NCBI RefSeq assembly: GCF_000376445.1 | Contig: NZ_AQXI01000001.1 | Span: forward strand, 342,962 to 406,961 | Direction of reading: 5' to 3' | DNA length: 64,000 bases | Source: Haladaptatus paucihalophilus DX253 | Lineage (GTDB): Archaea; Halobacteriota; Halobacteria; Halobacteriales; Haladaptataceae | Part shown: one piece after another, positions 1 through 64,000 of the stretch | Layout of the letters: the number at the start of each line of letters is the position of its first letter | Numbering within the stretch: the stretch's first letter is position 1 | Program-made: the position numbers and the translations under genes | The notes under the pieces: generated by a model | Told to the model about the DNA's origin: nothing | Seen by the model: only the letters and a program-made list of their open reading frames with translations | Database searches by the model: none

Positions 1-426
1 GACTTGGTGTTCGACCCGGACAAGCTGACCATCACGCCCGGGACGACGGTCAAGTTCGTCTGGGAGTCGGACGGTCACAACGTCGTCCCCGAAAGCCAAC
101 CAGAGGGCGCCGGCTGGGAAGGCTCGGGCAGTGCGAGCGAGCTTTTCGACACCGGTCACACCTACTCGCACACGTTCAGTACGCCCGGCGAGTACGCGTA
201 CGTTTGTGCCCCGCACAAGAGCGCCGGCATGACCGGTTCCATCACCGTCGGTAGCTCGGGCGGTGGCGGCGCGGTAGCGGAAGCGGACCCGGAGGAGATG
301 GGTGTTCCGTTCCAGGCACATTACGTCGGAATCGCGACGATTCTGATGGTGATGATGTCGCTCCTCTACACGTTCTTCTTCCTGAAGTACGGCGAATCCG
401 CAAACACCAGTGGAGGGAACAGATAG
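1..426 (+). CDS. Halocyanin-domain blue copper protein (5' end outside window)
   Basis: Type-I copper electron carrier of the cell surface. The reading frame is open from base 1, so the start and any signal peptide lie outside the window. Copper ligands are visible: a His in GHNVV, then Cys, His and Met in the YVCAPH...AGM segment. After a Gly-rich linker there is one C-terminal membrane helix (about residues 103-127), so the copper domain would be anchored outside the membrane. It is followed with no real gap by the bc-complex genes, which suggests it is their electron acceptor or donor. The copper domain is almost identical at DNA level to the halocyanin at 26823-27413, while the C-terminal parts are unrelated. 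Confidence 0.9.
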   Translation, partial: DLVFDPDKLTITPGTTVKFVWESDGHNVVPESQPEGAGWEGSGSASELFDTGHTYSHTFSTPGEYAYVCAPHKSAGMTGSITVGSSGGGGAVAEADPEEMGVPFQAHYVGIATILMVMMSLLYTFFFLKYGESANTSGGNR

Positions 427-813
427 ATGTCCTCGTCAGGAAGCACTTACGGCGATATTCACCGATACGAACCGGCACGAGAAAGCACGACCGCCGCTAT
501 CACCATCGTCCTGTTGACGATAGTCGAGGTCGTGTTCGTCGGTCTGTTCACGTACGGCCTCCTCAACGGCTGGGGCCTCAGGGAGGCCGGCAACATGTTC
601 CTCGGCGGCATCCTCGCGGTCATCTTCATCGACCTCGCGTTCATCCTCATGTTGTACCGCAAGGAGTTCCTCCCCGACGTGATGATCGTGAAAAAGCGTC
701 GTCGCAAATGGGAAGACCTCTACGTGCGCGAGGGACAAGAGGAAGGAACCGAATCGTTCGGTAACGCGTGGGAACAGTTCAAACGAGCAGTGTACCCCTA
801 CTACAAACGATAA
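427..813 (+). CDS. DUF7318-like membrane protein of the bc-complex cluster
   Basis: 128 residues with two hydrophobic helices (about residues 24-48 and 56-77) and a basic then acidic C-terminal tail (KKRRRKWEDL). It starts directly after the halocyanin stop and ends 3 bases before the Rieske gene, so it is in the same operon. I recognise it as the small protein that haloarchaea keep between halocyanin and Rieske genes (DUF7318 in current naming, from memory). A role as an accessory or assembly subunit of the quinol-oxidising complex is inferred from position only. Confidence 0.8.
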   Translation: MSSSGSTYGDIHRYEPARESTTAAITIVLLTIVEVVFVGLFTYGLLNGWGLREAGNMFLGGILAVIFIDLAFILMLYRKEFLPDVMIVKKRRRKWEDLYVREGQEEGTESFGNAWEQFKRAVYPYYKR

Positions 814-816
814 ACA

Positions 817-1659
817 ATGGCAGGAGACGACAAATATCCGGAGAGCACAGGTCGCCGCCGTTTCGTCAAAGGCGTGGTCGGCAGTGCAACGCTCACTGGC
901 GTCGGTGTCGGCGCCGGTGCCGCATTGAAAACTGCTACCTCCCCGTCCGGCGAGGGCGGTGGGACCACGCAGTACATGGCGGTCGAGAACATCGCGGGAC
1001 CCGCCCCGCGTGGAATGCCGCAGATACCCATCGAAATCGACAGCGAAGGATATCTCAAGGGGCAGTTCCCCGAGGCGAAGAAGGTCCAAAAGGGCGGACA
1101 GGAAGTCGTCGTCGCCGAGAAGAAGATCGGCGGCATGACGTACTCCCCCGAATGGTTCCAGTACTGTGGTGTCCAGACGTACAAAGGCGTTGACCCCGAA
1201 GCGGACCAAGACAACTACTTCCGATACAAGAAAGGGGCACAGTACGAATGGCAGGCCGACGTCGAGGCGGGCGGGAAAGTCCACGTCGACGACTTCTCGG
1301 ACTACAAGACGTGGGGCAACGGCATCGGTAAGTCCGGTCTCGGCAAACCCGCGACGGTCACGTGGCGTTCACAGGACGTGGACAGCTCGCAGACCCTGAC
1401 GGTACAAGTCCTCCGTAGCCCGCTCATCGAGAAGAAGGACAACGAGTGGGTAAACGCCAGTACGGACAAAGGATTCGTTGCGTGGCTCAACAAGTGTACC
1501 CACTTCTGTTGCGTTCCCAAATTCAAGGGAATCGCGGGGTCCGCCAAGTTCAACGCCCAGGACGACGTCTACTGTCCGTGCCACCAGTCGGTGTACGACC
1601 CCTTCAGCCTCGTAAAGAAATCCTTCGTGGCGCTGCCACGCCCGGAGGGGGACAGCTAA
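817..1659 (+). CDS. petA: Rieske 2Fe-2S protein of cytochrome bc complex
   Basis: 280 residues. It carries the high-potential iron-sulfur cluster that takes electrons from quinol. The two cluster-binding boxes are C-T-H-F-C-C (227-232) and C-P-C-H (253-256), giving two Cys and two His ligands plus the usual disulfide pair. The N-terminus has a twin-arginine motif (GRRRFVKG) followed by a hydrophobic stretch, as expected for Tat export with an uncleaved anchor. It lies between the DUF7318 gene and cytochrome b, with the next gene starting 1 base after its stop. The spacing between the boxes is somewhat longer than in mitochondrial Rieske proteins. Confidence 0.95.
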   Translation: MAGDDKYPESTGRRRFVKGVVGSATLTGVGVGAGAALKTATSPSGEGGGTTQYMAVENIAGPAPRGMPQIPIEIDSEGYLKGQFPEAKKVQKGGQEVVVAEKKIGGMTYSPEWFQYCGVQTYKGVDPEADQDNYFRYKKGAQYEWQADVEAGGKVHVDDFSDYKTWGNGIGKSGLGKPATVTWRSQDVDSSQTLTVQVLRSPLIEKKDNEWVNASTDKGFVAWLNKCTHFCCVPKFKGIAGSAKFNAQDDVYCPCHQSVYDPFSLVKKSFVALPRPEGDS

Positions 1660-1660
1660 G

Positions 1661-2455
1661 ATGAGTCTCGAACCAAAAGACGAATACGACCACGGGGAGT
1701 GGCTCCGTGAGAAGGACCTCACGCCCATCGAGAGTACGTTCCTCACGACGCTGATGTGGATGGACAAGCGCTTCCGCATCGTGGACTACCTCGAAATCCT
1801 GGAGACGTTGTACTACCGCGTCAACCTCCAGATGCCGAAAAGCCACACCGAACAGTACGGCCTCGACAACAAGTTCTGGTACTGGTATCCGCTGTACGCG
1901 CTGGGGAGCTTTTCCACCCTCGCGTACGCGGTTGCCGCGATCAGCGGCGCGCTACTCGGGTTCTACTACTCGCCCTCGACCGCCGGTGACCCGTCGGCCG
2001 CGTACAACCAGCTTACGTTTATCATGACCGACTTGAACTTCGGGTTCATGCTTCGGTCGATCCACCGCTGGGCGGCACAGGTGATGGTCGCGGCGGTGTT
2101 CCTCCACATGCTCCGTGTCTACTTCACGGGTGCGTACAAGGAACCGCGCGAGGTGAACTGGATTCTCGGCATCATCCTCATCAGCCTGACGCTGGTGTTC
2201 GGGTACACCGGCTACCTGCTCCCGTGGGACCAGCTGGCGTTCTGGGCCGGACAGATCGGCGTCGAAATGAGCCTGTCCGTACCGCTGATAGGCGAATGGG
2301 TTGCACACCTGTTGTTCGGTGGCTTCAGCCTGAGTCAATCGACGCTCCAGCGCATGTACATCCTGCACGTGTTCCTGTTGCCGTTCGTCGTGACGACGCT
2401 CGTCGCCGTCCACATCGGCATCGTCTGGATGCAGGGCATCGCGGAACCACACTGA
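1661..2455 (+). CDS. petB: Cytochrome b, N-terminal half (b6-like)
   Basis: 264 residues, the haem-binding half of a split cytochrome b. About four to five membrane helices are visible. Paired histidines sit in the helices beginning RSIHRWAAQVMV and IILHVFLLPFVV (two His per helix: SIH/FLH and ILH/AVH), the expected bis-His ligation of two b haems. A conserved GYLLPWDQLAFW loop matches the b6/b family. The separate C-terminal half follows 4 bases downstream, the plastid-like split arrangement. It should oxidise menaquinol and pass electrons to the Rieske protein. Confidence 0.95.
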   Translation: MSLEPKDEYDHGEWLREKDLTPIESTFLTTLMWMDKRFRIVDYLEILETLYYRVNLQMPKSHTEQYGLDNKFWYWYPLYALGSFSTLAYAVAAISGALLGFYYSPSTAGDPSAAYNQLTFIMTDLNFGFMLRSIHRWAAQVMVAAVFLHMLRVYFTGAYKEPREVNWILGIILISLTLVFGYTGYLLPWDQLAFWAGQIGVEMSLSVPLIGEWVAHLLFGGFSLSQSTLQRMYILHVFLLPFVVTTLVAVHIGIVWMQGIAEPH

Positions 2456-2459
2456 TACA

Positions 2460-3224
2460 ATGACCGACGAAAACGAATCCCAACCCCGAACCGACGGAAG
2501 TGGTACCGGCATCGTCCCGCCGGACGACGAGACCCCGACGTGGCTCGAACGGAAGCAGCGCACGCAGGGGCTCTCCCGGCTGACGTACGAATACTTCGAG
2601 CGGTCGCGGCGCGAGGACCAAGACCTCCGACAGGAGTCCAGCTACGTCGAACGTGACGTGCTGGCGTTCCCGACGTGGCCCCACGAGATGATTCGGAACC
2701 TCTCGATAGGGAGCTTCTTCATCGGGATGATTTTGTTCCTCGCGGCGACGCTCCCGCCGCACCTCGGACCGCCGGCGGACCCGAGTTCGACTCCGGCCAT
2801 CATCCTGCCGGACTGGTATCTCTACTGGTCGTTCGGGCTGCTGAAGCTCGGTCCGCTCAACCCCGAGCTGGCCATCCTCGGCGGGCAGAAGCTGATGGCC
2901 GACCGGACGTTCGGTGTCGTCGCAAACGTCGTCGTGGTCGGCTTCATCGCCATCGTTCCGTTCCTCAACAAGGGGAGCGCACGGCGACCGGTCGAACAGC
3001 CGTTCTGGTCCGCGGTCGGTGTCGGTGGCGTCACGTTCGCCACCACCATCAGTGCGCTGTCGATCAAGAACCTGCTGCCCATCGCGGCACACCTGACGTT
3101 CGACTTGGCGTTCTTCGTGCCCGTTATCGCGGGAACCATCACCTACACGGTGCTGAAGTCGATGCGCGAAGGGTACATGTTCAGCCTGAACCGCCGGTAC
3201 TATCGACTCCGCCCGCCGAAGTAA
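2460..3224 (+). CDS. petD: Cytochrome b, C-terminal half (subunit IV-like)
   Basis: 254 residues. The N-terminal 70 residues are hydrophilic, then come several membrane helices. The segment ILPDWYLYWSFGLLKL contains the quinol-site neighbourhood of subunit IV (the family PEWY motif appears here as PDWY). It directly follows the haem-binding half and completes the split cytochrome b. The tail SLNRRYYRLRPPK is basic and presumably cytoplasmic. Confidence 0.9.
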   Translation: MTDENESQPRTDGSGTGIVPPDDETPTWLERKQRTQGLSRLTYEYFERSRREDQDLRQESSYVERDVLAFPTWPHEMIRNLSIGSFFIGMILFLAATLPPHLGPPADPSSTPAIILPDWYLYWSFGLLKLGPLNPELAILGGQKLMADRTFGVVANVVVVGFIAIVPFLNKGSARRPVEQPFWSAVGVGGVTFATTISALSIKNLLPIAAHLTFDLAFFVPVIAGTITYTVLKSMREGYMFSLNRRYYRLRPPK

Positions 3225-3251
3225 CTACCACACATTTCCATTCCCATTTCC

Positions 3252-3623
3252 ATGTCTTCATCTCGGGACGACGACGAAGAGCGGAGTGACTCGGTATTTG
3301 ACGACGAATCCGAAGGCGACACCGCGGACACCGCTGGTGGAATCCGTTCGCGCGATGTCGTCGTCCCGCTCCGGGTGTACAAGGCGGTTACCGTTTTCTC
3401 GACGATGTTCGCCGTGTTCGCGGTCGTTTTCGGCTTCATCCTCCTCGATTCGGCGACTGACCGAGCGACCGCACCACTTCCGCAAGTGGACTTCCCGCTC
3501 GCCATCTTCGGCTTGTTCCTCATCGCCGCCGGTGCGGTCGTCTACGCCTTTTCGACGCGGTTCCGCACCGAGGGAATGGGAAAGTCTAAAGATGACTCCG
3601 ACGAACCGTCTAACAATGGCTGA
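3252..3623 (+). CDS. DUF7315-like two-helix membrane protein
   Basis: 123 residues: an acidic N-terminal third (RDDDEERSDSVFDDESEGD), two membrane helices (about residues 43-65 and 77-100) and a short charged tail. It follows cytochrome b by 27 bases and overlaps the next small gene by 8 bases, so it is translated from the same message. Haloarchaea keep this protein at this place in the bc cluster (DUF7315, from memory). Its function is unknown and an accessory subunit role is inferred. Confidence 0.75.
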   Translation: MSSSRDDDEERSDSVFDDESEGDTADTAGGIRSRDVVVPLRVYKAVTVFSTMFAVFAVVFGFILLDSATDRATAPLPQVDFPLAIFGLFLIAAGAVVYAFSTRFRTEGMGKSKDDSDEPSNNG

Positions 3624-3870
3624 CGAATTCGCAAAGGGACTCGGTATCGCGGCCACCGCAGGGCTTGCATGGATGGTTCTCTCGGGTTGGTACACCACCC
3701 CCGGGTTCGAGGATACACAACTCATCGGGGAAGTCCCCAGCGGCTTGGGCATGTACGGGAATCTGGCCCTCATCCTTCGCGAGGCGACCTTCTGGCTCGC
3801 CATCTTCGGGATGGTGTTCTTCTGGCTCGTCATCCCGGTCCTGCGACAGGTTCGCCAGTCTCGCGCGTAA
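3616..3870 (+). CDS. DUF7314-like small membrane protein, last gene of bc cluster
   Basis: 84 residues starting at the ATG at 3616, which lies inside the stop region of the previous gene (ATGGCTGA). A longer in-frame extension upstream is only a shadow of that gene. Two hydrophobic segments are visible (about 8-24 and 54-74) around a loop TTPGFEDTQLIGEVPSG. It is conserved at the end of haloarchaeal bc operons (DUF7314, from memory). It may be a single-copy accessory subunit; no catalytic motif is seen. Confidence 0.75.
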   Translation: MADEFAKGLGIAATAGLAWMVLSGWYTTPGFEDTQLIGEVPSGLGMYGNLALILREATFWLAIFGMVFFWLVIPVLRQVRQSRA

Positions 3871-3920
3871 AACGAGTCTTTTCTCCGCTTTTTCTCCGAT
3901 TATCCGCTGACCGTACCCGC

Positions 3921-4661
3921 TCACCCGTCGATTCTCGTCCCCGGATTCTCCCCGTCGAGAAACGCCGTCAGGTCGTCCGGGGCGAAGATAGACGCGGGCG
4001 CACCGAGTTCGAGCAGTGCGGCGACCTTGCCAGCCATTCCGCCGGTCACGTCGGTCGATTCGCTTTCACCGAGCACGTCCGCGACCGACTCGTAGGACGT
4101 TATTTCGGGGATTACGGCGTCGTCTTCGTCGAGGACGCCGGGAACGGTCGAACAGAAGCCAACGCGGTCCGCGTCGAGTTGCCGTGCAACGGACGTGACG
4201 AGTTCGTCGCCGCTGACGATGGTGACGCCCTTACCCTCGTGGACGACGACATCGCCGTAAAGGACGGGAACGAACCCTTCTCCGAGCATCGTCGCAATCT
4301 GCTGGACCGGAAGCGAGAGCTCCGCGTCCGAATCACGGGACGCGACGGAGAACGGATGAACGGGGACGGCGGGAACGTCGCGTTCGTGGAGGCGGGAGAG
4401 CACGAACTGGTCGAGCGTCTCCATCGCGCCGTGGATGTCGATAACCGCCGCGACGTCACTGCTTCCCACCGTTTTCGAAACGCCGTGCTCGCTGGCGTGG
4501 TGGTGGCCGAAACTACCGGCGCCGTGAACGAGCACGAGGTCGTCGATTTGCGCATCGCCCACCGCATCCGCAACGTAGTCCAACATCTCCCCGTCCAGCG
4601 TGTCGGGACGGTCTTTGTCCGTGATGACGCTTCCGCCGAGTTTGAGGACGGTGAGGCTCAT
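3921..4661 (-). CDS. Isopentenyl phosphate kinase
   Basis: 246 residues of the amino-acid-kinase fold. It phosphorylates isopentenyl phosphate to IPP, the last step of the archaeal mevalonate pathway to membrane lipids. The N-terminal KLGGSVITDK binds ATP phosphates, and the GAGSFGHHHASEHG loop holds the catalytic His typical of this enzyme and absent in other family members. Its start overlaps the stop of the mevalonate kinase gene by 4 bases, so two enzymes of one pathway are translationally coupled. Confidence 0.93.
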   Translation of the reverse strand: MSLTVLKLGGSVITDKDRPDTLDGEMLDYVADAVGDAQIDDLVLVHGAGSFGHHHASEHGVSKTVGSSDVAAVIDIHGAMETLDQFVLSRLHERDVPAVPVHPFSVASRDSDAELSLPVQQIATMLGEGFVPVLYGDVVVHEGKGVTIVSGDELVTSVARQLDADRVGFCSTVPGVLDEDDAVIPEITSYESVADVLGESESTDVTGGMAGKVAALLELGAPASIFAPDDLTAFLDGENPGTRIDG

Positions 4662-5641
4662 TCGACGCGCACCCCTTCGGTGTCGAGTTCCGCGCGGAAG
4701 GCGTCCTCACAGCCGGGCGTGAACCGGAGCGCCGTCTTCGTCTCGTCCGTCGGGTCGAGGGCGACGATACAGCCGCCGCCGCCCGCACCCGTGAGTTTCG
4801 CCCCCATCGCACCCGCGTCGCGGGCCGCCCAGACCATGTTGTCGAGCGAGCGCGAGGAGACGCCGAGCGCCTCCAGCAGACCGTGATTGAAGTTCATCAG
4901 CTTACCGAGTTCGTCGAGGTCGCCGTCGGCGAGCACCTGTTCGCCTTGTCGAACGATATCGCCGATGTTCTCGACGGTTTCGGCGGCGAAATCGTACTCG
5001 TCGCGGAGCGCCCGGACCCCGGCCACGAGTTTTCCGGTGTCGCCCGCGCCGCCGTCGAAGCCGACAACGATGGGGAGGTCGGGTGCCTCGATGGACCGAC
5101 AGTCGTCGCCCTCGACGCGAACCGCGCCGCCGGTGGCACAGCAGTAGGTGTCCGCGCGCGACGCTTCGCCGTCCTGCACCGCGAGTTCAGCTTTGTACGC
5201 ACGGTCCGCGATTTCGTCCGATGAGAGCGTCACGCCGAGCTCGCGGGTCGCGGCGTCGATTGCGGCGACGGTCACGGCGGCGGAGGAGCCGAGACCCGCA
5301 CCGAGCGGGATGTTGCTCTCCACGGTGATGTCGAATCCCGCGTCCGGCGTATCGGTCGCATCGCGTGCCTGTTCTATCGCGGCGTCGATGTAGCCGACAC
5401 CGGCCCTGACGAGCGACTCCGAGACGTTCACGTCGGGCGTGGCGTTCGTCTCGCTGCTGTACTCGACGGTGAATCCGTCGATACTCAGATCCTTGGCGTG
5501 CACGCGGAGTCGGTCGTCGTCCCGCGCTTCGACGGTTACGCTCGCCCGGCGCTCGATGGCGCACGGGACGGCGGGTTCGCCGTACACGACGGCGTGTTCC
5601 CCAAAGAGATACACCTTCCCCGGGGCGCTGGAAACGGTCAT
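4658..5641 (-). CDS. mvk: Mevalonate kinase
   Basis: 327 residues, GHMP kinase. It phosphorylates mevalonate in isoprenoid lipid synthesis. Family motifs are present: PGKVYLFGEHAVVYG near the N-terminus, the phosphate-binding IPLGAGLGSSAAV in the middle and KLTGAGGGGC near the C-terminus. I choose the ATG at 5641 because the PGKVYLFGEH motif follows within 7 residues; the 63-codon in-frame extension upstream reads through the promoter. It is first in a two-gene unit with isopentenyl phosphate kinase. Confidence 0.95.
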   Translation of the reverse strand: MTVSSAPGKVYLFGEHAVVYGEPAVPCAIERRASVTVEARDDDRLRVHAKDLSIDGFTVEYSSETNATPDVNVSESLVRAGVGYIDAAIEQARDATDTPDAGFDITVESNIPLGAGLGSSAAVTVAAIDAATRELGVTLSSDEIADRAYKAELAVQDGEASRADTYCCATGGAVRVEGDDCRSIEAPDLPIVVGFDGGAGDTGKLVAGVRALRDEYDFAAETVENIGDIVRQGEQVLADGDLDELGKLMNFNHGLLEALGVSSRSLDNMVWAARDAGAMGAKLTGAGGGGCIVALDPTDETKTALRFTPGCEDAFRAELDTEGVRVE

Positions 5642-5741
5642 GCTCGTGGCTCCGCACCGGGACATAACAGGGCTTTCGGACTGCGGTCCGCCCGACACCG
5701 AATTCCCCGCGAGCCACCGACGACAGACTAGCTGGTATGTG

Positions 5742-5749
5742 TATATAAT
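5742..5749 (-). promoter_or_regulatory. TATA element for mevalonate kinase operon
   Basis: On the minus strand this reads ATTATATA in a locally AT-rich segment of an otherwise GC-rich divergent spacer. It would place transcription start near 5717, about 75 bases before the mvk start. Position and composition only; not tested. Confidence 0.4.
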
Positions 5750-5775
5750 TTGATGCCTCAATCCGTCGTCAGTCC

Positions 5776-5785
5776 AAAAATATAT
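5776..5785 (+). promoter_or_regulatory. TATA element for the PAS transducer gene
   Basis: AAAAATATAT lies 39-48 bases before the ATG at 5824, giving a transcription start near 5808 and a short leader. It is the only strong AT block on the plus side of the divergent spacer. Confidence 0.45.
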
Positions 5786-5823
5786 GCCCATCGGTTGTAT
5801 CGCCCTTAATACATAATCGAACA

Positions 5824-7143
5824 ATGGCAACTGAGAAACCTGTGAGAGATGAGATATATCCCGGCGGCGACCTCGACGCTGGGTCGTTCTGGCGGCACGC
5901 GTTCGAAAATCTGATCGTGCTGTACCCGGAACCGGCGTTCGTCATCGATAAACACGGAACGGTAACGCACTGGAATCGAAGGGTGGAGGACCTCATGGGG
6001 TATTCCGCGGATGAGGCAATCGGCATGCCAGCCTACGAACTGTTCGGAACCGACGGGGAAACCGAAACGCTCGCGGAAGCCGTCGTTCGAACGGGCGAGG
6101 TTATCCGCGAATCGGACATCCGCGCCGCGACCGCGGCGAGCGGCGAGACGATTCACGGGCGCACACTGGGCGTCCCAATAACCACGCCCGACGGCGAGTG
6201 CGTCGGTGCCGTCGAGGTCATCACCCGTGTCACCGAACTCATCGAGCAGCGGGAATCCGTTCGGAGGCTCCAAGAACAGATGACCGACGAGGTGGAGGGC
6301 GCCGTCGCCGAACTCCGGGAGTCCGCCGCGGACGTCGCAGACGACTCCCAATCCATCCGCGAATTAGCGCACGACCAATCCCAAAACCTCGGGGACGTTC
6401 AATCGGAGGTCGCTACCTTCAGCGCGACCATCGAGGAGATCGCTTCGAGCGCGGAGGAGGTCAGCAGTCAGAGCACCGAAACCAAAACCCTCGCGGAAAC
6501 GTCAGCCGACGCCGCGGTCGAAACCCTCGCCACGGTCGATGACGTCTCCGAGAGCGCACAGGAAGTTGTCACCGACGCGAACGAACTCGAAGACCGTATC
6601 GACGAGATAGACGAAATCGTCGAAGTCATCGACAACATCGCAAAGCAGACCAACCTGCTCGCGTTGAACGCGAACATCGAAGCGGCGCGCGCCGGAGCGG
6701 AGGGCGACGGCTTCGCCGTCGTCGCAAACGAGATCAAAGACCTCGCCGAGCAGTCGAAAGAACGCGTCGAACAGATCGAAGCCATCGTCAACGATATCCG
6801 AGAAACCGCGCTCGATACGGTCGAGAGCGTCGAGGCCACCAACGACGGTATCGTCGCGGCGACCGAGGAGATAGAAACCGTCGTCGAGAACCAGCAATCC
6901 ATCGTCACCGCGATTCAGGAAACCGACGTGGGAATCACGGAAATCGCGGACGCGACCGACGAACAGGCCGCGAGCGCGGAGGAGATAGCGACCATCATCG
7001 ACAACAGCGTTCGCCGGAGCGAAGAGGTGTCGGATTCGGTCGAAAGCATCGCCACCGCCAACGAACAGCAGACGGAGATGGTCGCCGACTTGGAACAGCG
7101 GATTCACGCCCTCGAAACCGAAATCGAACAGTCGCTGGACTGA
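5824..7143 (+). CDS. Soluble PAS-containing methyl-accepting chemotaxis transducer
   Basis: 439 residues. A PAS domain (about 20-135; VLYPEPAFVIDKHG, then TPDGECVGAVEVITRV) is followed by a long coiled-coil signalling region. The conserved hairpin tip is KQTNLLALNANIEAARAG and then FAVVANEIKDLAEQS (about residues 275-320), which contacts CheA and CheW. There is no membrane helix and no HAMP domain, so it senses a cytoplasmic cue, possibly redox or energy state through the PAS. Ala/Glu-rich flanking helices hold likely methylation sites. No che genes are in the window. The ligand is unknown. Confidence 0.92.
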   Translation: MATEKPVRDEIYPGGDLDAGSFWRHAFENLIVLYPEPAFVIDKHGTVTHWNRRVEDLMGYSADEAIGMPAYELFGTDGETETLAEAVVRTGEVIRESDIRAATAASGETIHGRTLGVPITTPDGECVGAVEVITRVTELIEQRESVRRLQEQMTDEVEGAVAELRESAADVADDSQSIRELAHDQSQNLGDVQSEVATFSATIEEIASSAEEVSSQSTETKTLAETSADAAVETLATVDDVSESAQEVVTDANELEDRIDEIDEIVEVIDNIAKQTNLLALNANIEAARAGAEGDGFAVVANEIKDLAEQSKERVEQIEAIVNDIRETALDTVESVEATNDGIVAATEEIETVVENQQSIVTAIQETDVGITEIADATDEQAASAEEIATIIDNSVRRSEEVSDSVESIATANEQQTEMVADLEQRIHALETEIEQSLD

Positions 7144-7281
7144 GCGGCCTGTCGAACTAGCCCACTCTATTTTCGGCGGTCATCTCCGAGCGGTTGTGAA
7201 GCCGAATCGAAGGCGAGAACGCGACCGCTGGCCGACGAAGCGAATCGGAAAACAGCGCAAATCGAATCGAAAACTCGGCGA

Positions 7282-8061
7282 TTAAATCTCGCTCTCGAAG
7301 TCGTCGAGCGAGTAGGTGGGTTCCGCACCGCGGCGGTCGAGCGTCTCGTTGGCGAGCAGCCAGTAGACGACCGACAGCGCCTTGCGACCTTTGTTGTTCG
7401 TCGGGACGACGAGGTCGACGTTGCTCGTGCTGTTGTTGGAGTCACACATGGCGATGACGGGGATGCCGACCGTGATGGCCTCCTTGACCGCCTGTGCGTC
7501 TCCGATGGGGTCCGTGACGACCACGACGTCCGGCTCGATGTAGCCGTCGTATTTCGGGTTCGTCAGCGTACCCGGGATGAATCGACCCGTGCGGGCACGT
7601 GCGCCGACCGCATCGGCGAACTTTTCGGCCGGGAACCGACCGTACTGGCGCGAGGACGTGACCAGAATCTGCTCGGGGTTGTAGTCGGCGAGGAAGTTCG
7701 CCGCCGTGCGGATTCGCTGGTCCGTCTTGCTCACGTCGAGGACGTACAGGCCGTCCGTTCGAACGCGGTGGATGAACCGCTCCATGTCCTCGGTCTTCTG
7801 CTGGGTACCGATGTGGACACCTGCGCCGAGGTAGTCCTCGACGGGGATGAGGAGGTCCGCCTCCTCGTCGCCGAGGACGTCCTCGTCGAACTGCGGTTCG
7901 TCTTCTTCTTCGGTCTCGTCCGCCTGTGCGGCGACGTCTTCGTCAGGGTCGACTGCCGGTTCCGCACCGGACTCGCCGGTCGGCTCCGCGTCGATCTCCT
8001 CTTCCGCGGCGTCGAGACCGTCCGTTTCTTCTTCTACCTGTTCGGATTCGTTATCGCTCAT
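7282..8061 (-). CDS. rpsB: Ribosomal protein uS2
   Basis: 259 residues. The conserved S2 core starts near residue 70 ([19 protein letters not shown]) and ends near [11 protein letters not shown]. The first 65 or so residues are a strongly acidic extension (runs of Glu/Asp/Ala), a usual haloarchaeal feature. It is the last gene of the minus-strand ribosomal and polymerase operon, and its start overlaps the enolase stop by 4 bases. Confidence 0.96.
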
Positions 8062-9269
8062 AATCGTGATACGTTCTGCTCGATTCGGATGAGTTCGTTG
8101 AGTTTTGCGGTTCGCTCGCCGCCGACCGTCCCCGTCTTGATGAACGGTGCGTCGGTCGCTACGGCGAGGTGTGCAATCGTCGTGTCCTCGGTTTCACCGC
8201 TTCGATGCGAGATGACCGGGTCGTACCCGTTCTCGACCGCGAGTTCGACGGCATCGAACGCGTCCGAAAGCGTGCCGATCTGATTCGGCTTGATGAGGAT
8301 GCTATTTCCGGCACCCTTCTCGATGCCCTCGGACAGTCGTTCGACGTTCGTGACGAACAGGTCGTCACCACAGACGAGCGTCTTCTCGCCCACCTTGTCG
8401 GTGAGTTTCGCGAACCCTTCGTAGTCGTTTTCGTCCAACGGGTCCTCGACGTACGCGAGGTCGTACTCGTCCACGAGATCCGCGATGTACTCGATCTGCT
8501 CGTCGGTCGAGCGCGTCCGGTCGCGGTACTGGTACTCGTCGGCGTCGGCATCGTACATCTCGGCTGCGGCCACGTCGAGACCGAATCGAATCTCGAATCC
8601 GAACTCGTCGGAGACGGTCGAGACGGCTTCGTCCATCACTTCGAACGCGTCGTCGTCGTCGATGGACGGCGCCCACGCGCCTTCGTCACCCTTCGCCGAG
8701 GGGACTCCCCGCTCGGCGAGGATGTCCGCGACTTCCGAGTGAACGGCCGCGTTGGCGAACACCGCGTCTTGGACGCTCGGTGCGCCGACCGGCGCGGAGA
8801 GAAACTCCTGAATCGCCGTGGCGTCGGCGGCGTGTTCGCCACCCCCGATGACGTTACCGAGCGGTATCGGGTAGTTGTCGCCGCGGAACGCACCGCCGAG
8901 GTGCTGGTAGAGCGGTGCACCGAGCACGTCCGCCGCGGCTTTCGCGGCGGCCATGCTGATAGCGACGGCGCTGTTCGCGCCGATTTCGGAGAAATTGTCC
9001 GTTCCGTCCGCAGCACGGAGGGTTCGGTCCACGTCGCGCTGGTCGCCGACGTAGACGGCTCCTTCGAGACGCGGAACGGCGTGCTCACGAGCGGACGCGA
9101 TTGCCTCGCTCGTGTCGAGTTCGATGGCCTCGTACTCGCCCGTGCTCGCACCGCTCGGTGCGGCGGCACGACCGAATCCACCGCTCTCGGTCAGGATGTC
9201 GGCTTCGACCGTGGTGTTCCCACGCGAGTCGAGTATCTGACGGAGCCGAACGCTCTCGATGCGCGTCAT
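8058..9269 (-). CDS. eno: Enolase (phosphopyruvate hydratase)
   Basis: 403 residues. It interconverts 2-phosphoglycerate and phosphoenolpyruvate. Visible signatures: [11 protein letters not shown] near the N-terminus, [11 protein letters not shown] in the middle, the metal ligands in the [10 protein letters not shown] region, the [10 protein letters not shown] strand with the catalytic Lys, and the [10 protein letters not shown] loop near the C-terminus. It overlaps rpoK at its 5' end and rpsB at its 3' end by 4 bases each. Confidence 0.96.
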
Positions 9270-9448
9270 TCTGCCTCCTCACGCCGGACGGAGAACGGCA
9301 GCACGCCAGCGTCGTACTCCTCGGCCGCGATGAGTATCGGCTGGGACTCTTGCGTCTCGATGAGGACGGGAGCGCCATACGACACCTGCAGCGCTCGCGC
9401 ACCGAGGATTCGTGCTTTTTCGTATCGGGAGTATTGTTGTTGAGCCAT
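9266..9448 (-). CDS. rpoK: RNA polymerase subunit K (Rpo6)
   Basis: 60 residues, the archaeal counterpart of eukaryotic RPB6, which helps hold the polymerase clamp. The core [19 protein letters not shown] is characteristic. It overlaps enolase by 4 bases and meets the rpoN stop by a single base. Confidence 0.93.
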
Positions 9449-9648
9449 TACTGGTAGGGTGCGACGATGTCCACGAGGTCTTTGTGAGCGACGAGCATCC
9501 GTCGGCAGCAGTGGCGTTCGACACCGAGGTCGTCGAGGACCTTACCGGGGTCTTCGTTGCCCATCTGCGTCTCGGCGCGAGCCTTGTACTCCTGCCAGTG
9601 TTCGCTGACTACGTTGCCACACGTGAAACACCGGACTGGAATCATCAT
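9448..9648 (-). CDS. rpoN: RNA polymerase subunit N (Rpo10)
   Basis: 66 residues. Zinc-bundle motif: C-F-T-C-G near the N-terminus (residues 7-11) and the paired RHCCRR further on, giving the four Cys ligands of RPB10. It forms the assembly platform with subunit D, whose gene is also in this operon. Confidence 0.94.
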
Positions 9649-9660
9649 GGGGAAATCACC

Positions 9661-10056
9661 TTAGCGGTAGGACTTCTGGTAGCGGGCACGGGCACCGGGG
9701 CCGCCCCACTTCTTCGGTTCGGACTGGCGGACGTCGTTGACCAGCAGGGAACGGTCGAACTCCATGAACGCATCGCGGAGTTCGGCATCGTTCATGTACT
9801 GGACGAGACCGCGCGCGATGGCGGTGCGGACGGCGTCTGCCTGTCCGGTGATTCCGCCACCCGAAACGCTCACTTCAACGTCGACTTCCTCACGCTCGTC
9901 GCCCGCGATGCGGAACGGTTCGAGCATTTTGAGGCGAGCCATCTCCGGCTCCACCAGTTCGACTGGCTTCGAGTTGATCCGTACGCGACCCTCGCCGTCC
10001 GTGACCGTGGCGCGAGCGATGGCCGTCTTCTTCTTTCCGCTCGTGTTCGTTACCAT
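9661..10056 (-). CDS. rpsI: Ribosomal protein uS9
   Basis: 131 residues. N-terminal [16 protein letters not shown] and the C-terminal [18 protein letters not shown], the basic tail that reaches the P-site tRNA, identify S9. It overlaps the L13 gene by 7 bases. Confidence 0.96.
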
Positions 10057-10487
10057 GTGACGTTAGCACCTAGGTAGTCGCTGACTTCGCCCAGCTGGAC
10101 GAAGCGGATGTTCGAGAGTCGGTCCAACGACGTGCCGTCGAGGATTTCGCCGTCCTCGTCGTACGGGTTGCCGACGTAGACACGCACGTTTTCGAAGGCT
10201 TCGCGCCCTCGCGGCTTCTTGTACGGGAGCATTCCCCGAATCGAGCGCTTTGCGAGCATGTCCGGGCGCTTCGGGTAGTACGGCCCCTGGTCGGAGCTGA
10301 GGTTGAAGCGCGTCTCGAATTTGTCCAGTATGTCCTGTTTGTCGCCCGTGATGATAGCTTGCTCGGCGTTGACGACGGCGATCGTTTCGCCGTCCATCGC
10401 ACGCTGTGCGACGTTGCTCGCGACACGACCGAGGATACAGTCGCGCGCGTCGACTACGACATCTGCGTCAAATTCCGCGATGCTCAT
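10050..10487 (-). CDS. rplM: Ribosomal protein uL13
   Basis: 145 residues. [18 protein letters not shown] at the start and the middle segment [18 protein letters not shown] are the L13 signature. It lies between L18e and S9 with short overlaps, as in the conserved archaeal L18e-L13-S9 block. Confidence 0.96.
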
Positions 10488-10837
10488 CGAATCACCCGCA
10501 CGTTGGAACCACTGGGATTTTGTTCGATTGCCTGTTCGAGTTGGATCGGTTCGCCGTTTGCCTGCTGGATCTTCGTCTCCGCAGTCGAAGAGAAATCGAC
10601 TGCAGCAACGGTGACGTTCTTCTGCAGGACGCCGCTACCGAGAACCTTGCCGGGTACGATGACGGTCTCGTCTTCCTCCGCGTACCGCTCGATGCGGCCG
10701 AGGTTGACCTCCGCGTGCGTACTCCGTGGTTTCTCGAGGCGTGCTGCAACGTCGGTCCACACGTCGGCGTCCGAATCACGGGACACCGACTTGAGTTCGG
10801 CGATGAGACTACTGAGCCTCGGGTTAGTTTTGCTCAT
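10484..10837 (-). CDS. rpl18e: Ribosomal protein eL18
   Basis: 117 residues. [18 protein letters not shown] at the N-terminus and [19 protein letters not shown] in the middle match the archaeal/eukaryotic L18e family. First protein gene after tRNA-Leu in the minus-strand operon, and it overlaps L13 by 4 bases. Confidence 0.95.
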
Positions 10838-10868
10838 GCTACTTCCTCCAAGTACTGAGAACTGAAGT

Positions 10869-10952
10869 GCAGGGAGCAGGATTTGAACCTGCGGACTCCT
10901 ACGAGACAGCGCCCTGAACGCTGCGCCGTTGGCCAGACTTGGCTATCCCTGC
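10869..10952 (-). tRNA. tRNA-Leu (anticodon CAG)
   Basis: Minus strand folds into a class-II tRNA: acceptor GCAGGGA with TCCCTGC, anticodon stem CAGCG/CGCTG with loop TTCAGGG, a long variable arm and a T-arm with GGTTCAAATCC. CCA is not encoded. It sits inside the ribosomal operon between rpoD and L18e, the usual haloarchaeal arrangement. Confidence 0.95.
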
Positions 10953-11003
10953 ACGCTGAGAACACGTGCGTACCCTCGCGGGCAACACAGTGTTGTCCGT
11001 GGC

Positions 11004-11013
11004 CCTTAAAACC
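11004..11013 (-). promoter_or_regulatory. TATA element upstream of tRNA-Leu and L18e operon
   Basis: Minus strand reads GGTTTTAAGG about 52-61 bases before the tRNA-Leu 5' end, in an otherwise featureless 189-base spacer. It may let the tRNA and the L18e-S2 block be transcribed separately from rpoD. Placement is tentative. Confidence 0.35.
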
Positions 11014-11141
11014 ACTTTCGATTGCCGAGGCACATACCTCGGATTCCGCGAGCGACCGTCGCCCGCGAGTCCAGCGATTCCGAGAGTCGAGACTCGCGGA
11101 ACCGGCGGACACGTCAGGGAGGTTGTAAGGGCCGATCATGG

Positions 11142-11888
11142 TTATAGTTGAATTGCCTGTTCGAGTTCGTCCGCACGTTCGGTGAGCGAATCGACGGCCT
11201 GCGTCACCAACTCTTCGACGGTGAACGAGCCGTCACTTTCGACGTCGAACACGAAGGCGTTCGGAACGTCGTGAACCTCGACCTCCTTTCCGGGGAACCG
11301 CTGGGAGAGGTCGTGGTCGAACGTCTCCGTCGGAACGAGTTCACCATCGTCTTCGATGGTTCCGCGAAGGATTCGGGGTTCTTCTTCCCCGAACTCGTCC
11401 CGGTCGCCGACGACTTCGACGCGCTGTAGGTGACGATAGCCGACCGCGACGCCACCCTGGTGTTTGGCGTGGTCCTTCCCCGAGCCGAGCACCGCGTCGG
11501 CTTCGAGTTCGAGACGCTGCCCCTCTTTGAGGTCGATTATCGGGATGTTATCGTCGGCGGGCTGCACCATCTCGTCCGAGCTGATGAGATCGCCCGAGAA
11601 CGCGGTTCCCGGTCCCGAAACGTCGAGGCTGAGCGTTACCGTGTCGCCCTCCTCGAACTCTCCGGGCGGCGTCGTCAAAGGAACGAGTCCGAGTCGCAGT
11701 CCGATCTGCTCGTCGAACATCACCGAGGAGTTCTCGATGACCCGGAGCGTGTCGATTGACAGCGTCGGGACGTCCGCGATCATCGCTCGGCGAATCCCGT
11801 TTGCGAACGCCGGGGTGACGTTGCGAACGAGGAAACGCGCCTTCCGTTCGCCGCGGTCGATGAACTCTACGTCGAAGTCTTCGGTCAT
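11142..11888 (-). CDS. rpoD: RNA polymerase subunit D (Rpo3)
   Basis: 248 residues, counterpart of RPB3 and the bacterial alpha N-terminal domain. The assembly helix [20 protein letters not shown] and the LGLVPL segment are diagnostic. No Cys-rich ferredoxin-like cluster is seen in the middle domain, as usual for Halobacteria. It follows S11 by 3 bases. An internal ATG does not fit the family start, so the full-length start is used. Confidence 0.95.
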
Positions 11889-11891
11889 GGT

Positions 11892-12278
11892 TTAGAATCC
11901 ACTACCTTTCGGTGCGCGGGTACCGTCGTGCGGAATCGGTGTGACGTCCTCGATGCGACCGATTTCGATACCGGCGCGGGCGAGCGCTCGAATCGTCGCC
12001 TGCGCACCGGGACCGGGGTTCTGCTGCAGGTTGCCACCGGGGCCGCGCACGCGAATGTGCAGGCCGTCGATGCCAGCCGCTTTGACCTCTTCGGCGACCG
12101 TCTCGGCCATCTGCATGGCCGCGTACGGCGAGGACTCGTCACGGTTCTGCTTCACGACCGAGCCACCGGACGACTTCGCAACCGTCTCGGCACCCGTGAG
12201 GTCCGTGATGGTGATGATGGTGTTGTTGAACGATGCGTGTACGTGGGCGATGCCCCATGTTTCGTCGTTGTCGCTCAT
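11892..12278 (-). CDS. rpsK: Ribosomal protein uS11
   Basis: 128 residues. [19 protein letters not shown] at the start and the C-terminal [18 protein letters not shown] are S11 hallmarks. The start overlaps the S4 stop by 4 bases. Confidence 0.96.
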
Positions 12279-12796
12279 TCGTTACCCTCCGACCGTTCGG
12301 GGTGCAGTTCGTCCGCAATCGGGCTGTGCTCGTCGAAGGAGATGTCGGACTCCTCGTCGATCTCGACTTTGTACGACGGAACCGACACGCGCTGGCCGTC
12401 GACGGTGACGTGACCGTGCGTGATGAACTGGCGTGCCTGTTTCGGCGTGTGGGCGAGGCCCTTTCGGTACGCGACGGTCTGGAGACGGCGCTCCAGAACG
12501 TCCGTGATGTCGAGGAGCAGCACGTCGCCGAGTTCGTCGCCATCGTCGAGGATGCCGAGTCGCTTCAGGCGCGAGAGGAACTCGTCGCTTTCGCTGACTT
12601 CGTCGCCGGAGATGTCCCCGAGGAGGGACCGTGCCTCGCGGCGGTAGTTGCGAAGTTCACTCTGTGCTCGCCAGAGCTCTTCCTTGTTCTTCAGGCCGTA
12701 TCGGTCCATCAGACCGCGTTCCTCGGCGATTCGCTCGCCCTGGAACGGGTGGTTCGGCGTCTCGTAGAACTTGGTGTTCTCACCTGGGAGCGACAT
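12275..12796 (-). CDS. rpsD: Ribosomal protein uS4
   Basis: 173 residues. An S4 RNA-binding domain lies in the C-terminal half ([20 protein letters not shown], then [17 protein letters not shown]). The N-terminal [17 protein letters not shown] is typical of archaeal S4. It follows S13 and shares one base with its stop. Confidence 0.96.
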
Positions 12797-13302
12797 TATT
12801 CTTCACCCTCGGCTTCTTCCCCTGCGGCTTCTTTGATCTCCTCGACGTTGACACCGATCGTACCCTCGGTACGACCCGTGGACTTGGTTCGCTGACCGCG
12901 AACCTTCTGTCCACGCTTGTGTCGGACGCCTTTGTAGGAGTCGATCATCTGCATCCTGTTGAGGTCCCGGCGTCGGGACATCGACAGGTCGTTGCCGGTC
13001 TCGTGAGTCGTCTCGCCGGAGAAGTACTCCTTGCGGTGGTTCGTGAGCCACGCAGGAACTTCGTCGGCGTAGTTTTCGACGGCCTCAACGACACGTTCGA
13101 TGTCGTCATCGTCGAGTCGGCCGAACGTCGCCTTCCGGTCGACGTCCGCCTCCTCGGCGACGATTCGGGCCGTTCGACGACCGATCCCGTTCATTTCGGA
13201 GAGGGACCGCTCTACGGTCTTCGTCCCATCGAGGTCAGTTTGCCCGATGCGGACGAAGTACCGAAGGTCGTCGTCTTCGTCCTGTGGTTGTTCGGTACTC
13301 AT
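12796..13302 (-). CDS. rpsM: Ribosomal protein uS13
   Basis: 168 residues. Starts with a haloarchaeal acidic leader ([11 protein letters not shown]), then the S13 core [13 protein letters not shown] and [11 protein letters not shown]. The basic segment [14 protein letters not shown] precedes a Glu-rich tail. First protein gene of the S13-S4-S11-RpoD block, directly downstream of tRNA-Ser. Confidence 0.96.
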
Positions 13303-13319
13303 GGTTGATAGTTTGGAGC

Positions 13320-13403
13320 GTCGAGGGAGGGATTTGAACCCTCGAGGCTTGACGCCACAGAGTTAGCAACCCTGCGCCGTGGGCCAGACTAGGCTACCTC
13401 GAC
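13320..13403 (-). tRNA. tRNA-Ser (anticodon GCT)
   Basis: Minus strand: acceptor GTCGAGG/CCTCGAC, anticodon loop TTGCTAA closed by CAGGG/CTCTG, an extended variable arm and a T-arm with GGTTCAAATCC. It immediately precedes S13 and probably leads the ribosomal operon transcript. Confidence 0.95.
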
Positions 13404-13485
13404 ACGCTCGCTTGTATATGTTCGCCCTTCCGGACTCGGGACGCGTGCCCCTACAGGTGTCTGCACTGCATTCTACCGGGGGTTA

Positions 13486-13779
13486 CTATTTAAACGCAAC
13501 GAATGTCTCCCGAACCGCATGAGAGGCCGCCGCAAGCGCCACGGACACGAAATAGGCACCCACGAGAAGCGGCCCCCAAAACACCCACAGTTCGAGCGTC
13601 GGAAAGAGGTAACTCCCGAACGCGCTTCCGATGGTGAGCGCGACGTACCCCGGCAGGGCGAGCGGCGTCATCAACCGAGTGTCGAACGCGCCGAGAGCGA
13701 CCGGACCGACCAACAGGAGATACCAAACCCAGACGGAGCGTCCGAGAAACAGCCGCCGAACGTTCACAGCCCCGCTCAT
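13486..13779 (-). CDS. Small membrane protein, function unknown
   Basis: 97 residues from the ATG at 13779. About three hydrophobic helices (WVWYLLLVGPVALGAF; LALPGYVALTIGSAFG; ELWVFWGPLLVGAYF). The start overlaps the stop of the carboxypeptidase-like gene by 4 bases, so the two are coupled. The longer in-frame ORF upstream of this ATG is a shadow of that gene. I do not recognise the family. Confidence 0.65.
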   Translation of the reverse strand: MSGAVNVRRLFLGRSVWVWYLLLVGPVALGAFDTRLMTPLALPGYVALTIGSAFGSYLFPTLELWVFWGPLLVGAYFVSVALAAASHAVRETFVAFK

Positions 13780-14552
13780 CGGTTCCCTCGCTGTTCGATA
13801 CCGTGCCGTGAGAGCAGGTCGGTCGCCACCGCCTTCTCCCACTGAACCCGCGTGTCGGCGTCGAGGAAGAACTCTGTCGTCTCCACGATGTATCCCGGCC
13901 GGTCGAGATCGCCCGCCACCTTGTGTACCAGCATCGGTCTCGACCCGTCGAGTTCGCCGCCGCGGCGATACTCGTGAAACGGCATGTACCACGGGACGAC
14001 GTTTCCGTTCAATTCCTCCGCCGTCCGCTTCGCGTACTCGCTCGCGTTTCCGGCGTCCGTCGGCCAAATCATCTGCCCGACCGACGACTCGTGATAGCCG
14101 TAGATGCCGACCGACCGATGCAAATCGAGCACCACGTCCGGGTTGTGGCGCTCGACCACTCCCCAGATGGCGCGAGCCAACCTCGTCTCCGGTTTCTCGC
14201 CGGTCGGAAACTGACGGTTCAAGTCGCCATGTGCTCCTTCTCGCCGGTCCCTTCGAATCGCCACTCGGTTGGCCTTCGGAAGTACGACCAGTTTTCCCCG
14301 GCCGACCTGCCATCCCGCGATTTCGCTCGCGGCGCGATAACCACACTGCTCGTCGCCGTGTATCCCACCGACCACCATCGCCGTCGGCCCGTCGGACGTC
14401 CCCTCTCGAACGAAGACCCCCGTCTCGTACTTCGTATCCGGAAGGATTCGATAGGAAGGGTCGAGACTCTCCCGTCCGCTCCCGGCGACCGACATCGCCA
14501 TCCCTCCGGCGAGGAGTGCGCCGGTCTTCGAAAGCAGTGAGCGCCGTCGCAT
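13776..14552 (-). CDS. Exported succinylglutamate desuccinylase/M14-like zinc hydrolase
   Basis: 258 residues from the ATG at 14552. The N-terminus MRRRSLLSKTGALLAGGM looks like a Tat signal (paired Arg and a hydrophobic core). The zinc motif GGIHGDE (His and Glu ligands) and later LDLH (third ligand) place it in the M14/AstE-AspA fold, which cleaves C-terminal or N-acyl amide bonds. The substrate is unknown. It ends by overlapping the small membrane protein gene. Confidence 0.8.
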   Translation of the reverse strand: MRRRSLLSKTGALLAGGMAMSVAGSGRESLDPSYRILPDTKYETGVFVREGTSDGPTAMVVGGIHGDEQCGYRAASEIAGWQVGRGKLVVLPKANRVAIRRDRREGAHGDLNRQFPTGEKPETRLARAIWGVVERHNPDVVLDLHRSVGIYGYHESSVGQMIWPTDAGNASEYAKRTAEELNGNVVPWYMPFHEYRRGGELDGSRPMLVHKVAGDLDRPGYIVETTEFFLDADTRVQWEKAVATDLLSRHGIEQRGNR

Positions 14553-14626
14553 ACGGGAACCGCCACAGTGGAGCACTATCAACCTTGTCGCTCGGTGGTG
14601 TGGTCAGAATCGAGAGCCGAAAAAAA

Positions 14627-15601
14627 TCACGCGTCGATATACTGGTCGTCGATGTAGCGGTCGTTTATCTCCCATTCCCCGTCGTCGTTTCGGACCATGT
14701 ATTCGCCGTAGTACGGGACTCGATTCGCCACCGTCTCACGAAACGCCGACCGGATTTCGGGTTTCGTCATCTCTCCCATCGGTCGGAGGTCGTCGTTGCG
14801 ATTCAGACAACCTTTTAGGAATCCTTCGTGCGTGACGCGCACGCGGTGACAATTGGAACAGAAGCTCGGGTTCTCCACCGGGTCCACGATTTCGACCATT
14901 CCGCCGCCGACCCAGTATCGTTTCCGCCCGTGCATCTCGCGGATTTCTATTTCGTCGGCCTGTTCTTCGAGCCAATCGTGAACCCGCTGGATGTCGATCG
15001 CCCACTCGGGATTGCCGGTCAGTTCCGGCATGTATTCGATGAGTTGCAACTGCAACCCGTCGTTCTCCGCGACGTGTTCCACCATCTTCGGAACGTAGCC
15101 AGCCGTCGCTTCGAAAACGACCATGTTGAGCTTTACCGGGTCGAGTCCAGCATCGAGCGCCGCTTCGACCCCTTCGAGCACCTTGTCGTACGCACCGCTC
15201 TTCGTTACCTCCGCGAACGCTTTCGGGTCGAGCGCGTCCTGTGAGACGTTTACGCGGGACAATCCCGCTTTCCGGAGTTCCTCCGCGCGCCCCGGAAGAA
15301 ACGTCCCGTTCGTAGTCAGGGACGTCTCCATCCCGTCGGGCGTCCGGCGGATTATCTCCTCCAAGTCCTCCCGGAGCATCGGCTCGCCGCCGGTGAACTT
15401 CACCTTTCCGACGTCGAACTCGCGGGCGACTTCGAGAAACCGAACCACGTCGTCGGTACCCATCTCGTCGTCACCCGGCTCCATCGGTCCGCGTGTATCG
15501 CCTAATCCCTCGTTGTGGCAGTAGACGCAATCGAAATTACACCGGTCGGTCAGCGAAACGCGCACCCCCGTAACCTCGCGCCCGAACGAGTCTTCGAGCA
15601 T
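14627..15601 (-). CDS. moaA: GTP 3',8-cyclase, molybdenum cofactor biosynthesis
   Basis: 324 residues, radical SAM enzyme for the first step of molybdopterin synthesis. I start at the ATG at 15601 because [18 protein letters not shown] follows and the family begins there. Radical-SAM cluster CNFDCVYC (C-x3-C-x2-C), [10 protein letters not shown] for SAM binding, and a second C-terminal cluster CSNC...GCL. No other moa genes are close by. The leader region upstream contains no further gene. Confidence 0.93.
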
Positions 15602-15776
15602 TAGTATCCCTGTCTTGCGCGCGAGGATTCTTAAACTCGTGGGAGGATGCAACCTGAACGTAACCGAATTCAATTACGGGGAGTTCGACAGCTAGCGGAA
15701 ATCAGCCTCACAAATCGAAATTTCCGGCTTCGGGGTTCACAAGCCTTATCGACAAATCCCTCCTTATCGTCATCAT

Positions 15777-16817
15777 ATGGATGAAACTGACGTTCGAGCC
15801 GTTCTCCGAACGGTCGAAGACCCGGACCTCGGCGAAGATATCGTCTCTCTCGGACTCGTAAACGACGTTACGGTCGAAGACGAGACTGCACGGATTTCAC
15901 TCGCGCTCGGTGCACCCTACGCACCCCACGAGTCGGAAATCGCGAATCGCGTCCGCGAAGCGCTCAACGACGAGGGAATCGACACCGAACTCTCCGCACG
16001 CGTCGATACCCAGCTCTCCCCGGAAGAGCAGGTGCTTCCGGGCGTGAAAAACATTATCGCAGTCGCATCGGGAAAGGGCGGCGTCGGAAAAAGCACCGTC
16101 GCGGTCAACCTCGCGGCAGGACTCGCAAAGCTCGGTGCCCGCGTCGGCCTGTTCGACGCCGACGTCTACGGCCCGAACGTCCCGCGGATGGTGGACGCCA
16201 ACGAGCGACCGCGGGCCACCGAGGAGCAAAAGCTCGTCCCGCCCGAGAAGTTCGGCGTGAAACTGATGAGCATGGCGTTCCTCACCGGCAAGGACGATCC
16301 CGTAATCTGGCGCGGCCCGATGGTTCACAAGGTCCTCACACAGCTCTGGGAGGACGTCGAATGGGGGCAGCTCGACTACATGGTCGTTGACCTACCCCCC
16401 GGAACCGGAGACACGCAACTCACGCTCCTCCAGAGCGTCCCCGTCACCGGTGCCGTCATCGTTACGACGCCCCAGCAGGTCGCGCTCGACGACGCGAACA
16501 AAGGTCTCCAGATGTTCGGCAAACACGACACCCCCGTCCTCGGTATCGCCGAAAACATGAGTACCTTCAAATGCCCCGACTGTGGCGGCGAACACGATAT
16601 CTTCGGCCACGGCGGTGGGGCCGAATTCGCCGAGGACCACGAGATGCCCTTCCTCGGCTCGATACCGCTCGACCCCTCCGTGCGAAGCGGCGGCGACGAA
16701 GGAGAGCCCATCGTCCTCGACGACGAGAGCGACACCGGAGAGTCGTTCCGCACCCTGACCGAAAACGTCGCCAACAACGTCGGCATCATCAACCGCCGCC
16801 GCCAGCAACAGGAGTGA
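15777..16817 (+). CDS. mrp: Mrp/NBP35-type Fe-S cluster carrier ATPase
   Basis: 346 residues. An N-terminal DUF59/MIP18 domain (residues 1-80) is fused to a ParA-like ATPase with a deviant Walker A GKGGVGKST (about 98-106) and the metal-binding CPDCGG near residue 265. The family carries Fe-S clusters to apo-proteins in the cytosol. It is first of a two-gene unit with the 71-residue protein 3 bases downstream. A short AT-rich leader precedes the ATG. Confidence 0.93.
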   Translation: MDETDVRAVLRTVEDPDLGEDIVSLGLVNDVTVEDETARISLALGAPYAPHESEIANRVREALNDEGIDTELSARVDTQLSPEEQVLPGVKNIIAVASGKGGVGKSTVAVNLAAGLAKLGARVGLFDADVYGPNVPRMVDANERPRATEEQKLVPPEKFGVKLMSMAFLTGKDDPVIWRGPMVHKVLTQLWEDVEWGQLDYMVVDLPPGTGDTQLTLLQSVPVTGAVIVTTPQQVALDDANKGLQMFGKHDTPVLGIAENMSTFKCPDCGGEHDIFGHGGGAEFAEDHEMPFLGSIPLDPSVRSGGDEGEPIVLDDESDTGESFRTLTENVANNVGIINRRRQQQE

Positions 16818-16820
16818 ACC

Positions 16821-17036
16821 ATGCCACGCGAGACGGAATCGTTCGACCCCGACGAGGAGCGTATGGAAACCCTCCGAGACATCGCCGACGACATCCGCGG
16901 CGAGTCGAGCGAGAGCAAGCTGGTCGCCGCGATGCTCTACCGCGTGAGCGATCTGTTCGACCCCGACGAAGAGACGACGCCGCGTGACATCTTCATCAAC
17001 ATGCGCGAGATAATTCGGACGAAGAGCGAGAACTGA
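16821..17036 (+). CDS. Small acidic haloarchaeal protein of unknown function
   Basis: 71 residues, all hydrophilic and helical in appearance (RMETLRDIADDIRGESSESK; LVAAMLYRVSDLFDPDEE). The motif FDPDEE occurs twice. It follows the Mrp gene by 3 bases, so it is probably co-translated and may act with it. No known domain recognised. Confidence 0.7.
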   Translation: MPRETESFDPDEERMETLRDIADDIRGESSESKLVAAMLYRVSDLFDPDEETTPRDIFINMREIIRTKSEN

Positions 17037-17062
17037 CGTGGAGAAAGTCGACCCGTGTGCGT

Positions 17063-18010
17063 TCAGCGCCAGCGCCGAACGAAAAGCAATCCGACTAGCA
17101 CGACCAGTCCCAGATAGACAACCGGTACACCACCGATTTCGCGGTCCCCGCTCAACTTCTCACCGAAGCTTTGGGAATATGTGTCGTTTTCGTACTGATA
17201 GTGATCGTTCATCCACGTCGGACGGGCCGGCTGGAATGATTCGTTCCATTGCTGGGTACCCTCCCCTGCCTTTCCGACGAACCCGACTTGATCGAGTCCG
17301 CCTTGTTTTTTCGTGAGATTGCCGGTGTACAAGCGAGCTTCACCCGCGATTTTCGCACCGCGTTTATCGAGCAGTTCGACTTTGATCGTCGTCGAATTGT
17401 TCGGCAGTGGTGTTGGCGCATAGAAGCTCCCGTCCGTCCCTATCGTGTGAACGAACAGCTTCGTCGGATATCGCCGCATCGACGGGTTGACGAGCGTGAC
17501 GTACGCAACCGCAGACGGTTCCCCATCGATGGTTCCATCGGCTACCGTGACGTTCGCAATATACGGAGTCGGGATTTCATCCGTCGCCGATGCGTTGATT
17601 TTCTCGGTGAAGTTGTAGGTAGTGTAATTGCCGTATGTGGAGACGGTTGTCGTGTGGTTGTTTTTGACTATGTCTAAACCTTTAGTGATATTTATCTCTC
17701 GATGGATCTGTTGCCCAGGACCAATATCGAAGGACTCATCATGGAAGTCTGTATCATCCACTTGAACAAGTATCCCAGAAAGATCTATATAAGAGTCAGT
17801 CGGGTTAGAAACAACAATTGAAACAACATCTTTTGTAAAGTGGGATTTGACACAGACACCATTAAATGACTGTATAAATCTCGTATCACCGCTTTTCGAA
17901 ACCGGACATCCAGAGTTGCCATTATTAAGTGAATTAGCACCTACAATTGGAACAAAAATGAACGAACATAGTACTATTATAATCATGGTGATTGTAACTT
18001 CACGCTTCAT
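17063..18010 (-). CDS. Secreted surface protein with C-terminal membrane anchor
   Basis: 315 residues. A Sec-type signal (TITMIIIVLCSFIFVPIVGA) is followed by a beta-rich, Asn/Thr-rich ectodomain with many N-x-S/T sites and one C-terminal helix ending in FVRRWR. The first half uses AT-rich codons unlike the surrounding genes, while the last third is GC-rich. It is on the same strand as the PKD protein upstream but has its own TATA element. No known domain recognised. Confidence 0.75.
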   Translation of the reverse strand: MKREVTITMIIIVLCSFIFVPIVGANSLNNGNSGCPVSKSGDTRFIQSFNGVCVKSHFTKDVVSIVVSNPTDSYIDLSGILVQVDDTDFHDESFDIGPGQQIHREINITKGLDIVKNNHTTTVSTYGNYTTYNFTEKINASATDEIPTPYIANVTVADGTIDGEPSAVAYVTLVNPSMRRYPTKLFVHTIGTDGSFYAPTPLPNNSTTIKVELLDKRGAKIAGEARLYTGNLTKKQGGLDQVGFVGKAGEGTQQWNESFQPARPTWMNDHYQYENDTYSQSFGEKLSGDREIGGVPVVYLGLVVLVGLLFVRRWR

Positions 18011-18032
18011 GCAGATGATTTGTGCACAATAA

Positions 18033-18041
18033 GTATATAAA
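18033..18041 (-). promoter_or_regulatory. TATA element of the anchored surface protein gene
   Basis: Minus strand reads TTTATATAC about 23-31 bases before the ATG at 18010. This spacing predicts a transcript that starts at or next to the start codon, the common leaderless mode in haloarchaea. Confidence 0.5.
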
Positions 18042-18050
18042 ATTAATGTG

Positions 18051-21000
18051 TTATGTCATGCAGTTTGTTTCACCATTACAGCCGTTTTCTCGTTGGTCTC
18101 GGTGGTGTTTGAGTTGCGTCCGAAGATCAGAGTCGGTCAGGAGATTTTGGAAGGACTCATCAACGATCTTCTCCCCGACAGTATTGTTCTGAATTTCGCC
18201 ACCTTCGGTAACATACTGACGAACAAGGTCGACTTTTGCAGTCACGTAGGTCATTACGACGGTATCTGATTCCAGATACTGATCGACAGTTTTGGTCTCG
18301 GTACCCGTCCGCTTCTTTAGACTCCACTTCACGTTCGGGCGATAACTTCCAATTCGCCAATCACTGTTCCGGGCGAACGACATTGCGACATCCCGTTTCG
18401 TCGTCGTTGACTGCTCTTGCCATTCGTACTGTGCATCTCGGACTTTCTCCCGCGTTTGCACTCCGTACGTGTAGTCTACGCCCGTGTGTCGTTCCGAGTA
18501 CTCGAACCGATACTCTGTATCGTACTCTGCATCCTCTACTTTCACTCGCTTTTGTTCACCCGTATAGTAGTCATCGAAGTTAAATTTTTGATACGACCAG
18601 TAGGTATCCGTCTCGGTGACCGTATAGGTATATGTCTCGGTCGTCGTGTACGTCCTTGAGACGGTCGTCGTGTACGTGTACTGCTCCGGAACTTCGAAAC
18701 AAATACCGTTCGGACGACACTGCATCACGTATTTGGTATCCGTTTTCGTCACTTCGACCTGTTTCGTCTTCCGGACCGTTCTAGTCCCCGTCTTCGTCAC
18801 TTCGTGTTCGTGAGCGAACTGTTTCAACGTTCGATACTGCGCCGGGTGAACCTGCACACGTCGTGTCTCCCCGGTGAATCTCCCTCTCCCCGATTTCGAA
18901 TCGTGCCATTCGTGCTCGGTCGTCGTGTAGGTGTATTTTTCCGCCTTGCGACCCGTCGACCACCAGTTCGGGTGTCCCTGTAAGAATGCCGACTGCTGTA
19001 ACTCGGTCGAGAACGACCGATCAACATCTTCGTATTTCGCGTCCCGAACCTTTTTGCGCTCTTCGAGCGAGTACTCGAAGCCATCACGACTCTTCTGATC
19101 GACTGAATATCCCTTCGAGAGATAGCGGTCGCGTTTCTCCGGCGATGTTGCGAGTTTCCAGTCGTACGTCGGCCGGTTAACGAAATACTCCGTGCTCTTG
19201 ATTCTGGGGTTCGTCCAGAACTGACCGTATCTCCGCATTACCTCGACATCCGGAATTTCGATCTCGTTGTACGTCTCCGGTCTCTCTTCGTTATATACCC
19301 GCACCTTCACGGTGTCGTTTTTCCGGAACAGTTGGGATGCTGGAAGCTCCACGATTCCAGTGTAGTATCGAGGGTCCGTACCGTGGAAATTTTCTTTAAG
19401 ACTCCTTTTCGTAATCTTGTCTTTTTGCCAATCAGTGATCGAACCGGATGCACCTTCAATTGAAATCCCCAAATCATATCGAAGGTGATAGCTATTTTTG
19501 CTAAATTTGTATCGTTCGGTCGTGACCCGTAGACGTATCGTCTCGTTTGGTTTGTAAGGCCCGTCCGAAAGCAACTCCACATTTTTAATCTCCGGCGCGA
19601 AGTAGTTGAGAAAGTGGGAATTGACCGAAGCCGACTTGTTGTATCCGTCGCGGACTTCCAGTCCAGCGAGTTCGACGGAGCTAAACTTCGCTGTCGTGTT
19701 ATCCGGAGTGATCGGATTAGCTCCTTGTTTCCAGATATACCTTAACTCTGATCCATCCGGGTCGAACGAGTCGCCCGCATCCACAACCATCCCCAGATTG
19801 GTCGGACGATAACCGGTCCCCCCATCGCGGATGACCGAAAGTCGAATTTCTGGAGGGCTGGGGTTCACATGCAAGAAATGTTTTTCTTCATAGAACCATT
19901 CACTATTCCCCGAATTTGGGTTCTCTATGTTGATATTTTGGACAATATCATAGTTTTTCGGAGTAGAGCCAGCCCAGAGTGTATTAATGGATAAAATATC
20001 CCCGTTTACAGATTCCTCTCCGGATAGTTTTATCAGCTTCTTTTCATGTTTGGTGGTGAAATGGAATTTGACATCCGACGGATCAACTCCATTTAAATCT
20101 ATTTTCGTCACGTGGTGTGCAGTATATCGTTTCGGGTCGATCCGCTCATCGTACGAATCTACATCGTTTTTAACGAACCCTGATTGGATGATTTTCGGCA
20201 TCTTCGCGGGTGTTATGGTCCGTTTCAGCGTGCTTTTTTGGCCGTGAAAATCGACTGCCGTCACGGAGAGCGTGTACTTCTTACCGACCTTGAAATCCCG
20301 AGTGTCGAAGGATACCGATCGATGCCGCTGCATCGCTCCGGGGGAGGTGGCATCCATTTTAGTGTGGCCGATTCTCTTTCCACCCAGCTGGACGCGAACC
20401 GATTGCAGGTTACCGTACGGATCTGTCGCGGTGGTTCGACCAGAAACCGCACCATAACTGTCGAGCGATGGGAGGTCAATCGTGGGTTTGGGGTCGGCTA
20501 CGACAGTGGTCGTCCCGTCGGAAAAACGGGCGATGTCGTGGGAGCCATCAGAGTAGGAGACGGCGGCGTACAGCGAATGGTCACCCGCTTTCCAGTCGGT
20601 CGTCAGCGTTCGACCGCTTGCGAGTCGTACGCCGTCTCCAAACCAACGGACGGAACGTATTTGGTTCGGTGTGGGGATAGACTTCAAACGATACGTTCCA
20701 CGAAACGGTGCCGTCCCCGTGATCAGTGAATCACCAGCAACAGTTGGCGTGTACTTCTGGGCAGTGGAACTCGACGGTGGGGGGCTCCCGTTCGATCGGA
20801 CGGACAAATCGATCGAATCCGTGTCCGTCTGTCCGTCCGTATCGTACACAGTAGCGGTAACCGTTCTCGTACCGGTGTTCGGGAACGTCCGGGTGATAGT
20901 ATCGACGTCTTTCGCACCCGAGAGAGAATCTGTGGCGATAGCCGTTCCATCGAGTGACCAAACGATGTGGTCGAGCGATGCAGAACCCGCATCGATAGTC

Positions 21001-21446
21001 GCGGAGTAAACCGTTTGCTGGCCGACGAAAGGGGTGCGTGAACCCGAAACGTCAACGGTCGGGGACTCGCCCGGCGACACGGTGATGTAGAGCGAGTCTC
21101 GACTTTTAGTACCATCCTCGTCGGTAACCGTCACAGATACCGTGTACGTTCCGACGGTGTTCGGACGGAATCGGGTTTGCGGACAACTCGGACAGTTCGG
21201 TTCGATCGTTCGATTACCGGGTGTCTCTATCGTCCATTCGTATCCTTCGACGTATCCATCCGGGTCGTGTGAGCCAGTGGCGTCGAGAAGGACGGTGCTT
21301 CCTCGCGCGACGTGCTGGTCGAGACCAGCGTCCGCGAGCGGCGGTTCGTTCGCCGTCGTTACCGACGGTAGAAATGTCGTCGTGAGTAGTAGTAGCACGA
21401 TGGTGCTCGATACGACTCGGTTCATGAGATTCGACGAGTTTTGCAT
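18051..21446 (-). CDS. Large secreted PKD-domain protein with Thr/Tyr-rich C-terminal region
   Basis: 1131 residues. A signal peptide (VVSSTIVLLLLTTTFLPSVTTA) is followed by PKD-type beta domains: about 33-120 (DATGSHDPDGYVEGYEW and TYTVSVTVTDEDGT), 125-215, and a degenerate one near 555-630 (DAGDSFDPDGSELRYIW). The C-terminal 400 residues are rich in Thr, Tyr, Lys and Glu with repeated YTYT/YTTT segments, suggesting extended beta structure. No membrane anchor is seen. Codons around 19.4-20.1 kb are AT-rich. An adhesion or cell-surface role is inferred. Internal start at residue 8 (MNRVV) is an alternative. Confidence 0.85.
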   Translation of the reverse strand: MQNSSNLMNRVVSSTIVLLLLTTTFLPSVTTANEPPLADAGLDQHVARGSTVLLDATGSHDPDGYVEGYEWTIETPGNRTIEPNCPSCPQTRFRPNTVGTYTVSVTVTDEDGTKSRDSLYITVSPGESPTVDVSGSRTPFVGQQTVYSATIDAGSASLDHIVWSLDGTAIATDSLSGAKDVDTITRTFPNTGTRTVTATVYDTDGQTDTDSIDLSVRSNGSPPPSSSTAQKYTPTVAGDSLITGTAPFRGTYRLKSIPTPNQIRSVRWFGDGVRLASGRTLTTDWKAGDHSLYAAVSYSDGSHDIARFSDGTTTVVADPKPTIDLPSLDSYGAVSGRTTATDPYGNLQSVRVQLGGKRIGHTKMDATSPGAMQRHRSVSFDTRDFKVGKKYTLSVTAVDFHGQKSTLKRTITPAKMPKIIQSGFVKNDVDSYDERIDPKRYTAHHVTKIDLNGVDPSDVKFHFTTKHEKKLIKLSGEESVNGDILSINTLWAGSTPKNYDIVQNINIENPNSGNSEWFYEEKHFLHVNPSPPEIRLSVIRDGGTGYRPTNLGMVVDAGDSFDPDGSELRYIWKQGANPITPDNTTAKFSSVELAGLEVRDGYNKSASVNSHFLNYFAPEIKNVELLSDGPYKPNETIRLRVTTERYKFSKNSYHLRYDLGISIEGASGSITDWQKDKITKRSLKENFHGTDPRYYTGIVELPASQLFRKNDTVKVRVYNEERPETYNEIEIPDVEVMRRYGQFWTNPRIKSTEYFVNRPTYDWKLATSPEKRDRYLSKGYSVDQKSRDGFEYSLEERKKVRDAKYEDVDRSFSTELQQSAFLQGHPNWWSTGRKAEKYTYTTTEHEWHDSKSGRGRFTGETRRVQVHPAQYRTLKQFAHEHEVTKTGTRTVRKTKQVEVTKTDTKYVMQCRPNGICFEVPEQYTYTTTVSRTYTTTETYTYTVTETDTYWSYQKFNFDDYYTGEQKRVKVEDAEYDTEYRFEYSERHTGVDYTYGVQTREKVRDAQYEWQEQSTTTKRDVAMSFARNSDWRIGSYRPNVKWSLKKRTGTETKTVDQYLESDTVVMTYVTAKVDLVRQYVTEGGEIQNNTVGEKIVDESFQNLLTDSDLRTQLKHHRDQRENGCNGETNCMT

Positions 21447-21721
21447 CGGTTTGGTTTAAAAAGTTATTTGATTTATCTATATTTATATATTAAAACATCC
21501 GCCTAAAAATGGTGGTGCAATAACCGCGGGCTGTCGTAAAGGTCTGTCCAGCAACGGTTAAACAATCATTAATAAATGCAGAGTTTATCCAGTCAAATCG
21601 CCTGAAATCAGCCGTTACGCGCCATCTATCACAATAGTTCCTTGCTAATCTATGGCAAAGGCTTTACCACCTTGCGACTCAACTCTTATCCACTAGGCCC
21701 GGGAGGCCAGGAGCTTCAATT
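21447..21721. other. AT-rich divergent spacer between the PKD gene and porA
   Basis: About 275 bases, AT-rich at the PKD side. It holds no ORF or RNA gene that I can support. It must carry the promoters of both divergent genes. CTCTTATCC at about 21684-21692 is a possible porA box. A GC palindrome GGCCCGGGAGGCC lies near 21697-21709. Confidence 0.4.
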
Positions 21722-23611
21722 ATGACGGATGACGAACTCATCTGGCGAATCGCAGGCGGTTCCGGTGACGGGATCGACTCGACGAGTCAGAACTTTGCAA
21801 AAGCCCTCATGCGAGCAGGGTTACACGTATTCACGCACCGACACTATCCGTCGCGCATTCGCGGCGGCCACACCTACGTGGAGATTCGCGCGGCGGACCA
21901 CGAAGTCAAATCGCGCGGGGACAACTACAACTTCCTCCTCGCGCTCGGAGACAGCTTCGCGCGAAACCCACAGGAAGAAGCCTACTACGGCAACGAAGAG
22001 ATCAAGCCCCTGTCGGAGAACTTGGACGAACTCCGCGAGGGTGGCGTCATCATCTACGATTCGGGACTGCTCGACACCGACGACATTCCGGACTTCGATG
22101 AGCGCGTCGAGGAGAACAACTGGCACGTCTTCGACTTGGACCTTCGCGGACTCGCCAAGGAGCACGGCCGCGAAGTCATGCGAAACACGGCCGGCGTCGG
22201 CGCGACGTGCGCCATCATCGACCTCGACCTCGAAATCGTCGAGGAGCTGATGAGCGAGGCCATGCCGGAGAAAATCCTCGAACCGAACCTCGAAATCCTT
22301 CGAGAGTCCTACGAGGACGTCAAGGAGAACTACGACACCGACGTTGGCGTCACCGTTCCCGAGAGCGAACACGACGAGGAACAGATCCTCATCTCGGGGA
22401 GCCACGGTATCGCCTACGGTGCCATCGACGAGGGATGTCGGTTCATCTCCGGGTACCCGATGACGCCGTGGACCGACGTGTTCACCATCATGACCCAGCA
22501 CCTCCCCGACCTCGGCGGAATCTCCGAACAGGTCGAGGACGAAATCGCCGCCGCCTCGCTCGCAATCGGTGCGAGCCACGCGGGTGCAAAGGCGATGAGC
22601 GGGTCGTCCGGCGGTGGATTCGCGCTGATGTCCGAACCGCTCGGACTCGCGGAAATCACCGAGACGCCCATCGTGCTCGTCGAATCGATGCGCGCCGGTC
22701 CCTCGACCGGGATGCCGACGAAACCCGAACAGGGCGACCTCGAACACGTCCTGTACACGAGTCAGGGCGACTCGAACCGCGTCGTCTTCGCACCGGGTGA
22801 TGCCCGGGAATCGTATATCCAGACGCGCAAGGCGTTCGAACTCGCGTACAACTACCAGATTCCGAGCATCATCCTCTACGACCAGAAACTCTCCGGCGGT
22901 CACGAGACGGTTACGGAGTCCACGTTCGACCGCGAGCCGAACCCGGACATCGGCGAAGTCGTGACCGAGGAAGACATCGAGCAGGGCGAGCGTCTCGCCG
23001 GTCGCTTCAAGCGCTACCGCTACGACGGCGAAGATGGCGTCAGCCCGCGCTCCCTGCCGGGACAGAAGGGCGGCAACTTCCTCGCGTCCGGTAACGAGCA
23101 CAACGAGGCCGGTCACATCAGCGAGGACCCGGACAACCGCGTCACACAGATGGACCGACGGATGGAGAAACTCGACGCCATCCGCGACGAACTCGACGCG
23201 ATGGACGAGTCCCACCAGACCGTCTACGGCGACGAGGACGCCGACTACGCCATCCTCAACTTCGGCAGCACGAAGGGTGCCGTCGAGGAGGCAGTCGACA
23301 TGTTGAACGAGGATGGCCACTCGGTCAAAGCCATGAACGTCAGCGACATGGTGCCGTTCCCGAAGAACGAGGTCAATTCGTTCCTCGAAGGCGTCGACGA
23401 AGCGCTCGTCGTCGAGATGAACGCCACGGCACAGTTCCGCCGCCACATTCAGGCGGCGACCGGCAAGCACGGCGACAAGCTGTTCAGCCTGCTGAAATAC
23501 GACGGCAACCCGTTCGAGCCGACCGACGTCGTAGACGGCTTCGAAGCACGACTCGACGGCAGTGCCGAGCCAGCGCACAACACGCGCATCGAATCCGCAA
23601 CGGGTGACTGA
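21722..23611 (+). CDS. porA: 2-oxoacid (pyruvate):ferredoxin oxidoreductase, alpha subunit
   Basis: 629 residues. An N-terminal gamma-type domain (WRIAGGSGDGIDSTSQNFAK; RHYPSRIRGGHTYVEIR) is fused to the alpha domain (GYPMTPWTDV; MSGSSGGGFALMSEPLG), the two-subunit haloarchaeal arrangement. With PorB it decarboxylates pyruvate to acetyl-CoA and reduces ferredoxin. Length close to 630 favours the pyruvate enzyme over the shorter 2-oxoglutarate paralogue, but specificity cannot be proven from the sequence. PorB follows 2 bases after the stop. Confidence 0.9.
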   Translation: MTDDELIWRIAGGSGDGIDSTSQNFAKALMRAGLHVFTHRHYPSRIRGGHTYVEIRAADHEVKSRGDNYNFLLALGDSFARNPQEEAYYGNEEIKPLSENLDELREGGVIIYDSGLLDTDDIPDFDERVEENNWHVFDLDLRGLAKEHGREVMRNTAGVGATCAIIDLDLEIVEELMSEAMPEKILEPNLEILRESYEDVKENYDTDVGVTVPESEHDEEQILISGSHGIAYGAIDEGCRFISGYPMTPWTDVFTIMTQHLPDLGGISEQVEDEIAAASLAIGASHAGAKAMSGSSGGGFALMSEPLGLAEITETPIVLVESMRAGPSTGMPTKPEQGDLEHVLYTSQGDSNRVVFAPGDARESYIQTRKAFELAYNYQIPSIILYDQKLSGGHETVTESTFDREPNPDIGEVVTEEDIEQGERLAGRFKRYRYDGEDGVSPRSLPGQKGGNFLASGNEHNEAGHISEDPDNRVTQMDRRMEKLDAIRDELDAMDESHQTVYGDEDADYAILNFGSTKGAVEEAVDMLNEDGHSVKAMNVSDMVPFPKNEVNSFLEGVDEALVVEMNATAQFRRHIQAATGKHGDKLFSLLKYDGNPFEPTDVVDGFEARLDGSAEPAHNTRIESATGD

Positions 23612-23613
23612 AA

Positions 23614-24549
23614 ATGAGTGTATTCAACGCAATCGACGAAGAACGAGATATCGACGTGAACGAGTTCACGCCCAGCCTCGAACCGCAAGCGACGTGGTGT
23701 CCGGGCTGTGGTGACTTCGGCGTCTTGAAGGCGCTGAAACAGGCGATGCCCGAAGTCGGCCGCACGCCGGACGAGACGCTGCTCGTCACGGGTATCGGCT
23801 GTTCCGGGAAGCTCTCGAGCTACTTCCAGAGCTACGGCTTCCACTCCATCCACGGGCGGTCCCTGCCGGTCGCACGAGCGGCCAAACTCGCCAACCCCGA
23901 CCTCGAAGTCATCGCCGCAGGCGGTGACGGAGACGGCTACGGAATCGGCGGGAACCACTTCATGCACACGGCTCGTGAGAACCACGACATGACCTACATC
24001 GTCTTCGACAACGAGATCTTCGGACTGACGAAGGGGCAGACGTCGCCCACGTCCCCGAAGGGACACAAGTCGAAGACCCAGCCGCGCGGGAACGCGAAGA
24101 GCCCGATTCGACCGCTCTCGCTCTCGCTCACCTCGGGTGCGACGTACGTCGCGCGAACGGCGGCCGTCAATCCGAACCAGGCGAAGGAAATCCTCGCCGA
24201 GGCGATGGAACACGACGGGTTCGCACACGTGGACTTCCTCACGCAGTGCCCGACGTGGAACAAGGACGCAAAGCAGTACGTCCCGTACATCGACGTGCAG
24301 GACAGCGACGACTACGACTTCGACGTTCACGACCGTCGTGAAGCGATGGAAGCGATGCACGACGCCGAGGACGCGCTCTACGAGGGCAAGGTCCTCACCG
24401 GCCGCTTCTACGTGAACGACGAGCGCCCCTCCTACCAGCAGGAGAAACAGTCCACGGGCGACATGCCGGAAACGCCGCTCGCAGAGCGGTACTTCGACGA
24501 CGATTACGAGTGGGAACGGAGCTACGACTTCCTCGACCGCCACAAGTAA
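23614..24549 (+). CDS. porB: 2-oxoacid (pyruvate):ferredoxin oxidoreductase, beta subunit
   Basis: 311 residues, the thiamine-diphosphate and 4Fe-4S subunit. TWCPGCGDFGVLKAL supplies two cluster Cys; TGIGCSGKLSSYFQSYGFH and later QCPTWN supply the others. The TPP motif GGDGDGYGIGGNHF (GDG...N) is clear. Operon with porA, and an Lrp-type regulator lies about 100 bases downstream. Confidence 0.92.
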   Translation: MSVFNAIDEERDIDVNEFTPSLEPQATWCPGCGDFGVLKALKQAMPEVGRTPDETLLVTGIGCSGKLSSYFQSYGFHSIHGRSLPVARAAKLANPDLEVIAAGGDGDGYGIGGNHFMHTARENHDMTYIVFDNEIFGLTKGQTSPTSPKGHKSKTQPRGNAKSPIRPLSLSLTSGATYVARTAAVNPNQAKEILAEAMEHDGFAHVDFLTQCPTWNKDAKQYVPYIDVQDSDDYDFDVHDRREAMEAMHDAEDALYEGKVLTGRFYVNDERPSYQQEKQSTGDMPETPLAERYFDDDYEWERSYDFLDRHK

Positions 24550-24653
24550 TCTCGTTTCTCCGTTCTCGACGGATCTAACAACCTTTTCATGGTTGCTAAT
24601 GTGTTTTTCAATTCGCAAGGTATTTTTTCCTGTGCGGGAAACATACTGGTAAC

Positions 24654-25082
24654 ATGAGCACGGAATCGACCGAAGACCGCATTCTCCGGGTGTTAGAGGA
24701 CGATGCGCAAGCGTCGTACTCGGAAATCGCGGACCGGGCCGGTGTTTCGAAACCGACCGTTCGAAAATACATCGACCAGCTCGAAGCTGAAGGCGTCATC
24801 GTCGGGTATTCTGCTGAAATCGACCCGAAGAAGCTGTCGAGCCAGAGTATCGCTCTGGTCGGTATCGACGTCGAAAGCGAACGCTACGTCGAGGCGACCC
24901 GAGCGCTACAGGAACTCGAAGATATCGATACGCTCTACACGTGCAGCGGCGACCACATGCTGATGGCCGAAGTGCGCGCGCCGAACGGCGATGCGGTCGG
25001 GGGCGTCATCAGCGACGACATCCTCACCATCGACGGCGTCACCGCAGCCCACCCGTCGTTCCTCCAAGAGCGACTCAAGTGA
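24654..25082 (+). CDS. Lrp/AsnC-family transcription regulator
   Basis: 142 residues. N-terminal winged helix-turn-helix (DRILRVLEDDAQASYSEIAD; RAGVSKPTVRKYIDQLEAEG) and a C-terminal ligand-binding RAM domain (ALVGIDVESERYVEATRAL...YTCSGDHMLMAEVRA). Placed directly after porAB, which suggests that it responds to amino-acid or central-carbon status and may control that operon. It has its own 104-base leader. The convergent acetyltransferase overlaps its last 8 bases. Confidence 0.9.
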   Translation: MSTESTEDRILRVLEDDAQASYSEIADRAGVSKPTVRKYIDQLEAEGVIVGYSAEIDPKKLSSQSIALVGIDVESERYVEATRALQELEDIDTLYTCSGDHMLMAEVRAPNGDAVGGVISDDILTIDGVTAAHPSFLQERLK

Positions 25083-25665
25083 TTCGTATCGATTCGCGGC
25101 CGCAATTCAACGCGTCTTCCACGGCGTTCTCCGGTACTTCAGTTAGGGGGAGCGGCGGTTCCGGGTCGTCGAGAGGTCGGAGCCGACGGTGCCACCAGCC
25201 CACGCTCCGCCACGCGTCGTCTTTGTAGCCGACGGCTTCGTACGTCCCGACGTGCTCGAATCCGAGCGATTCGTGGAGGCCGACGCTGGCGGGATTCGGG
25301 AGCGCGATTCCGGCGTACGCGTTGTAGAAGCCCTGTCTTTCGAGGAGCGAGAACAGAGACTCGTAGAGACCGTTCCCGACGCCCGACCGACGATGGTCGC
25401 GGTGGACGTACACGGACACGTCCGCGGACCACTGGTACGCCTCGCGTGACCGGTGAGAGCCCGCGTAGGCGTAGCCGAGGAGTTCGTCGTCGTGTTCACA
25501 GACCACCCATGGATAGGTTGGCAGGGTCGTTTGGATGCGGTCCGCCATCTCGTCTTCGTCCGGTGGCGTCGTCTCGAACGAGATGGTCGTTTCGCGGACG
25601 ACCGGTGCGTAGATGGCCGCGATGTCGGCGGCATCGCCCGTCTCGGCGAATCGAAGGTTTGGCAT
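25075..25665 (-). CDS. GNAT-family N-acetyltransferase (phosphinothricin acetyltransferase-like)
   Basis: 196 residues from the ATG at 25665. N-terminal LRFAETGDAADIAAIYAPVV and ETTISFETTPPDEDEM match the PAT subgroup. The acetyl-CoA loop VHRDHRRSGVGNGLYESL (R/Q-x-x-G-x-G/A type) is at about 110-127, followed by NAYAGIALPNPASVGLHESL. The substrate is likely a small amine or amino acid. The longer upstream ORF is a shadow of the SRPBCC gene. Its 3' end overlaps the lrp gene tail to tail by 8 bases. Confidence 0.85.
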   Translation of the reverse strand: MPNLRFAETGDAADIAAIYAPVVRETTISFETTPPDEDEMADRIQTTLPTYPWVVCEHDDELLGYAYAGSHRSREAYQWSADVSVYVHRDHRRSGVGNGLYESLFSLLERQGFYNAYAGIALPNPASVGLHESLGFEHVGTYEAVGYKDDAWRSVGWWHRRLRPLDDPEPPLPLTEVPENAVEDALNCGRESIRIT

Positions 25666-25752
25666 GGGCGGTGTACGTTCGGAGCCGGGATAAATCGCCG
25701 TCGTACTGGTTGCGCACAAGACCTTTGAGGTGAGCGACGGAATTCCCGAACG

Positions 25753-26229
25753 ATGGCTACCTATCAGCGCGAAGTGTGGGTCGACGCGCCGTTCGAGGAC
25801 GTGTGGCGGTTTTACTCGACCCTCGACGGCTTGGAGGCGCTCACACCGGGATGGATGAACCTCCGCGTGGAGGGAATCCGCGGACCGGAGGGAGAGTCCG
25901 ACCCGGACGTGCTGGGGAACAGAACGGAAATCCGGCTGTCGCTTCGGCCGTTCGACGTCGGTCCGCGCCAACGGTGGGTTTCGAAAATCGTCCGGCGCGA
26001 GGAGGAAGACGGGGCCGCGATGTTTCGGGACGTGATGGAAGGCGGTCCGTTTCCCGAATGGGAACACACCCACCAGTTCTACGCCGGGGACGGGAAGACG
26101 CTGGTACGCGACGTGGTGAACTACCGATTCCCGGCGCTGGGCGAACCGGGAAGCCCGCTCGCAAAAGTCGGTTTCGAACCCATGTTCCGGTATCGACACC
26201 GAAAGACGAAGAAACTGCTGGAGCGATGA
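25753..26229 (+). CDS. SRPBCC (START-like) ligand-binding protein
   Basis: 158 residues. Begins YQREVWVDAPFEDVWRFYST, the usual first strand and helix of the SRPBCC fold, and continues with a beta-grasp cavity region (RQRWVSKIVRREEEDGAAMF; HQFYAGDGKTLVRDVVNYRF) and a C-terminal helix. A binding or cyclase-like function cannot be specified. It precedes the small flavoprotein gene by 34 bases and may share its transcript. Confidence 0.8.
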   Translation: MATYQREVWVDAPFEDVWRFYSTLDGLEALTPGWMNLRVEGIRGPEGESDPDVLGNRTEIRLSLRPFDVGPRQRWVSKIVRREEEDGAAMFRDVMEGGPFPEWEHTHQFYAGDGKTLVRDVVNYRFPALGEPGSPLAKVGFEPMFRYRHRKTKKLLER

Positions 26230-26263
26230 ACTTTATCATCGTCAGCGTGGTATCCGACACCGT

Positions 26264-26821
26264 ATGTCAGATGTAGCTGTCATCGGCGGCGGTCCCGCCG
26301 GATTGAGTGGGGCACTGTTCACCGCGAAAAACGGCCTCGATACGGTCGTCTTCGATACCGACGACACCGCGATGCACGCCGCACACCTGTTCAACTACCT
26401 CGGAATCAAGAGCATCGACGGTGAGGAATTCATGGAAATCGCCCGCGAGCAGGTGGACGAACAGGGGGCAGACCGAAAGCAGGGCGAGGAGGTCACGAAC
26501 GTCGAGACGTCCGACGACGGGTTCACGGTTACGACCGCCGACGGCGAGTACGACGCTACCTACGTCCTCTTCACCACCGGACGGTCGCGCGAGATGGCGG
26601 AGGACCTCGGCTGTGAGTTGAACGACGACGGGACGGTGAAAACCGACTCGGACAACGAAACGACGGTCGAAAACGCCTACGCCGCGGGCTGGTGTTCCCG
26701 GGCGGACAAGATACAGGCGGCCATTTCCGTCGGCGGCGGCGCGGCCGCTGGCTTGGATATCCTGAGCACAGAAAAGGGACGTGCATTCCACGACTTCGAT
26801 ACGCCGGACGACGCGGAGTAG
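26264..26821 (+). CDS. Short thioredoxin-reductase-like FAD protein
   Basis: 185 residues. VAVIGGGPAGLSGALFTAKNG is the FAD-binding GxGxxG motif, and NAYAAGWCSRADKIQAAISV is the second FAD motif seen in TrxB. The NADPH domain and the redox C-x-x-C of thioredoxin reductase are absent, so it has only about 60% of the usual length and cannot do the normal reaction alone. No frameshift is seen and the ends look complete, so it is probably a genuine short family. Confidence 0.82.
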   Translation: MSDVAVIGGGPAGLSGALFTAKNGLDTVVFDTDDTAMHAAHLFNYLGIKSIDGEEFMEIAREQVDEQGADRKQGEEVTNVETSDDGFTVTTADGEYDATYVLFTTGRSREMAEDLGCELNDDGTVKTDSDNETTVENAYAAGWCSRADKIQAAISVGGGAAAGLDILSTEKGRAFHDFDTPDDAE

Positions 26822-26822
26822 G

Positions 26823-27413
26823 CTACTCGACCGCTTCGCCGTAATCTCCGCCGAACTTCATGAAGAAGTATCCTATCGAGAGGGTGAACGCGAGCGCCCC
26901 CGACGTCGCAATGCCGAGCGTTTTCGCGTTACCCGGAATCGCCGGTTCCGACGACCCGGACGAGGAGCCGACGGTGATGGAACCGGTCATGCCAGCGCTC
27001 TTGTGCGGGGCACAAACGTACGCGTACTCGCCAGCCGTGCTGAACGTGTGTGAGTAGGTGTGACCGGTGTCGAAAAGCTCGCTTGCACTGCCCGAGCCTT
27101 CCCAGCCGGCACCCTCTGGTTGGCTTTCGGGGACGACGTTGTGACCGTCCGACTCCCAGACGAACTTGACCGTCGTCCCGGGCGTGACGGTCAACTTGTC
27201 CGGGTCGAACACCAAGTCGCCGCCCGGACCGACCTTCACGGTCTTCGTCGCGCCACCGCCGCCGCCGGAACTGCTGTTGTTTTCACCGGAACTGGTCGTC
27301 GTGCCGTCTTCCTGTGCGGCCGCCGTTCCGGCCGCACCCGCCGCGACGACACCCGCAGAACCGAGGAGAAATCCACGTCGAGTGACTGATTCATCCGCTT
27401 CCCCATCTGTCAT
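26823..27413 (-). CDS. Tat-exported, membrane-anchored halocyanin
   Basis: 196 residues. Tat signal with TRRGFLLGSAGVVAAG, a Ser/Gly-rich linker, and a blue-copper domain (about 65-150) with ligands His (GHNVV), Cys, His (YVCAPH) and Met (AGM). A C-terminal helix (TSGALAFTLSIGYFFMKFG) anchors it. Electron carrier at the outer face of the membrane. DNA of the copper domain is about 96% identical to that of the halocyanin at 1-426 over about 245 bases and then diverges abruptly. The stop lies next to the preceding convergent gene. Confidence 0.93.
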   Translation of the reverse strand: MTDGEADESVTRRGFLLGSAGVVAAGAAGTAAAQEDGTTTSSGENNSSSGGGGGATKTVKVGPGGDLVFDPDKLTVTPGTTVKFVWESDGHNVVPESQPEGAGWEGSGSASELFDTGHTYSHTFSTAGEYAYVCAPHKSAGMTGSITVGSSSGSSEPAIPGNAKTLGIATSGALAFTLSIGYFFMKFGGDYGEAVE

Positions 27414-28088
27414 GAGCGGGGGTTTGTACCGATGGGTACTGAATACTTTGGTTTGCCTACGACCTTATCACCACCTTTTACGACGGTCGAACGGTCAGCG
27501 CGGGTCGAATCGACCCGCGCCGACCCGTCTTCTTCACGGCAAAGCCGTGAAGAAACGAGGGAGCAAAGCTCCCTCGCATTCCCTGTAAAAGCTGGACCAA
27601 AAGCACTCCTCCCTCGCTCCACTCGGTCGTCGGCCCGGAAAATCTTCGATTTTCCGGTAAAAACGCTAGAGACTAGCGGCTGTGTCACCAACCGCCCCGG
27701 AATCCTGTCGCGTGCTCATTTCTAGTAGTTGCATCGATAGCCGATTTCTGGCGGTCGTCTCAATTGGTCTATCGCTCTCACCGGTCGCTAGTTCTTTGTG
27801 AGCGACTGGAAGAAGAGGTAGGCCGGATGAATTTTCACGACAAGCGGACTCTCCGTGAGCGAGCGTAGCGAGCGAACGGGCCGAGGAACCCCCGGACGGA
27901 GCGACTGAAAGGAGCGACGGAAGTGGGGTGACGTGGTGCTTTTGGTCCAGCTTTTACAGGGAATGCGAGGGAGCGGAGCACCCTCGTTCCTCCACGGCGA
28001 AGCCGTGAAGAAGCCAGCAAGAGCGATGGCTGTCGCCATCGCTCCTGCTTGTGACCGTCGTAAAAGGTGGTGGCTGAAAGTGGTGGCT
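27414..28088. repeat. 675-base non-coding region: inverted-repeat element built of short-loop hairpins
   Basis: No gene is supported here; the ORFs across it are made of palindromes. Outer arms CACCACCTTTTACGACGGTC (27469-27488) and its exact complement (28053-28072) enclose a second pair of arms of about 78 bases (27529-27606 and 27936-28013, one 31-base stretch perfect). Within the left arm are consecutive perfect hairpins with 3-base loops: 27498-27520, 27530-27554, 27556-27576, and further in 27635-27657. In the right arm are matching imperfect ones plus 28021-28044. The stems differ in sequence from each other. Confidence 0.8.
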
Positions 28089-29138
28089 CTAGAGCGCGTA
28101 ATCGTGCTCGCCGTCCTCGGTTTCGAGGAAGGCGGTGAGGAGATCGATGGTCGCGGATACGTCGTCGCCGTTGGCACTCTCGGTGACGGTGTGGAGGTAG
28201 CGCGTCGGGATGGAGATAGCGCCGACCGGTTTCGCACCGTAGGTGTTCTGGAAACCGGCGGTGTCGGTCCCGCCCGAGGGGAGCACTTCGAGTTGGTACG
28301 GGATGTCGCGCGCCTCGGCCAGCGACCGCATCCGACGGTGGACCTTCGGGGTGGTGACGACGCTGCCGTCCTTGAGTTTGATAGCGGTGCCGTCACCGAG
28401 GCTGGTCACGTAGTCCCGTTCGCGCTTCACGGCGGGGAAATCGTTTGCGACGGTGACGTCGAGGGCGACCGCGAGGTCGGGGTCCACGTCGACGCCGAGT
28501 GCGGTCGCACCGCGAAGGCCGATTTCCTCCTGTACCGTGGCACAGAAGTGGATGGTCGCATCGGGGTCCTCGATTCGCTTTGCAGCCTCCAGCATGGCGA
28601 AGAGACAAACGCGGTCGTCGAGCGCCTTGCCGGAGACGTTCTCGCCGACTTTCCTCGTCGTCTGTTCCATCGTAACGATGTCGCCGACCGACACGCACTC
28701 GGTCGCTTCGTCCGCCGGAAGCCCGAGGTCGACGTAGACGTCCTCGACGTCCTCTTCTTCCTCGTCGCCGTCCAACAGGTGCGGCGGTACCGAGCCGATA
28801 ACGCCGGGTAGGTCACCGCCCTCGGCGTGAACGACGACGCGCTGTGCTCGCAACACGCGGGAATCCCAGCCGCCGAGCGCGTCGAGCGAGACGAAACCGT
28901 CCTCGTTGACGTGCCGGACCATGAATCCGATTTCGTCCATGTGGGCGGCGACGGCGACGTCGTAGTCCTCGGACCCTTCTATCGTCCCGACGACGTTCCC
29001 CATCGCGTCGGTGTGGAGTTCGTCAACTTCGTCCTCCAACTCCCGTCGAACGATGTCTCGGATTCGGTCCTCGTACCCCGCCGCACCGTTCGCCTCCGTC
29101 AGTTCGCACAAAAGTTCGAAATCGAAATCGAATGCCAT
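28089..29138 (-). CDS. M42-family glutamyl aminopeptidase/deblocking peptidase
   Basis: 349 residues from the ATG at 29138 (MAFDFDFELL). Dinuclear-metal peptidase that forms tetrahedral dodecamers trimming peptides. Visible ligands: AAHMDEIGFMV (His, Asp), the catalytic Glu pair in VQEEIGLRGA, the Asp in ALDVTVAND, and a His near the end (TRYLHTVTES). It probably works after the proteasome in the cytosol. The hairpin element lies just behind its stop. Confidence 0.9.
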   Translation of the reverse strand: MAFDFDFELLCELTEANGAAGYEDRIRDIVRRELEDEVDELHTDAMGNVVGTIEGSEDYDVAVAAHMDEIGFMVRHVNEDGFVSLDALGGWDSRVLRAQRVVVHAEGGDLPGVIGSVPPHLLDGDEEEEDVEDVYVDLGLPADEATECVSVGDIVTMEQTTRKVGENVSGKALDDRVCLFAMLEAAKRIEDPDATIHFCATVQEEIGLRGATALGVDVDPDLAVALDVTVANDFPAVKRERDYVTSLGDGTAIKLKDGSVVTTPKVHRRMRSLAEARDIPYQLEVLPSGGTDTAGFQNTYGAKPVGAISIPTRYLHTVTESANGDDVSATIDLLTAFLETEDGEHDYAL

Positions 29139-29250
29139 ACCGAATCTCGTTCCCATCTCCGTATAAACCTCTCTGAAGCGGTGAATAAACTCTCAACTTG
29201 TGTATCGTGGTTTCGGAACGTTTTTGCCGTTTACTCACACAGTGGCTGAC

Positions 29251-29508
29251 ATGGCTGACAAAGAAGCGGAATTCCGACAGCAGTTCCAAGACGCGTTCGA
29301 AGGTGCAGACTACCCCGTCAGCAACCCGATGGAACTCGTTCCGGCGCTGCCGAACGGTCCCGGCACGCGCTTCGAAGCGGGCGATACGAGCTTCACGGCG
29401 ATGGAGCTCGCAACGAAGATGAACGACGCACAGGACTTCCCCTACGACGACGTTGACGCCCTCGTCGATGACCTCATCGAAGGGCTGAAACAGAAGGACA
29501 TGCTGTAA
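29251..29508 (+). CDS. MTH865-like small protein (DUF5789)
   Basis: 85 residues from the ATG at 29251. NPMELVPALPNGPGTRFEAG and TSFTAMELATKMNDAQDFPY are typical of the archaeal MTH865 family, an EF-hand-like fold of unknown function. Acidic, no membrane segment. It lies alone, with a convergent small gene touching its 3' end. Confidence 0.8.
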   Translation: MADKEAEFRQQFQDAFEGADYPVSNPMELVPALPNGPGTRFEAGDTSFTAMELATKMNDAQDFPYDDVDALVDDLIEGLKQKDML

Positions 29509-29742
29509 CTACGATTCTTCTTCCTCGTCCGGAAACGCGACGAGCAGTACCTCCCACACGTCGTGTTGCTCGTTGAATCGACTGTCTATCACCCGGTCGT
29601 TTTTCCCGAGCGGAATCGGCTGCTGTGGCTGCGACACTTCGAGCCACGTCAGCGTCGGCTCCGTGATTTCCATCTCGGCGATGTCCGCTATTTGCTCGGT
29701 TTCCGCCCCGTACTCACCCATTCGTCTTTCGTGGCGTTCCAT
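29509..29742 (-). CDS. Small haloarchaeal protein, function unknown
   Basis: 77 residues if the ATG at 29742 is used (MERHERRMGEYG); 29721 and 29778 are alternatives. Acidic, with a core TLTWLEVSQPQQPIPLGKND and C-terminal DVWEVLLVAFPDEEEES. No recognised domain. It ends one base after the convergent MTH865-like gene. Confidence 0.55.
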   Translation of the reverse strand: MERHERRMGEYGAETEQIADIAEMEITEPTLTWLEVSQPQQPIPLGKNDRVIDSRFNEQHDVWEVLLVAFPDEEEES

Positions 29743-29823
29743 CGTAGACCCCGTGCCGGATACCACAGCCCGACACATAACTGTGCTGGCGACCGCTGCG
29801 GCGAGAACGAGTCGGGCGGGGCG

Positions 29824-30885
29824 TCAGCGTTCAACGTCGGGGTTTTCGGGGACGTTGGCGCGCTGTCGTGAGTAGCGGGGATGGTCGTCCGCGTACACGT
29901 GGTCGAAGATGGCATCGACGTCGTAACCGTCGTGCGCTTCGGCGGCCTCGACCGCTTCCGCGACCCGCGCTTTCGCCTCCTCACGAAGTTCGTCCTCGTC
30001 CTCGTCCGTCCAGCCGTGCTCCGTTTCGAGGTACTCGCGGGTCCGTTCTATCGGGTCCTTTTCCGCCCACGCATCGACTTCCGCGTCGTCGCGGTACTTC
30101 GTCGGGTCGTCGGTCGTGGTGTGCGCACCTTGCCGATACGTGACCGCCTCGATGAGTATCGGCTCCCCCTCCTTCGCGCGTTCGAGCGCGTCGGAGACGG
30201 TCCGGTAGACGGCCAGCACGTCGTTACCGTCCACGCGGACCCCCTCGAAGCCGTATGCCTGTGCTTTCTGGGCGATGGTGGCGCTGGCCGTCTGGCGCTC
30301 GCGCGGCACCGAAATCGCCCACTGGTTGTTCTGACAGAAGAACACCGTCGGCGTCTCGAAGACGCCAGCGAAGTTCAGCGCCTCGTGGAAGTCGCCTTCG
30401 CTCGTCGCGCCGTCACCGAAGCTGGCGAGGACGGCGCAGTCGTCGTCCGTGTAGTTCGCACCCATGCCGACGCCGACCGCGTGAGGCAGTTGGGTGGCGA
30501 TGGGAATCGTCGGCGGAAACGTCCGGAGTCCGTCCGCATCCTCGCGGTCCACGTAGTTACCCGCTCCCGAGAGGTGGAGCAGGATGTCTCGCATCGCGTG
30601 CCCGCGGGTGATGTAAATCCCGTGGTCGCGGTAGGTCGGGAAGCAGTAGTCGTCCGGCGAAAGCGCGTACGCCGCACCGACTTGTGCCGCTTCCTGCCCC
30701 TGCAATGGCGCGTAGGTCCCGATCCGCCCCTGCCGGTGGAGCGAGACGGCTTTCTCGTCGAATGTCCGTGCGAGTACCTGTAATCGGTACATGTTCTCCA
30801 CGTCCGTCGGGGAGAGATTCACGTTCCCTTCGACACTACCGTCGAGTCCAACTACGCGCGCCATGTCAGGTGCTTGTGAAGCCAT
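29824..30885 (-). CDS. 2-oxoacid dehydrogenase E1 component, alpha subunit
   Basis: 353 residues. Thiamine-diphosphate motif ASFGDGATSEGDFHEALNFA through QNNQWAIS (GDG...NN), and the phosphorylation-loop-like YRQGAHTTTDDPTKYRDDAE. It should decarboxylate a 2-oxoacid together with a beta subunit, but no E1-beta, E2 or E3 gene is near, so it is an orphan here. Substrate (pyruvate, branched-chain acid or acetoin) cannot be told. The start at 30885 gives a short haloarchaeal N-terminus. Confidence 0.88.
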   Translation of the reverse strand: MASQAPDMARVVGLDGSVEGNVNLSPTDVENMYRLQVLARTFDEKAVSLHRQGRIGTYAPLQGQEAAQVGAAYALSPDDYCFPTYRDHGIYITRGHAMRDILLHLSGAGNYVDREDADGLRTFPPTIPIATQLPHAVGVGMGANYTDDDCAVLASFGDGATSEGDFHEALNFAGVFETPTVFFCQNNQWAISVPRERQTASATIAQKAQAYGFEGVRVDGNDVLAVYRTVSDALERAKEGEPILIEAVTYRQGAHTTTDDPTKYRDDAEVDAWAEKDPIERTREYLETEHGWTDEDEDELREEAKARVAEAVEAAEAHDGYDVDAIFDHVYADDHPRYSRQRANVPENPDVER

Positions 30886-31096
30886 ATCTTGGAATCACCG
30901 ACTGTCTATCGGTCAAACGGCATCATTCGTTATAAAGCATCGCCACAGAAGGAATATTGGGATGAATAGATAGGTGGTTTAAGTACCCGAATTATAAATC
31001 GCCGAGGATTCTTCCGAAAGTGACGGAATAACCGACGATTTGTCAGGATGTTACGTTTCGAAACATTTAGGCGGGGGCTGAGAGATGTGTAGGCGT

Positions 31097-32407
31097 ATGT
31101 CACAGTGGATCGGGCGGACGTTCACGAGCGACGCGGGATGGAACTTCCTCGAAACGATAGTCGATATCGGGAACCGTATGACGGGAAGCGACGGCGAACG
31201 AGCGGCCGCGGAGGTTACCCGCGACGCGCTCGCCGAGGCCGGCGCACGGAACGCCCGGTTGGAAGAGTTCGACGTACAGGGCTGGACGCGGGGGTCCAGT
31301 TCCATCGAGGCCGGCGAGACGACGCAGGACAGCATCGCGCTCCCGCGCAGTCCCGCCGGAAGCGTCGACGGTGAGTTGGTAGACCTCGGCTACGGACTCC
31401 CGGACGACTTCGAGAAGCACGACATCGAGGGAAAAGTCGTGATGGTCGCCTCGAACGTCCCGAGCTACTACGACCGGTTCATCCACCGACGGGAGAAGTA
31501 CTACTACGCCGTCGAGGGCGATGCGGCCGCCTTCGTCTTCCGCAACCACGTCGAGGGCTGTCTCCCGCCGACCGGCAGCGTCGGCACCGAAGAGGACCCC
31601 ATCGGCGACATCCCCGCCGTCGGCGTCTCGAAGGAAGTCGGTGCTCGACTCGCTCGGCGCTGGGAAGGTGACGACGTGACGGTGAACGTCGATGCGGAGA
31701 TAGACGACGCGACCAGCCAGAACGTTCACGCCGAACTCGGCCCGGACACCGAGCGGGAAGTGCTCGTCACCAGCCACATCGACGCCCACGACATCGCCGA
31801 GGGCGCGATGGACAACGGCGCGGGAACGGCCATGGTCGTCGAGATGGCGAACGCGCTCGCGGAGCGCGAGGACGAACTCGACACGAAGGTTCACTTCGTC
31901 GCCTTCGGTGCCGAGGAAGTCGGTCTCGACGGGTCGTCGCACATGGCCAGCGTCACCGACTTCGACGGCATCAAAGCCATCCTGAACAACGACGGCGTGG
32001 CCCGAGGGCGGACGCTCACGTTCACCACGCACGGGTTCGACGAACTGGACGACGCGGCTCACGAAGTCGCGGACCAGTACGGACACCCCATCTCGACGAT
32101 TCCCGAACAGGGACCGCACAGCGACCACTGGCCGTTCGTCCAGTGGGGCGTCCCGGGCTATCACGTCATGAGCGAGACGGGCGACGAGGGACGTGGATGG
32201 GGACACACTTTCGCCGACACGCTGGACAAACTCGAAGTCCGCGACCTCCGCGAACAGGCCATCCTCCTCACCGAGTTGGCTGTGTACCTCGCGAGTGACG
32301 AGTTCGAGGTCGAACACAAAGCCCCCGAGGAAATCGCCGACGCGCTCGAAGCCGAGGACCAAGCGGCGGGGATGAAGATAATCGGCGATTGGCCCTACGA
32401 CGAGTAA
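31097..32407 (+). CDS. M28-family zinc aminopeptidase with PA-domain insert
   Basis: 436 residues from the ATG at 31097. A PA-like domain (about 95-190, EKYYYAVEGDAAAFVFRNH) precedes the peptidase domain. Zinc ligands are visible in SHIDAHDIAEGAMDNGAG (His, bridging Asp), GAEEVGLDGSSH (Glu pair) and a C-terminal HSDHWPF. No signal peptide, so it acts in the cytosol on peptides. Single gene; the upstream 200 bases hold only promoter-like AT-rich sequence. Confidence 0.9.
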   Translation: MSQWIGRTFTSDAGWNFLETIVDIGNRMTGSDGERAAAEVTRDALAEAGARNARLEEFDVQGWTRGSSSIEAGETTQDSIALPRSPAGSVDGELVDLGYGLPDDFEKHDIEGKVVMVASNVPSYYDRFIHRREKYYYAVEGDAAAFVFRNHVEGCLPPTGSVGTEEDPIGDIPAVGVSKEVGARLARRWEGDDVTVNVDAEIDDATSQNVHAELGPDTEREVLVTSHIDAHDIAEGAMDNGAGTAMVVEMANALAEREDELDTKVHFVAFGAEEVGLDGSSHMASVTDFDGIKAILNNDGVARGRTLTFTTHGFDELDDAAHEVADQYGHPISTIPEQGPHSDHWPFVQWGVPGYHVMSETGDEGRGWGHTFADTLDKLEVRDLREQAILLTELAVYLASDEFEVEHKAPEEIADALEAEDQAAGMKIIGDWPYDE

Positions 32408-32521
32408 CCCGCGTCCGTTTCCGTCGCGCGATTTCACTCGGAGCGCGGTATCCTTTTCTGGTCGGGGTGAGACTGTTCTGATAATGACCGAACCACGCGA
32501 CCACTATGGACGGAGGCCAGA

Positions 32522-33264
32522 ATGCGTGTAGGCATCGTACCGAGTACCGACGGCGATGTCGTCGAGGAAATCGAGGGTGCGCTCGGTGACGAAGCCGAAC
32601 CGACGACGAGCGAGGACACCGGAACCGTCCTCGACGCGAACCCGACCGTCGTCGTCGCGGTCGGCGAGCAGGCAGTAACGAACCTCGTGCGCGCGGGCGT
32701 GTCGGTCCCGGTCCTGCCGGTCGATGCCGGACCGGGACTGGAGAGCGTCGCGCTCCGGCCGACCTCGAACCCGCCGTCGCGGACCTCCTCGCCGGGGAGT
32801 GGACGACGGTGGACAGACCGCTACTCTCGGCAACGGTCGATGGTGAACACGTCGCCGACGCGCTGTTCGATGCGACGCTGGTGACCAGCGAACCCGCCCG
32901 AATCTCGGAGTACAGCGTCCGCGTCGCGGGCGAAGAGGTTTCCCAGTTCCGTGCCGACGCCGTGGTCGTCGCCACGCCGACCGGGAGTTTGGGCTACGCG
33001 CACGACGCCGGAGGACCGGTCGTCGAACGCGGTACCGGGGTCGTTTCCGTCGTTCCCGTCGCACCGTTCGCCATCCACGTCGATAACTGGGTGCTCCGCG
33101 GCCCGGTGACGTTGGCCGTCGAACGCGACGAGGACGCGGTGGAACTCCTCGCCGACGACCGGTCGGTCCGTCCCGTCCGACCGCACGAACCGGTCGAAGT
33201 TGCGTTCGACGGGTCGATGGAACTCGTCAGCGTCGAATCAAGTCGGCCGTTTTTCGACGAGTGA
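32522..33264 (+). pseudogene. NAD(+)-kinase-like protein, disrupted by a one-base frameshift
   Basis: The first frame (from 32522) reads MRVGIVPSTDGDVVEE... GPGLESVALR and then loses sense. The adjacent frame picks up exactly there as ADLEPAVADLLAGEWTTV and runs to 33264 with VVATPTGSLGYAHDAGGPVV, the substrate loop of NAD kinases. One base appears to be missing near 32755-32760. Restored length is about 247 residues. The usual GGDGT ATP motif is replaced by AVGEQA, so even when repaired it is an atypical paralogue. It is either a young pseudogene or a sequence error. Confidence 0.75.
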
Positions 33265-33317
33265 CCGAGCGGCCCAATTGGAAAGAATATAATACGCTGT
33301 CGCACTGAGTTTCGAGC

Positions 33318-33752
33318 ATGCAACCCCTATCATTACTCGGACCGGTCGACGCGCTCGAACCGTACGCCGGGTTCGTCGTGTTCGGTCTCGTGTTGGTCAA
33401 CATGCTGACGCGTATCCTCGCGTCCCGTAACTACGAGAAACAGGCAAAAGACGACGACCGCGAAACGCTGAGTCGCTGGATTCCCCACGAGGTCAGCAAC
33501 ATCCTGCTGGTCCTCTCGGCGTTTTACTTCCTGACGCTCCACCACCACGGCGGTATCGTCCTCTCGACGCTCGTCCTCGGTCTCGTCATCACCGACTTCT
33601 TCGAAGTGGAGGCCCGCTCGGTCGAGCTGCGTCGTGGACTCCCGCTCGAAAAACCGAAAGCGGCCGTCTTGGCGTCCGTGCTCGTCCTCATGTACATCGG
33701 CTACGAGACGGTCTTCTTCATCATCAAGCCGATCTGGGACGCCGTTATCTGA
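33318..33752 (+). CDS. DUF7313-like four-helix membrane protein
   Basis: 144 residues with about four membrane helices (PYAGFVVFGLVLVNMLTRIL; VSNILLVLSAFYFLTL; LSTLVLGLVITDFF; AAVLASVLVLMYIGYETVFF). A charged cytoplasmic loop YEKQAKDDDRETLSRW lies between the first two. I recognise it as a haloarchaeal conserved family (DUF7313, from memory) of unknown function. Monocistronic. Confidence 0.75.
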   Translation: MQPLSLLGPVDALEPYAGFVVFGLVLVNMLTRILASRNYEKQAKDDDRETLSRWIPHEVSNILLVLSAFYFLTLHHHGGIVLSTLVLGLVITDFFEVEARSVELRRGLPLEKPKAAVLASVLVLMYIGYETVFFIIKPIWDAVI

Positions 33753-34143
33753 AGCGGCTCCGTTCGGTTTTCCCTTTCTCGTTTCTCACATCCCGCTCCC
33801 GAGTGATGGGGTTTCGATTTTTCGTGGAGTCCAGTTTCGAGGTCGGACCTCGGTCGCAATCGGAAGGTCCGACGCGTTCCGATTGCGTGTCCGAGCGAAC
33901 GGTATCCGCTCGAATACCACCGAAACGGTAGACAAGATACTGAATACGGCGGAGAGAGTACTGAATATGGAAAATAGTACTGTAATACAACGAAAAGTAC
34001 TGAATGGTACTAAAAAGCACTGTTAAATACTGAAATATACTACTTCTTCGAACCGCTCGTTTCTATCGACGAGACACCACGCCGCGTTCGCGCCGCTCAC
34101 GGCGTCACGAACGTCGAAAAAGACGGAAATCGCGTCGTGGAGT
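33753..34143. repeat. Convergent spacer with a 10-bp phased TACT array
   Basis: No gene is visible. From 33938 to about 34047 the motif TACT(G)AATA recurs: cores at 33938, 33959, 33978, 33998, 34008, 34018 (CACT), 34028 and 34038, i.e. spacings of 21, 19, 20 and then 10, 10, 10, 10 bases. The array is AT-rich in a GC-rich genome and lies between the 3' ends of two convergent genes. The remaining spacer is ordinary sequence. Confidence 0.7.
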
Positions 34144-34677
34144 TCAGTCTTTGCGTTTCACCACGTCCCCGAGGGTGTAACTCCCGGTCGAACTGCCGCC
34201 GCTCCACTCCTCGTCGTCCGCCCCGGCGCTACCGACGGTGAGGCTGATGTCGAGTTTTTTCTCCAGTTTCCTTTGCACGCTGTCGCTCGGCAGGATGTCG
34301 CCGTGTTCGAGCTTGCTGATGAGGCTCGCCTTCTCGTTGAGTTCCTTGGCGAGGTCCTCTTGACTCAGACCGGTCGATTCGCGCGCGTTTCGAATTCGGT
34401 CGTCGTAATCCGGCGCGATTTCGTCCATGTCGTCGAACATGTCCCTCCGGCGCGAGCGCGACCCGCCGGATGACCCCGCACTGCCAGTGCTGGTGCTCGA
34501 ATTGCCCGAAGACGAGGACGAAGACGTCGAATACTTGGTCGAGGTGGAGGAGGTCTGTTGTGTCTTGACTTCCGTGCCGAAGTCGGCACAGTTGTCACAC
34601 ACGTCGAGTTCCGCACCTTCGACCTTGATAGTCTTGGGAGACGCCGTTTCGGCACCGCACATCTCACACTGAACCAT
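34144..34677 (-). CDS. Multiprotein bridging factor 1 homologue
   Basis: 177 residues. N-terminal zinc ribbon (C-E-M-C near residue 4 and C-D-N-C near 28), a Ser/Gly-rich linker with a run of Ser (about 48-75), then an XRE-type helix-turn-helix (YDDRIRNARESTGLSQEDLA, KELNEKASLISKLEHGDILP). Archaeal MBF1 proteins associate with ribosomes and influence stress response. The linker is longer than in most archaeal homologues. Confidence 0.9.
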   Translation of the reverse strand: MVQCEMCGAETASPKTIKVEGAELDVCDNCADFGTEVKTQQTSSTSTKYSTSSSSSSGNSSTSTGSAGSSGGSRSRRRDMFDDMDEIAPDYDDRIRNARESTGLSQEDLAKELNEKASLISKLEHGDILPSDSVQRKLEKKLDISLTVGSAGADDEEWSGGSSTGSYTLGDVVKRKD

Positions 34678-34718
34678 ACTTGCTATTTACCGTCTCGACT
34701 CATAAATGGCACGCCACG

Positions 34719-35321
34719 TCAGGACAAGGCGCGCCACGAATAGTAAAATCGCTGGAGCGCCGTGATGTGCCCGACGACGGCGAACAGGGCGAGTAAAAGC
34801 ACGACGAGCGAGTACCCGCCGACGGATTGGACGAACGCGGCCAGCGCACCGACGATGCCGATGAGCGCCAACCGGTCGGCCCGGCCGAGCAAACCGCCGT
34901 ACACGCGGTCCAACCCGACGGCTTGGGCTTGCGTGCCGAGGTACGAGGTCATCAACACGCCCGTCACGGCGGCGAGTCCGAGCGCGAACCGGCCCAGTCC
35001 CGCCGCGAACCCGACGATGAGGATGATGTCGGCGTAGCGGTCGAGAACGTGGTCGAGCAGGTCGCCCGCGGGCGAGTCGGTGCCGAGTTCGCGGGCGAGC
35101 GCACCGTCGAGGATGTCGAGCCAGCCGTTCAGGAAGACGAGGACGGCACCGACGAGATACCAGACGGGGGCACCCGGGGCGACGTAGAACGCCACACCGG
35201 CACCGCCCGCGAGGACGAACGCGATGATACTCACCGCGTTGGGCGTTAATCCGAGAGTTGTCGATGCCGAGACGAACGGTCGAAGCGCGCGGTTGGCGAC
35301 GGGGCGAAGTTGGTCGAGCAT
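34719..35321 (-). CDS. CDP-alcohol phosphatidyltransferase (probable archaetidylinositol-phosphate synthase)
   Basis: 200 residues from the ATG at 35321. The family motif DG-x2-AR-x8-G-x3-D-x3-D is complete in DGALARELG...GDLLDHVLD (about residues 71-93). Five to six membrane helices. It joins a CDP-archaeol head to an alcohol, most likely inositol phosphate, in polar-lipid synthesis. Stop and start signals with the upstream kinase-like gene share one base (TAATG), so they are coupled. A much longer in-frame ORF upstream is not real. Confidence 0.88.
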   Translation of the reverse strand: MLDQLRPVANRALRPFVSASTTLGLTPNAVSIIAFVLAGGAGVAFYVAPGAPVWYLVGAVLVFLNGWLDILDGALARELGTDSPAGDLLDHVLDRYADIILIVGFAAGLGRFALGLAAVTGVLMTSYLGTQAQAVGLDRVYGGLLGRADRLALIGIVGALAAFVQSVGGYSLVVLLLALFAVVGHITALQRFYYSWRALS

Positions 35322-35839
35322 TAGAGGTACTCCAGATAATCGACGGTTCCGGCGGACGGTTCGCGCTCGCCCTCGATAACGGCCTCGATATCCGACGCGA
35401 CCGCGTCCGGCGCTCGGTCGGTCGTGTCGATTTCGTAGACCGACTCGGTGCCGTGTTCCGCGACCGACTCCGATAAAATCACGTCGAGAGCCTCGCTCTC
35501 GGCGTTCTCCTCGGCCTTCGCGTCCGTCTCGCCGCGTTCGAGCAGTCGCTCGCGCAGCTCTTCGGGGTGACACCGGAGGACGACGACCTTCTCGGCGTCG
35601 AAGTGGTGGGCGAGGTGCGAATCGACGAGCAGGTCGTCGCCTCCGTCGCCCTGTTCGTCCAACCACTGCCGAATCGCGTCGAAGTTCGCGTAGAGACTCC
35701 CGCGCTCCTCGTCCGCCCCGTCGTGGAGTTCCTCCTCCCGAATCGCGTCGTTCAGGTGGACGACTTCGAGGTCGGTTTCGACCAGTTCCGTCGCCGTCGT
35801 CTTGCCCGTGCCGGGGGTTCCGGTGACGGCGACCCTCAC
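35321..35839 (-). CDS. AK6/Fap7-type adenylate kinase
   Basis: 172 residues starting at a GTG (35839), because VAVTGTPGTGKTTATELVE (Walker A) must be at the N-terminus. The lid-like NMP-binding and HLNDAIREEELHDGADEERG regions match archaeal AK6 enzymes. These phosphorylate AMP and assist maturation of small-subunit rRNA. The start overlaps the hisC stop by 4 bases and its stop meets the lipid synthase start. Confidence 0.85.
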   Translation of the reverse strand: MRVAVTGTPGTGKTTATELVETDLEVVHLNDAIREEELHDGADEERGSLYANFDAIRQWLDEQGDGGDDLLVDSHLAHHFDAEKVVVLRCHPEELRERLLERGETDAKAEENAESEALDVILSESVAEHGTESVYEIDTTDRAPDAVASDIEAVIEGEREPSAGTVDYLEYL

Positions 35840-37005
35840 GAGGACAGCACCTCGTTGAGTTCGCGCACGGCGCGTCGGGTTTCGTCTTTCGTCCCACACG
35901 TGATGCGCACGCAGTCGGGAAGCCCGAAGCTCGTGCAGTCGCGGAGGATGACGCCGCGTTCCTGGACCGCCTCGGCGACGGCGCTCGCGTCGCCGACCTC
36001 CGCGAGGACGAAGTTGCCGTGGCTCTCCCACGTCGGCGCGTCGAGGGTCTCGTAGATGTACTCGCGCGCCCATCGGGCCGTCTCAATGGACTTCTCGACG
36101 TGTTCGTCGTCCGTGAGCGCCGCGAGGCCGCCACGGCAGGCGAGTTCGCTGGCCGCGAAGGGCGTGTTCACGCGTGCGTACGCGTCGGCCCACTCCTCGG
36201 GGACGACGGCGTAGCCGAGCCGGACGCCCGCGAGTCCGTACGCCTTGGAGAACGTGCGGAGGACCGCAACGTCATCACGCGGAGCGTGATTGCCAGACGC
36301 ACCAGTAGGTGCATCGCTGTCATCACGCGGAGCGCGATTGCCAGACACACCGGCAGATGTGTCGCTGTCATCGCTCTCGGCGAGGAGCGAAATCGCGCTC
36401 GGTCCGTCGGCGTACTCGCCGTAGGCTTCGTCCACGAGGACGAGCGTTTCCTCGTCGGTCTCGTCGGCGATTTTCGTCACGGCGTCGAGCGAGAACCGGC
36501 CGCCAGACGGGTTGTGCGGGCTGGTCAGGTAGACGATTCGCTCGCCGTCGTACTGGGAGAGCACGGTGTCCGCGGTCAGCGAGAAGCCGTCCTCGGCGGA
36601 GAGGCGGTACTCGTTCACCTCGCCGTGGTGGTAGCGGGCGCTCATGCCGTAGTAGGCGAACCCGGGGGAAGGGACGAGGACGGTATCTCCCGGGTCGAGC
36701 ATGGCGCGCGAGAGGTAATCGAGCGCGCCGTCGCCGCCGTTCGCCAGCCACACCTGTTCGGATTCGACGTTCCAGCGGTCGGCGAGCCGGGCGGTGAGGT
36801 CGGTGTGTGACGCCTTGGGGTACGTGCTCGCGTTCCCGGCCGCATCCCGGATGGCGTCCACCGCCGCCGGACTCGGCCCGAACGGGTTCTCGTTCGATGC
36901 GAGTTTCACGAGGTCGTCGGGGTCGATACCGAGTTCCCGAGCGACTTCTTCGATGCCCCGTCCGGCCTGATACGCGACGTGCGCGGAGAGGTCTCGTGGT
37001 TCCAT
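35836..37005 (-). CDS. hisC: Histidinol-phosphate aminotransferase
   Basis: 389 residues from the ATG at 37005. PLP enzyme: LASNENPFGPSP, NGGDGALDYLSRA, LTSPHNPSGGRFS, the Asp in VLVDEAYGEYADG and the lysine in TFSKAYGLAGVRLG. Between the last two is an unusual insert of about 35 residues made of two copies of a 16-residue unit (DSDTSAGVSGNRAPRD and DSDAPTGASGNHAPRD). Without it the length matches the family. The insert is in frame and predicted to be a disordered loop, so activity may be kept. Confidence 0.92.
   Translation of the reverse strand: MEPRDLSAHVAYQAGRGIEEVARELGIDPDDLVKLASNENPFGPSPAAVDAIRDAAGNASTYPKASHTDLTARLADRWNVESEQVWLANGGDGALDYLSRAMLDPGDTVLVPSPGFAYYGMSARYHHGEVNEYRLSAEDGFSLTADTVLSQYDGERIVYLTSPHNPSGGRFSLDAVTKIADETDEETLVLVDEAYGEYADGPSAISLLAESDDSDTSAGVSGNRAPRDDSDAPTGASGNHAPRDDVAVLRTFSKAYGLAGVRLGYAVVPEEWADAYARVNTPFAASELACRGGLAALTDDEHVEKSIETARWAREYIYETLDAPTWESHGNFVLAEVGDASAVAEAVQERGVILRDCTSFGLPDCVRITCGTKDETRRAVRELNEVLSS
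36271..36366. repeat. Two tandem 48-bp units with hairpins, inside hisC
   Basis: Two copies of a 48-base unit starting CATCACGCGGAGCG, about 85% identical, in frame with hisC. Each unit contains short-loop palindromes: ATCACGC-GGA-GCGTGAT, GCACC-AGTA-GGTGC in the first and GACACA...TGTGTC in the second. The style matches the hairpins at 27.5-28.1 kb. Confidence 0.75.
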
Positions 37006-37094
37006 GTCGGGAGGTGTCACCGACCGGTCTTAAGCGTGGCCACCCGCGGCCAGCACGACTAAACGATTTCCGACCGACTCAGCCGTGAGGTACA

Positions 37095-37772
37095 ATGACA
37101 CATCATCGACATCGTGAGCGCCAACGCGGTCGGGAGAGCGAACGGGAACCCCAACGGTACGGCGGTCCGCGGAAGGAAGGGAGAGAACGAGAACGGCAGG
37201 CGGGCCACCAGCGACGGTACGGGTCGAAACCGAACCGTCGGCAAGGCGGTCGGGGAGAGCAACACGAACCACATCGACGACAGCAACGACAGCAAAAAGA
37301 GCGACGCTACGGTCGCCAGCGGCAGGGACAGCGACAGCACGGGGTCGAACAGCACCGAGAGGGAGGCGAACGACGAGGTGGAATCGAACGGCAACAGGGC
37401 GGGTCCGAACGACGGCTGAGCGACGTCGAGCGAACCGTAATTCGCGGGGGGAGACAGGAACGACGACAGCGACAGGAGCGCCTACAACGGGAACGACGGT
37501 ACGGAAAACGGCGACAAGGAGGGGAACGCCAGCGGCGACACGGCGGGTCACACCGGTCGGAACAGCAACGCTCGCCGACGGAGGAGCGATATCGACACCC
37601 CACCGAGCGACGACGGCAACCGCACGAACAGCAACAACGGGGACGACAGCAACCGCACGAACAGCAGCAACCGGAGCGACAACCACGACAATCGGAACAC
37701 CAGCGACGACAGGGACAACGCCGACAACAGGAACGCCAGCAACGGCTCCAAAGACAACTGCAGGAGCGGTAA
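37095..37772 (+). CDS. Possible Arg/Gln/Glu-rich low-complexity protein (tentative)
   Basis: 225 residues from an ATG, beginning MTHHRHRERQRGRESE, rich in Arg, Gln and Glu with RYG motifs four times (QRYGG, RRYGS, RRYGR, RRYGK) and RGG-like groups. It would be very basic, the opposite of normal haloarchaeal proteins. Caution: the plus strand here has almost no T, so stop codons are rare in all three forward frames and openness alone proves little. In favour: the RYG repeats use four different Gly codons (synonymous change). The other forward frames would give Asn/Asp/Ser-rich (two stops) or Thr/Ala-rich (no start) products. Confidence 0.4.
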   Translation: MTHHRHRERQRGRESEREPQRYGGPRKEGRERERQAGHQRRYGSKPNRRQGGRGEQHEPHRRQQRQQKERRYGRQRQGQRQHGVEQHREGGERRGGIERQQGGSERRLSDVERTVIRGGRQERRQRQERLQRERRYGKRRQGGERQRRHGGSHRSEQQRSPTEERYRHPTERRRQPHEQQQRGRQQPHEQQQPERQPRQSEHQRRQGQRRQQERQQRLQRQLQER

Positions 37773-37830
37773 GAGCGGTAGGAACGGCAGGGGCGGTAAG
37801 AACTGGCAGGAGCGATTCGAGGACACCGCC
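37100..37830. repeat. T-depleted low-complexity tract
   Basis: About 730 bases composed of CGAC/CAGC/AACG-like runs, with T nearly absent from the plus strand. It fills the space between divergently placed hisC and the F420 enzyme gene and carries the tentative ORF. The last 100 bases before 37931 return to normal composition. Confidence 0.65.
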
Positions 37831-37930
37831 GTCGAAACTGTCCTTGCGTTTTCAGCCAGAGTCCTCATACCGGCGACCGATGTAGCGCCGGTGGCATGAT
37901 TCTCGACACGACCGCCGACGGAGGAACGCG

Positions 37931-38884
37931 ATGACGCACATCGGCTACACCATTTCGAGCGAGGAGCACGGGCCGAACGAACTGGTCGACCACGCGGTCC
38001 GCGCAGAGCGGGCGGGATTCGAGTTCGCGTCCATCTCCGACCACTACCATCCGTGGATAAGCCAACAGGGAAACGCCCCGTTCGTCTGGTCCACGCTTGG
38101 CGGGGTCGCACGGGCGACGGACGACCTGCCGGTCGGGGTGGGGGTGAACTGCCCCATCATGCGGATGCATCCGGCCATCGTCGCGCAAGCCGCCGCCACC
38201 GCCGCGACGATGTTCGAGGGCGATTTCTTCCTCGGCGTCGGGACGGGCGAGCGCCTGAACGAACACGTCACCGGCGAGCACTGGCCCGAACACGCGGTTC
38301 GAACGGAGATGCTCGAAGAAGCGGTCGAGATTATCCGCAAACTGTGGCAGGGCGGCCAGCAGAGCTACTACGGCGACCACTTCACGGTCGAGAACGCGCG
38401 CCTCTACACGCTCCCCGAGGAACCGCCGGACATCATCGTCTCCGCCTACGGGAAGCGAGCGGCGCAAGCCGCCGCTGACCTCGGCGACGGGTTCTGGAGC
38501 GTCGGTCCGCAGGACACGGTGGAGACGTGGGAGGACGCGGGCGGCGAGGGACCGCGGTATAGTCAGATGACCGTCTGTTACGCGGAGGACGAGGAGGACG
38601 CCATCGACACGGCCCACGAGTGGTGGCCGAACAGCGCGCTCGCGGGCGAACTCAACTCGCAACTGCCGACGCCGACCCACTTCGAACAGGCGTGTGAAAT
38701 GGTCACCCGCGAGGACATCGCCGAGGGGAGCATCGTGACCGACCCCGACCCGGAGACGCACATCGAGAATGTAGAGCAGTTCGCCGACGCGGGCTACGAC
38801 CACGTGTACGTCCACCAAATCGGCCCCGATCAAGAGTCGTTCTTCCGGTTTTACGAGGAGGAAGTGCTACCCGAGGTCGAATGA
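37931..38884 (+). CDS. F420-dependent LLM-class oxidoreductase
   Basis: 317 residues, TIM-barrel flavin-like family using coenzyme F420. N-terminal THIGYTISSEEHGPNELVDH and the catalytic/F420 region FASISDHYHPWISQQGNAPF with conserved His; then MFEGDFFLGVGTGERLNEHV (phosphate-binding). Close in motif pattern to the F420-dependent glucose-6-phosphate dehydrogenase-like subgroup (TIGR03557-type); substrate unknown. It probably works in the cytosol with a sugar or alcohol. Confidence 0.9.
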   Translation: MTHIGYTISSEEHGPNELVDHAVRAERAGFEFASISDHYHPWISQQGNAPFVWSTLGGVARATDDLPVGVGVNCPIMRMHPAIVAQAAATAATMFEGDFFLGVGTGERLNEHVTGEHWPEHAVRTEMLEEAVEIIRKLWQGGQQSYYGDHFTVENARLYTLPEEPPDIIVSAYGKRAAQAAADLGDGFWSVGPQDTVETWEDAGGEGPRYSQMTVCYAEDEEDAIDTAHEWWPNSALAGELNSQLPTPTHFEQACEMVTREDIAEGSIVTDPDPETHIENVEQFADAGYDHVYVHQIGPDQESFFRFYEEEVLPEVE

Positions 38885-38985
38885 GCGAAGCCGACGGACG
38901 CGGAGGGAGCGAATCTTCGCTCCGTCTTCGAGACCGGAGCGAACGGACTCGAACAGGCGCGAACGGGAAGGACAACCCTCAAGGT

Positions 38986-38999
38986 TTAGGTGTGCCTAA
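38986..38999. promoter_or_regulatory. TTAGG-TGTG-CCTAA palindrome, possible DtxR/Idr-type iron operator
   Basis: Perfect 5-base arms with a 4-base centre (within TTTAGGTGTGCCTAA), 12 bases before the ATG at 39011. It resembles the DtxR-family metal-repressor box (TTAGG...CCTAA). Placement at the presumed transcription start suits repression. The regulator and iron response are inferred. Confidence 0.5.
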
Positions 39000-39010
39000 T
39001 CTCGTTCGAA

Positions 39011-39553
39011 ATGGAGTTAACGCGCCGGGACGCGCTGTCCGCCCTCGCCGCGAGCGGCGTCGCCGTCGTCGGCGGGGCGGCGCTGGTCGAATCCGACGTG
39101 TTGGAGTTCGGCGACGACGGGAAGGAGCCAGCGCTGGCGACACACGACATCGACACGCTCGTCGCGGTCGCGCGGGTTGTGTTCCCCACCGAAGTGACCG
39201 GAATCCGGGAGTTTGTGACGACCTACGCCGTCGGACGCACCGAGGACCGCCCGGGCTACCGGCTGGGAACGGCCGCCGCGATTTCGACCCTCGACACCTA
39301 CGCGACCGAGTGGTACGACGGGACGTTCGTCGAACTCGACCGAGAGACGCGAAACACCCTCCTCGACGAGATGGGTGTGGCGACCGCGCATCCCGACCCG
39401 GACGGGTCCGACGCGGCGCGGGTCCGGTACTACCTCGTCAACGACGTCCTCTTCGCGCTGTTCACCTCGCCGACAGGCGGGAAACTTGTCGGCACCGAAA
39501 ATCCACAAGGGTACCCCGGCGGCCTCGACACCTACCGAGGTGGTGATGAATGA
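39011..39553 (+). CDS. Tat-exported gluconate 2-dehydrogenase subunit 3-like protein
   Basis: 180 residues from the ATG at 39011. MELTRRDALSALAASGVAVVGG is a Tat signal. The body (VAVARVVFPTEVTGI; LLDEMGVATAHPDPDG; YYLVNDVLFALFTSPTGGK) belongs to the small-subunit family that escorts GMC flavoproteins. Its stop overlaps the start of the GMC gene by 4 bases (ATGA), so the two make one complex and are exported together, the small subunit carrying the signal. Confidence 0.87.
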   Translation: MELTRRDALSALAASGVAVVGGAALVESDVLEFGDDGKEPALATHDIDTLVAVARVVFPTEVTGIREFVTTYAVGRTEDRPGYRLGTAAAISTLDTYATEWYDGTFVELDRETRNTLLDEMGVATAHPDPDGSDAARVRYYLVNDVLFALFTSPTGGKLVGTENPQGYPGGLDTYRGGDE

Positions 39554-41169
39554 CCGACCGAACCCCCTCCGAGCGTGCCGACGTCTGTGTCATCGGCGCG
39601 GGTCCGGCGGGCGCGTTGGTCGCTCACACGCTCGCGCGACGCGGCCACGATGTCGTCGTCCTCGAAGCGGGCGAGCGATTCGAATTCGAGGACCGAAAAC
39701 GTCGGATGGAGCGAGCGATTCGCCCCGGCGACGACGACCGCTCGGTCTGGGACATGGGCGGGCCGCGGGACGCCTACACCTCGACCGGCGAGCAGTTCTA
39801 TCCGCTGAACCGCGCCCGCGTCAAGGGGGTCGGCGGCAGCACGCTCCACTGGCAGGGAATGGTCATGCGCCTGCACGAATCCGATTTTGACGCGTGGCCC
39901 ATCAGCTACGACGACCTTCGACCGTACTACGCCCGCGCCGAGTCGCAACTCGGAGTCGCGGGTGCGGACGACAACCCCTTCGCGCCGCCGCGCGAGGAAC
40001 CGTTTCCCCTGCCCGCGTTCCGTCCCTCCCACAGCGATTCCATCTTCGCCGACGCGTGCGAGTCGCTCGGCGTCGCCATGCACTCCGTGCCGAACGCGCG
40101 CAACTCCGAACCGCACGACGGACGAAGCGAGTGCGTCGGCTACGGCACCTGCAAACCGGTCTGTCCCTCCGGCGCGAAGTACGGCGCCGACGTCCACGTG
40201 CGGAAGGCCGAGGAGGAAGGCGCGCGCGTCATCGACCGCGCGGCGGTGCAACGCCTCGAACACGACGACGAGGGAAAGCGCATCGAAGCCGCGGTGTACG
40301 CCGCGCCGGACCACGGGAACGGGGGAACGGGAAGCGTCGAACACCGACAGGAGGCCCGCGAGTTCGTCCTCGCCGGTGGCGGGGTGGAGATACCCCGCCT
40401 GCTTCTCCTCTCGAAATCGAAGACGTATCCCGACGGACTGGCGAACACCAGCGGCGCGGTCGGCCGCTACTTCATGGACCACCTGTACGCGGGGATGGGT
40501 GGACGAATCGACCGGCGCACCCGACAGCACCGCGTCGGCTTCATCACCAGCGAATGTCACCAGTTCTACGAGGACCCCGCGCGGGGAACGAAGGGAATCC
40601 CGGCGGCCGACGACGCCGAGTACGACCGCCTGAAACTCGAATTCTCGAACTACGCGGGACCTACGCCGGTCGGCCTCGCCCTCGACGGGGACGAGTGGGG
40701 CGACGAGCTGCTTTCGACCATCCGCGAGGAGTACGGCAACTCGGTCGGCATGGGGGCGCTCGCCGGTCAGAAACCGCGAAAGGAGAACCGAATCGCGCTC
40801 GATTCCGGAACGACCGACGACCACGGCAACCCGGTTCCTCGGATTCACTGGCGAGTCGACGAGCGGACGAAGGCGACGCTCCGCCGGGCGAACGAGATTC
40901 AGCGGGACATCCTCGACGAACTCGGCGCGGAGGTGACGTGGCACGTCGGCCCCGAAAACACCGGCCCGGCGTTTCACCACATGGGGACGACCCGGATGGG
41001 AACCGACCCGAAAGCGAGCGTGGTGAACGCTCGCCTCCGCACCCACGACCTGCAGAACTGCACCATCGCGTCGAGCAGCGTCTTCGTCACCAGCGGGGCG
41101 ATGAACCCCACTCTCACCATCGCGGCCCTCTCGCTGAAGGCCGCGGACCACGTTCACGAGCGGTTGTGA
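39550..41169 (+). CDS. GMC-family FAD oxidoreductase, large subunit
   Basis: 539 residues. FAD motif CVIGAGPAGALVAHTLARRG at residues 11-30, GMC-type KGVGGSTLHWQGMV, a ferredoxin-like Cys pair GYGTCKPVCPSGAKYGAD, and a C-terminal active-site segment FHHMGTTRMGTDPKAS followed by TSGAMNPTLTIAALSLKAAD. Family members oxidise gluconate, sugars or alcohols and pass electrons to a cytochrome or quinone. It has no signal of its own and pairs with the Tat-borne small subunit. The 21-bp repeats begin at its stop codon. Confidence 0.9.
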   Translation: MTDRTPSERADVCVIGAGPAGALVAHTLARRGHDVVVLEAGERFEFEDRKRRMERAIRPGDDDRSVWDMGGPRDAYTSTGEQFYPLNRARVKGVGGSTLHWQGMVMRLHESDFDAWPISYDDLRPYYARAESQLGVAGADDNPFAPPREEPFPLPAFRPSHSDSIFADACESLGVAMHSVPNARNSEPHDGRSECVGYGTCKPVCPSGAKYGADVHVRKAEEEGARVIDRAAVQRLEHDDEGKRIEAAVYAAPDHGNGGTGSVEHRQEAREFVLAGGGVEIPRLLLLSKSKTYPDGLANTSGAVGRYFMDHLYAGMGGRIDRRTRQHRVGFITSECHQFYEDPARGTKGIPAADDAEYDRLKLEFSNYAGPTPVGLALDGDEWGDELLSTIREEYGNSVGMGALAGQKPRKENRIALDSGTTDDHGNPVPRIHWRVDERTKATLRRANEIQRDILDELGAEVTWHVGPENTGPAFHHMGTTRMGTDPKASVVNARLRTHDLQNCTIASSSVFVTSGAMNPTLTIAALSLKAADHVHERL

Positions 41170-41290
41170 GCCGTCCACGGGGGGCCGTGAACCGTCCACG
41201 GGGGGCCGTGAACCGTCCACGGGGGGCCGTGAACCGTCCACGGGGGGCCGTGAACCGTCCACGGGGGGCTATGAACTTCCCACAGGGGCC
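41167..41290 (+). repeat. 21-bp tandem repeat at the 3' end of the GMC gene
   Basis: Five near-perfect copies of a 21-base unit of the type CCGTCCACGGGGGGCCGTGA, then degenerate ones (CTTCCCACAGGGGCCGTGAG and beyond). Each unit can form a small hairpin CACGG/CCGTG. The first copy starts in the GMC stop codon, and the array ends before the convergent DUF4349 gene. A role in termination or as a variable-number repeat is inferred. Confidence 0.85.
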
Positions 41291-41325
41291 GTGAGCCGTC
41301 CGCGAGCGACTGCGAGCCGTCTTCC

Positions 41326-42246
41326 TCATTCCTCTTCGTCCGTAACGGGCGCGGCAGACGTCTCCGACTCCGACCGGCGGCGCAAGAGCAGGACCGCACC
41401 GCCGACCGGAACGCCGAGGACGACCAGGTACGGAAGGAGGTAGGCCGCCCCGACGACGAACGCGCGGAGCATGACGATGGCACCGTCGACCGAATCGAGG
41501 AACGCGGCGACGACACCCGTCTCGTACCACGACTTCTCGGCCGGGCTTTTCGTGTCGCTCGTCGGTTGCGGTTCGTGCATCCGCACCGTCACCGTCGAGT
41601 AGGCGACTCGCCGTTCGAGCGACTGCTGTTTCGCCTCCAGTCGTTCGATGTCGGTTTGCACGTCGGAGAGTCGCTTCTGGACCGAGAGCACCGCCTCCGT
41701 GTCGCTCGCGTTCTCGTAGAGCGCCCGGAGCTTGTCGCGCTGTGACCGGAGGTTTTCGAGGCGGGCGTTCAGGTCCACCAACCGGTCGGTAACGTCCTCT
41801 GTGCCGGTGCTCGACTCCGCCACTTCACCCGCTCGTTTGACCCGCTCGAAGAACGCCGAGAAGTTCTCCTTCGGGACGCGGAAGACGACGCTCCCGGAGG
41901 TCCACGTCCCGTTACCATCGTGGTGGACGCGCTGGGAGGAGTCGCTGACGAACCCGCCGCGTTCGCGGGCCGCGCGGGTCAGGGACCGACTCGCGTTCCC
42001 GAAGTTTTCGACCGACAGCGTGACGTTTCCGGTTCGGATGAGCGCGCGTTGCTGGACGACCAAGGCGGACTGCGGGGCCGTCCCGTCGCTCGGGCGCGCG
42101 TTCCCGGCGTCGCCGCCGTTCGAACCGCCGCCATCGTGATTCGCGCTGTCCTTCGCCGTGTCGTTTCCGCCCATTCCGGCGCATCCGGCGAGGACGACGA
42201 GGACGACCACCGAGAGGACGGCCAGTCGTCGGGTCCATGTTGTCAT
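41326..42246 (-). CDS. DUF4349 membrane lipoprotein
   Basis: 306 residues from the ATG at 42246. Lipoprotein signal RRLAVLSVVVLVVLAGC (Cys at about residue 22). A DUF4349 region with two parts (VQQRALIRTGNVTLSVENFG; VVFRVPKENFSAFFERVKR), a long coiled coil (DRLVDLNARLENLRSQRDK through QTDIERLEAKQQSLERRV) and a C-terminal pair of hydrophobic helices. Envelope-associated; function unknown. Confidence 0.85.
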   Translation of the reverse strand: MTTWTRRLAVLSVVVLVVLAGCAGMGGNDTAKDSANHDGGGSNGGDAGNARPSDGTAPQSALVVQQRALIRTGNVTLSVENFGNASRSLTRAARERGGFVSDSSQRVHHDGNGTWTSGSVVFRVPKENFSAFFERVKRAGEVAESSTGTEDVTDRLVDLNARLENLRSQRDKLRALYENASDTEAVLSVQKRLSDVQTDIERLEAKQQSLERRVAYSTVTVRMHEPQPTSDTKSPAEKSWYETGVVAAFLDSVDGAIVMLRAFVVGAAYLLPYLVVLGVPVGGAVLLLRRRSESETSAAPVTDEEE

Positions 42247-42429
42247 GGAGTCTACTGGTAAACCCGTGAGCAAAACTGTTAGGTAGAGTGAAATACCTGT
42301 TTCACCCTTCCAGCCACATCAGCGCTCGTCCCGCTCCGCATCCACCTCCCGCGTTTCCGTCGTCCGGTTTCCCCGTCCGTACTTGCGCATGACGCAACCT
42401 ATTTGGGGGCGCCGACAGTCGCTTCGGAT

Positions 42430-43074
42430 ATGTTCGTACTCGTCAATCTGAAAGCCTATCCGTGCGACCCGGTCGAAATCGCGGACGCCGCCCGCGACGT
42501 GAGCGACGACTACGGCGTCGATATCGCCGTGGCACCGCAAACCGCCCACCTCTCGCGCGTCGCCGACACAGGCGTCGAAACGTGGGGCCAACACGTCAGT
42601 CCCGTCGAACACGGAAGCCACACCGGGAGCACCCTCGCGGAGGCCGTCACCGACGCGGGCGCGACCGGGACCATGATCAACCACTCCGAGTGCAGACAGA
42701 AACTCGCCGACATCGACGCCGGACTCGACGCCGCCGAGCGCGTCGGCCTCGACACCACGGTCTGTGCGAACAACCCCGAGCAGGTCGGCGCGGTCGCCGC
42801 CCTCTCCCCCGACGCCGTGGCCGTCGAACCCCCGGAACTCATCGGCACCGGCACGCCCGTCAGCAAGGCCGACCCGGACATCGTGACCGACGCGGTGGCC
42901 GCCGCGGAAGCGGTCGATGAGGACGTGAGCGTCTACTGCGGCGCTGGCATCAGCACCGGCGAAGACCTCGTTGCGGCGCGGAACCTCGGCGCGGAAGGCG
43001 TCCTCCTGGCGAGCGGCGTCGCAAAGGCCGACGACCCGAAGGCCGCGCTGGAGAACCTCGTCGAACCGCTGTAA
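42430..43074 (+). CDS. tpiA: Triosephosphate isomerase
   Basis: 214 residues from the ATG at 42430, the short archaeal form. Lys in LVNLKAY, catalytic His in MINHSECR and catalytic Glu in [10 protein letters not shown], then the phosphate loop [11 protein letters not shown] and GVLLASGV. Interconverts the two triose phosphates in glycolysis and gluconeogenesis. Single gene. Confidence 0.95.
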
Positions 43075-43084
43075 TCGATTCGAA

Positions 43085-43369
43085 CTATTCGTCGGAAACG
43101 ATGACGAAGTGGTCCTTTTCCTGTCGCTCCAGCACCGATTCCTCCCGCATGCTCACGATGTAGCCCGTGACCGTCCGCTCCAGTTCGTGGGGCGCTCGGA
43201 TGCGGACGAGGTTGCCGATGACCTGCGCCGAGGGCGGTTTCTGTGCCGCACCGCAGTCGTAGATGGTGAGCAGTTGGTCGCCCCGCTCGGCCTCGTAGAC
43301 GATGACGTGGGCGTGTTGGGGAAGGTGCCAGCGACCCTCCTCGTCGCCCACCGCCGCCAGCTTGTTCAT
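43085..43369 (-). CDS. Haloarchaeal protein of unknown function
   Basis: 94 residues from the ATG at 43369 (MNKLAAVGDEEGRWHL). Beta-rich look: HVIVYEAERGDQLLTIYDCG, SAQVIGNLVRIRAPHELERT. It lies downstream of dinB on the same strand with a 52-base gap and meets tpiA tail to tail. An upstream ORF extension overlaps the DinB 3' end and is not used. No domain recognised. Confidence 0.6.
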   Translation of the reverse strand: MNKLAAVGDEEGRWHLPQHAHVIVYEAERGDQLLTIYDCGAAQKPPSAQVIGNLVRIRAPHELERTVTGYIVSMREESVLERQEKDHFVIVSDE

Positions 43370-43421
43370 ACCGGAACTACACGGGGCGGGGTAATCAGCG
43401 GTCCGAAGAACGAAACGGATG

Positions 43422-44777
43422 TTAGAAGTCGGAGAGCGACACCTGCCCGTCGCGTTTGCGTGACGTTCGATGGACCCCCTCGTCCGTCTTCTCACCATCA
43501 TCCGCCGCCTCCGCCGACGATTTCGGGTCGTCCGCCGAGTCGGAGCTATCCGCCGTTCTCGACTCTCCCGTCCCGCTCGGCGCGTCGAACCCGTCGAGGC
43601 TCGTCTGGTCGCTCTCGGTGAACTGGAGGTTCGAGACGCGCACGCCGACCTTTCGAACCCGGTCGTCGTCGAACTCGGCGAGCAGGTCGAGGGCGACTTC
43701 CTCGACCAGTTCGGGGTCGTCCACCGGTCCCGGAAGCGACTGCTCGCGAGTGTGCACGTCGAACGGCGGCGTCACGACCTTCACGCCGATGGTCCGGTAC
43801 ATGGCGTCCCGGTCGCGGGCGCGTTCGGCGACGGCCGCCGCGAGCGTGCTGACCCGCGCGCACTTCTCCTCGGGGTCGGTCGTCGGGTCGGTGAACGCCG
43901 ATTCGCGCGAGAGGCTCTTGGGCCGTCCCGTCGGCGTCACCCGCCTTTCGTCGTCGCCGCGGGCGCGGTGGTACAGTTCGCGGCCGCGCTCGCCGAACCG
44001 GTCGACGAGCGTGCGCGGGTCGGCATCGGCCAGGTCTCCCGCCGTCTCGATTCCCATCTCGCGGAGCGTGCGGGCCGTCACGGGGCCGATTCCGTGAATC
44101 TCGGCCACGTCGAGCGGGGCGAGGAAGTCCCGCGTCGTTCCCGGTTCGACGACGACCAATCCGTCCGGTTTGTCGTGGTCGCTCGCTATCTTCGCCGCGC
44201 TCATGTTCGGCGCGACGCCGACGCTCGCCGTGACGCCGACTTCGCGCTCGATTCGGTTCTTGACGTGCCGGGCGAATCCCTCCGCGACCTCCCACGCGGT
44301 CCGTTCCGTGACGTCGAGGTACGCCTCGTCGATGCTCACCTCGCGCACCGTATCCGCACAGTCGTGGAGGATGGCACGAACGTCCGTGCTGACCGATTTG
44401 TAGAACTCGATATCGACGGGTCGGTAGTAGCCAGCCACGTCCGCTTCGTCCTCACCGTCAGCACCATCTTCGCTGTCAGCACCGCTAGAATCGGTCGAAT
44501 CGCCCTCCGCCTTCCGGGGCAGTCGTTCGAGGGCGCTCCCGATTGCTTGGGCGCTTTCGACGCCGTATTCGCGGGCCTCGTAGCTCGCGGTGGCGACGGC
44601 TCCGTGGTTCTCTCCCTCCTCGTACCCCATCCCGACGACGACCGGTTCGCCGCGAAGGTCCGGTTCGCGGAGTCGCTCACAGGCCGCGTAGAAACAGTCC
44701 ATATCGACGTGGAGGACGATTCGCTCCTCGCGTTCGTCTCCGACACCGGGCAAGCGTGAACCGCCGCGGTCCGACAT
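43422..44777 (-). CDS. dinB: Y-family DNA polymerase IV
   Basis: 451 residues from the ATG at 44777. Catalytic carboxylates in VLHVDMDCFYAACE and VSIDEAYLDVT, helix-hairpin-helix IHGIGPVTARTLREMGI, and a little-finger region with RKVGVRVSNLQF. Error-prone bypass of DNA lesions. An acidic Ser/Asp/Glu/Ala insert (about residues 95-115, with a short internal repeat) sits in the fingers. The C-terminus ends in QVSLSDF, a PCNA-binding box, and QTSLDGF occurs about 60 residues earlier. Confidence 0.93.
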   Translation of the reverse strand: MSDRGGSRLPGVGDEREERIVLHVDMDCFYAACERLREPDLRGEPVVVGMGYEEGENHGAVATASYEAREYGVESAQAIGSALERLPRKAEGDSTDSSGADSEDGADGEDEADVAGYYRPVDIEFYKSVSTDVRAILHDCADTVREVSIDEAYLDVTERTAWEVAEGFARHVKNRIEREVGVTASVGVAPNMSAAKIASDHDKPDGLVVVEPGTTRDFLAPLDVAEIHGIGPVTARTLREMGIETAGDLADADPRTLVDRFGERGRELYHRARGDDERRVTPTGRPKSLSRESAFTDPTTDPEEKCARVSTLAAAVAERARDRDAMYRTIGVKVVTPPFDVHTREQSLPGPVDDPELVEEVALDLLAEFDDDRVRKVGVRVSNLQFTESDQTSLDGFDAPSGTGESRTADSSDSADDPKSSAEAADDGEKTDEGVHRTSRKRDGQVSLSDF

Positions 44778-44953
44778 TGACAGTCCGTTAGCGAGCCAAC
44801 GGAATGAAGCTGTGCAAACCACGCCGAAAGTGGAAACCGAAGCGGAAATATAGTTTACATCTCCAACGCCCACAAGCAATAAATACTGATCTCCGGGCTT
44901 CTACGGTCGATTCCGCTATGTTTATGGACGGATATGTGGTAGCCGTGAATACA

Positions 44954-45268
44954 ATGGTCGCCCCCGACGAAGGACGTTCGAATGCGGATGATCGACTCAG
45001 TATCCGGGTAATCAGCGCAATCGCCGAACACGAGGGAACGACCCCCACGGAAATCAGGCCCGTTCTCTACGATATCATCGACCCCGACGCGCTCGATTCG
45101 CTCTTTTCCGCGACGCACGAGGGCGACACCCGAGCGAGCGGCAGCGTCGAATTTCGGTACGGCCCCCACGAAGTGACGGTGCACAGCGACGGTCGAATCG
45201 ACATCGAGCGCGTTCGAGACGCCGACTCGCCTTCATCGACCACCGAGACCGCATCGGGAGACAACTAA
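44954..45268 (+). CDS. HalOD1 output-domain protein
   Basis: 104 residues from the ATG at 44954; 44804 and 44918 are possible upstream starts. RLSIRVISAIAEHEGTTPTE, then PVLYDIIDPDALDSLFSATH and the strand VEFRYGPHEVTVHSDGRIDI match HalOD1, the haloarchaeal output domain usually linked to two-component signalling. Here it stands alone. It is divergent from dinB, with about 175 bases between starts. Confidence 0.82.
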   Translation: MVAPDEGRSNADDRLSIRVISAIAEHEGTTPTEIRPVLYDIIDPDALDSLFSATHEGDTRASGSVEFRYGPHEVTVHSDGRIDIERVRDADSPSSTTETASGDN

Positions 45269-45470
45269 CGACGACCATCGTTCGGGTACGCGACCTCCAG
45301 CCGATATCGATATCGCCACTGCCTGCGCCCGAAACCGTTCGCTATCGCTTCTGACACCGGACGACCCCCGCCGCCTCTCTCGGTTCCCGAAATCGCCGAT
45401 AGCTATATTACTGCCTCGCCTCTGAGAGAGTAGTAGTATACCAGTGGTCGATTCACCCAGTGATGATAGT

Positions 45471-45782
45471 ATGGAAATTGAGATAGAGAACCTTAGTGAC
45501 GACAATCCAGCGGAAACGTCTTCGACGTACGTCTTCGATATCGAGCGCGAGATGGCAAACGGACACACCTGCGCCGGGCTCGTCCGCTCCCTCGCGAGCG
45601 TCATGGACACGGAGCCGAACCGAATGCAACCGCTCCATGCCGCCGTCAACTGCGACGCCATCGACGCGCTGTTCCGAACCCGCCGCTACGGCGACGCACG
45701 GGACAACGTTTCCATCACGTTCCACTACGACGTCTACGAAGTGACCGTCAACGCGAACGGAAAAGTCGTCGTCAAGGAGTAG
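45471..45782 (+). CDS. Second HalOD1-like protein
   Basis: 103 residues from the ATG at 45471; a GTG at 45444 is an alternative. TCAGLVRSLASVMDTEPNRM, LHAAVNCDAIDALFRTRRYG and ITFHYDVYEVTVNANGKVVV follow the HalOD1 pattern, but it has diverged from its neighbour at 44954-45268. The pair may have arisen by duplication. The spacer (45269-45470) shows an AT block near 45400-45440 that could be its promoter. Confidence 0.75.
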   Translation: MEIEIENLSDDNPAETSSTYVFDIEREMANGHTCAGLVRSLASVMDTEPNRMQPLHAAVNCDAIDALFRTRRYGDARDNVSITFHYDVYEVTVNANGKVVVKE

Positions 45783-46052
45783 ACCGAGTTCCCGCGGCGG
45801 ACGTCCGCCGCCGAGACCATCCTCGTCTCCCCATACCGATTCGTACCGACCGAACCCGAGCCGTTCACGGAGCGACTGCTTTCTTCGTGATATATCGGAG
45901 ATTCGATGAACGTGCGGGTAGTTCTCCGAACTTTTTAACCCTCGACTTACTATCCACGGGGTGATGAGATATTCAGACAGGGGCACGATACGAACGACCG
46001 AACCGTTTCGGCCGTTCCGTCGCGTCCGTGCTCTTCCGGCGGTGAAAATCCC

Positions 46053-46625
46053 ATGATGCCGTGGGGTCACGCCGCCTTCGGGTACACCCTGTACTCGCTC
46101 GGCCACCGCGTGTGGACGCGCGCGCCGCCGTCCGCACAGGCAGTGCTCGCCCTCCTCTTCGGGACCCAGTTGCCCGACCTCGTGGACAAACCCCTCTCGT
46201 GGGGACTCCACCTGTTCCCGCAAGGCTACTCCGTCGCCCACTCGGTCTTCGTGGCGATTCCGGTCGGCCTGCTGGTGCTCGCCCTCGGAGTGTACAAAAA
46301 CCGCGCCACCCTCGGTGCCGCCTTCGTGGTCGGCTACTGGTCGCACCTCGTCGGCGACATCCTCATGGCCATGATGGAACACCAGCGGTCGCCGTTCGAC
46401 CGCGTGCTGTGGCCCGTCGTGACCCTCCCGCCGTACGGCCACGAAGTGTCCCTGTTGGACCGCGCCTTCCACATCATCGGCACGTTCTTCCACTCGCTCT
46501 CCACCGAAAAACAGCTGCTGATACTCGGCATCTACCTCGCGCCGTACTTCCTCGTATTCCTCCTCTGGGTAGTGGACGGCGCGCCGGTCGTTGCGGAACT
46601 CAAACGCGCCGTCGTCGGGCGGTGA
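46053..46625 (+). CDS. DUF457/YdjM-type membrane-bound metal-dependent hydrolase
   Basis: 190 residues. Starts PWGHAAFGYTLYSL with the conserved His, followed by LFGTQLPDLVDKPL (Asp pair) and GYWSHLVGDILMAM; these form the metal site of the family. About four to five membrane helices. Related to the LexA-induced YdjM group; its substrate is unknown. Monocistronic, with 270 bases of spacer upstream containing no supported gene. Confidence 0.82.
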   Translation: MMPWGHAAFGYTLYSLGHRVWTRAPPSAQAVLALLFGTQLPDLVDKPLSWGLHLFPQGYSVAHSVFVAIPVGLLVLALGVYKNRATLGAAFVVGYWSHLVGDILMAMMEHQRSPFDRVLWPVVTLPPYGHEVSLLDRAFHIIGTFFHSLSTEKQLLILGIYLAPYFLVFLLWVVDGAPVVAELKRAVVGR

Positions 46626-46676
46626 AGGCAGTCGGAACGGTTCCTCCTTCTCGCTTTTCGACGGTGGACGACGCGT

Positions 46677-48011
46677 TCAAGATGTTAGTTCGAACGTGTA
46701 TAGCCCAGTAAACGTGTCGCTGGCGACGATGAAGTCCCGCTCTTCGTTGTATTCCGTTTTCCACGCCATGGGTGCCTTGCCGAGTTGCGAGACTTCGTCG
46801 TTCACCCTGATATCGCTCACACCGTCGTCGGTCCGATATCGATCGACGGGAGTCGGAGTCGTCGGGTCGGTGATATCGTACACCACCACTCCCTCGTGCC
46901 AGTCGGCGCTGGCAACGAGCGTGGCCTCACCCTTCGGGACGATATCGAAGTGGTGGCCCGTCCAATCGAAGCGTTCGGCGTACTCGTCTTCCATCCGTCG
47001 AGCGTTCGGTGAGACGGTAAATCCGACTGGGACCGGATTCTTCAGCGACCCGTTTTTCCACCCGATATCGAAGACGTGTTTTCCGCCCGGGACTCCCTGC
47101 GGGCGCTCGTCTCCCAAAACGAGCAGATCGCGTCGCGGGTCGAAGTGACCGTGATGTGCCGCTCCAAACGCTTCCTCGCCGACGTTGGCTTCGTCGTACG
47201 ATTTCCGCTTCGTATAGTCGAACCGTCCGATCTCGGTCGGATTTCTCGGGTCGCTCACATCGTAGATGATGAAACCGATGAACTGTCCCGACTGGTACGC
47301 ACAGCAGAGCAAGTCTCGCTCCGGGTCCACGTTGATGTCGTGACCCGCCCCCTGTGGACCGTACTCCCCGAGCTTTCGCGGGGAGGTCGGGTCCGAAACG
47401 TCGTATACGTCGAACCCGTTACTTTCCAATCCGTAGTTCATCGTATAGAGCACCGGCTTCGTCGGGTGCGGTCGGACGTTGTGCGACTTGCCGTCCGAAA
47501 CGGACCCGACGACGGTGGGATTTGTCGGTGTTCCGGCGGAGAAACCGTAGTCAACAATTTCGAAGTTCCCGGACCACGTTTTCTCTATCGCTCGATGATA
47601 CAGCCCGTTTCGGGAGTCAAACTTGACGTCTATATTCGGTGCATCGTTCGAGTTGCCGAGATAGTGAACTTGTTTCAGCGATGACGAATCGCTGACATCG
47701 ACCAGAACTGTCCCGGTTGTCCCCCATTTGGTTCCGACGACGGCGTATTTCCCGTCCTTCCGAACCGACACTTCAGAATAGCCACCGCTCGGGGAGGACC
47801 CCGCCGAAAGGTGTGCCTGTCCTCGTTTCCGCAACGAGAGCCGACTGACGTCGGTCGCTTCGTCACCGCCATCCGACGTGTTCTTCCCCCGTTGTCGTTT
47901 CTGGATTACATCTTTTATCGTCGAACACCCGGCGAGGGCCGATCCTACGAGGACAGCGCCAGAACGGCGAAGTACCCGACGGCGAGTTCGTGTATCGCGT
48001 AGGGGTTTCAT
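46677..48011 (-). CDS. Exported LVIVD-repeat beta-propeller lipoprotein
   Basis: 444 residues. Tat/lipoprotein signal: TRRRVLRRSGAVLVGSALAGC (paired Arg plus lipobox). Four or more LVIVD repeats are visible as VDVSDSSSLKQV, VYDVSDPTSPRKLGEYG, IYDVSDPRNPTEIGRFD and VYDITDPTTPTPVDRY. The family is expected to form a propeller on the cell surface; ligand unknown. N-terminal linker Gly/Asp-rich. Single gene. Confidence 0.87.
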   Translation of the reverse strand: MKPLRDTRTRRRVLRRSGAVLVGSALAGCSTIKDVIQKRQRGKNTSDGGDEATDVSRLSLRKRGQAHLSAGSSPSGGYSEVSVRKDGKYAVVGTKWGTTGTVLVDVSDSSSLKQVHYLGNSNDAPNIDVKFDSRNGLYHRAIEKTWSGNFEIVDYGFSAGTPTNPTVVGSVSDGKSHNVRPHPTKPVLYTMNYGLESNGFDVYDVSDPTSPRKLGEYGPQGAGHDINVDPERDLLCCAYQSGQFIGFIIYDVSDPRNPTEIGRFDYTKRKSYDEANVGEEAFGAAHHGHFDPRRDLLVLGDERPQGVPGGKHVFDIGWKNGSLKNPVPVGFTVSPNARRMEDEYAERFDWTGHHFDIVPKGEATLVASADWHEGVVVYDITDPTTPTPVDRYRTDDGVSDIRVNDEVSQLGKAPMAWKTEYNEERDFIVASDTFTGLYTFELTS

Positions 48012-48182
48012 CGTGAGTGACTCACGTATGGATGAACAAACGACCGACTCGCTATTTGTTATGCGCCGTCTGAAAGCGATGCTAGAATCCCAGTTCGCGT
48101 TTGAGCGAATTCGCTATCCGCTATCGACTATTTATTATGATTGGAACCTTCGCGGTGCTCATCGTGTGGTTCGCGGTAAAAT

Positions 48183-48356
48183 GGGGTCGGAGGGATTTGA
48201 ACCCCCGATCGACTGATATCTCCGGTGCGCCTCGGAACTCCAGAGGGTCGTCAACGCGGGCGATGATCAGTCACCCGCTCGGTATATCAGCTGGAGTTTC
48301 GTCCCGGGCGCGTAGCCTCTGGAGTCAGTCGCCATCCCTGGCTTGGCCACGACCCC
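48183..48356 (-). tRNA. tRNA-Trp (anticodon CCA) with 101-base intron
   Basis: Minus strand. 5' exon 48356-48319 ends CTCCAG, 3' exon 48217-48183 begins ATCAGT. Joined, they give stem ACTGA/TCAGT with loop CTCCAGA, so anticodon CCA and an intron at position 37/38. Acceptor GGGGTCG/CGACCCC. The mature length is 73 without CCA. Exact splice points are inferred from the folding of the anticodon arm. Confidence 0.93.
48218..48318 (-). ncRNA. Intron of tRNA-Trp acting as box C/D guide RNA
   Basis: Within the intron CTGATAT, complementary to ATATCAG of the 3' exon, is followed by A then CCGA (variant D' box). CTCTGGAGT, complementary to ACTCCAGAG across the 5' exon-intron border, is followed by T then CCGA (D box). 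Counting five bases upstream of each box gives U39 and C34. Possible C and C' boxes are GGGACGA and TTGACGA. This fits the known haloarchaeal pre-tRNA-Trp guide for 2'-O-methylation. Confidence 0.8.
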
Positions 48357-48399
48357 GCGAACGGTGATTGGTCGAAACGACCTAAAGGGGTTTCGATTT

Positions 48400-48624
48400 C
48401 TACTCCTCTCGCGTCCCCCAATCGCAGTCCTGGCATTTATACCCCGTAACGAACGCCGTCACGCTCGGCATGTATCCGACCGAGAGCACGTCGCCGCCGC
48501 ACTCGGGGCACTCGCGCTCTGCATCCCGAATGCTGTCGGCTTCCATCACGGTGTCGTCTTCTATCAGTTCGGCCAGCCGCTTCGGCGTGACCATCCGCCC
48601 TTGCACGACGCGATTGTCCGGCAT
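48400..48624 (-). CDS. DUF5795-like zinc-ribbon protein
   Basis: 74 residues. C-P-E-C-G-G (about 40) and C-Q-D-C-D (about 65) make a four-Cys zinc ribbon. N-terminal RVVQGRMVTPKRLAELIEDD is conserved in this haloarchaeal family (DUF5795, from memory). It sits 73 bases downstream of its usual partner DUF5794 on the same strand. Function unknown. Confidence 0.78.
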   Translation of the reverse strand: MPDNRVVQGRMVTPKRLAELIEDDTVMEADSIRDAERECPECGGDVLSVGYMPSVTAFVTGYKCQDCDWGTREE

Positions 48625-48697
48625 GTCAGAACCACGGCGACGGAGCGGGAAAAACGTTACAGCCGCGAACCGAGAAACAGAGAATTCGAAGCTCGGC

Positions 48698-49609
48698 TTA
48701 CAGCCACGGACGGCGTTCGTCGCCGTCCTCTTCGCCGGGGTAGCCGTAGGCCGCCGAGGAGTCCTCGCCCTCGGTGAGTTCGGCGTTCTCGCCGCCGTCC
48801 GTCACCGCGGTGCCGTCGGCGGGTGCCGGTTCTGCCGGGGCGTCCGCCGATGCGTCCGCGTGCGCGTCGTCGAGGTCGTCCGGGACGTGTTCGCCGGGGT
48901 CGAGCGCCAGCATGCTGGTGACCGCGAGGACGGCCAGTGGGGCGCGACCCGGCGCGAAGCCGAGTATCGACAGGGGCAGGACGCCCAGCGCGACCGCGCT
49001 GCCGAAGCGGAAGCGGTCGATGTCCACGATGCCGCGGAGCCACGGCGAGGTGAGCGCGATGGCGAGCGCGAACGCGACGCCCGTACCGGCCGCCGCGACG
49101 GCGGGGAGGATTTGGGTCGCTTCGATGGCCTTCACCTCGAAGCCCGAGGGTTGCAGGCTGGCGAGCAGGCCGAAACCGATGATGATTCCGGGGCTCGGCA
49201 GAACCTCGCCGATGCGCGCACTCGCGGTCTTCGCCGCGATTGCGGCGATGACCAGCGCGGCGAAGCGCTCGAAGGTCTCCATCTTCAACGCGCTCGCGAT
49301 GGTCGGCGCGAACGCGGCCTCGATGCCAGCGATGGCGATGAGGACGACGCCGACCGCGAGAACGGACGTGGCCTGCTCACGCGGGCTGCCGTCCATCTCG
49401 GCGAGGATGACCGCGACGGTCGCGCTGCCGCCGAAGACGAGCAGGCCGACCTGGATGATGCCGACCGGCGAACTCAGCGCTCCGGCGAGAACCATCGCGG
49501 GGAAGATGCCGTCCACGAGGGGAAGCCCCATGACGGTTGCCAGCAGCTTCGTCGCGCCGCCTACTTGCCGCTCGAGGCGATAGGCGACTGGGTGTTGGGA
49601 GCTGCTCAT
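48698..49609 (-). CDS. DUF5794-like polytopic membrane protein
   Basis: 303 residues. About seven to eight hydrophobic helices between residues 25 and 235 (LVDGIFPAMVLAGALS; VGLLVFGGSATVAVIL; GIIIGFGLLASLQPSG; LAVLAVTSMLALDPG). The C-terminal 65 residues are an Asp/Ala/Glu-rich cytoplasmic tail. Halobacterial family (DUF5794, from memory), linked to the DUF5795 zinc protein. Transport is plausible from topology but unproven. Confidence 0.78.
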   Translation of the reverse strand: MSSSQHPVAYRLERQVGGATKLLATVMGLPLVDGIFPAMVLAGALSSPVGIIQVGLLVFGGSATVAVILAEMDGSPREQATSVLAVGVVLIAIAGIEAAFAPTIASALKMETFERFAALVIAAIAAKTASARIGEVLPSPGIIIGFGLLASLQPSGFEVKAIEATQILPAVAAAGTGVAFALAIALTSPWLRGIVDIDRFRFGSAVALGVLPLSILGFAPGRAPLAVLAVTSMLALDPGEHVPDDLDDAHADASADAPAEPAPADGTAVTDGGENAELTEGEDSSAAYGYPGEEDGDERRPWL

Positions 49610-49943
49610 CGACTAGTGACTATAACCCTGACCCGTGGGCGAAGGGTGATGGTACCTGCGGTGCGACCGGTGATGCGAATTCGGTCGAAGATTCCCCGCA
49701 AGCGGTTTTCCTACCAGTGTTGTGCACAGTTTTGCAAAGATTGCAATCGGAGCGAAAGAGTCGCTGCTCGTCCGACCTGCAATACGCTGTGCCATGAGAC
49801 TGGTAGAGTCCATATTTACGAATATTGTCGTTTGTTGCTTAAGTGTTGTGTGATAGATGCCCCCATGCAACGCGAAATGGACACGAAAACTGCCGACACG
49901 CCTTTCCTTTTTTGTCAAATACACTCATTCGCCAACTGTTCCT

Positions 49944-49964
49944 AAGTGGCAATATATGCCACTT
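49944..49964. promoter_or_regulatory. 21-base palindrome with TATA-like centre upstream of guaB
   Basis: Arms AAGTGGCA and TGCCACTT are perfect (8 bases), centre ATATA. It lies about 34 bases before the guaB TATA element and about 110 bases before the ATG. Could be an operator for purine control. Inference only. Confidence 0.45.
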
Positions 49965-49997
49965 TCGGCCGATGACGCGCAAATGGACACATGTGTG

Positions 49998-50005
49998 TAT
50001 AAAAT
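49998..50005 (+). promoter_or_regulatory. TATA element of guaB
   Basis: TATAAAAT 69-76 bases before the ATG, predicting a start near 50030 and a leader of about 44 bases. Confidence 0.5.
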
Positions 50006-50073
50006 CCAACGCTTACCACGTCAGTCAAGCACAATCTCGCAACGTTTTTCAGTAACCGCTTCGTTCGGATTAC

Positions 50074-51569
<1,496 letters not shown>

Positions 51570-51584
51570 GAGAGTCGTTCACAC

Positions 51585-51598
51585 ACGTCAATTTTTGT
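51585..51598 (+). terminator. T-rich end downstream of guaB
   Basis: A short T-run (CAATTTTTGTCG region) 17-29 bases after the restored guaB stop, of the kind that ends archaeal transcription. No strong hairpin needed. Confidence 0.3.
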
Positions 51599-51622
51599 CG
51601 CATCTGTTCGAAAATAGCAGCT

Positions 51623-51784
51623 ATGCAGACGTTTCTCCGATTACAGTACGAGAAACCCGACGAACTCCCGTCCGAATTCGGGCACGACATTCGAACACCC
51701 GAATCGTTCGTGGAGGAGTTCGTCACGGAGTTTTCGAAAGACGGTGACACCGTTCTCGACCCCTTTGCTGGGTTCGGAACGACT
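51623..51784 (+). pseudogene. 5' fragment of a DNA methyltransferase gene
   Basis: 54 residues: FLRLQYEKPDELPSEFGHDI, then DTVLDPFAGFGTT, the SAM-binding motif I of N6-adenine/N4-cytosine methyltransferases (DPF-G-G-T type). The reading then passes directly into sequence with hairpins and the rest of the enzyme is missing. The join is at GGAACGACT/GAACGG. No promoter was examined in detail. Remnant of a gene cut by insertion or deletion. Confidence 0.65.
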
Positions 51785-52088
51785 GAACGGAGTGAGGGAG
51801 TCGGTTGGGGAGGGTGTGGTGCGGAGGCAGTGCGGTCACGGGTGGGACTTCTGAAAGGCTTCGCCTTTCAACTCCCCGCTCATGCCTCGCGGGGATGAAA
51901 GGGGCCGTCCGTTCGCGCTTGCGTGGTCGCTTGCGCGGGCCACTATTTTGGTCGGGCTTTCGAAGTAGTCGTCTCGGTGGCTGCAATCACAAAACAATCA
52001 AAATCAACGCGGTCTACCGCAGTTCCATTTCGTCGTCCCCCAAATCACCGCGACAGCCACAACTCACGAAGTAGTTCGTGGCAAAAAC
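51785..52088. repeat. Insertion-like debris with hairpins, no gene
   Basis: Contains TGAAAGGC-TTC-GCCTTTCA (51852-51870) and a GC hairpin CCCCGC...GCGGGG (51874-51894), then a Gly/Arg-coding mixture and an AT-rich stretch up to tRNA-Lys. The hairpin pair is of a type also found at ends of haloarchaeal IS200/IS605-type elements, but no transposase is present, so this is only a possibility. Confidence 0.45.
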
Positions 52089-52161
52089 GGGCCGGGCGCG
52101 ATTTGAACACGCGACCGTCTGATTAAGAGTCAGACGCTCTGCCTAACTGAGCTACCGGCCC
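52089..52161 (-). tRNA. tRNA-Lys (anticodon CTT)
   Basis: Minus strand cloverleaf: acceptor GGGCCGG/CCGGCCC, anticodon arm TCTGA-CTCTTAA-TCAGA with anticodon CTT, T-arm with GTTCAAATC. No intron and no encoded CCA. Confidence 0.95.
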
Positions 52162-52264
52162 AACGCATTCGGAAAAAGTCGGGTGGGACGTAAATACGTT
52201 TCCTTTCGGACTGCGGTCTTCGGGTTTGGCCGAGAAACGAACGACCGCGAGTGACCCGATGGGG

Positions 52265-53035
52265 TCAGTAATCACCGAGAACGCCGAGTTTCCGCGCGCG
52301 GCGCTGACAGAGGGTGAACGCCACGTAACCGACGACGGTGTACACCACGGCGACGCCGACCAGAATACCGAGGTCGGTCGGGTCGATGTTCCAGAGGGAC
52401 GTTCCGTTCTGCATCGACTGGCGGAGCAGATAGCTCCCGAGCGAGAGGGGGAGGAACTTCGCCAGCGGCACGTCCGTCACGGGTGCCGAGAGCAGGCCGA
52501 TGAAGACGAACTGCATCAACTGGAAGGCCGCGCTGATTCGTTTGTAGAGCAACGCGAGGCCGCCTAACGCGAACCCGAGTCCGATGGCCGACGCGATGGT
52601 CAGAATCCCCAGCGGGACGACGGTCACGAAGTCGATGATGAGCGTCTCGCCCGTCGTCACCAACATCAACACGAGGATGAGACTACCCCACACGAAACTC
52701 CACAGCAGGTTGACCACGGTCTGAATCGTGATGACGCGCCCGATGCCGAACGGCGTCATGTACAGCTGTTCGAGCGTCCCCCACTGCGCTTCCTGCGTCA
52801 TCGTCTGTGCCAGACTGGAGAACGCTATCTGCGTCATGGTGAACAGGAAAAAGCCGACGATGATGCCGCCGAGCGAGTCGTTCAGGGACCGACCGGCGAC
52901 CGCCTGCCCGCCGAAGAAGATGAGCAAGAAGAGGATGTAGATGGTGCCGATTTGTGCGACCGTGTTGACGATGTAGCGTTTGAGCAGGATGTACGACTTG
53001 ATGAAGTTGCCGCGAAAGAGGACGTAGTTGCTCAT
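52265..53035 (-). CDS. ABC-2-type exporter permease
   Basis: 256 residues with about six membrane helices (TIYILFLLIFFGGQ; GGIIVGFFLFTMTQIAF; VVNLLWSFVWGSLILVLMLV; VVPLGILTIASAIGLGFALG; QFVFIGLLSAPVTD; LGILVGVAVVYTVVGYVAF). Its start overlaps the ATPase stop by 4 bases. Together they form an exporter whose cargo is unknown. Confidence 0.88.
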   Translation of the reverse strand: MSNYVLFRGNFIKSYILLKRYIVNTVAQIGTIYILFLLIFFGGQAVAGRSLNDSLGGIIVGFFLFTMTQIAFSSLAQTMTQEAQWGTLEQLYMTPFGIGRVITIQTVVNLLWSFVWGSLILVLMLVTTGETLIIDFVTVVPLGILTIASAIGLGFALGGLALLYKRISAAFQLMQFVFIGLLSAPVTDVPLAKFLPLSLGSYLLRQSMQNGTSLWNIDPTDLGILVGVAVVYTVVGYVAFTLCQRRARKLGVLGDY

Positions 53036-54069
53036 CCGCTTCCCTCCAGCATGTTCTCTCCGTCATCCCCGGTTATCGTGAGGAACACCTCTTCGAGGTC
53101 GGATTCGTTCGACGAGACGGATTCGATGGCGACGCCGCCGTCGCGGAGGATATCCACGACGTCGTACAGTCGTCGTGGCGTTTCGACGGCGACGGTGAAC
53201 TCGGTGCGGTTGTCGGACGTCTTCCACCGGCTGGTTTCGTAGGTCCCCTCGACGGTTTCCCGGTGGGAATCCGGCAGACGACCTTCGAGCACGACCCGAT
53301 AGGTCCGCGTATCGAACAGGTCCGAGAGCGCGTCCACGGGACGATCGACGACGATTGACCCCTCGTTCATGATGATAACGCGGTCGCACAAGCTCTGTAC
53401 GACGTCCATGTTGTGACTGCTGACGACGATGGTTCGGTCGTGTTCGTCGACGAGCGTCCGCAAGTCGCGTTGGAGGTCGCGGGCCGCCTCCACGTCGAGT
53501 CCGAGCGTCGGTTCGTCCATGAAGACGACCGGCGTATCGCGCGCCAAGGAGATGGCGAGCGAAACCTTCTGTTTCATCCCCCGCGAGAGGTCCTTGACGA
53601 CCTCGTTCGCCTTGTCGGTGAGCCGCAACTGCTCCAACAACTCGTCGTGTTGGTCTCGAACCGTCTTCGGGTGGATACCCTGCAAACTGGCGAAGTAGTC
53701 GAGGTTTTCCCGCACCGTCAACCGCCAGTACGCGTTTCGATTGCCTTCGAGGACCGCGCTGACGTTCTCGTACGCGCCTCGGTAATCGTCGTGAACGTCG
53801 ACGCCGTTGATGTGAACCGACCCGTCCGTCGGAATCAGCAGTCCGAGCGTGGACTTGATGGTCGTCGTCTTCCCCGCCCCGTTCGGTCCGAGAAGTCCCA
53901 CGATGGTGCCGGACTCGATGTCGAACGAGACGTCATCGACGGCGGTGATGGCGTCTCCATCCCGCGTCGAATACTCCTTTGTCAGATGTTCCACACTCAC
54001 GGCGATTTCGTCCGTGGCCGAATCGGACGGCGAAGGAGTGTGGTCCGTGTCCATTTCGAGCGTGCCCAT
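53032..54069 (-). CDS. ABC exporter ATP-binding protein
   Basis: 345 residues from the ATG at 54069; 54054 is an alternative. Walker A LGPNGAGKTTTIKS, signature LSRGMKQKVSLAISLA, Walker B PVVFMDEPTLGLD and the switch His in VVSSHNMDV. The 90-residue C-terminal extension (VVLEGRLPDSHRETV onward) resembles that of multidrug/NodI-like subunits. Pairs with the downstream permease. Confidence 0.92.
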   Translation of the reverse strand: MGTLEMDTDHTPSPSDSATDEIAVSVEHLTKEYSTRDGDAITAVDDVSFDIESGTIVGLLGPNGAGKTTTIKSTLGLLIPTDGSVHINGVDVHDDYRGAYENVSAVLEGNRNAYWRLTVRENLDYFASLQGIHPKTVRDQHDELLEQLRLTDKANEVVKDLSRGMKQKVSLAISLARDTPVVFMDEPTLGLDVEAARDLQRDLRTLVDEHDRTIVVSSHNMDVVQSLCDRVIIMNEGSIVVDRPVDALSDLFDTRTYRVVLEGRLPDSHRETVEGTYETSRWKTSDNRTEFTVAVETPRRLYDVVDILRDGGVAIESVSSNESDLEEVFLTITGDDGENMLEGSG

Positions 54070-54244
54070 TAGTACCAAAGAGGTTTAGTGACGTTACTTT
54101 TGAAAGTTTCGATGGTGAATACGATTCTCCCACCGAGTGATTAAAACAGTGCATCGGGCTGGTTTCAGCGGCGCTCCGGGAGGATTAAGTACCGGCCGGG
54201 GCTACGGCCCAATAGTAATGAGCGCCGGGATAACTATCTCCTCG

Positions 54245-55663
54245 ATGTCTACGTACGCCATTCTCGGTTGTGGGAGCGTCGGCTACGCCGTCGCCGAGGA
54301 ACTCGTTGCACAGGGGAAGGAGGTTCTCATCGTCGACAGGGACACCGACCGCGTTGAGGCGCTCCGTGACCAGGATTTGAACGCACAGGGGGGAGACATC
54401 CGCGAGGAATCGGTCGCCGAAGAGGTCGGCGACCGCGACGTCGTGCTCATTCTCTCCTCGGACGTCGCCGCGAACAAGGAAGCCGTCTCGAACCTGCAGG
54501 CACGTGGCGGCGAGCGGTTTACCGTCGTCCGAGCGAGCGACCCGGTGTCGGCCGACGAACTCACCGAGATGGGTGCCGACGTGGTTATCAACCCCTCGTC
54601 GGTCATCGCCAACTCCGCGCTTCGGTCGCTCGAAGCGGGCGAGTTGGAGTACAAGGCGCGACAGCTGTCCGGCGTCATCGAGGACACGTCGAAAAAACTC
54701 GCGGTGCTCACGCACGACAACCCGGACCCCGACTCCATCGCCAGCGCCGCCGCGCTCCAGACCATCGCCGAAAGCCTCGGCGTCGAGGCGGACATCCTCT
54801 ATCACGGCGAAATCGGGCATCAGGAGAACCGCGCGTTCGTCAACCTACTCGGTATCGAACTCCTTCAACGGGACGAGGTTGACGTCGAGAGCTACGACAC
54901 GTTCGCCCTCGTGGACCACATGCGGGCGACGCAACCCGAACTCGACCACCCGGTCGATATCCTCATCGACCACTACGAACCCGATTCGGAGTACGAGGCG
55001 GAGTTCTCCGACGTTCGCCCGAACGTCAGTTCCACCTCGACCATCATGACGAAGTACGTGCAGGAGTTCGACATCAACCTGAGCGAGGAAGTCGCCACGG
55101 CGCTCCTGTACGGCATCCGGGCGGAAACGCTCGACTTCAAGCGCGACACCACGCCCGCCGACCTCACCGCGGCGGCCTACCTGTATCCCTTCGCCAACCA
55201 CGACACGCTCGAACAGGTAGAGTCGCCGTCGATGTCGCCCGAGACGCTCGACGTACTCGCGGAGGCCATCACGAACCGCGAAGTACAGGGCAGTCATCTC
55301 GTCAGCAACGCGGGCTTCATCCGCGACCGCGACGCGCTGACGCAGGCCGCACAGCACCTCCTCAACCTCGAAGGCATCACGACGTCCGCCGTCTTCGGTA
55401 TCGCCGACGACACCATCTACCTCGCCGCGCGGTCGAAGGACATTCGGATGAACATCGGCAACGTCCTGCAGGACGCCTTCGACAACATCGGCGAAGCCGC
55501 CGGTCACTCCACGCAGGCCAGCGCGGAGATTCCGCTCGGCATCTTCACCGGCATCGAGACGAACGAGGACAACCGCGATACGCTCCTCTCGCTCACCGAG
55601 GAAGCCGTCAAAAAGAAACTGTTCGACGCGATGGGCGTGGATGGAGAAACGAACGGAAATTAG
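54245..55663 (+). CDS. TrkA-N/DHH-DHHA1 phosphoesterase protein
   Basis: 472 residues from the ATG at 54245 (MSTYAILGCGSVGYAVAEEL); 54218 is an alternative start nine codons upstream. An NAD-binding Rossmann domain (about 1-120) is fused to a DHH phosphoesterase (THDNPDPDSIASAAALQTIA; ALVDHMRA; ILIDHYEPDSE) and a DHHA1 domain (LAARSKDIRMNIGNVLQD). Archaeal members may cleave cyclic dinucleotides or short oligonucleotides and sense NAD. The divergent ABC operon is upstream. Confidence 0.85.
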   Translation: MSTYAILGCGSVGYAVAEELVAQGKEVLIVDRDTDRVEALRDQDLNAQGGDIREESVAEEVGDRDVVLILSSDVAANKEAVSNLQARGGERFTVVRASDPVSADELTEMGADVVINPSSVIANSALRSLEAGELEYKARQLSGVIEDTSKKLAVLTHDNPDPDSIASAAALQTIAESLGVEADILYHGEIGHQENRAFVNLLGIELLQRDEVDVESYDTFALVDHMRATQPELDHPVDILIDHYEPDSEYEAEFSDVRPNVSSTSTIMTKYVQEFDINLSEEVATALLYGIRAETLDFKRDTTPADLTAAAYLYPFANHDTLEQVESPSMSPETLDVLAEAITNREVQGSHLVSNAGFIRDRDALTQAAQHLLNLEGITTSAVFGIADDTIYLAARSKDIRMNIGNVLQDAFDNIGEAAGHSTQASAEIPLGIFTGIETNEDNRDTLLSLTEEAVKKKLFDAMGVDGETNGN

Positions 55664-55953
55664 ACGACCGCTTCTTCTTCGCCGTCTTCGGATTGCTTCA
55701 GTCGTTCCACGACGTCGTTGACGAGGATGACGTCGCCGACCGCGCGTACCCACCGATACGGGATGATGACGCCGCGTCCGCCCTGAATCCGCTTGCCGAA
55801 TAGTTCGTCGTTGATGCCGCCGAGCGCGAGGCCGGTCACGGCGATTTCGTTCAGGTCGAGTCGAACGTCGTCGACCTCTCCAACGAAGACGCCGTTGTTG
55901 GAGTACACCTCGCGGCCGACGAGCGTGGTGATTTCCTCTGGGGTTCCGTCCAT
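55660..55953 (-). CDS. PRC-barrel domain protein
   Basis: 97 residues. EEITTLVGREVYSNNGVFVG, VDDVRLDLNEIAVTGLALGG and GRGVIIPYRWVRAVGDVILV form a PRC barrel, as in 16S-maturation-related and cell-division proteins of archaea. Ends with an acidic EDGEEEAVV tail. Tail-to-tail overlap of 4 bases with the DHH gene. Confidence 0.85.
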   Translation of the reverse strand: MDGTPEEITTLVGREVYSNNGVFVGEVDDVRLDLNEIAVTGLALGGINDELFGKRIQGGRGVIIPYRWVRAVGDVILVNDVVERLKQSEDGEEEAVV

Positions 55954-55979
55954 ATGAACGTGGATGGTATGCGCGGGCC

Positions 55980-57113
55980 TTAACTCTTGGCAGATACCGT
56001 ATCGAGGACATCTTCGAACGCGTCCAATCCCTCCTTCACCGTCGCCGTATCGAGGCCGAGACTCAAGCGGAAACGGTCGCTATCGTCGAAAAAGCGGCCC
56101 GGAACGACGAGGATGTCCTCCTCCCACGCGGCCGCCGAAACCTCGTCGCCGTCGGCCGACTCGTGGGCGAAGAAACCGTAGGTACAGCCCGATGGAACGT
56201 CCCCGGAGAGGTCGTCGCGCTCGGCGACGAACGACGCGAGGAGTTCCCGGTTGGCCTCGATTCGCTCGCGCGAACCGTCCGCGAGGTCGGACTCGGCGTA
56301 CAGCGCACGGCGGGTGAGGGCCATCCCGGGTGCCGAAATCGCCGGAACGTGGAACATGACCGACCGCGCACGCGAGACGAACTCGGCGTCGGCGACGAGC
56401 CACCCGACTCGAACCGGCCCGAACCCGAGGAACTTGGTCATCGAGTTCGTGACGACCGTGTTCGGGAGGTCGGCGGCGGTCGGGCCGCCGAACACGCTGG
56501 CCTCGCCGTTCGCACAGAAGGGTGCGTACACCTCGTCGACGAGGAGGGTCGCGTCGTTGTCGGCGGTAATGCGGCTCGCCTCGGCGAGCGTCTCCCGACT
56601 CGCCCCGCGTCCGCTCGGGTTGTGGCGGTTCGTGACGACGACACAGCACGTCTCCTCGTCCATCGCCGCTTCGATTCGTCCGGGGTCGAGTTCGTATCCG
56701 TCCTCTTCCGGCCGTCGGAACCGGTCCACCGTGGCACCGAGGCCGTCGGGCGTCGCCACCAGCGGTTCGTAGCCCGGTTTTTCCACCATCACTCGGGGGT
56801 CCCGATGCTCGTCGTCCGCCTCGTCTGTCTCCTCGTCCGCGTTCGCGTCGTCGATTGCCGCCGCCATGGCGACGAAGTTGGCGTGGGTCGCCCCGGCCGT
56901 GACGAGGACGTTCTCCGTCCCCACGTCGTAGGCGTCGGCAATGATGGTTTCGAGGTCGAGGTCGTCCGGCGGAGACGGGAGGGCTTCGAGTTCGGGCGGG
57001 ACGATGCCGTCCGGTTCCGGGACCGCCCGCCGAAGGTCGCTCGACCCGAGGTCGTGGGTCGCGGCCTCGGGACGACCGGTAATCCACTCGAGATAGTCGA
57101 TATGCGGGAACAT
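55980..57113 (-). CDS. PLP-dependent aminotransferase, class I/II
   Basis: 377 residues. VLVTAGATHANFVAMAAA, VVVTNRHNPSGRGASRET, TLLVDEVYAPF with the PLP Asp, and the Schiff-base Lys in TNSMTKFLGFGPVRVGW; RFRLSLGL holds the substrate Arg. The acidic insert ANADEETDEADDEH is haloarchaeal. Specificity unclear; candidate for a capreomycidine-synthase-like or alanine/aspartate-type enzyme. Monocistronic. Confidence 0.85.
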   Translation of the reverse strand: MFPHIDYLEWITGRPEAATHDLGSSDLRRAVPEPDGIVPPELEALPSPPDDLDLETIIADAYDVGTENVLVTAGATHANFVAMAAAIDDANADEETDEADDEHRDPRVMVEKPGYEPLVATPDGLGATVDRFRRPEEDGYELDPGRIEAAMDEETCCVVVTNRHNPSGRGASRETLAEASRITADNDATLLVDEVYAPFCANGEASVFGGPTAADLPNTVVTNSMTKFLGFGPVRVGWLVADAEFVSRARSVMFHVPAISAPGMALTRRALYAESDLADGSRERIEANRELLASFVAERDDLSGDVPSGCTYGFFAHESADGDEVSAAAWEEDILVVPGRFFDDSDRFRLSLGLDTATVKEGLDAFEDVLDTVSAKS

Positions 57114-57178
57114 GGCGGGGGCTACGAGTACGAGGGTCTTAACGTTCGGGAAGGGTGCAAAGCGCGTCGTCGAAGGAA

Positions 57179-57613
57179 TCAGTCGGTTCGTATCGCGTGT
57201 GGCATCGACCTCGCGTCCGCCGCGAGCGAGTCGAACCGGTCGCGGGCGTCTTCGGCCATCGGATAGACCCCGTGGTAAGGGTCGGGGTCGTCGTCCACCC
57301 CGGAAACCGTTCGGATGGCGTCCGCGATGGACTCGTAGTTGTCGCCGACGATATCGCCGACCAGCGTCGGCACGCCCGCCCGCTCACAGAGTTCGCGGGC
57401 CGCGTCCCGCCCCACGTACACCCGTTCCTCCTCGCGTTCCGCGAGCACCAACGCGAACGGCGTCTCGTCGAACTGAGCTTCGAGGAACGACTGGGCGGCG
57501 TCGTCGTCCCACGGAACCGCGCCCACGCCGCGAACCCGTCGGAGCGCGGACGCGGCGGCCGAGCAGAACGGACAGTCGCCGTCGAAGACGAGCACAGCGT
57601 GATAGTCGGTCAT
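57179..57613 (-). CDS. DCC-family thiol-disulfide oxidoreductase-like protein (DUF393)
   Basis: 144 residues. The hallmark FDGDCPFCSAAASALRRV (D-x-x-C-x-x-C) is at residues 10-27, followed by RVYVGRDAARELCER. The redox pair is present. It is encoded on the same strand as ferredoxin and ferritin-like genes downstream of their ends, so an iron/redox setting is suggested. Confidence 0.82.
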   Translation of the reverse strand: MTDYHAVLVFDGDCPFCSAAASALRRVRGVGAVPWDDDAAQSFLEAQFDETPFALVLAEREEERVYVGRDAARELCERAGVPTLVGDIVGDNYESIADAIRTVSGVDDDPDPYHGVYPMAEDARDRFDSLAADARSMPHAIRTD

Positions 57614-57718
57614 GCGATTCGGCGTACGTGATTTTCGCGGAAAAGCGTTCTCGCACCGGGAAAGACGGAATCGAAGGAAAGCCGAGCGAACGAGGAGAGC
57701 CGCGAGCGCGTTCGTCCC

Positions 57719-58081
57719 TCACCGCTTCGAACGTCCGGGCGGTTGGTCGTGTTCGGCCCGAACGTCGAGCATCTCCTCGTACTGGCAGGCTTCGAACGCG
57801 AGGTCCGAACGCGGTTTCGCGGTGCACGGCAGAATCATGTCTTCCTCACGGTCCTCCTCGTAGTAGCGCCGGGCGTCCGACTGGTCCACGTCGCCGGAGA
57901 GCAGTTCGGCGGCACAGGTCGTACACCAACCCTGTTGACAGTCGGCGGGGAGCCACACGCCGCTCTCCCGCGCGGCGGCGAGGAGGTATTCGTCCTCGGG
58001 CACGTCTATTTCCACCGTTTCGCCCGCCTGCTCCACGTCGCACTCCTCGGGGACCTCGATTTCGACGGTGTAGGAGCTCAC
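57719..58081 (-). CDS. Plant-type 2Fe-2S ferredoxin
   Basis: 120 residues. Cluster ligands in DCQQGWCTTCAAELL (C-x4-C-x2-C) and the fourth Cys in MILPCTAKPRSDL. The body is very acidic (EDEYLLAAARESG; RYYEEDREEDM). Haloarchaeal ferredoxin lacking the N-terminal helical insert of the main Fdx; the 50-base gap to the ferritin-like gene suggests a shared transcript. Electron carrier. Confidence 0.9.
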   Translation of the reverse strand: MSSYTVEIEVPEECDVEQAGETVEIDVPEDEYLLAAARESGVWLPADCQQGWCTTCAAELLSGDVDQSDARRYYEEDREEDMILPCTAKPRSDLAFEACQYEEMLDVRAEHDQPPGRSKR

Positions 58082-58131
58082 GGGAGTACTTACGATCGAA
58101 GAAAAATGTGGGTGTCGGCCTTCGTGGTTCC

Positions 58132-58758
58132 CTACGCCGACTCGTTGAAACTGTGGTTCTTGGAGTACGGCGCGTCGCCGGGTTGGTCCCGGACGAAGTG
58201 ACCGGCCGGGTTAACTTCGTCGTCGCGTTCCATCGAGAGCAGTTCGATGAACCACGCCTCGTGGTCGATTTCTTCCTGTAGAATTCGGCTGGCCATGTCG
58301 TACGTCCGCGGGTCACAACCTTGGGTCATGTCACAGACTTCGGACCACGTTCGAATCGCACACCGTTCGGCTTCGAGAAGGACTTCGAGGATGTTCTCGG
58401 CCGTCGGGTCGTCCGGCAGTTCGGCGTGCGGACAGCTCGCGCGGTCCATGAAGTCGCCGATGTTCACGGGGATGTGGCCGCCGAGTTCGTACACCCGCGG
58501 CATCACGAGTTCGAAGTGAGCGCGGTCTTCGAGACGCGCGTCCTCGGTTATTTCCTTGTAGTCCTCGTGACCCGCGAGGTGGGTGCGGAGATTGGTGTAG
58601 TAGTAGTACGTGGAGAACTCAGCCCCGATAGCGTCGATGAGCGTCTCACGAATTTCTTCCGGGTCCCCACCCCGCTCCCGAATGACCTGCATACCGACTC
58701 GGTCGCTCGTGTCGCCCGGCGATACGCTTCCGGAACCGTGTTTCTTGTCGTCTGACAT
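58132..58758 (-). CDS. Ferritin-like DpsA-type iron storage/protection protein
   Basis: 208 residues from the ATG at 58758, chosen because AGGAGG lies just upstream. Four-helix bundle with di-iron Glu/His residues: [59 protein letters not shown] and [16 protein letters not shown]. The last two carry E-x-x-H-like ligands. It binds and oxidises iron to protect DNA. Charged Ser/Gly-rich N-terminal tail. Confidence 0.85.
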
Positions 58759-59184
58759 AGTTTCTGACCTCCTCATAGCACAGGATTCCAATTTCCTTAA
58801 GATTTTCTTCTGAATACTGGCCAAAATTTTCAAGTAAGCAAAAACAATTTGCATATTATTCGTTTCGGCGGAGTTTCCCACCTCGGAACGTTACCGACCG
58901 GTAGTGGGAGGTGGAACGGAGAAATGTACGCGTTGAGCGGTCTCCACCACGATTACGGACGGCGACGAATTTACCCGTAATCGGTAATTACTCAAGAGGG
59001 AAGTTCGCATTGAACCATACACTTCCCGGTGGGCGACTGGCCGACGTGAATAACCCCCCACTTCCGGGAGCAACGCCCCCATACCGTCTGCTTTCTCTTG
59101 GGGTGATGCGGGAAATTCCAATTTATTTCCTATAATTATCATTTAGAAAAAGCTATCGTCGGGCGGTTCCTCCGGACTGATGCG
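58759..59184. other. 426-base divergent spacer of ferritin-like and DUF7503 genes
   Basis: Holds a strong Shine-Dalgarno (GAGGAGGTC on the minus strand, 58766-58774) for the ferritin gene and AT-rich promoter sequence from 58780-58860. A pair of interleaved palindromes sits near 58952-58991 (ATTACGG/CCGTAAT and GTAAT/ATTAC). A TATA-like CCTATAAT near 59129-59136 precedes the DUF7503 gene. No other gene supported. Confidence 0.5.
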
Positions 59185-59319
59185 ATGTCCGAAAGTAATG
59201 ACACGTTAACGACGTACCTCGAGGAGAACCCACGAATGATCGGCGTGCTGTTCGCCATCTGCCTGCTGCTCACGCAGACCGGTAGCGTGGCGGCGGCGGC
59301 GGGCGGAACGATTCGATAA
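59185..59319 (+). CDS. DUF7503-type micropeptide with one membrane segment
   Basis: 44 residues, too short for usual gene callers. MSESNDTLTTYLEENPRM then IGVLFAICLLLTQTGSVAAA and a short Gly/Thr tail. The pattern ENPRMIGVLF...Q-G is shared by a family with many copies in haloarchaeal genomes (DUF7503, from memory). A promoter-like CCTATAAT lies about 50 bases before the ATG. It ends 9 bases before the convergent CHAT gene. Function unknown. Confidence 0.7.
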   Translation: MSESNDTLTTYLEENPRMIGVLFAICLLLTQTGSVAAAAGGTIR

Positions 59320-59328
59320 TCACCGTTA

Positions 59329-61404
59329 TTATAGCAGTCCCAGATTTAATTCGGTCGACCACGTGATGTCGCCATCGACGATCACCGGTATCTGTTCGAG
59401 GCGGAGAAACTGAACCAGCGTCTCCTTGTCCACCGAGAACGTGCTCACCTCCCCGCCGCTCAAAAAGTAGGTGTCGATGTCGTTGATGAACGGAGTGAAG
59501 AGGGCACCCATCCCAGACTCGACCGTCGGATACGTCAGTATCCGCAGTTCGTAGCGCCCGTCGTTTCCGTCCGCGTCCAGATGGCAGACGAACGGTGTCC
59601 CGCTTTCGCTCTGGGCGATTTCGATGCTCCCGTCACCGACGACGATGTACTGATTACCGACCATCCGCTGGTCCCGAACGATGGTGAGCGCGGACCGAAG
59701 AGAGAAGCCCCGGTTCAGGAGTCGTGCGATGGTTCGACCGACCGCTATCGCGCTCTTGTTCGTGATTTCGCTGTAGGTGACGACGCCGCCGATACTCCCG
59801 GAATCGATGAGTTCGAGCCCCTGTTCGTACGACCGACACCCGTTCAACAAGAAGGTATCGACCGCAACGCCGTCGACCGATCCGACGTCGAGTTTTCCGT
59901 CCCGACAAATGAAATGGCCGTCCTCTACGTGACCGATGTAGTGGAGGAAGTCGGTTGGGGTGGCGAGTACCGACGCCAGTTCGTCCACCGAGAGGTTCCG
60001 ATGAACGTCGATGTCGAACGCAAGTTCGTCCCGTTTCCCGTAGAGTGCGTCCCCCGCGTCGTACTCCGCGCTCATCTCCGGTTCGTTACACACCACCGTG
60101 ATGTCGATACCGTCGGTCGAGGACGAGCGCTCCAATCTGTTCTCGAACGCGCGTTCTATCAGCTTGTTCGCGCCGATGGGCATCCCCTCGCCGAGCCACG
60201 CGCGTTCCAACGAATTCGTCGAGGTCGGCGCGACGTACCGGCCGGGGTCGGCGGGACGGTCCTCCCGTCGTGATCCTCCGCCGCGCAGAAAACTGTCGAT
60301 CGGGTCGGGAATCTCCGGTGCCGGTTCGTGGCGCTCGTCCTCTCTCGGCGACGAGATGAACGAAAGGTTGTTCACCAGATACGGAATCGACCGGACGTTG
60401 GCGATATCGTCCGTAACCGTCGTCGACAACAACCACGTCGGGACGTGCTCCCGAACGACGTCGAACGGAATATCGAGATACGTTTCGAGTTGCTCGGCGA
60501 GGTCCAGTTCGTACAACTCGTCGAACGAGAGGTCGAGAAGCGGTTCTATCACGCGTCGCTCGTGAAGCGGTATCCGATACAATCCCTCGGTCCGCGTCAC
60601 ACAGTCGAAAAACAGCGACTGCGCGAGAACCCGTTCGATTTCTCCCTCGTATCCCCGTTCGTGGTGGTCGAGGGGGTGAACGAAGCCGCGGTCCGTCACG
60701 AGCCTCGGTTCGTCGCCCGGAACCACGGTCGCACCGAGATAATACGCGAGGGTGCTCGCCGAATATATCATCGGTAGTTCGGGAGGAAGCTCGATTCGGA
60801 CCCCCGTCTCCGGCGGCGAGAGTTCGTCAGGGACGTGCAGTTCGTCCCCGAGTTCGATTCGAGGGGGATGGCCCCTGAGCGACGGGAGCGACCGCTCGCA
60901 GCTCAGCGTCTTCAACGCCGACCCGAACGTCGAAACAGCGGTCATCACGTCCCGTGGGTCCGTCGTCGTCGTCACCGTCGCTTCGGGCTGTTCGTGATAG
61001 GACCGCGCGCCGATTCGAACCCGCGTCTCCGTGCCGAAGTCGAACGCCATGTGCTCCGCCGACGACGCGAGGGTCATCTCGCCGGAGACGCGCAGGTAAA
61101 TTCGGATGGGTGCGTTCAGTTCGACGAGGTACTCCCCGTCGGGAAACTGTTCGTACGAAAAATCCTCGGCTTCCCGCAGGAAGGCCCCGTCGATACTACG
61201 GACGTGCGTGATGACGACGTACGGCAGCATGAGGCTGTCCGTCGTGACTTCGACCGCACTGTCCACCGGGAAGTGAAATTGGTCGGTATCCGTCGGTCGC
61301 GGGGCGACGGTGGCTGACGTTCGAATGGGGAACTGTCTCCGATGAATCGGGTCGACGACGGTTACTCCCGGGAAGTCCGAACTTCGGCGAAATATCGGCT
61401 TCAT
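59329..61404 (-). CDS. CHAT-domain caspase-like protein
   Basis: 691 residues, no signal or membrane helix. The C-terminal third has the CHAT (clan CD) pattern: the catalytic His in DFLHYIGHVEDG (His492) and the Cys in FLLNGCRSYEQG (Cys523), followed by GGVVTYSEITNKSAIAVGRT and GFSLRSALTIV. The N-terminal 400 residues are acidic and beta-rich with no recognised domain; a short linker of Arg/Asp/Pro separates the two. In other prokaryotes CHAT proteases cleave specific partners in defence or signalling. The AUG at 61404 suits this frame. Confidence 0.8.
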   Translation of the reverse strand: MKPIFRRSSDFPGVTVVDPIHRRQFPIRTSATVAPRPTDTDQFHFPVDSAVEVTTDSLMLPYVVITHVRSIDGAFLREAEDFSYEQFPDGEYLVELNAPIRIYLRVSGEMTLASSAEHMAFDFGTETRVRIGARSYHEQPEATVTTTTDPRDVMTAVSTFGSALKTLSCERSLPSLRGHPPRIELGDELHVPDELSPPETGVRIELPPELPMIYSASTLAYYLGATVVPGDEPRLVTDRGFVHPLDHHERGYEGEIERVLAQSLFFDCVTRTEGLYRIPLHERRVIEPLLDLSFDELYELDLAEQLETYLDIPFDVVREHVPTWLLSTTVTDDIANVRSIPYLVNNLSFISSPREDERHEPAPEIPDPIDSFLRGGGSRREDRPADPGRYVAPTSTNSLERAWLGEGMPIGANKLIERAFENRLERSSSTDGIDITVVCNEPEMSAEYDAGDALYGKRDELAFDIDVHRNLSVDELASVLATPTDFLHYIGHVEDGHFICRDGKLDVGSVDGVAVDTFLLNGCRSYEQGLELIDSGSIGGVVTYSEITNKSAIAVGRTIARLLNRGFSLRSALTIVRDQRMVGNQYIVVGDGSIEIAQSESGTPFVCHLDADGNDGRYELRILTYPTVESGMGALFTPFINDIDTYFLSGGEVSTFSVDKETLVQFLRLEQIPVIVDGDITWSTELNLGLL

Positions 61405-61483
61405 TACTGTTCTGTAGGTTGGCTCGCTATGCGGTACTTCGCAGACATCTCATATTCTGACAGGGACCGACGGGCGGGAACCG

Positions 61484-62434
61484 TTAGAGGGGGAACCACG
61501 TGGTCGTATAGTCCGTGTCGTGTAGATGCCACCGTTGCATCGGACCTCGCGCACCGACCTTCAGTTCGATTGTTCCGTCGAACAGCGGTTCGACGGCTCG
61601 AACGGGTGCGGAGTCGTATGCGCCCGGGAAGAGATACTGACCCAAGCCGGACACGTCTTCGACGGTCTTCGTAACGTCTCGCACGAACTCCTCCACCGAG
61701 GACGCCGACTTCTCCTCCGAGAGGAACTGTAATGAATCGAAACAGAATCGAAGCTGACCCGGTTCGAACCCTTTTTGCCGATATTGGAGTTCGAAGATGT
61801 CGTCCACAATCGCGGTTTCGAACTCGTCGAGCGACCCGACGACCGGCGTCACGGACGGTCTGTTCTGTCGGTTCTGCGGTCGTACTTCCGTCGCGGAACG
61901 TACCGCCGCTTCGTAGGTGAGGATGTGAGCGTGGTCGGTGTCGGCGGTCGCGCGTTCGAGACGCCCCCGGGCCGTGTCCGTATCTCGTCCGTAGAGCGCG
62001 AACAGATGCGTTCTGCCGTACTCCGGCTCGCCCAAGAACTGCGCGCTCAACTCGTCGAAAACGTCGGCCGGAACGTCGCCCGTGAGCAGTACGTTCCCCC
62101 CGGACCGTTTCAATCGCCCGAGTTCCGACTCGATTTCTATCGTTCCGTCGCTGCTGACCGTGACGTAGTGACCCGCGAACGTGAACGTCACTTCGCCGTT
62201 CGCGCGCGGCGTTCCGTCGACGAGGGGTCGAAACAAGTCCTCCAGCGCGTCCGGGTCGATACGTCCGTACAGCGATTCTGGGACGTCGGTCGCACTAACC
62301 CGAGCACGGTCCGCCATCTGCTGGACGATATACGTTCCCAGCGGCACCCTGCTCCCCCAATCGTACTGCAGCCTCGCCGGTTCCTCGACGCCGCACATGA
62401 ACGGCAGGGCAGCATCATCCTCCATCGAACCCAT
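61484..62434 (-). CDS. HalOD1 plus DUF7504 signalling protein
   Basis: 316 residues. An N-terminal HalOD1 domain (about 25-100: VQQMADRARVSATDVPESLY, ITFTFAG-like VTFTFAGHYVTVSSDGTIEI) precedes a RecA-like DUF7504 region (GGNVLLTGDVPADVFDELSA; RFCFDSLQFLSEEKSASSVE; QRWHLHDTDYTTTWFPL). No P-loop is seen, so it likely binds rather than hydrolyses. Same strand as the CHAT gene, 79 bases apart, so it may be one transcript. Confidence 0.78.
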   Translation of the reverse strand: MGSMEDDAALPFMCGVEEPARLQYDWGSRVPLGTYIVQQMADRARVSATDVPESLYGRIDPDALEDLFRPLVDGTPRANGEVTFTFAGHYVTVSSDGTIEIESELGRLKRSGGNVLLTGDVPADVFDELSAQFLGEPEYGRTHLFALYGRDTDTARGRLERATADTDHAHILTYEAAVRSATEVRPQNRQNRPSVTPVVGSLDEFETAIVDDIFELQYRQKGFEPGQLRFCFDSLQFLSEEKSASSVEEFVRDVTKTVEDVSGLGQYLFPGAYDSAPVRAVEPLFDGTIELKVGARGPMQRWHLHDTDYTTTWFPL

Positions 62435-62682
62435 AATCTGGTATCGGTAGTAGCTGAACGGCTAAAAGCGCTTGTGCTGGTTTTGCGTTATATCAACTAA
62501 CGGTATCGAAATCCAACTCGACGAGAAACCGGATTCCGTACGGGTATCCTCCATACGACCGTATATCGAACCATAGAAACAACCCAACTGACATCTATTG
62601 CGAACCCGATGAAGAACGAGCAACTGCCGGAGGATAGTTCCACCATCGGGTGATTCATGCGTATTACTGTAGTAGAACTGGT

Positions 62683-63060
62683 ATGGGCGATACATCGGAC
62701 CGTGAGGAGGGGAGACTCATGGAGTTACTACGCTTCTTGGAGGCGGTCGGTGCCGAGTCGCTCACTTCCACGGAGGACTGGGTTTTCGAACTGCTCAAAG
62801 ACGAACAACGGAGATACCTCGTCCTCTATCTCAGCGAACAGGAAACCCCGACACCGATTTCGCGGGTGGCGGCGGACGTAGCGAGTCGGTGTAACGACAC
62901 GCCCGTGTCGAACGTAACGCCGTCCGAGCAGGAGCGAGTGCGCGTTCGACTCGAACAGGAGCACCTGCCACGTCTCGGGGACTACGGAATCATCTCGTGG
63001 TCGTACGGGGAGGACGTCGTGGACCCGATTCCGTCGCTGTTGAGCTCGGACGAAGAGTAG
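62683..63060 (+). CDS. DUF7344 winged-helix-type protein
   Basis: 125 residues from the ATG at 62683. LKDEQRRYLVLYLSEQETPT then ISRVAADVASRC and RVRLEQEHLPRLGDYGIISW match the haloarchaeal DUF7344 pattern (ArsR-like HTH). It is divergent from the HalOD1-DUF7504 gene with 248 bases between the starts. Proposed DNA-binding regulator of the neighbourhood, inferred from fold and place. Confidence 0.75.
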   Translation: MGDTSDREEGRLMELLRFLEAVGAESLTSTEDWVFELLKDEQRRYLVLYLSEQETPTPISRVAADVASRCNDTPVSNVTPSEQERVRVRLEQEHLPRLGDYGIISWSYGEDVVDPIPSLLSSDEE

Positions 63061-63157
63061 CGTTCCGTGGTTCGGCCCGCCAAAGCTCGGTCGGGTCCCG
63101 TCGTGACATGCGCGATGGACGAAACCGGTTAGAGCGTCCACTGCCAACCCCCTCGCA

Positions 63158-64000
63158 GTGCAGGACACCATCGACTGGCTTCGCGGGCGACCCTACTACG
63201 AGGGGCAAATCGCTCGCCACGAAACCGTTTCGGGGAACGACGGCGAGTTTCGGGACCTCCCGCTCGAATCGCGGTTGGAGTCGGCCCTCGAAAAGCGCGG
63301 CATCGACCGACTCTACCGCCACCAAGCCGAGGCGGTGGAGTCGGTCCGCGACGGGAAAAACGCCGTCATCGCCACGCAAACCGCGAGCGGCAAGAGCCTC
63401 GCCTACACGATTCCGGCGTTCGAGCGGGCGATGGATCACGGCGGTCGAACCCTCTACATCGCGCCGCAGAACGCTCTCATCAACGACCAAGAGGAAACGC
63501 TGTCCGAACTCGCCCGCGACTTGGGCTTCGGGAGTCGCGTCTCGGTAGCCCAGTACACCGGCCGACTCGACAAGAACGAAAAGCGGGCCGTACGCGACCG
63601 AATGCCGACCGTCGTGCTCACGACGCCCGACATGCTCCACTACGCCCTGCTTCCGTACGCGCATCGCCTGTGGGACTGGTTTTTCAAGGGGTTGGAGACG
63701 GTCGTCATCGACGAAGTTCACGAGTATCGCGGGGTCTTCGGCAGTCACGTCGCGCTCGTCCTCCGCCGACTCGCCCGCGTCTGTGAGCGGTTCGACGCCG
63801 ACCCGCAGTTCGTCTGCTGTTCCGCGACCATCGGTAATCCGGTCGAACACGCGAGCGCCGTGACCGGCCAGCCCGAACCCTCGTTCGACCTCGTGGACGA
63901 GAACACGAGTCGGACCGGACCGACGCACTGGCTCCTCTGGAACCCGCCGGAGTACGAGGACGACCGGTACGGCGGCACGAAGCGGCGGAAATCGAACCAC
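63158..64000 (+). CDS. Hrq1/MrfA-like superfamily 2 helicase, 3' end outside window
   Basis: Open to the window edge (281 codons seen). Starts at GTG 63158, because the only upstream alternatives are outside the ORF. Q-motif-like RHQAEAVESVRDGKNAVIAT, Walker A TQTASGKS, Walker B VIDEVHEY, motif III CSATIGNP. The Hrq1-like subfamily helps DNA cross-link repair. The rest, including the C-terminal Zn-binding DUF1998 part, is beyond the window. Confidence 0.88.
   Translation, partial: MQDTIDWLRGRPYYEGQIARHETVSGNDGEFRDLPLESRLESALEKRGIDRLYRHQAEAVESVRDGKNAVIATQTASGKSLAYTIPAFERAMDHGGRTLYIAPQNALINDQEETLSELARDLGFGSRVSVAQYTGRLDKNEKRAVRDRMPTVVLTTPDMLHYALLPYAHRLWDWFFKGLETVVIDEVHEYRGVFGSHVALVLRRLARVCERFDADPQFVCCSATIGNPVEHASAVTGQPEPSFDLVDENTSRTGPTHWLLWNPPEYEDDRYGGTKRRKSNH

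Follow-up and report, generated by a model that had tools for sequence, protein, structure and literature searches.

A dispersed hairpin unit behind haloarchaeal stop codons, present as a convergent pair in Haladaptatus paucihalophilus DX253

Here we report that a palindrome-rich stretch of 604 bases in the genome of Haladaptatus paucihalophilus DX253 consists of two convergent (tail-to-tail) copies of a dispersed haloarchaeal hairpin unit and is not one element. The unit is a long imperfect palindrome that mostly begins at, or a few bases past, a stop codon, with massive covariation in its helices P1 and P2. The key fact, that throughout the class the units stand directly after stop codons, was invisible to the original prediction, which had been made from the letters of the window (the whole stretch of DNA analysed, 64 kb).

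From 5' to 3', the unit comprises the 5' strand of P1 (NNACCTTTTNN), a loop (GACGGTC or TGCGGTC), the hairpin P2, the motif TCCCT, the 3' strand of P1 (NNAAAAGNTNN) and a tail, A(C/T)CAAAAGC. The outer helix P1 includes TTTT/AAAA, and the internal loop GACGGTC / TCCCT is conserved and non-complementary. P2 has about 12–16 bp and a loop of 3–7 nt, and its sequence differs from copy to copy. Some units, including both units of the window, carry two additional hairpins (P3 and P4), placed between P2 and TCCCT; P1 then encloses three hairpins. The features of the locus are as follows.

26823–27413, minus strand: gene of a halocyanin-like copper protein (Pfam PF00127, E = 1.9e-19); its promoter region has the left unit immediately upstream
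27470–27606, plus strand: left unit, three-hairpin form with P1 around P2, P3 and P4 (R1 match, 47.2 bits)
27471–27481, plus strand: left unit, P1 5' strand CCACCTTTTAC, which includes TTTT (sequence; P1 covariation)
27482–27488, plus strand: left unit, 5' side of the internal loop, GACGGTC, conserved
27493–27525, plus strand: left unit, P2, the variable inner hairpin, which contains the palindrome 27498–27520
27530–27554, plus strand: left unit, P3, extra hairpin of the three-hairpin form (stem 11, loop AAA)
27556–27576, plus strand: left unit, P4, extra hairpin of the three-hairpin form (stem 9, loop AAA)
27580–27584, plus strand: left unit, 3' side of the internal loop, TCCCT, conserved
27585–27595, plus strand: left unit, P1 3' strand GTAAAAGCTGG
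27596–27606, plus strand: left unit, 3' tail ACCAAAAGCAC, conserved
27635–27657, no strand assigned: separate recurrent palindrome between the two units, CCGGAAAATC-TTC-GATTTTCCGG (stem 10)
27936–28071, minus strand: right unit, three-hairpin form (R1 match, 57.0 bits; folding z-score -7.54)
28016–28049, minus strand: right unit, P2, which contains the stem 28021–28044
28060–28070, minus strand: right unit, P1 5' strand
28089–29156, minus strand: M42 peptidase gene (Pfam PF05343, E = 2.6e-87); its stop is followed downstream by the right unit

The original prediction had described a single inverted-repeat element of 604 bases, built from short-loop palindromes. Its building blocks were confirmed. 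The palindromes with 3-base loops are exact at 27498–27520 (stem 10, loop AAT), 27530–27554, 27556–27576 and 27635–27657, and a fifth perfect palindrome of the element lies at 28021–28044 (stem 10, loop TGTC). The left block recurs inverted (27529–27606 / 27936–28013, with 88% complementarity across 78 nt); the outer 20-base arms (27469–27488 / 28053–28072) are perfect. The hairpins also exceed random expectation, as five of the six perfect stems in the window with at least 9 bp and loops of 3–4 nt fall within the 604 bases. Under an order-2 Markov model, 20 simulated versions of the 64 kb contained 0.90 such stems on average (maximum 3) vs. six observed, and 300 simulated versions of the 604 bases averaged 0.013 (maximum 1) vs. 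five observed. That the stems are not copies of one another is true of each side taken alone but fails across sides, where the second and third hairpins recur opposite and at other loci; unlike those of REP elements, and as had been noted, the stems form no single conserved sequence. The single element itself had to be abandoned, since its ends are independent convergent units. Elsewhere, the two ends of a locus often differ in type (L050, L052, L082, L089) and are thus not inverted repeats of one transposon, and many loci contain one unit only. A single 604-bp transposon or MITE was rejected on these grounds; the matching terminal inverted repeats of a MITE are lacking.

This second recurrent palindrome, GGAAAATCnnnGATTTTCC (27635–27657 in the window), is present in 14 of the 30 loci fetched from the source genome, where its 3-base loop is variable and where it is often found a few dozen bases past a unit. 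Between convergent units, short degenerate repeats around GGTGACACAACCGCCAG / CTGGCGGTTGTGTCACC were observed at irregular spacing, both in the window (27658–27900) and at loci L052, L053 and L080.

A self-search of the source genome (G000, 4.32 Mb) with the 604 bases yielded 117 partial matches, and all those with E ≤0.01 were located on contig C1 (2.95 Mb), the main chromosome (68% of the genome). The genome has approximately 26 distinct units, and 26 of 26 among those listed are on C1. The mobile class of hairpins proposed earlier is borne out as a dispersed class of the source genome; a mobile origin is a rival reading, and a rather unlikely one. Covariance models were built from 8 units (R1) and 93 units (R2). 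R1 matched all nine genomes of the genus, and R2 matched all 28 genomes of the family (E ≤1e-5) and, across the class, 107 of 292 genomes belonging to 37 of the 77 genera (E ≤1e-6), the class-wide search having been run with stricter filters by which weak matches were lost. The best distant matches retain the loop, the tail and the stop codon. The units had no match above the gathering score in Rfam 15 and hence no named family there, which accords with the original prediction, and a known RNA was rejected for the same reason. The family is undescribed in the open-licence PubMed Central literature searched. Plasmids and phages gave no blastn match to the units, which speaks weakly against an origin from either because the reach of blastn is limited for distant units.

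The alignments made with the models (A5, 93 units; A6, 65 distinct units) are fitted to these models and hence biased towards them. In A5, 95.5% of the cells were paired, and both sides had changed in 707 cells, distributed over 26 of 30 pairs, vs. 206 ± 12 double-changed cells in shuffled and 38–68 in slid controls. In A6, 95.6% were paired, with 476 double-changed cells (shuffles 130) in 24 of 30 pairs; slid controls of the two alignments had 38–51% paired cells and at most 82 double changes. The tallies of P1 and P2 were instead made from fixed anchors and omit rows without located anchors (18 of 104 in the Haladaptatus set, 4 of 65 in the distant set); for the distant units, 4 duplicate rows of 69 had been dropped. 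Position 2 of P1 is never mismatched, neither in the 86 Haladaptatus units (C-G 48, G-C 21, A-T 17) nor in the 61 distant units (G-C 34, C-G 18, A-T 9), and one pair within the conserved loop also covaries (G-C 54, C-G 5, U-A 4 of 65). Among the 86 units there are 83 distinct 5' arms, and the innermost 10 bases of P2 share 3.6 on average. The folding z-scores of four units range from -7.5 to -10; the left unit of the window has an RNA MFE of -74.7 kcal/mol (z-score -10.0).

Sense frames, which were called mechanically (at least 60 open codons), end at most 60 nt from 161 of 183 units in 54 genomes, counts that still include the four duplicate rows; 22 of the 183 have no such frame. In 118 of these 161 units, the start lies between -3 and +5 nt relative to the stop codon. 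In Haladaptatus, a start at -10 to +5 nt was found for 52 of 103 units with an open sense frame vs. 76 of 1,907 random positions with a frame, and in distant genomes for 39 of 61 units. The TTTT of the unit begins 3–10 nt after the stop codon in 121 of the 161 units, vs. 1 of 49 genes of the window. By its codon composition, the strand upstream was sense in 132, antisense in 16 and unclear in 13 of the 161 cases. The downstream neighbour was codirectional in 71, convergent in 64 and unclear in 26 of them; lacking a matched baseline, these figures favoured no reading. Host genes that were compared with Pfam encode an AAA ATPase (which, from its sequence, we take to be of the CDC48 type), PhoU, aIF1A, a GTPase (presumably EngB-like), an AsnC-type regulator, TFS, ribosomal protein L10e and aconitase; TFS, the CDC48-type protein, aIF1A, L10e and PhoU are housekeeping genes. 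Orthologous host genes in different families carry units, among them TFS, PstB and aIF1A. In the source genome, a unit was also observed one base behind a tRNA gene on the same strand (C1:714057–714142 and 714144–714215).

The reading that we tentatively favour, and which is plausible without being quite probable, is that the unit would be a boundary or terminator palindrome of gene ends that works as DNA and is copied between loci. The T-run of P1 would end transcription at the 3' boundary of the gene, and the palindrome would act as DNA, in the form of a hairpin or cruciform, possibly bound via its conserved loop and tail, and might limit read-through or absorb transcription-driven supercoils. 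Its complementarity would be maintained by a strand-symmetric process, i.e., selection on the cruciform or arm-to-arm correction. A role at gene ends is favoured by the orthologous hosts and by the T-run of P1, which occupies the place where TFS genes without a unit have a T-rich run. Several points argue against such a boundary: the left unit of the window has no sense gene in front of it and sits upstream of the halocyanin gene, 22 of the 183 units have no frame, TFS genes may do without the unit, one position beside P1 shows G·U/U·G exchange, and a 99% identical copy at an unlinked locus would fit a mobile element as well. A further reading, that the unit is a class-wide haloarchaeal DNA element of gene ends with a dedicated protein that recognises the conserved loop and tail, appears somewhat unlikely.

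If this further reading is true, a palindrome fused to a T-run, whose arms are re-drawn and copied between loci while their complementarity is kept, would represent a 3' boundary system of archaea for which no counterpart is known in bacteria or eukaryotes. Genes are commonly followed by palindromes, but in this family the arms are free in sequence, and what is constrained class-wide is their complementarity, the loop, the tail and the spacing from the stop codon. The family thus provides a handle on what marks the 3' ends of haloarchaeal genes besides the T-run, and on whether selection or arm-to-arm correction can maintain palindromic DNA as DNA. With the covariance model, copies can be found in any haloarchaeal genome, and natural presence and absence at the same gene end offer ready-made comparisons.

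The copying of unit sequences between loci leaves some probability to a mobile origin. The units might be mobile palindromes free of transposase, behaving like REP, PATE or SMR elements and inserting precisely behind stop codons or into T-tract terminators, where they do the least damage, and they would be moved in trans or by an enzyme that was not recognised; we consider this somewhat unlikely. It would explain why the right unit of the window is 99% identical over 135 bp to a copy at an aconitase gene 1.8 Mb away on the contig (C1:2206675–2206809), with the identity spanning exactly the limits of the unit. It would also account for P2 types that recur at unrelated loci of one genome and often differ at the same gene end in different species, and for unit sequences that are swapped or lost at orthologous loci. 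Among the nine Haladaptatus genomes, the end of the TFS gene carries a unit of one of three types in five (type 1 in G005 and G006, type 2 in G007, and a perfect or nearly perfect palindrome without the conserved loop in G003 and G002) and half a unit in G008; the three others have no unit, and the element is thus dispensable there, with a T-rich run at the same place (TTTTT in G000, TTTT in G001, TTTCT in G004). The comparison of the focal locus among close strains that had been suggested earlier showed that the presence of units in the gap between the M42 and halocyanin genes varies by genome. The unit on the halocyanin side is present in G000, G002, G003, G004, G005 and G006, and that on the M42 side only in G000 and G004, with none in G003, G005 and G006; G001 and G007 have no unit within the stretch read.

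Against mobility stand the units retained at orthologous gene ends across families and the lack of a plasmid or phage match within the limited reach of blastn noted above. No target duplication was obvious at the TFS and M42 ends, where sister strains provided no clean pair of filled and empty sites. A Y1/RAYT transposase (PF01797) had no match in G000 and any match in only five of the nine genomes of the genus, being absent from the other four, and R2 had no match at E ≤1 within 15 TnpB/Y1 loci. For the last two reasons, an IS605/PATE or RAYT end was also rejected. In G008, the gap between the M42 and halocyanin genes (L216) contains a chimera in which the 5' halves of two unit types are joined at a palindrome common to both, which looks like the outcome of a recombination of two P2 hairpins with loss of the middle; since such recombination explains the chimera, it was not counted as template switching.

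Integron attC sites, which have R and L boxes and a cognate integrase, resemble the unit in their variable apical hairpin behind stop codons. The family fully matches none of the PATEs, SMRs, REPs or T-tract terminators, each of which fails or lacks at least one of the features tested. The nearest relatives in print are the PATEs and SMRs (PMC3119063), REP-type repeats (PMC3733652) and T-tract terminators (PMC7237163). The PATEs (palindrome-associated transposable elements) of Haloquadratum resemble the ends of IS605-type transposons and are, like the units, haloarchaeal, non-coding, palindromic, dispersed and heterogeneous in sequence, and no target duplication is seen for them; the units differ in that they adjoin stop codons, end in the complementary strands of P1, are found repeatedly at orthologous housekeeping genes and were absent from the TnpB/Y1 loci tested (PMC3119063). 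The same paper describes the small mobile repeats (SMRs) of Haloquadratum, which share with the units a length of approximately 80–140 bp, complementary ends unrelated to a known transposon and the lack of a transposase; their copies usually exceed 95% identity, and PATE/IS605 palindromes serve as insertion sites of SMR-A, whereas the units diverge freely in P2, sit behind genes and do not occur in the 15 TnpB/Y1 loci tested (PMC3119063). REP, BIME and REPIN elements with RAYT are likewise extragenic intergenic palindromes in modular clusters, sometimes in inverted pairs, and CGTC-tagged REPs also lack a transposase (PMC3733652). The stems of the units, in contrast, are not conserved, and their aligned ends have no GTAG; the string CGTC is found in the complement of the type 1 loop. 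The T-tract terminators of Haloferax resemble the units in a T-run just behind the stop codon, a feature found here as the TTTT at 3–10 nt, but the unit embeds it in a long covarying palindrome with a conserved loop and tail (PMC7237163). Inverted repeats of E. coli are also concentrated just behind stop codons and are mostly parts of intrinsic terminators; unlike for the units, no shared family of loops or tails is described for them in the available part of that study (PMC6060812).

Alternatively, the unit might be an RNA element of 3' untranslated regions, whose folded transcript would be bound by protein, protect the 3' end or be processed to a small RNA. The placement of units in sense past stop codons, a loop and tail conserved within helices that covary, the folding z-scores and an RNA-like sign, i.e., the position next to P1 that alternates between G·U (61) and U·G (19) in 93 units, are consistent with such an element, which we nevertheless regard as unlikely. 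Most of the unit lies beyond the TTTT, and transcripts may therefore stop short of it; no Rfam family was matched. Moreover, a structured RNA should tolerate G·U above A·C, and a palindrome maintained as DNA should be indifferent. In P2, 1,211 of 1,247 pairs of the 86 Haladaptatus units were Watson-Crick (13 G·T, 19 A·C), and 12 of 702 pairs of the 61 distant units were not (5 G·T, 4 A·C); stems overall were 97–98% Watson-Crick, and the pooled P2 mismatches were 18 G·T vs. 23 A·C. P1 without position 4 had 7 G·T and 6 A·C. In contrast, among 360 pairs from the acceptor and T stems of 30 tRNA genes (of 47 in the source genome), G·U occurred 16 times and A·C never (Fisher's test, units vs. tRNA, P = 3.2e-5 for the Haladaptatus units and P = 4.6e-5 for the pooled units). 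At 18:23 vs. 16:0, G·T is no commoner than A·C in P2, which points to upkeep at the level of DNA. This strand symmetry favours a unit maintained as DNA, in line with the favoured gene-end palindrome.

Strand-symmetric and nearly perfect stems, compensated changes in orthologous pairs such as L065/L118, and an internal loop at L324 in which one side has been wholly exchanged for the complement of the other would also be expected of a mutational by-product without further function, in which template switching within hairpins rewrites quasi-palindromes to perfect ones, but this is improbable because the non-complementary loop and a C.C mismatch at P1 position 4 (60 of 86 units) persist, fully corrected units were limited to 2 pattern matches in 292 genomes, one of them clear (L324), and the position at stop codons and the conserved tail are left unexplained. 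The repeated template switching invoked in the original prediction is thus compatible with the strand-symmetric perfection of the stems, but the conserved mismatches of the internal loop have survived it, and corrected units are rare. At L324 (approximately 1500–1570; G014, genus g2), the normal tail is kept beside the internal loop turned perfect palindrome.

Two further features were observed elsewhere in the window. A tRNA match at 48182–48356 extends across 175 nt, which suggests an intron, and a repeated stretch around CCGTCCACGGGGGGCCGTGAA is located just behind a gene at approximately 41169–41210.

Follow-up and report, generated by a model that had tools for sequence, protein, structure and literature searches.

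According to our analysis, the 64,000-nucleotide stretch under study (the window; contig C1, 342962-406961, of the 4.3-Mb haloarchaeal source genome, hereafter G000) carries one of 27 helically phased arrays of a short motif that are scattered over this genome. We read them as dispersed protein-binding arrays on which a putative cooperative binder would serve a chromosome-scale role, be it architecture, tethering, or segregation, and we give this reading a probability of about one half. The set looks like undescribed docking sites for a DNA-organising protein, and no published description of such arrays was found among open-licence papers. To our knowledge, site-specific organisers of haloarchaeal chromosomes are hardly known. 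The nucleoid-type role that the initial annotation of this DNA had listed among the possibilities fits both the 27 dispersed copies and their over-dispersed spacing, as far as can be judged from the sequence.

The array of the window spans 33938..34047 on the plus strand and is built from the unit YACT-R-WWW-NN with a period of 10 (profile match E 4.7e-6). The initial annotation had placed eight TACT cores at 33938, 33959, 33978, 33998, 34008, 34018, 34028, and 34038, and all of them are where it put them, with the one at 34018 reading CACT, not TACT. The successive core spacings are 21, 19, 20, 10, 10, 10, and 10, and the densest part, 33998..34047 (plus strand), comprises five units in a row, each exactly 10 bp from the next (zero-mismatch match at G000:C1:376959-377002). 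The claimed phasing at 10 and 20 bases is real: the 110 bp (67% A+T) contain nine YACT words, of which seven fall in one 10-bp phase, and shuffling these bases 20,000 times never reached this number. Likewise, the pattern TACT-N6-TACT-N6-TACT with at most one mismatch has three matches in the window, each inside the array, and is absent from 100 dinucleotide shuffles.

The array lies, as initially described, between convergent genes, with the 3' ends of a DUF7313 membrane protein gene (33318..33752, plus strand; Pfam E 8e-61) and of an HTH_3/MBF1-like transcription factor gene (34144..34677, minus strand) facing it, and this convergent setting is incidental. The segment 33829..34095, which bears the array, is without counterpart in the congener G008, where its flanks are only 35 bp apart. 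Within this segment, 50 bp ahead of the array, there is an 11-bp inverted repeat at 33855-33887 (CGCAATCGGAA / TTCCGATTGCG, with an 11-base loop). Among the RNA families searched across the window, only tRNAs were detected, and one of these matches, of 175 bases at 48182-48356 on the minus strand, is probably an intron-containing tRNA gene. The window also contains a 21-bp tandem repeat of 6.5 copies at 41166-41301, which is possibly coding.

A genome-wide search at 10-base spacing, which had been proposed as a check, returned 72 matches to a degenerate five-unit pattern in the whole of G000 against 0 for the reversed control, and exact TACT-N6 units occur four in a row 5 times and three in a row 18 times, again with 0 in the reversed control. 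The genome-wide counts derive from pattern and profile searches, the profile being sequence-only and made from 27 arrays, 23 of G000 and four of the congener G007. The profile search of G000 retrieved 27 loci, 24 on C1 (the 2.95-Mb chromosome) and 3 on C3 (a 364-kb second replicon), with a clear gap from the background and no additional intermediate candidates, while it detected none on C2 (492 kb), C4 (317 kb), C5, and C6. When a four-unit pattern was run over all genome and viral contigs, chance matches in AT-rich bacterial DNA were among the matches listed.

Across the 27 arrays, the unit is Y-A-C-T-R-W-W-W-N-N with an exact period of 10.0 bp, where the manner of picking units constrains positions 1-5 and leaves the others free. 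Of 342 distances between YACTR pairs in the range of 5-45 bp, 278 are exact multiples of 10 (80, 89, 53, and 56 pairs at 10, 20, 30, and 40 bp, respectively), and no other distance is represented by more than 8 pairs. Nearly all motifs point the same way (183 along the array strand, 9 against it), and the arrays have no flanking sequence in common. In G000, the spacers differ from unit to unit within one array while YACTR is fixed, which is what selection on the core, and not its copying by slippage, would produce. A short motif that recurs once per helical turn, at exactly 10 bp and with free spacers, is the signature that cooperative side-by-side binding would be predicted to leave, and the exact lattice together with the variable spacers is consistent with the earlier suggestion of a cooperative protein on one face of the helix. 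In the mechanism that we propose, a putative sequence-specific DNA-binding protein would contact YACTR once per helical turn, adjacent subunits would stack cooperatively on one helix face, their stacking would yield a short filament of nucleoprotein, about 50-120 bp long, and this filament would most likely act at the scale of the chromosome and not switch transcription locally. We infer the protein binder, its cooperativity, and its chromosome-scale role from sequence patterns.

The placement of the arrays points in the same direction. According to the called genes, every array of G000 is intergenic, in convergent, divergent, and tandem settings alike, with its strand independent of the direction of transcription; the gene calls come from a home-made caller, and some of the neighbour calls are antisense shadows. 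No shared theme was seen among the flanking genes. The role as a terminator, which the initial annotation had considered, is hence disfavoured, and we reject a terminator or convergent-gene element because arrays are present in divergent and tandem spacers as well. Neighbouring arrays on C1 are separated by 46.6 kb or more, whereas a random arrangement would be expected to give 7.4 gaps shorter than this (P about 2e-5, or 3e-4 after dropping the three weakest arrays), and the gaps range from 47 to 354 kb, so that the spacing is not regular. Of the 25 steps between successive arrays, 19 involve a change of strand (P 0.016 by permutation); both the spacing and the strand-order tests are post hoc and treat C1 as a closed circle. 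Array density is 0.81 per 100 kb on C1 and 0.82 on C3, and the confinement of all 27 to these two replicons has a P of 8e-4 by size. C2 resembles ordinary large plasmids, whereas C3 appears to be a second replicon of old and stable standing, given that several Haladaptatus and Halorussus species have C3-like DNA on replicons of 300-550 kb. Plasmid similarity also suggests that G000 is close to these two genera. The separation of the arrays by at least 46.6 kb, their indifference to gene orientation, and their absence from the plasmids would make a chromosome-scale role the more plausible one. As further observations on their surroundings, the array at about 2017.0 kb of C1 (L119) has an orc1/cdc6 gene nearby, whose 3' end is 200 bp away, and a GC-rich dispersed repeat of ~75 bp (e.g., L117:5490-5570), which recurs many times in each of the nine genomes of the genus, has several copies within 450 bp of TACT arrays.

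When 391 genomes of the order were searched at E 1e-4, only G000, G007, and G081, a Halorussus-like member of another genus of the family, proved to be array carriers; the search was strict, recovering only 14 of the 27 arrays of G000 itself, and weaker sets elsewhere may be missed. One weak array of G081 lies on a contig of 342,099 bp. Poor conservation in sister species, which the initial annotation had named as a possible refutation, was encountered in part. In G008, which is about 89% identical here, three of the four arrays tested are absent (those of the window and at 435 kb and 493 kb), each as a clean length difference of 185-270 bp with respect to G000, whereas the version of the fourth, at 10.2 kb, is alignable but eroded. 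For the three absent segments, a gain in G000 and a loss in G008 would both fit. On the other hand, two array sites are common to G000 and congeners, and the motif family goes far beyond chance. The site at 178.9 kb is shared by G000 and G007, with flanking genes 81-83% identical, and there the G007 array shows no alignment to that of G000 except for the 10-bp lattice. Since some congeners live without arrays, their function would be dispensable or replaceable. With 27 strongly patterned sites in one species that are decayed or missing in close congeners, the question becomes directly testable, and array-bearing and array-free species offer a natural comparison.

As to the binder, a 102-amino-acid MarR-like winged helix-turn-helix (wHTH) protein is deemed a tentative candidate. 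Its gene (C1:1519032-1519337) lies 23 bp downstream of the array at C1:1519.0 kb, and this promoter array, one of the 27, is kept in the congeners G002, G004, and G005, in which there is no other comparable array. The protein has weak Pfam matches to MarR_2 and DUF7343; its plasmid relatives are annotated as MarR-family regulators, and a PemK/MazF toxin gene comes right after one of them, while in G000 no toxin gene is directly downstream. Direct repeats in the promoters of this family are enriched at periods 10 (z 6.7) and 9 (z 4.8) and not at periods 7-8 and 11-14, with z values inflated by the close relatives in the sample; this suggests that the family may recognize repeats in helical phase in the promoters of its own genes. 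Triplets of TATTAC/TATTGC-type repeats at exact 10-bp spacing also directly precede the start codon of MarR-type antitoxin-like genes (L393, L394, L396, L397, L399, L491, and L495). The wHTH is only a candidate because G007 and G081 bear arrays without a close homologue (best matches 33% and 29%, respectively), which contradicts its acceptance as a proven binder despite the promoter array and the operators of the family. G007 has a cleanly empty wHTH locus, and the locus is empty in G003 and G006 too. In G008, reading by eye placed an AbrB-like and PIN-like (VapBC-type) pair at this locus (L460, C22 around 407-408 kb).

Three other explanations were weighed against phased protein-binding arrays with a chromosome-scale role. 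We consider it unlikely that the arrays serve a transcription-factor regulon as its operators, that is, phased direct repeats occupied by a repressor or activator beside the genes it controls: the wHTH promoter site and its retention in three congeners, together with the phased repeats of related antitoxin-type promoters, would agree with this, but many arrays, that of the window included, lie between two 3' ends or distant from start codons, the neighbouring genes have no common theme, and a 47-kb exclusion distance is not predicted. The clean differences in G008, instead, are what would be expected if the arrays were traces of mobile elements, namely transposase-binding subterminal repeats, and target immunity would account for their over-dispersion. 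In addition, IS607-type elements of other haloarchaeal genera (L068, L069, L075, L076, L077, L078, and L082) have, immediately upstream of tnpA, four TACT units spaced at exactly 10 bp, which likely form a TnpA-binding array resembling that of the window, and four 9-bp direct repeats in helical phase are bound by the TnpA of IS1535 (PMC6188088). However, IS607 TnpA was not found in G000, G007, and G081 (E 1e-3), the arrays have neither shared ends nor an inverted partner array, their neighbours differ in each spacer, and 183 of the 192 motifs are on one strand. A mobile-element origin is quite unlikely on these grounds, and an IS607 remnant as the main explanation is rejected, as array-bearing genomes are without TnpA.

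The possibility that the arrays represent minisatellites in slow decay, or DNA maintained for its intrinsic curvature alone, with no specific binder, is very unlikely in our opinion. It draws on the many near-identical 19- or 29-bp units in the arrays of G081, which indicate that local slippage does add units there, and on the intrinsic curvature, somewhat above that of shuffles (wedge model; mean z -1.9). The earlier proposal that the phased elements bend DNA survives in the form of this modest mean, while several arrays are not bent; strong intrinsic curvature was discarded, and the inconsistency of the predicted curvature speaks against the explanation. Moreover, the spacer positions vary within single arrays of G000 while YACTR is constant, and neutral repeats would neither share motif and phase at 27 unrelated places nor avoid each other. 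Returning to the phased protein-binding arrays, we can envisage a more specific version, which we regard as doubtful: a lineage-restricted haloarchaeal chromosome-organising system, in which filaments on phased YACTR arrays would provide spaced anchor points, possibly direction dependent, as array strands tend to alternate, and perhaps formed by an antitoxin-type winged-helix protein turned architectural. If an antitoxin-type protein does bind, a toxin-antitoxin operator would have been turned into a chromosome-wide mark.

Several known systems share features with the arrays. ParR/parC-type plasmid centromeres consist of direct repeats in tandem, spaced by about one helical turn and cooperatively bound, with one centromere per plasmid, beside parM/parR, whereas G000 has 27 dispersed arrays. 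Intrinsic terminators and convergent elements would be confined to gene 3' ends, and the arrays are not. Haloarchaeal toxin-antitoxin operators of the MarR-type wHTH / PemK-MazF kind are 9-10-bp phased direct repeats at the gene's own promoter, and one TACT array sits at such a promoter; the 27 arrays overall are, however, away from any such toxin-antitoxin operon, and in G007 and G081 arrays are present where a close homologue of the gene is not. With the ends of IS607-family elements, the arrays have in common the helically phased direct repeats, on which filament nucleation has a worked example in IS1535 TnpA (PMC6188088). Such ends adjoin tnpA and are paired in opposite orientation, while at the G000 arrays there is no element and no TnpA (MerR-HTH plus serine recombinase), and there are hardly any motifs on the opposite strand within 100 bp. 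The SegB protein of the SegAB partition system of Sulfolobales recognizes about 30-50 sequence-specific sites over the chromosome and is tied to its organisation and segregation (PMC12284271). Its site is a 13-bp palindrome, TCTAGA-S-TCTAGA, mostly intragenic and clustered near segAB (PMC12284271), whereas the G000 arrays are intergenic, over-dispersed, and made of asymmetric direct repeats, YACTR-N5, with 183 versus 9 motifs by strand and no palindrome around AGA-S-TCT. Both sets are scattered over an archaeal chromosome, and, by analogy, SegB is deemed the nearest archaeal precedent in function.
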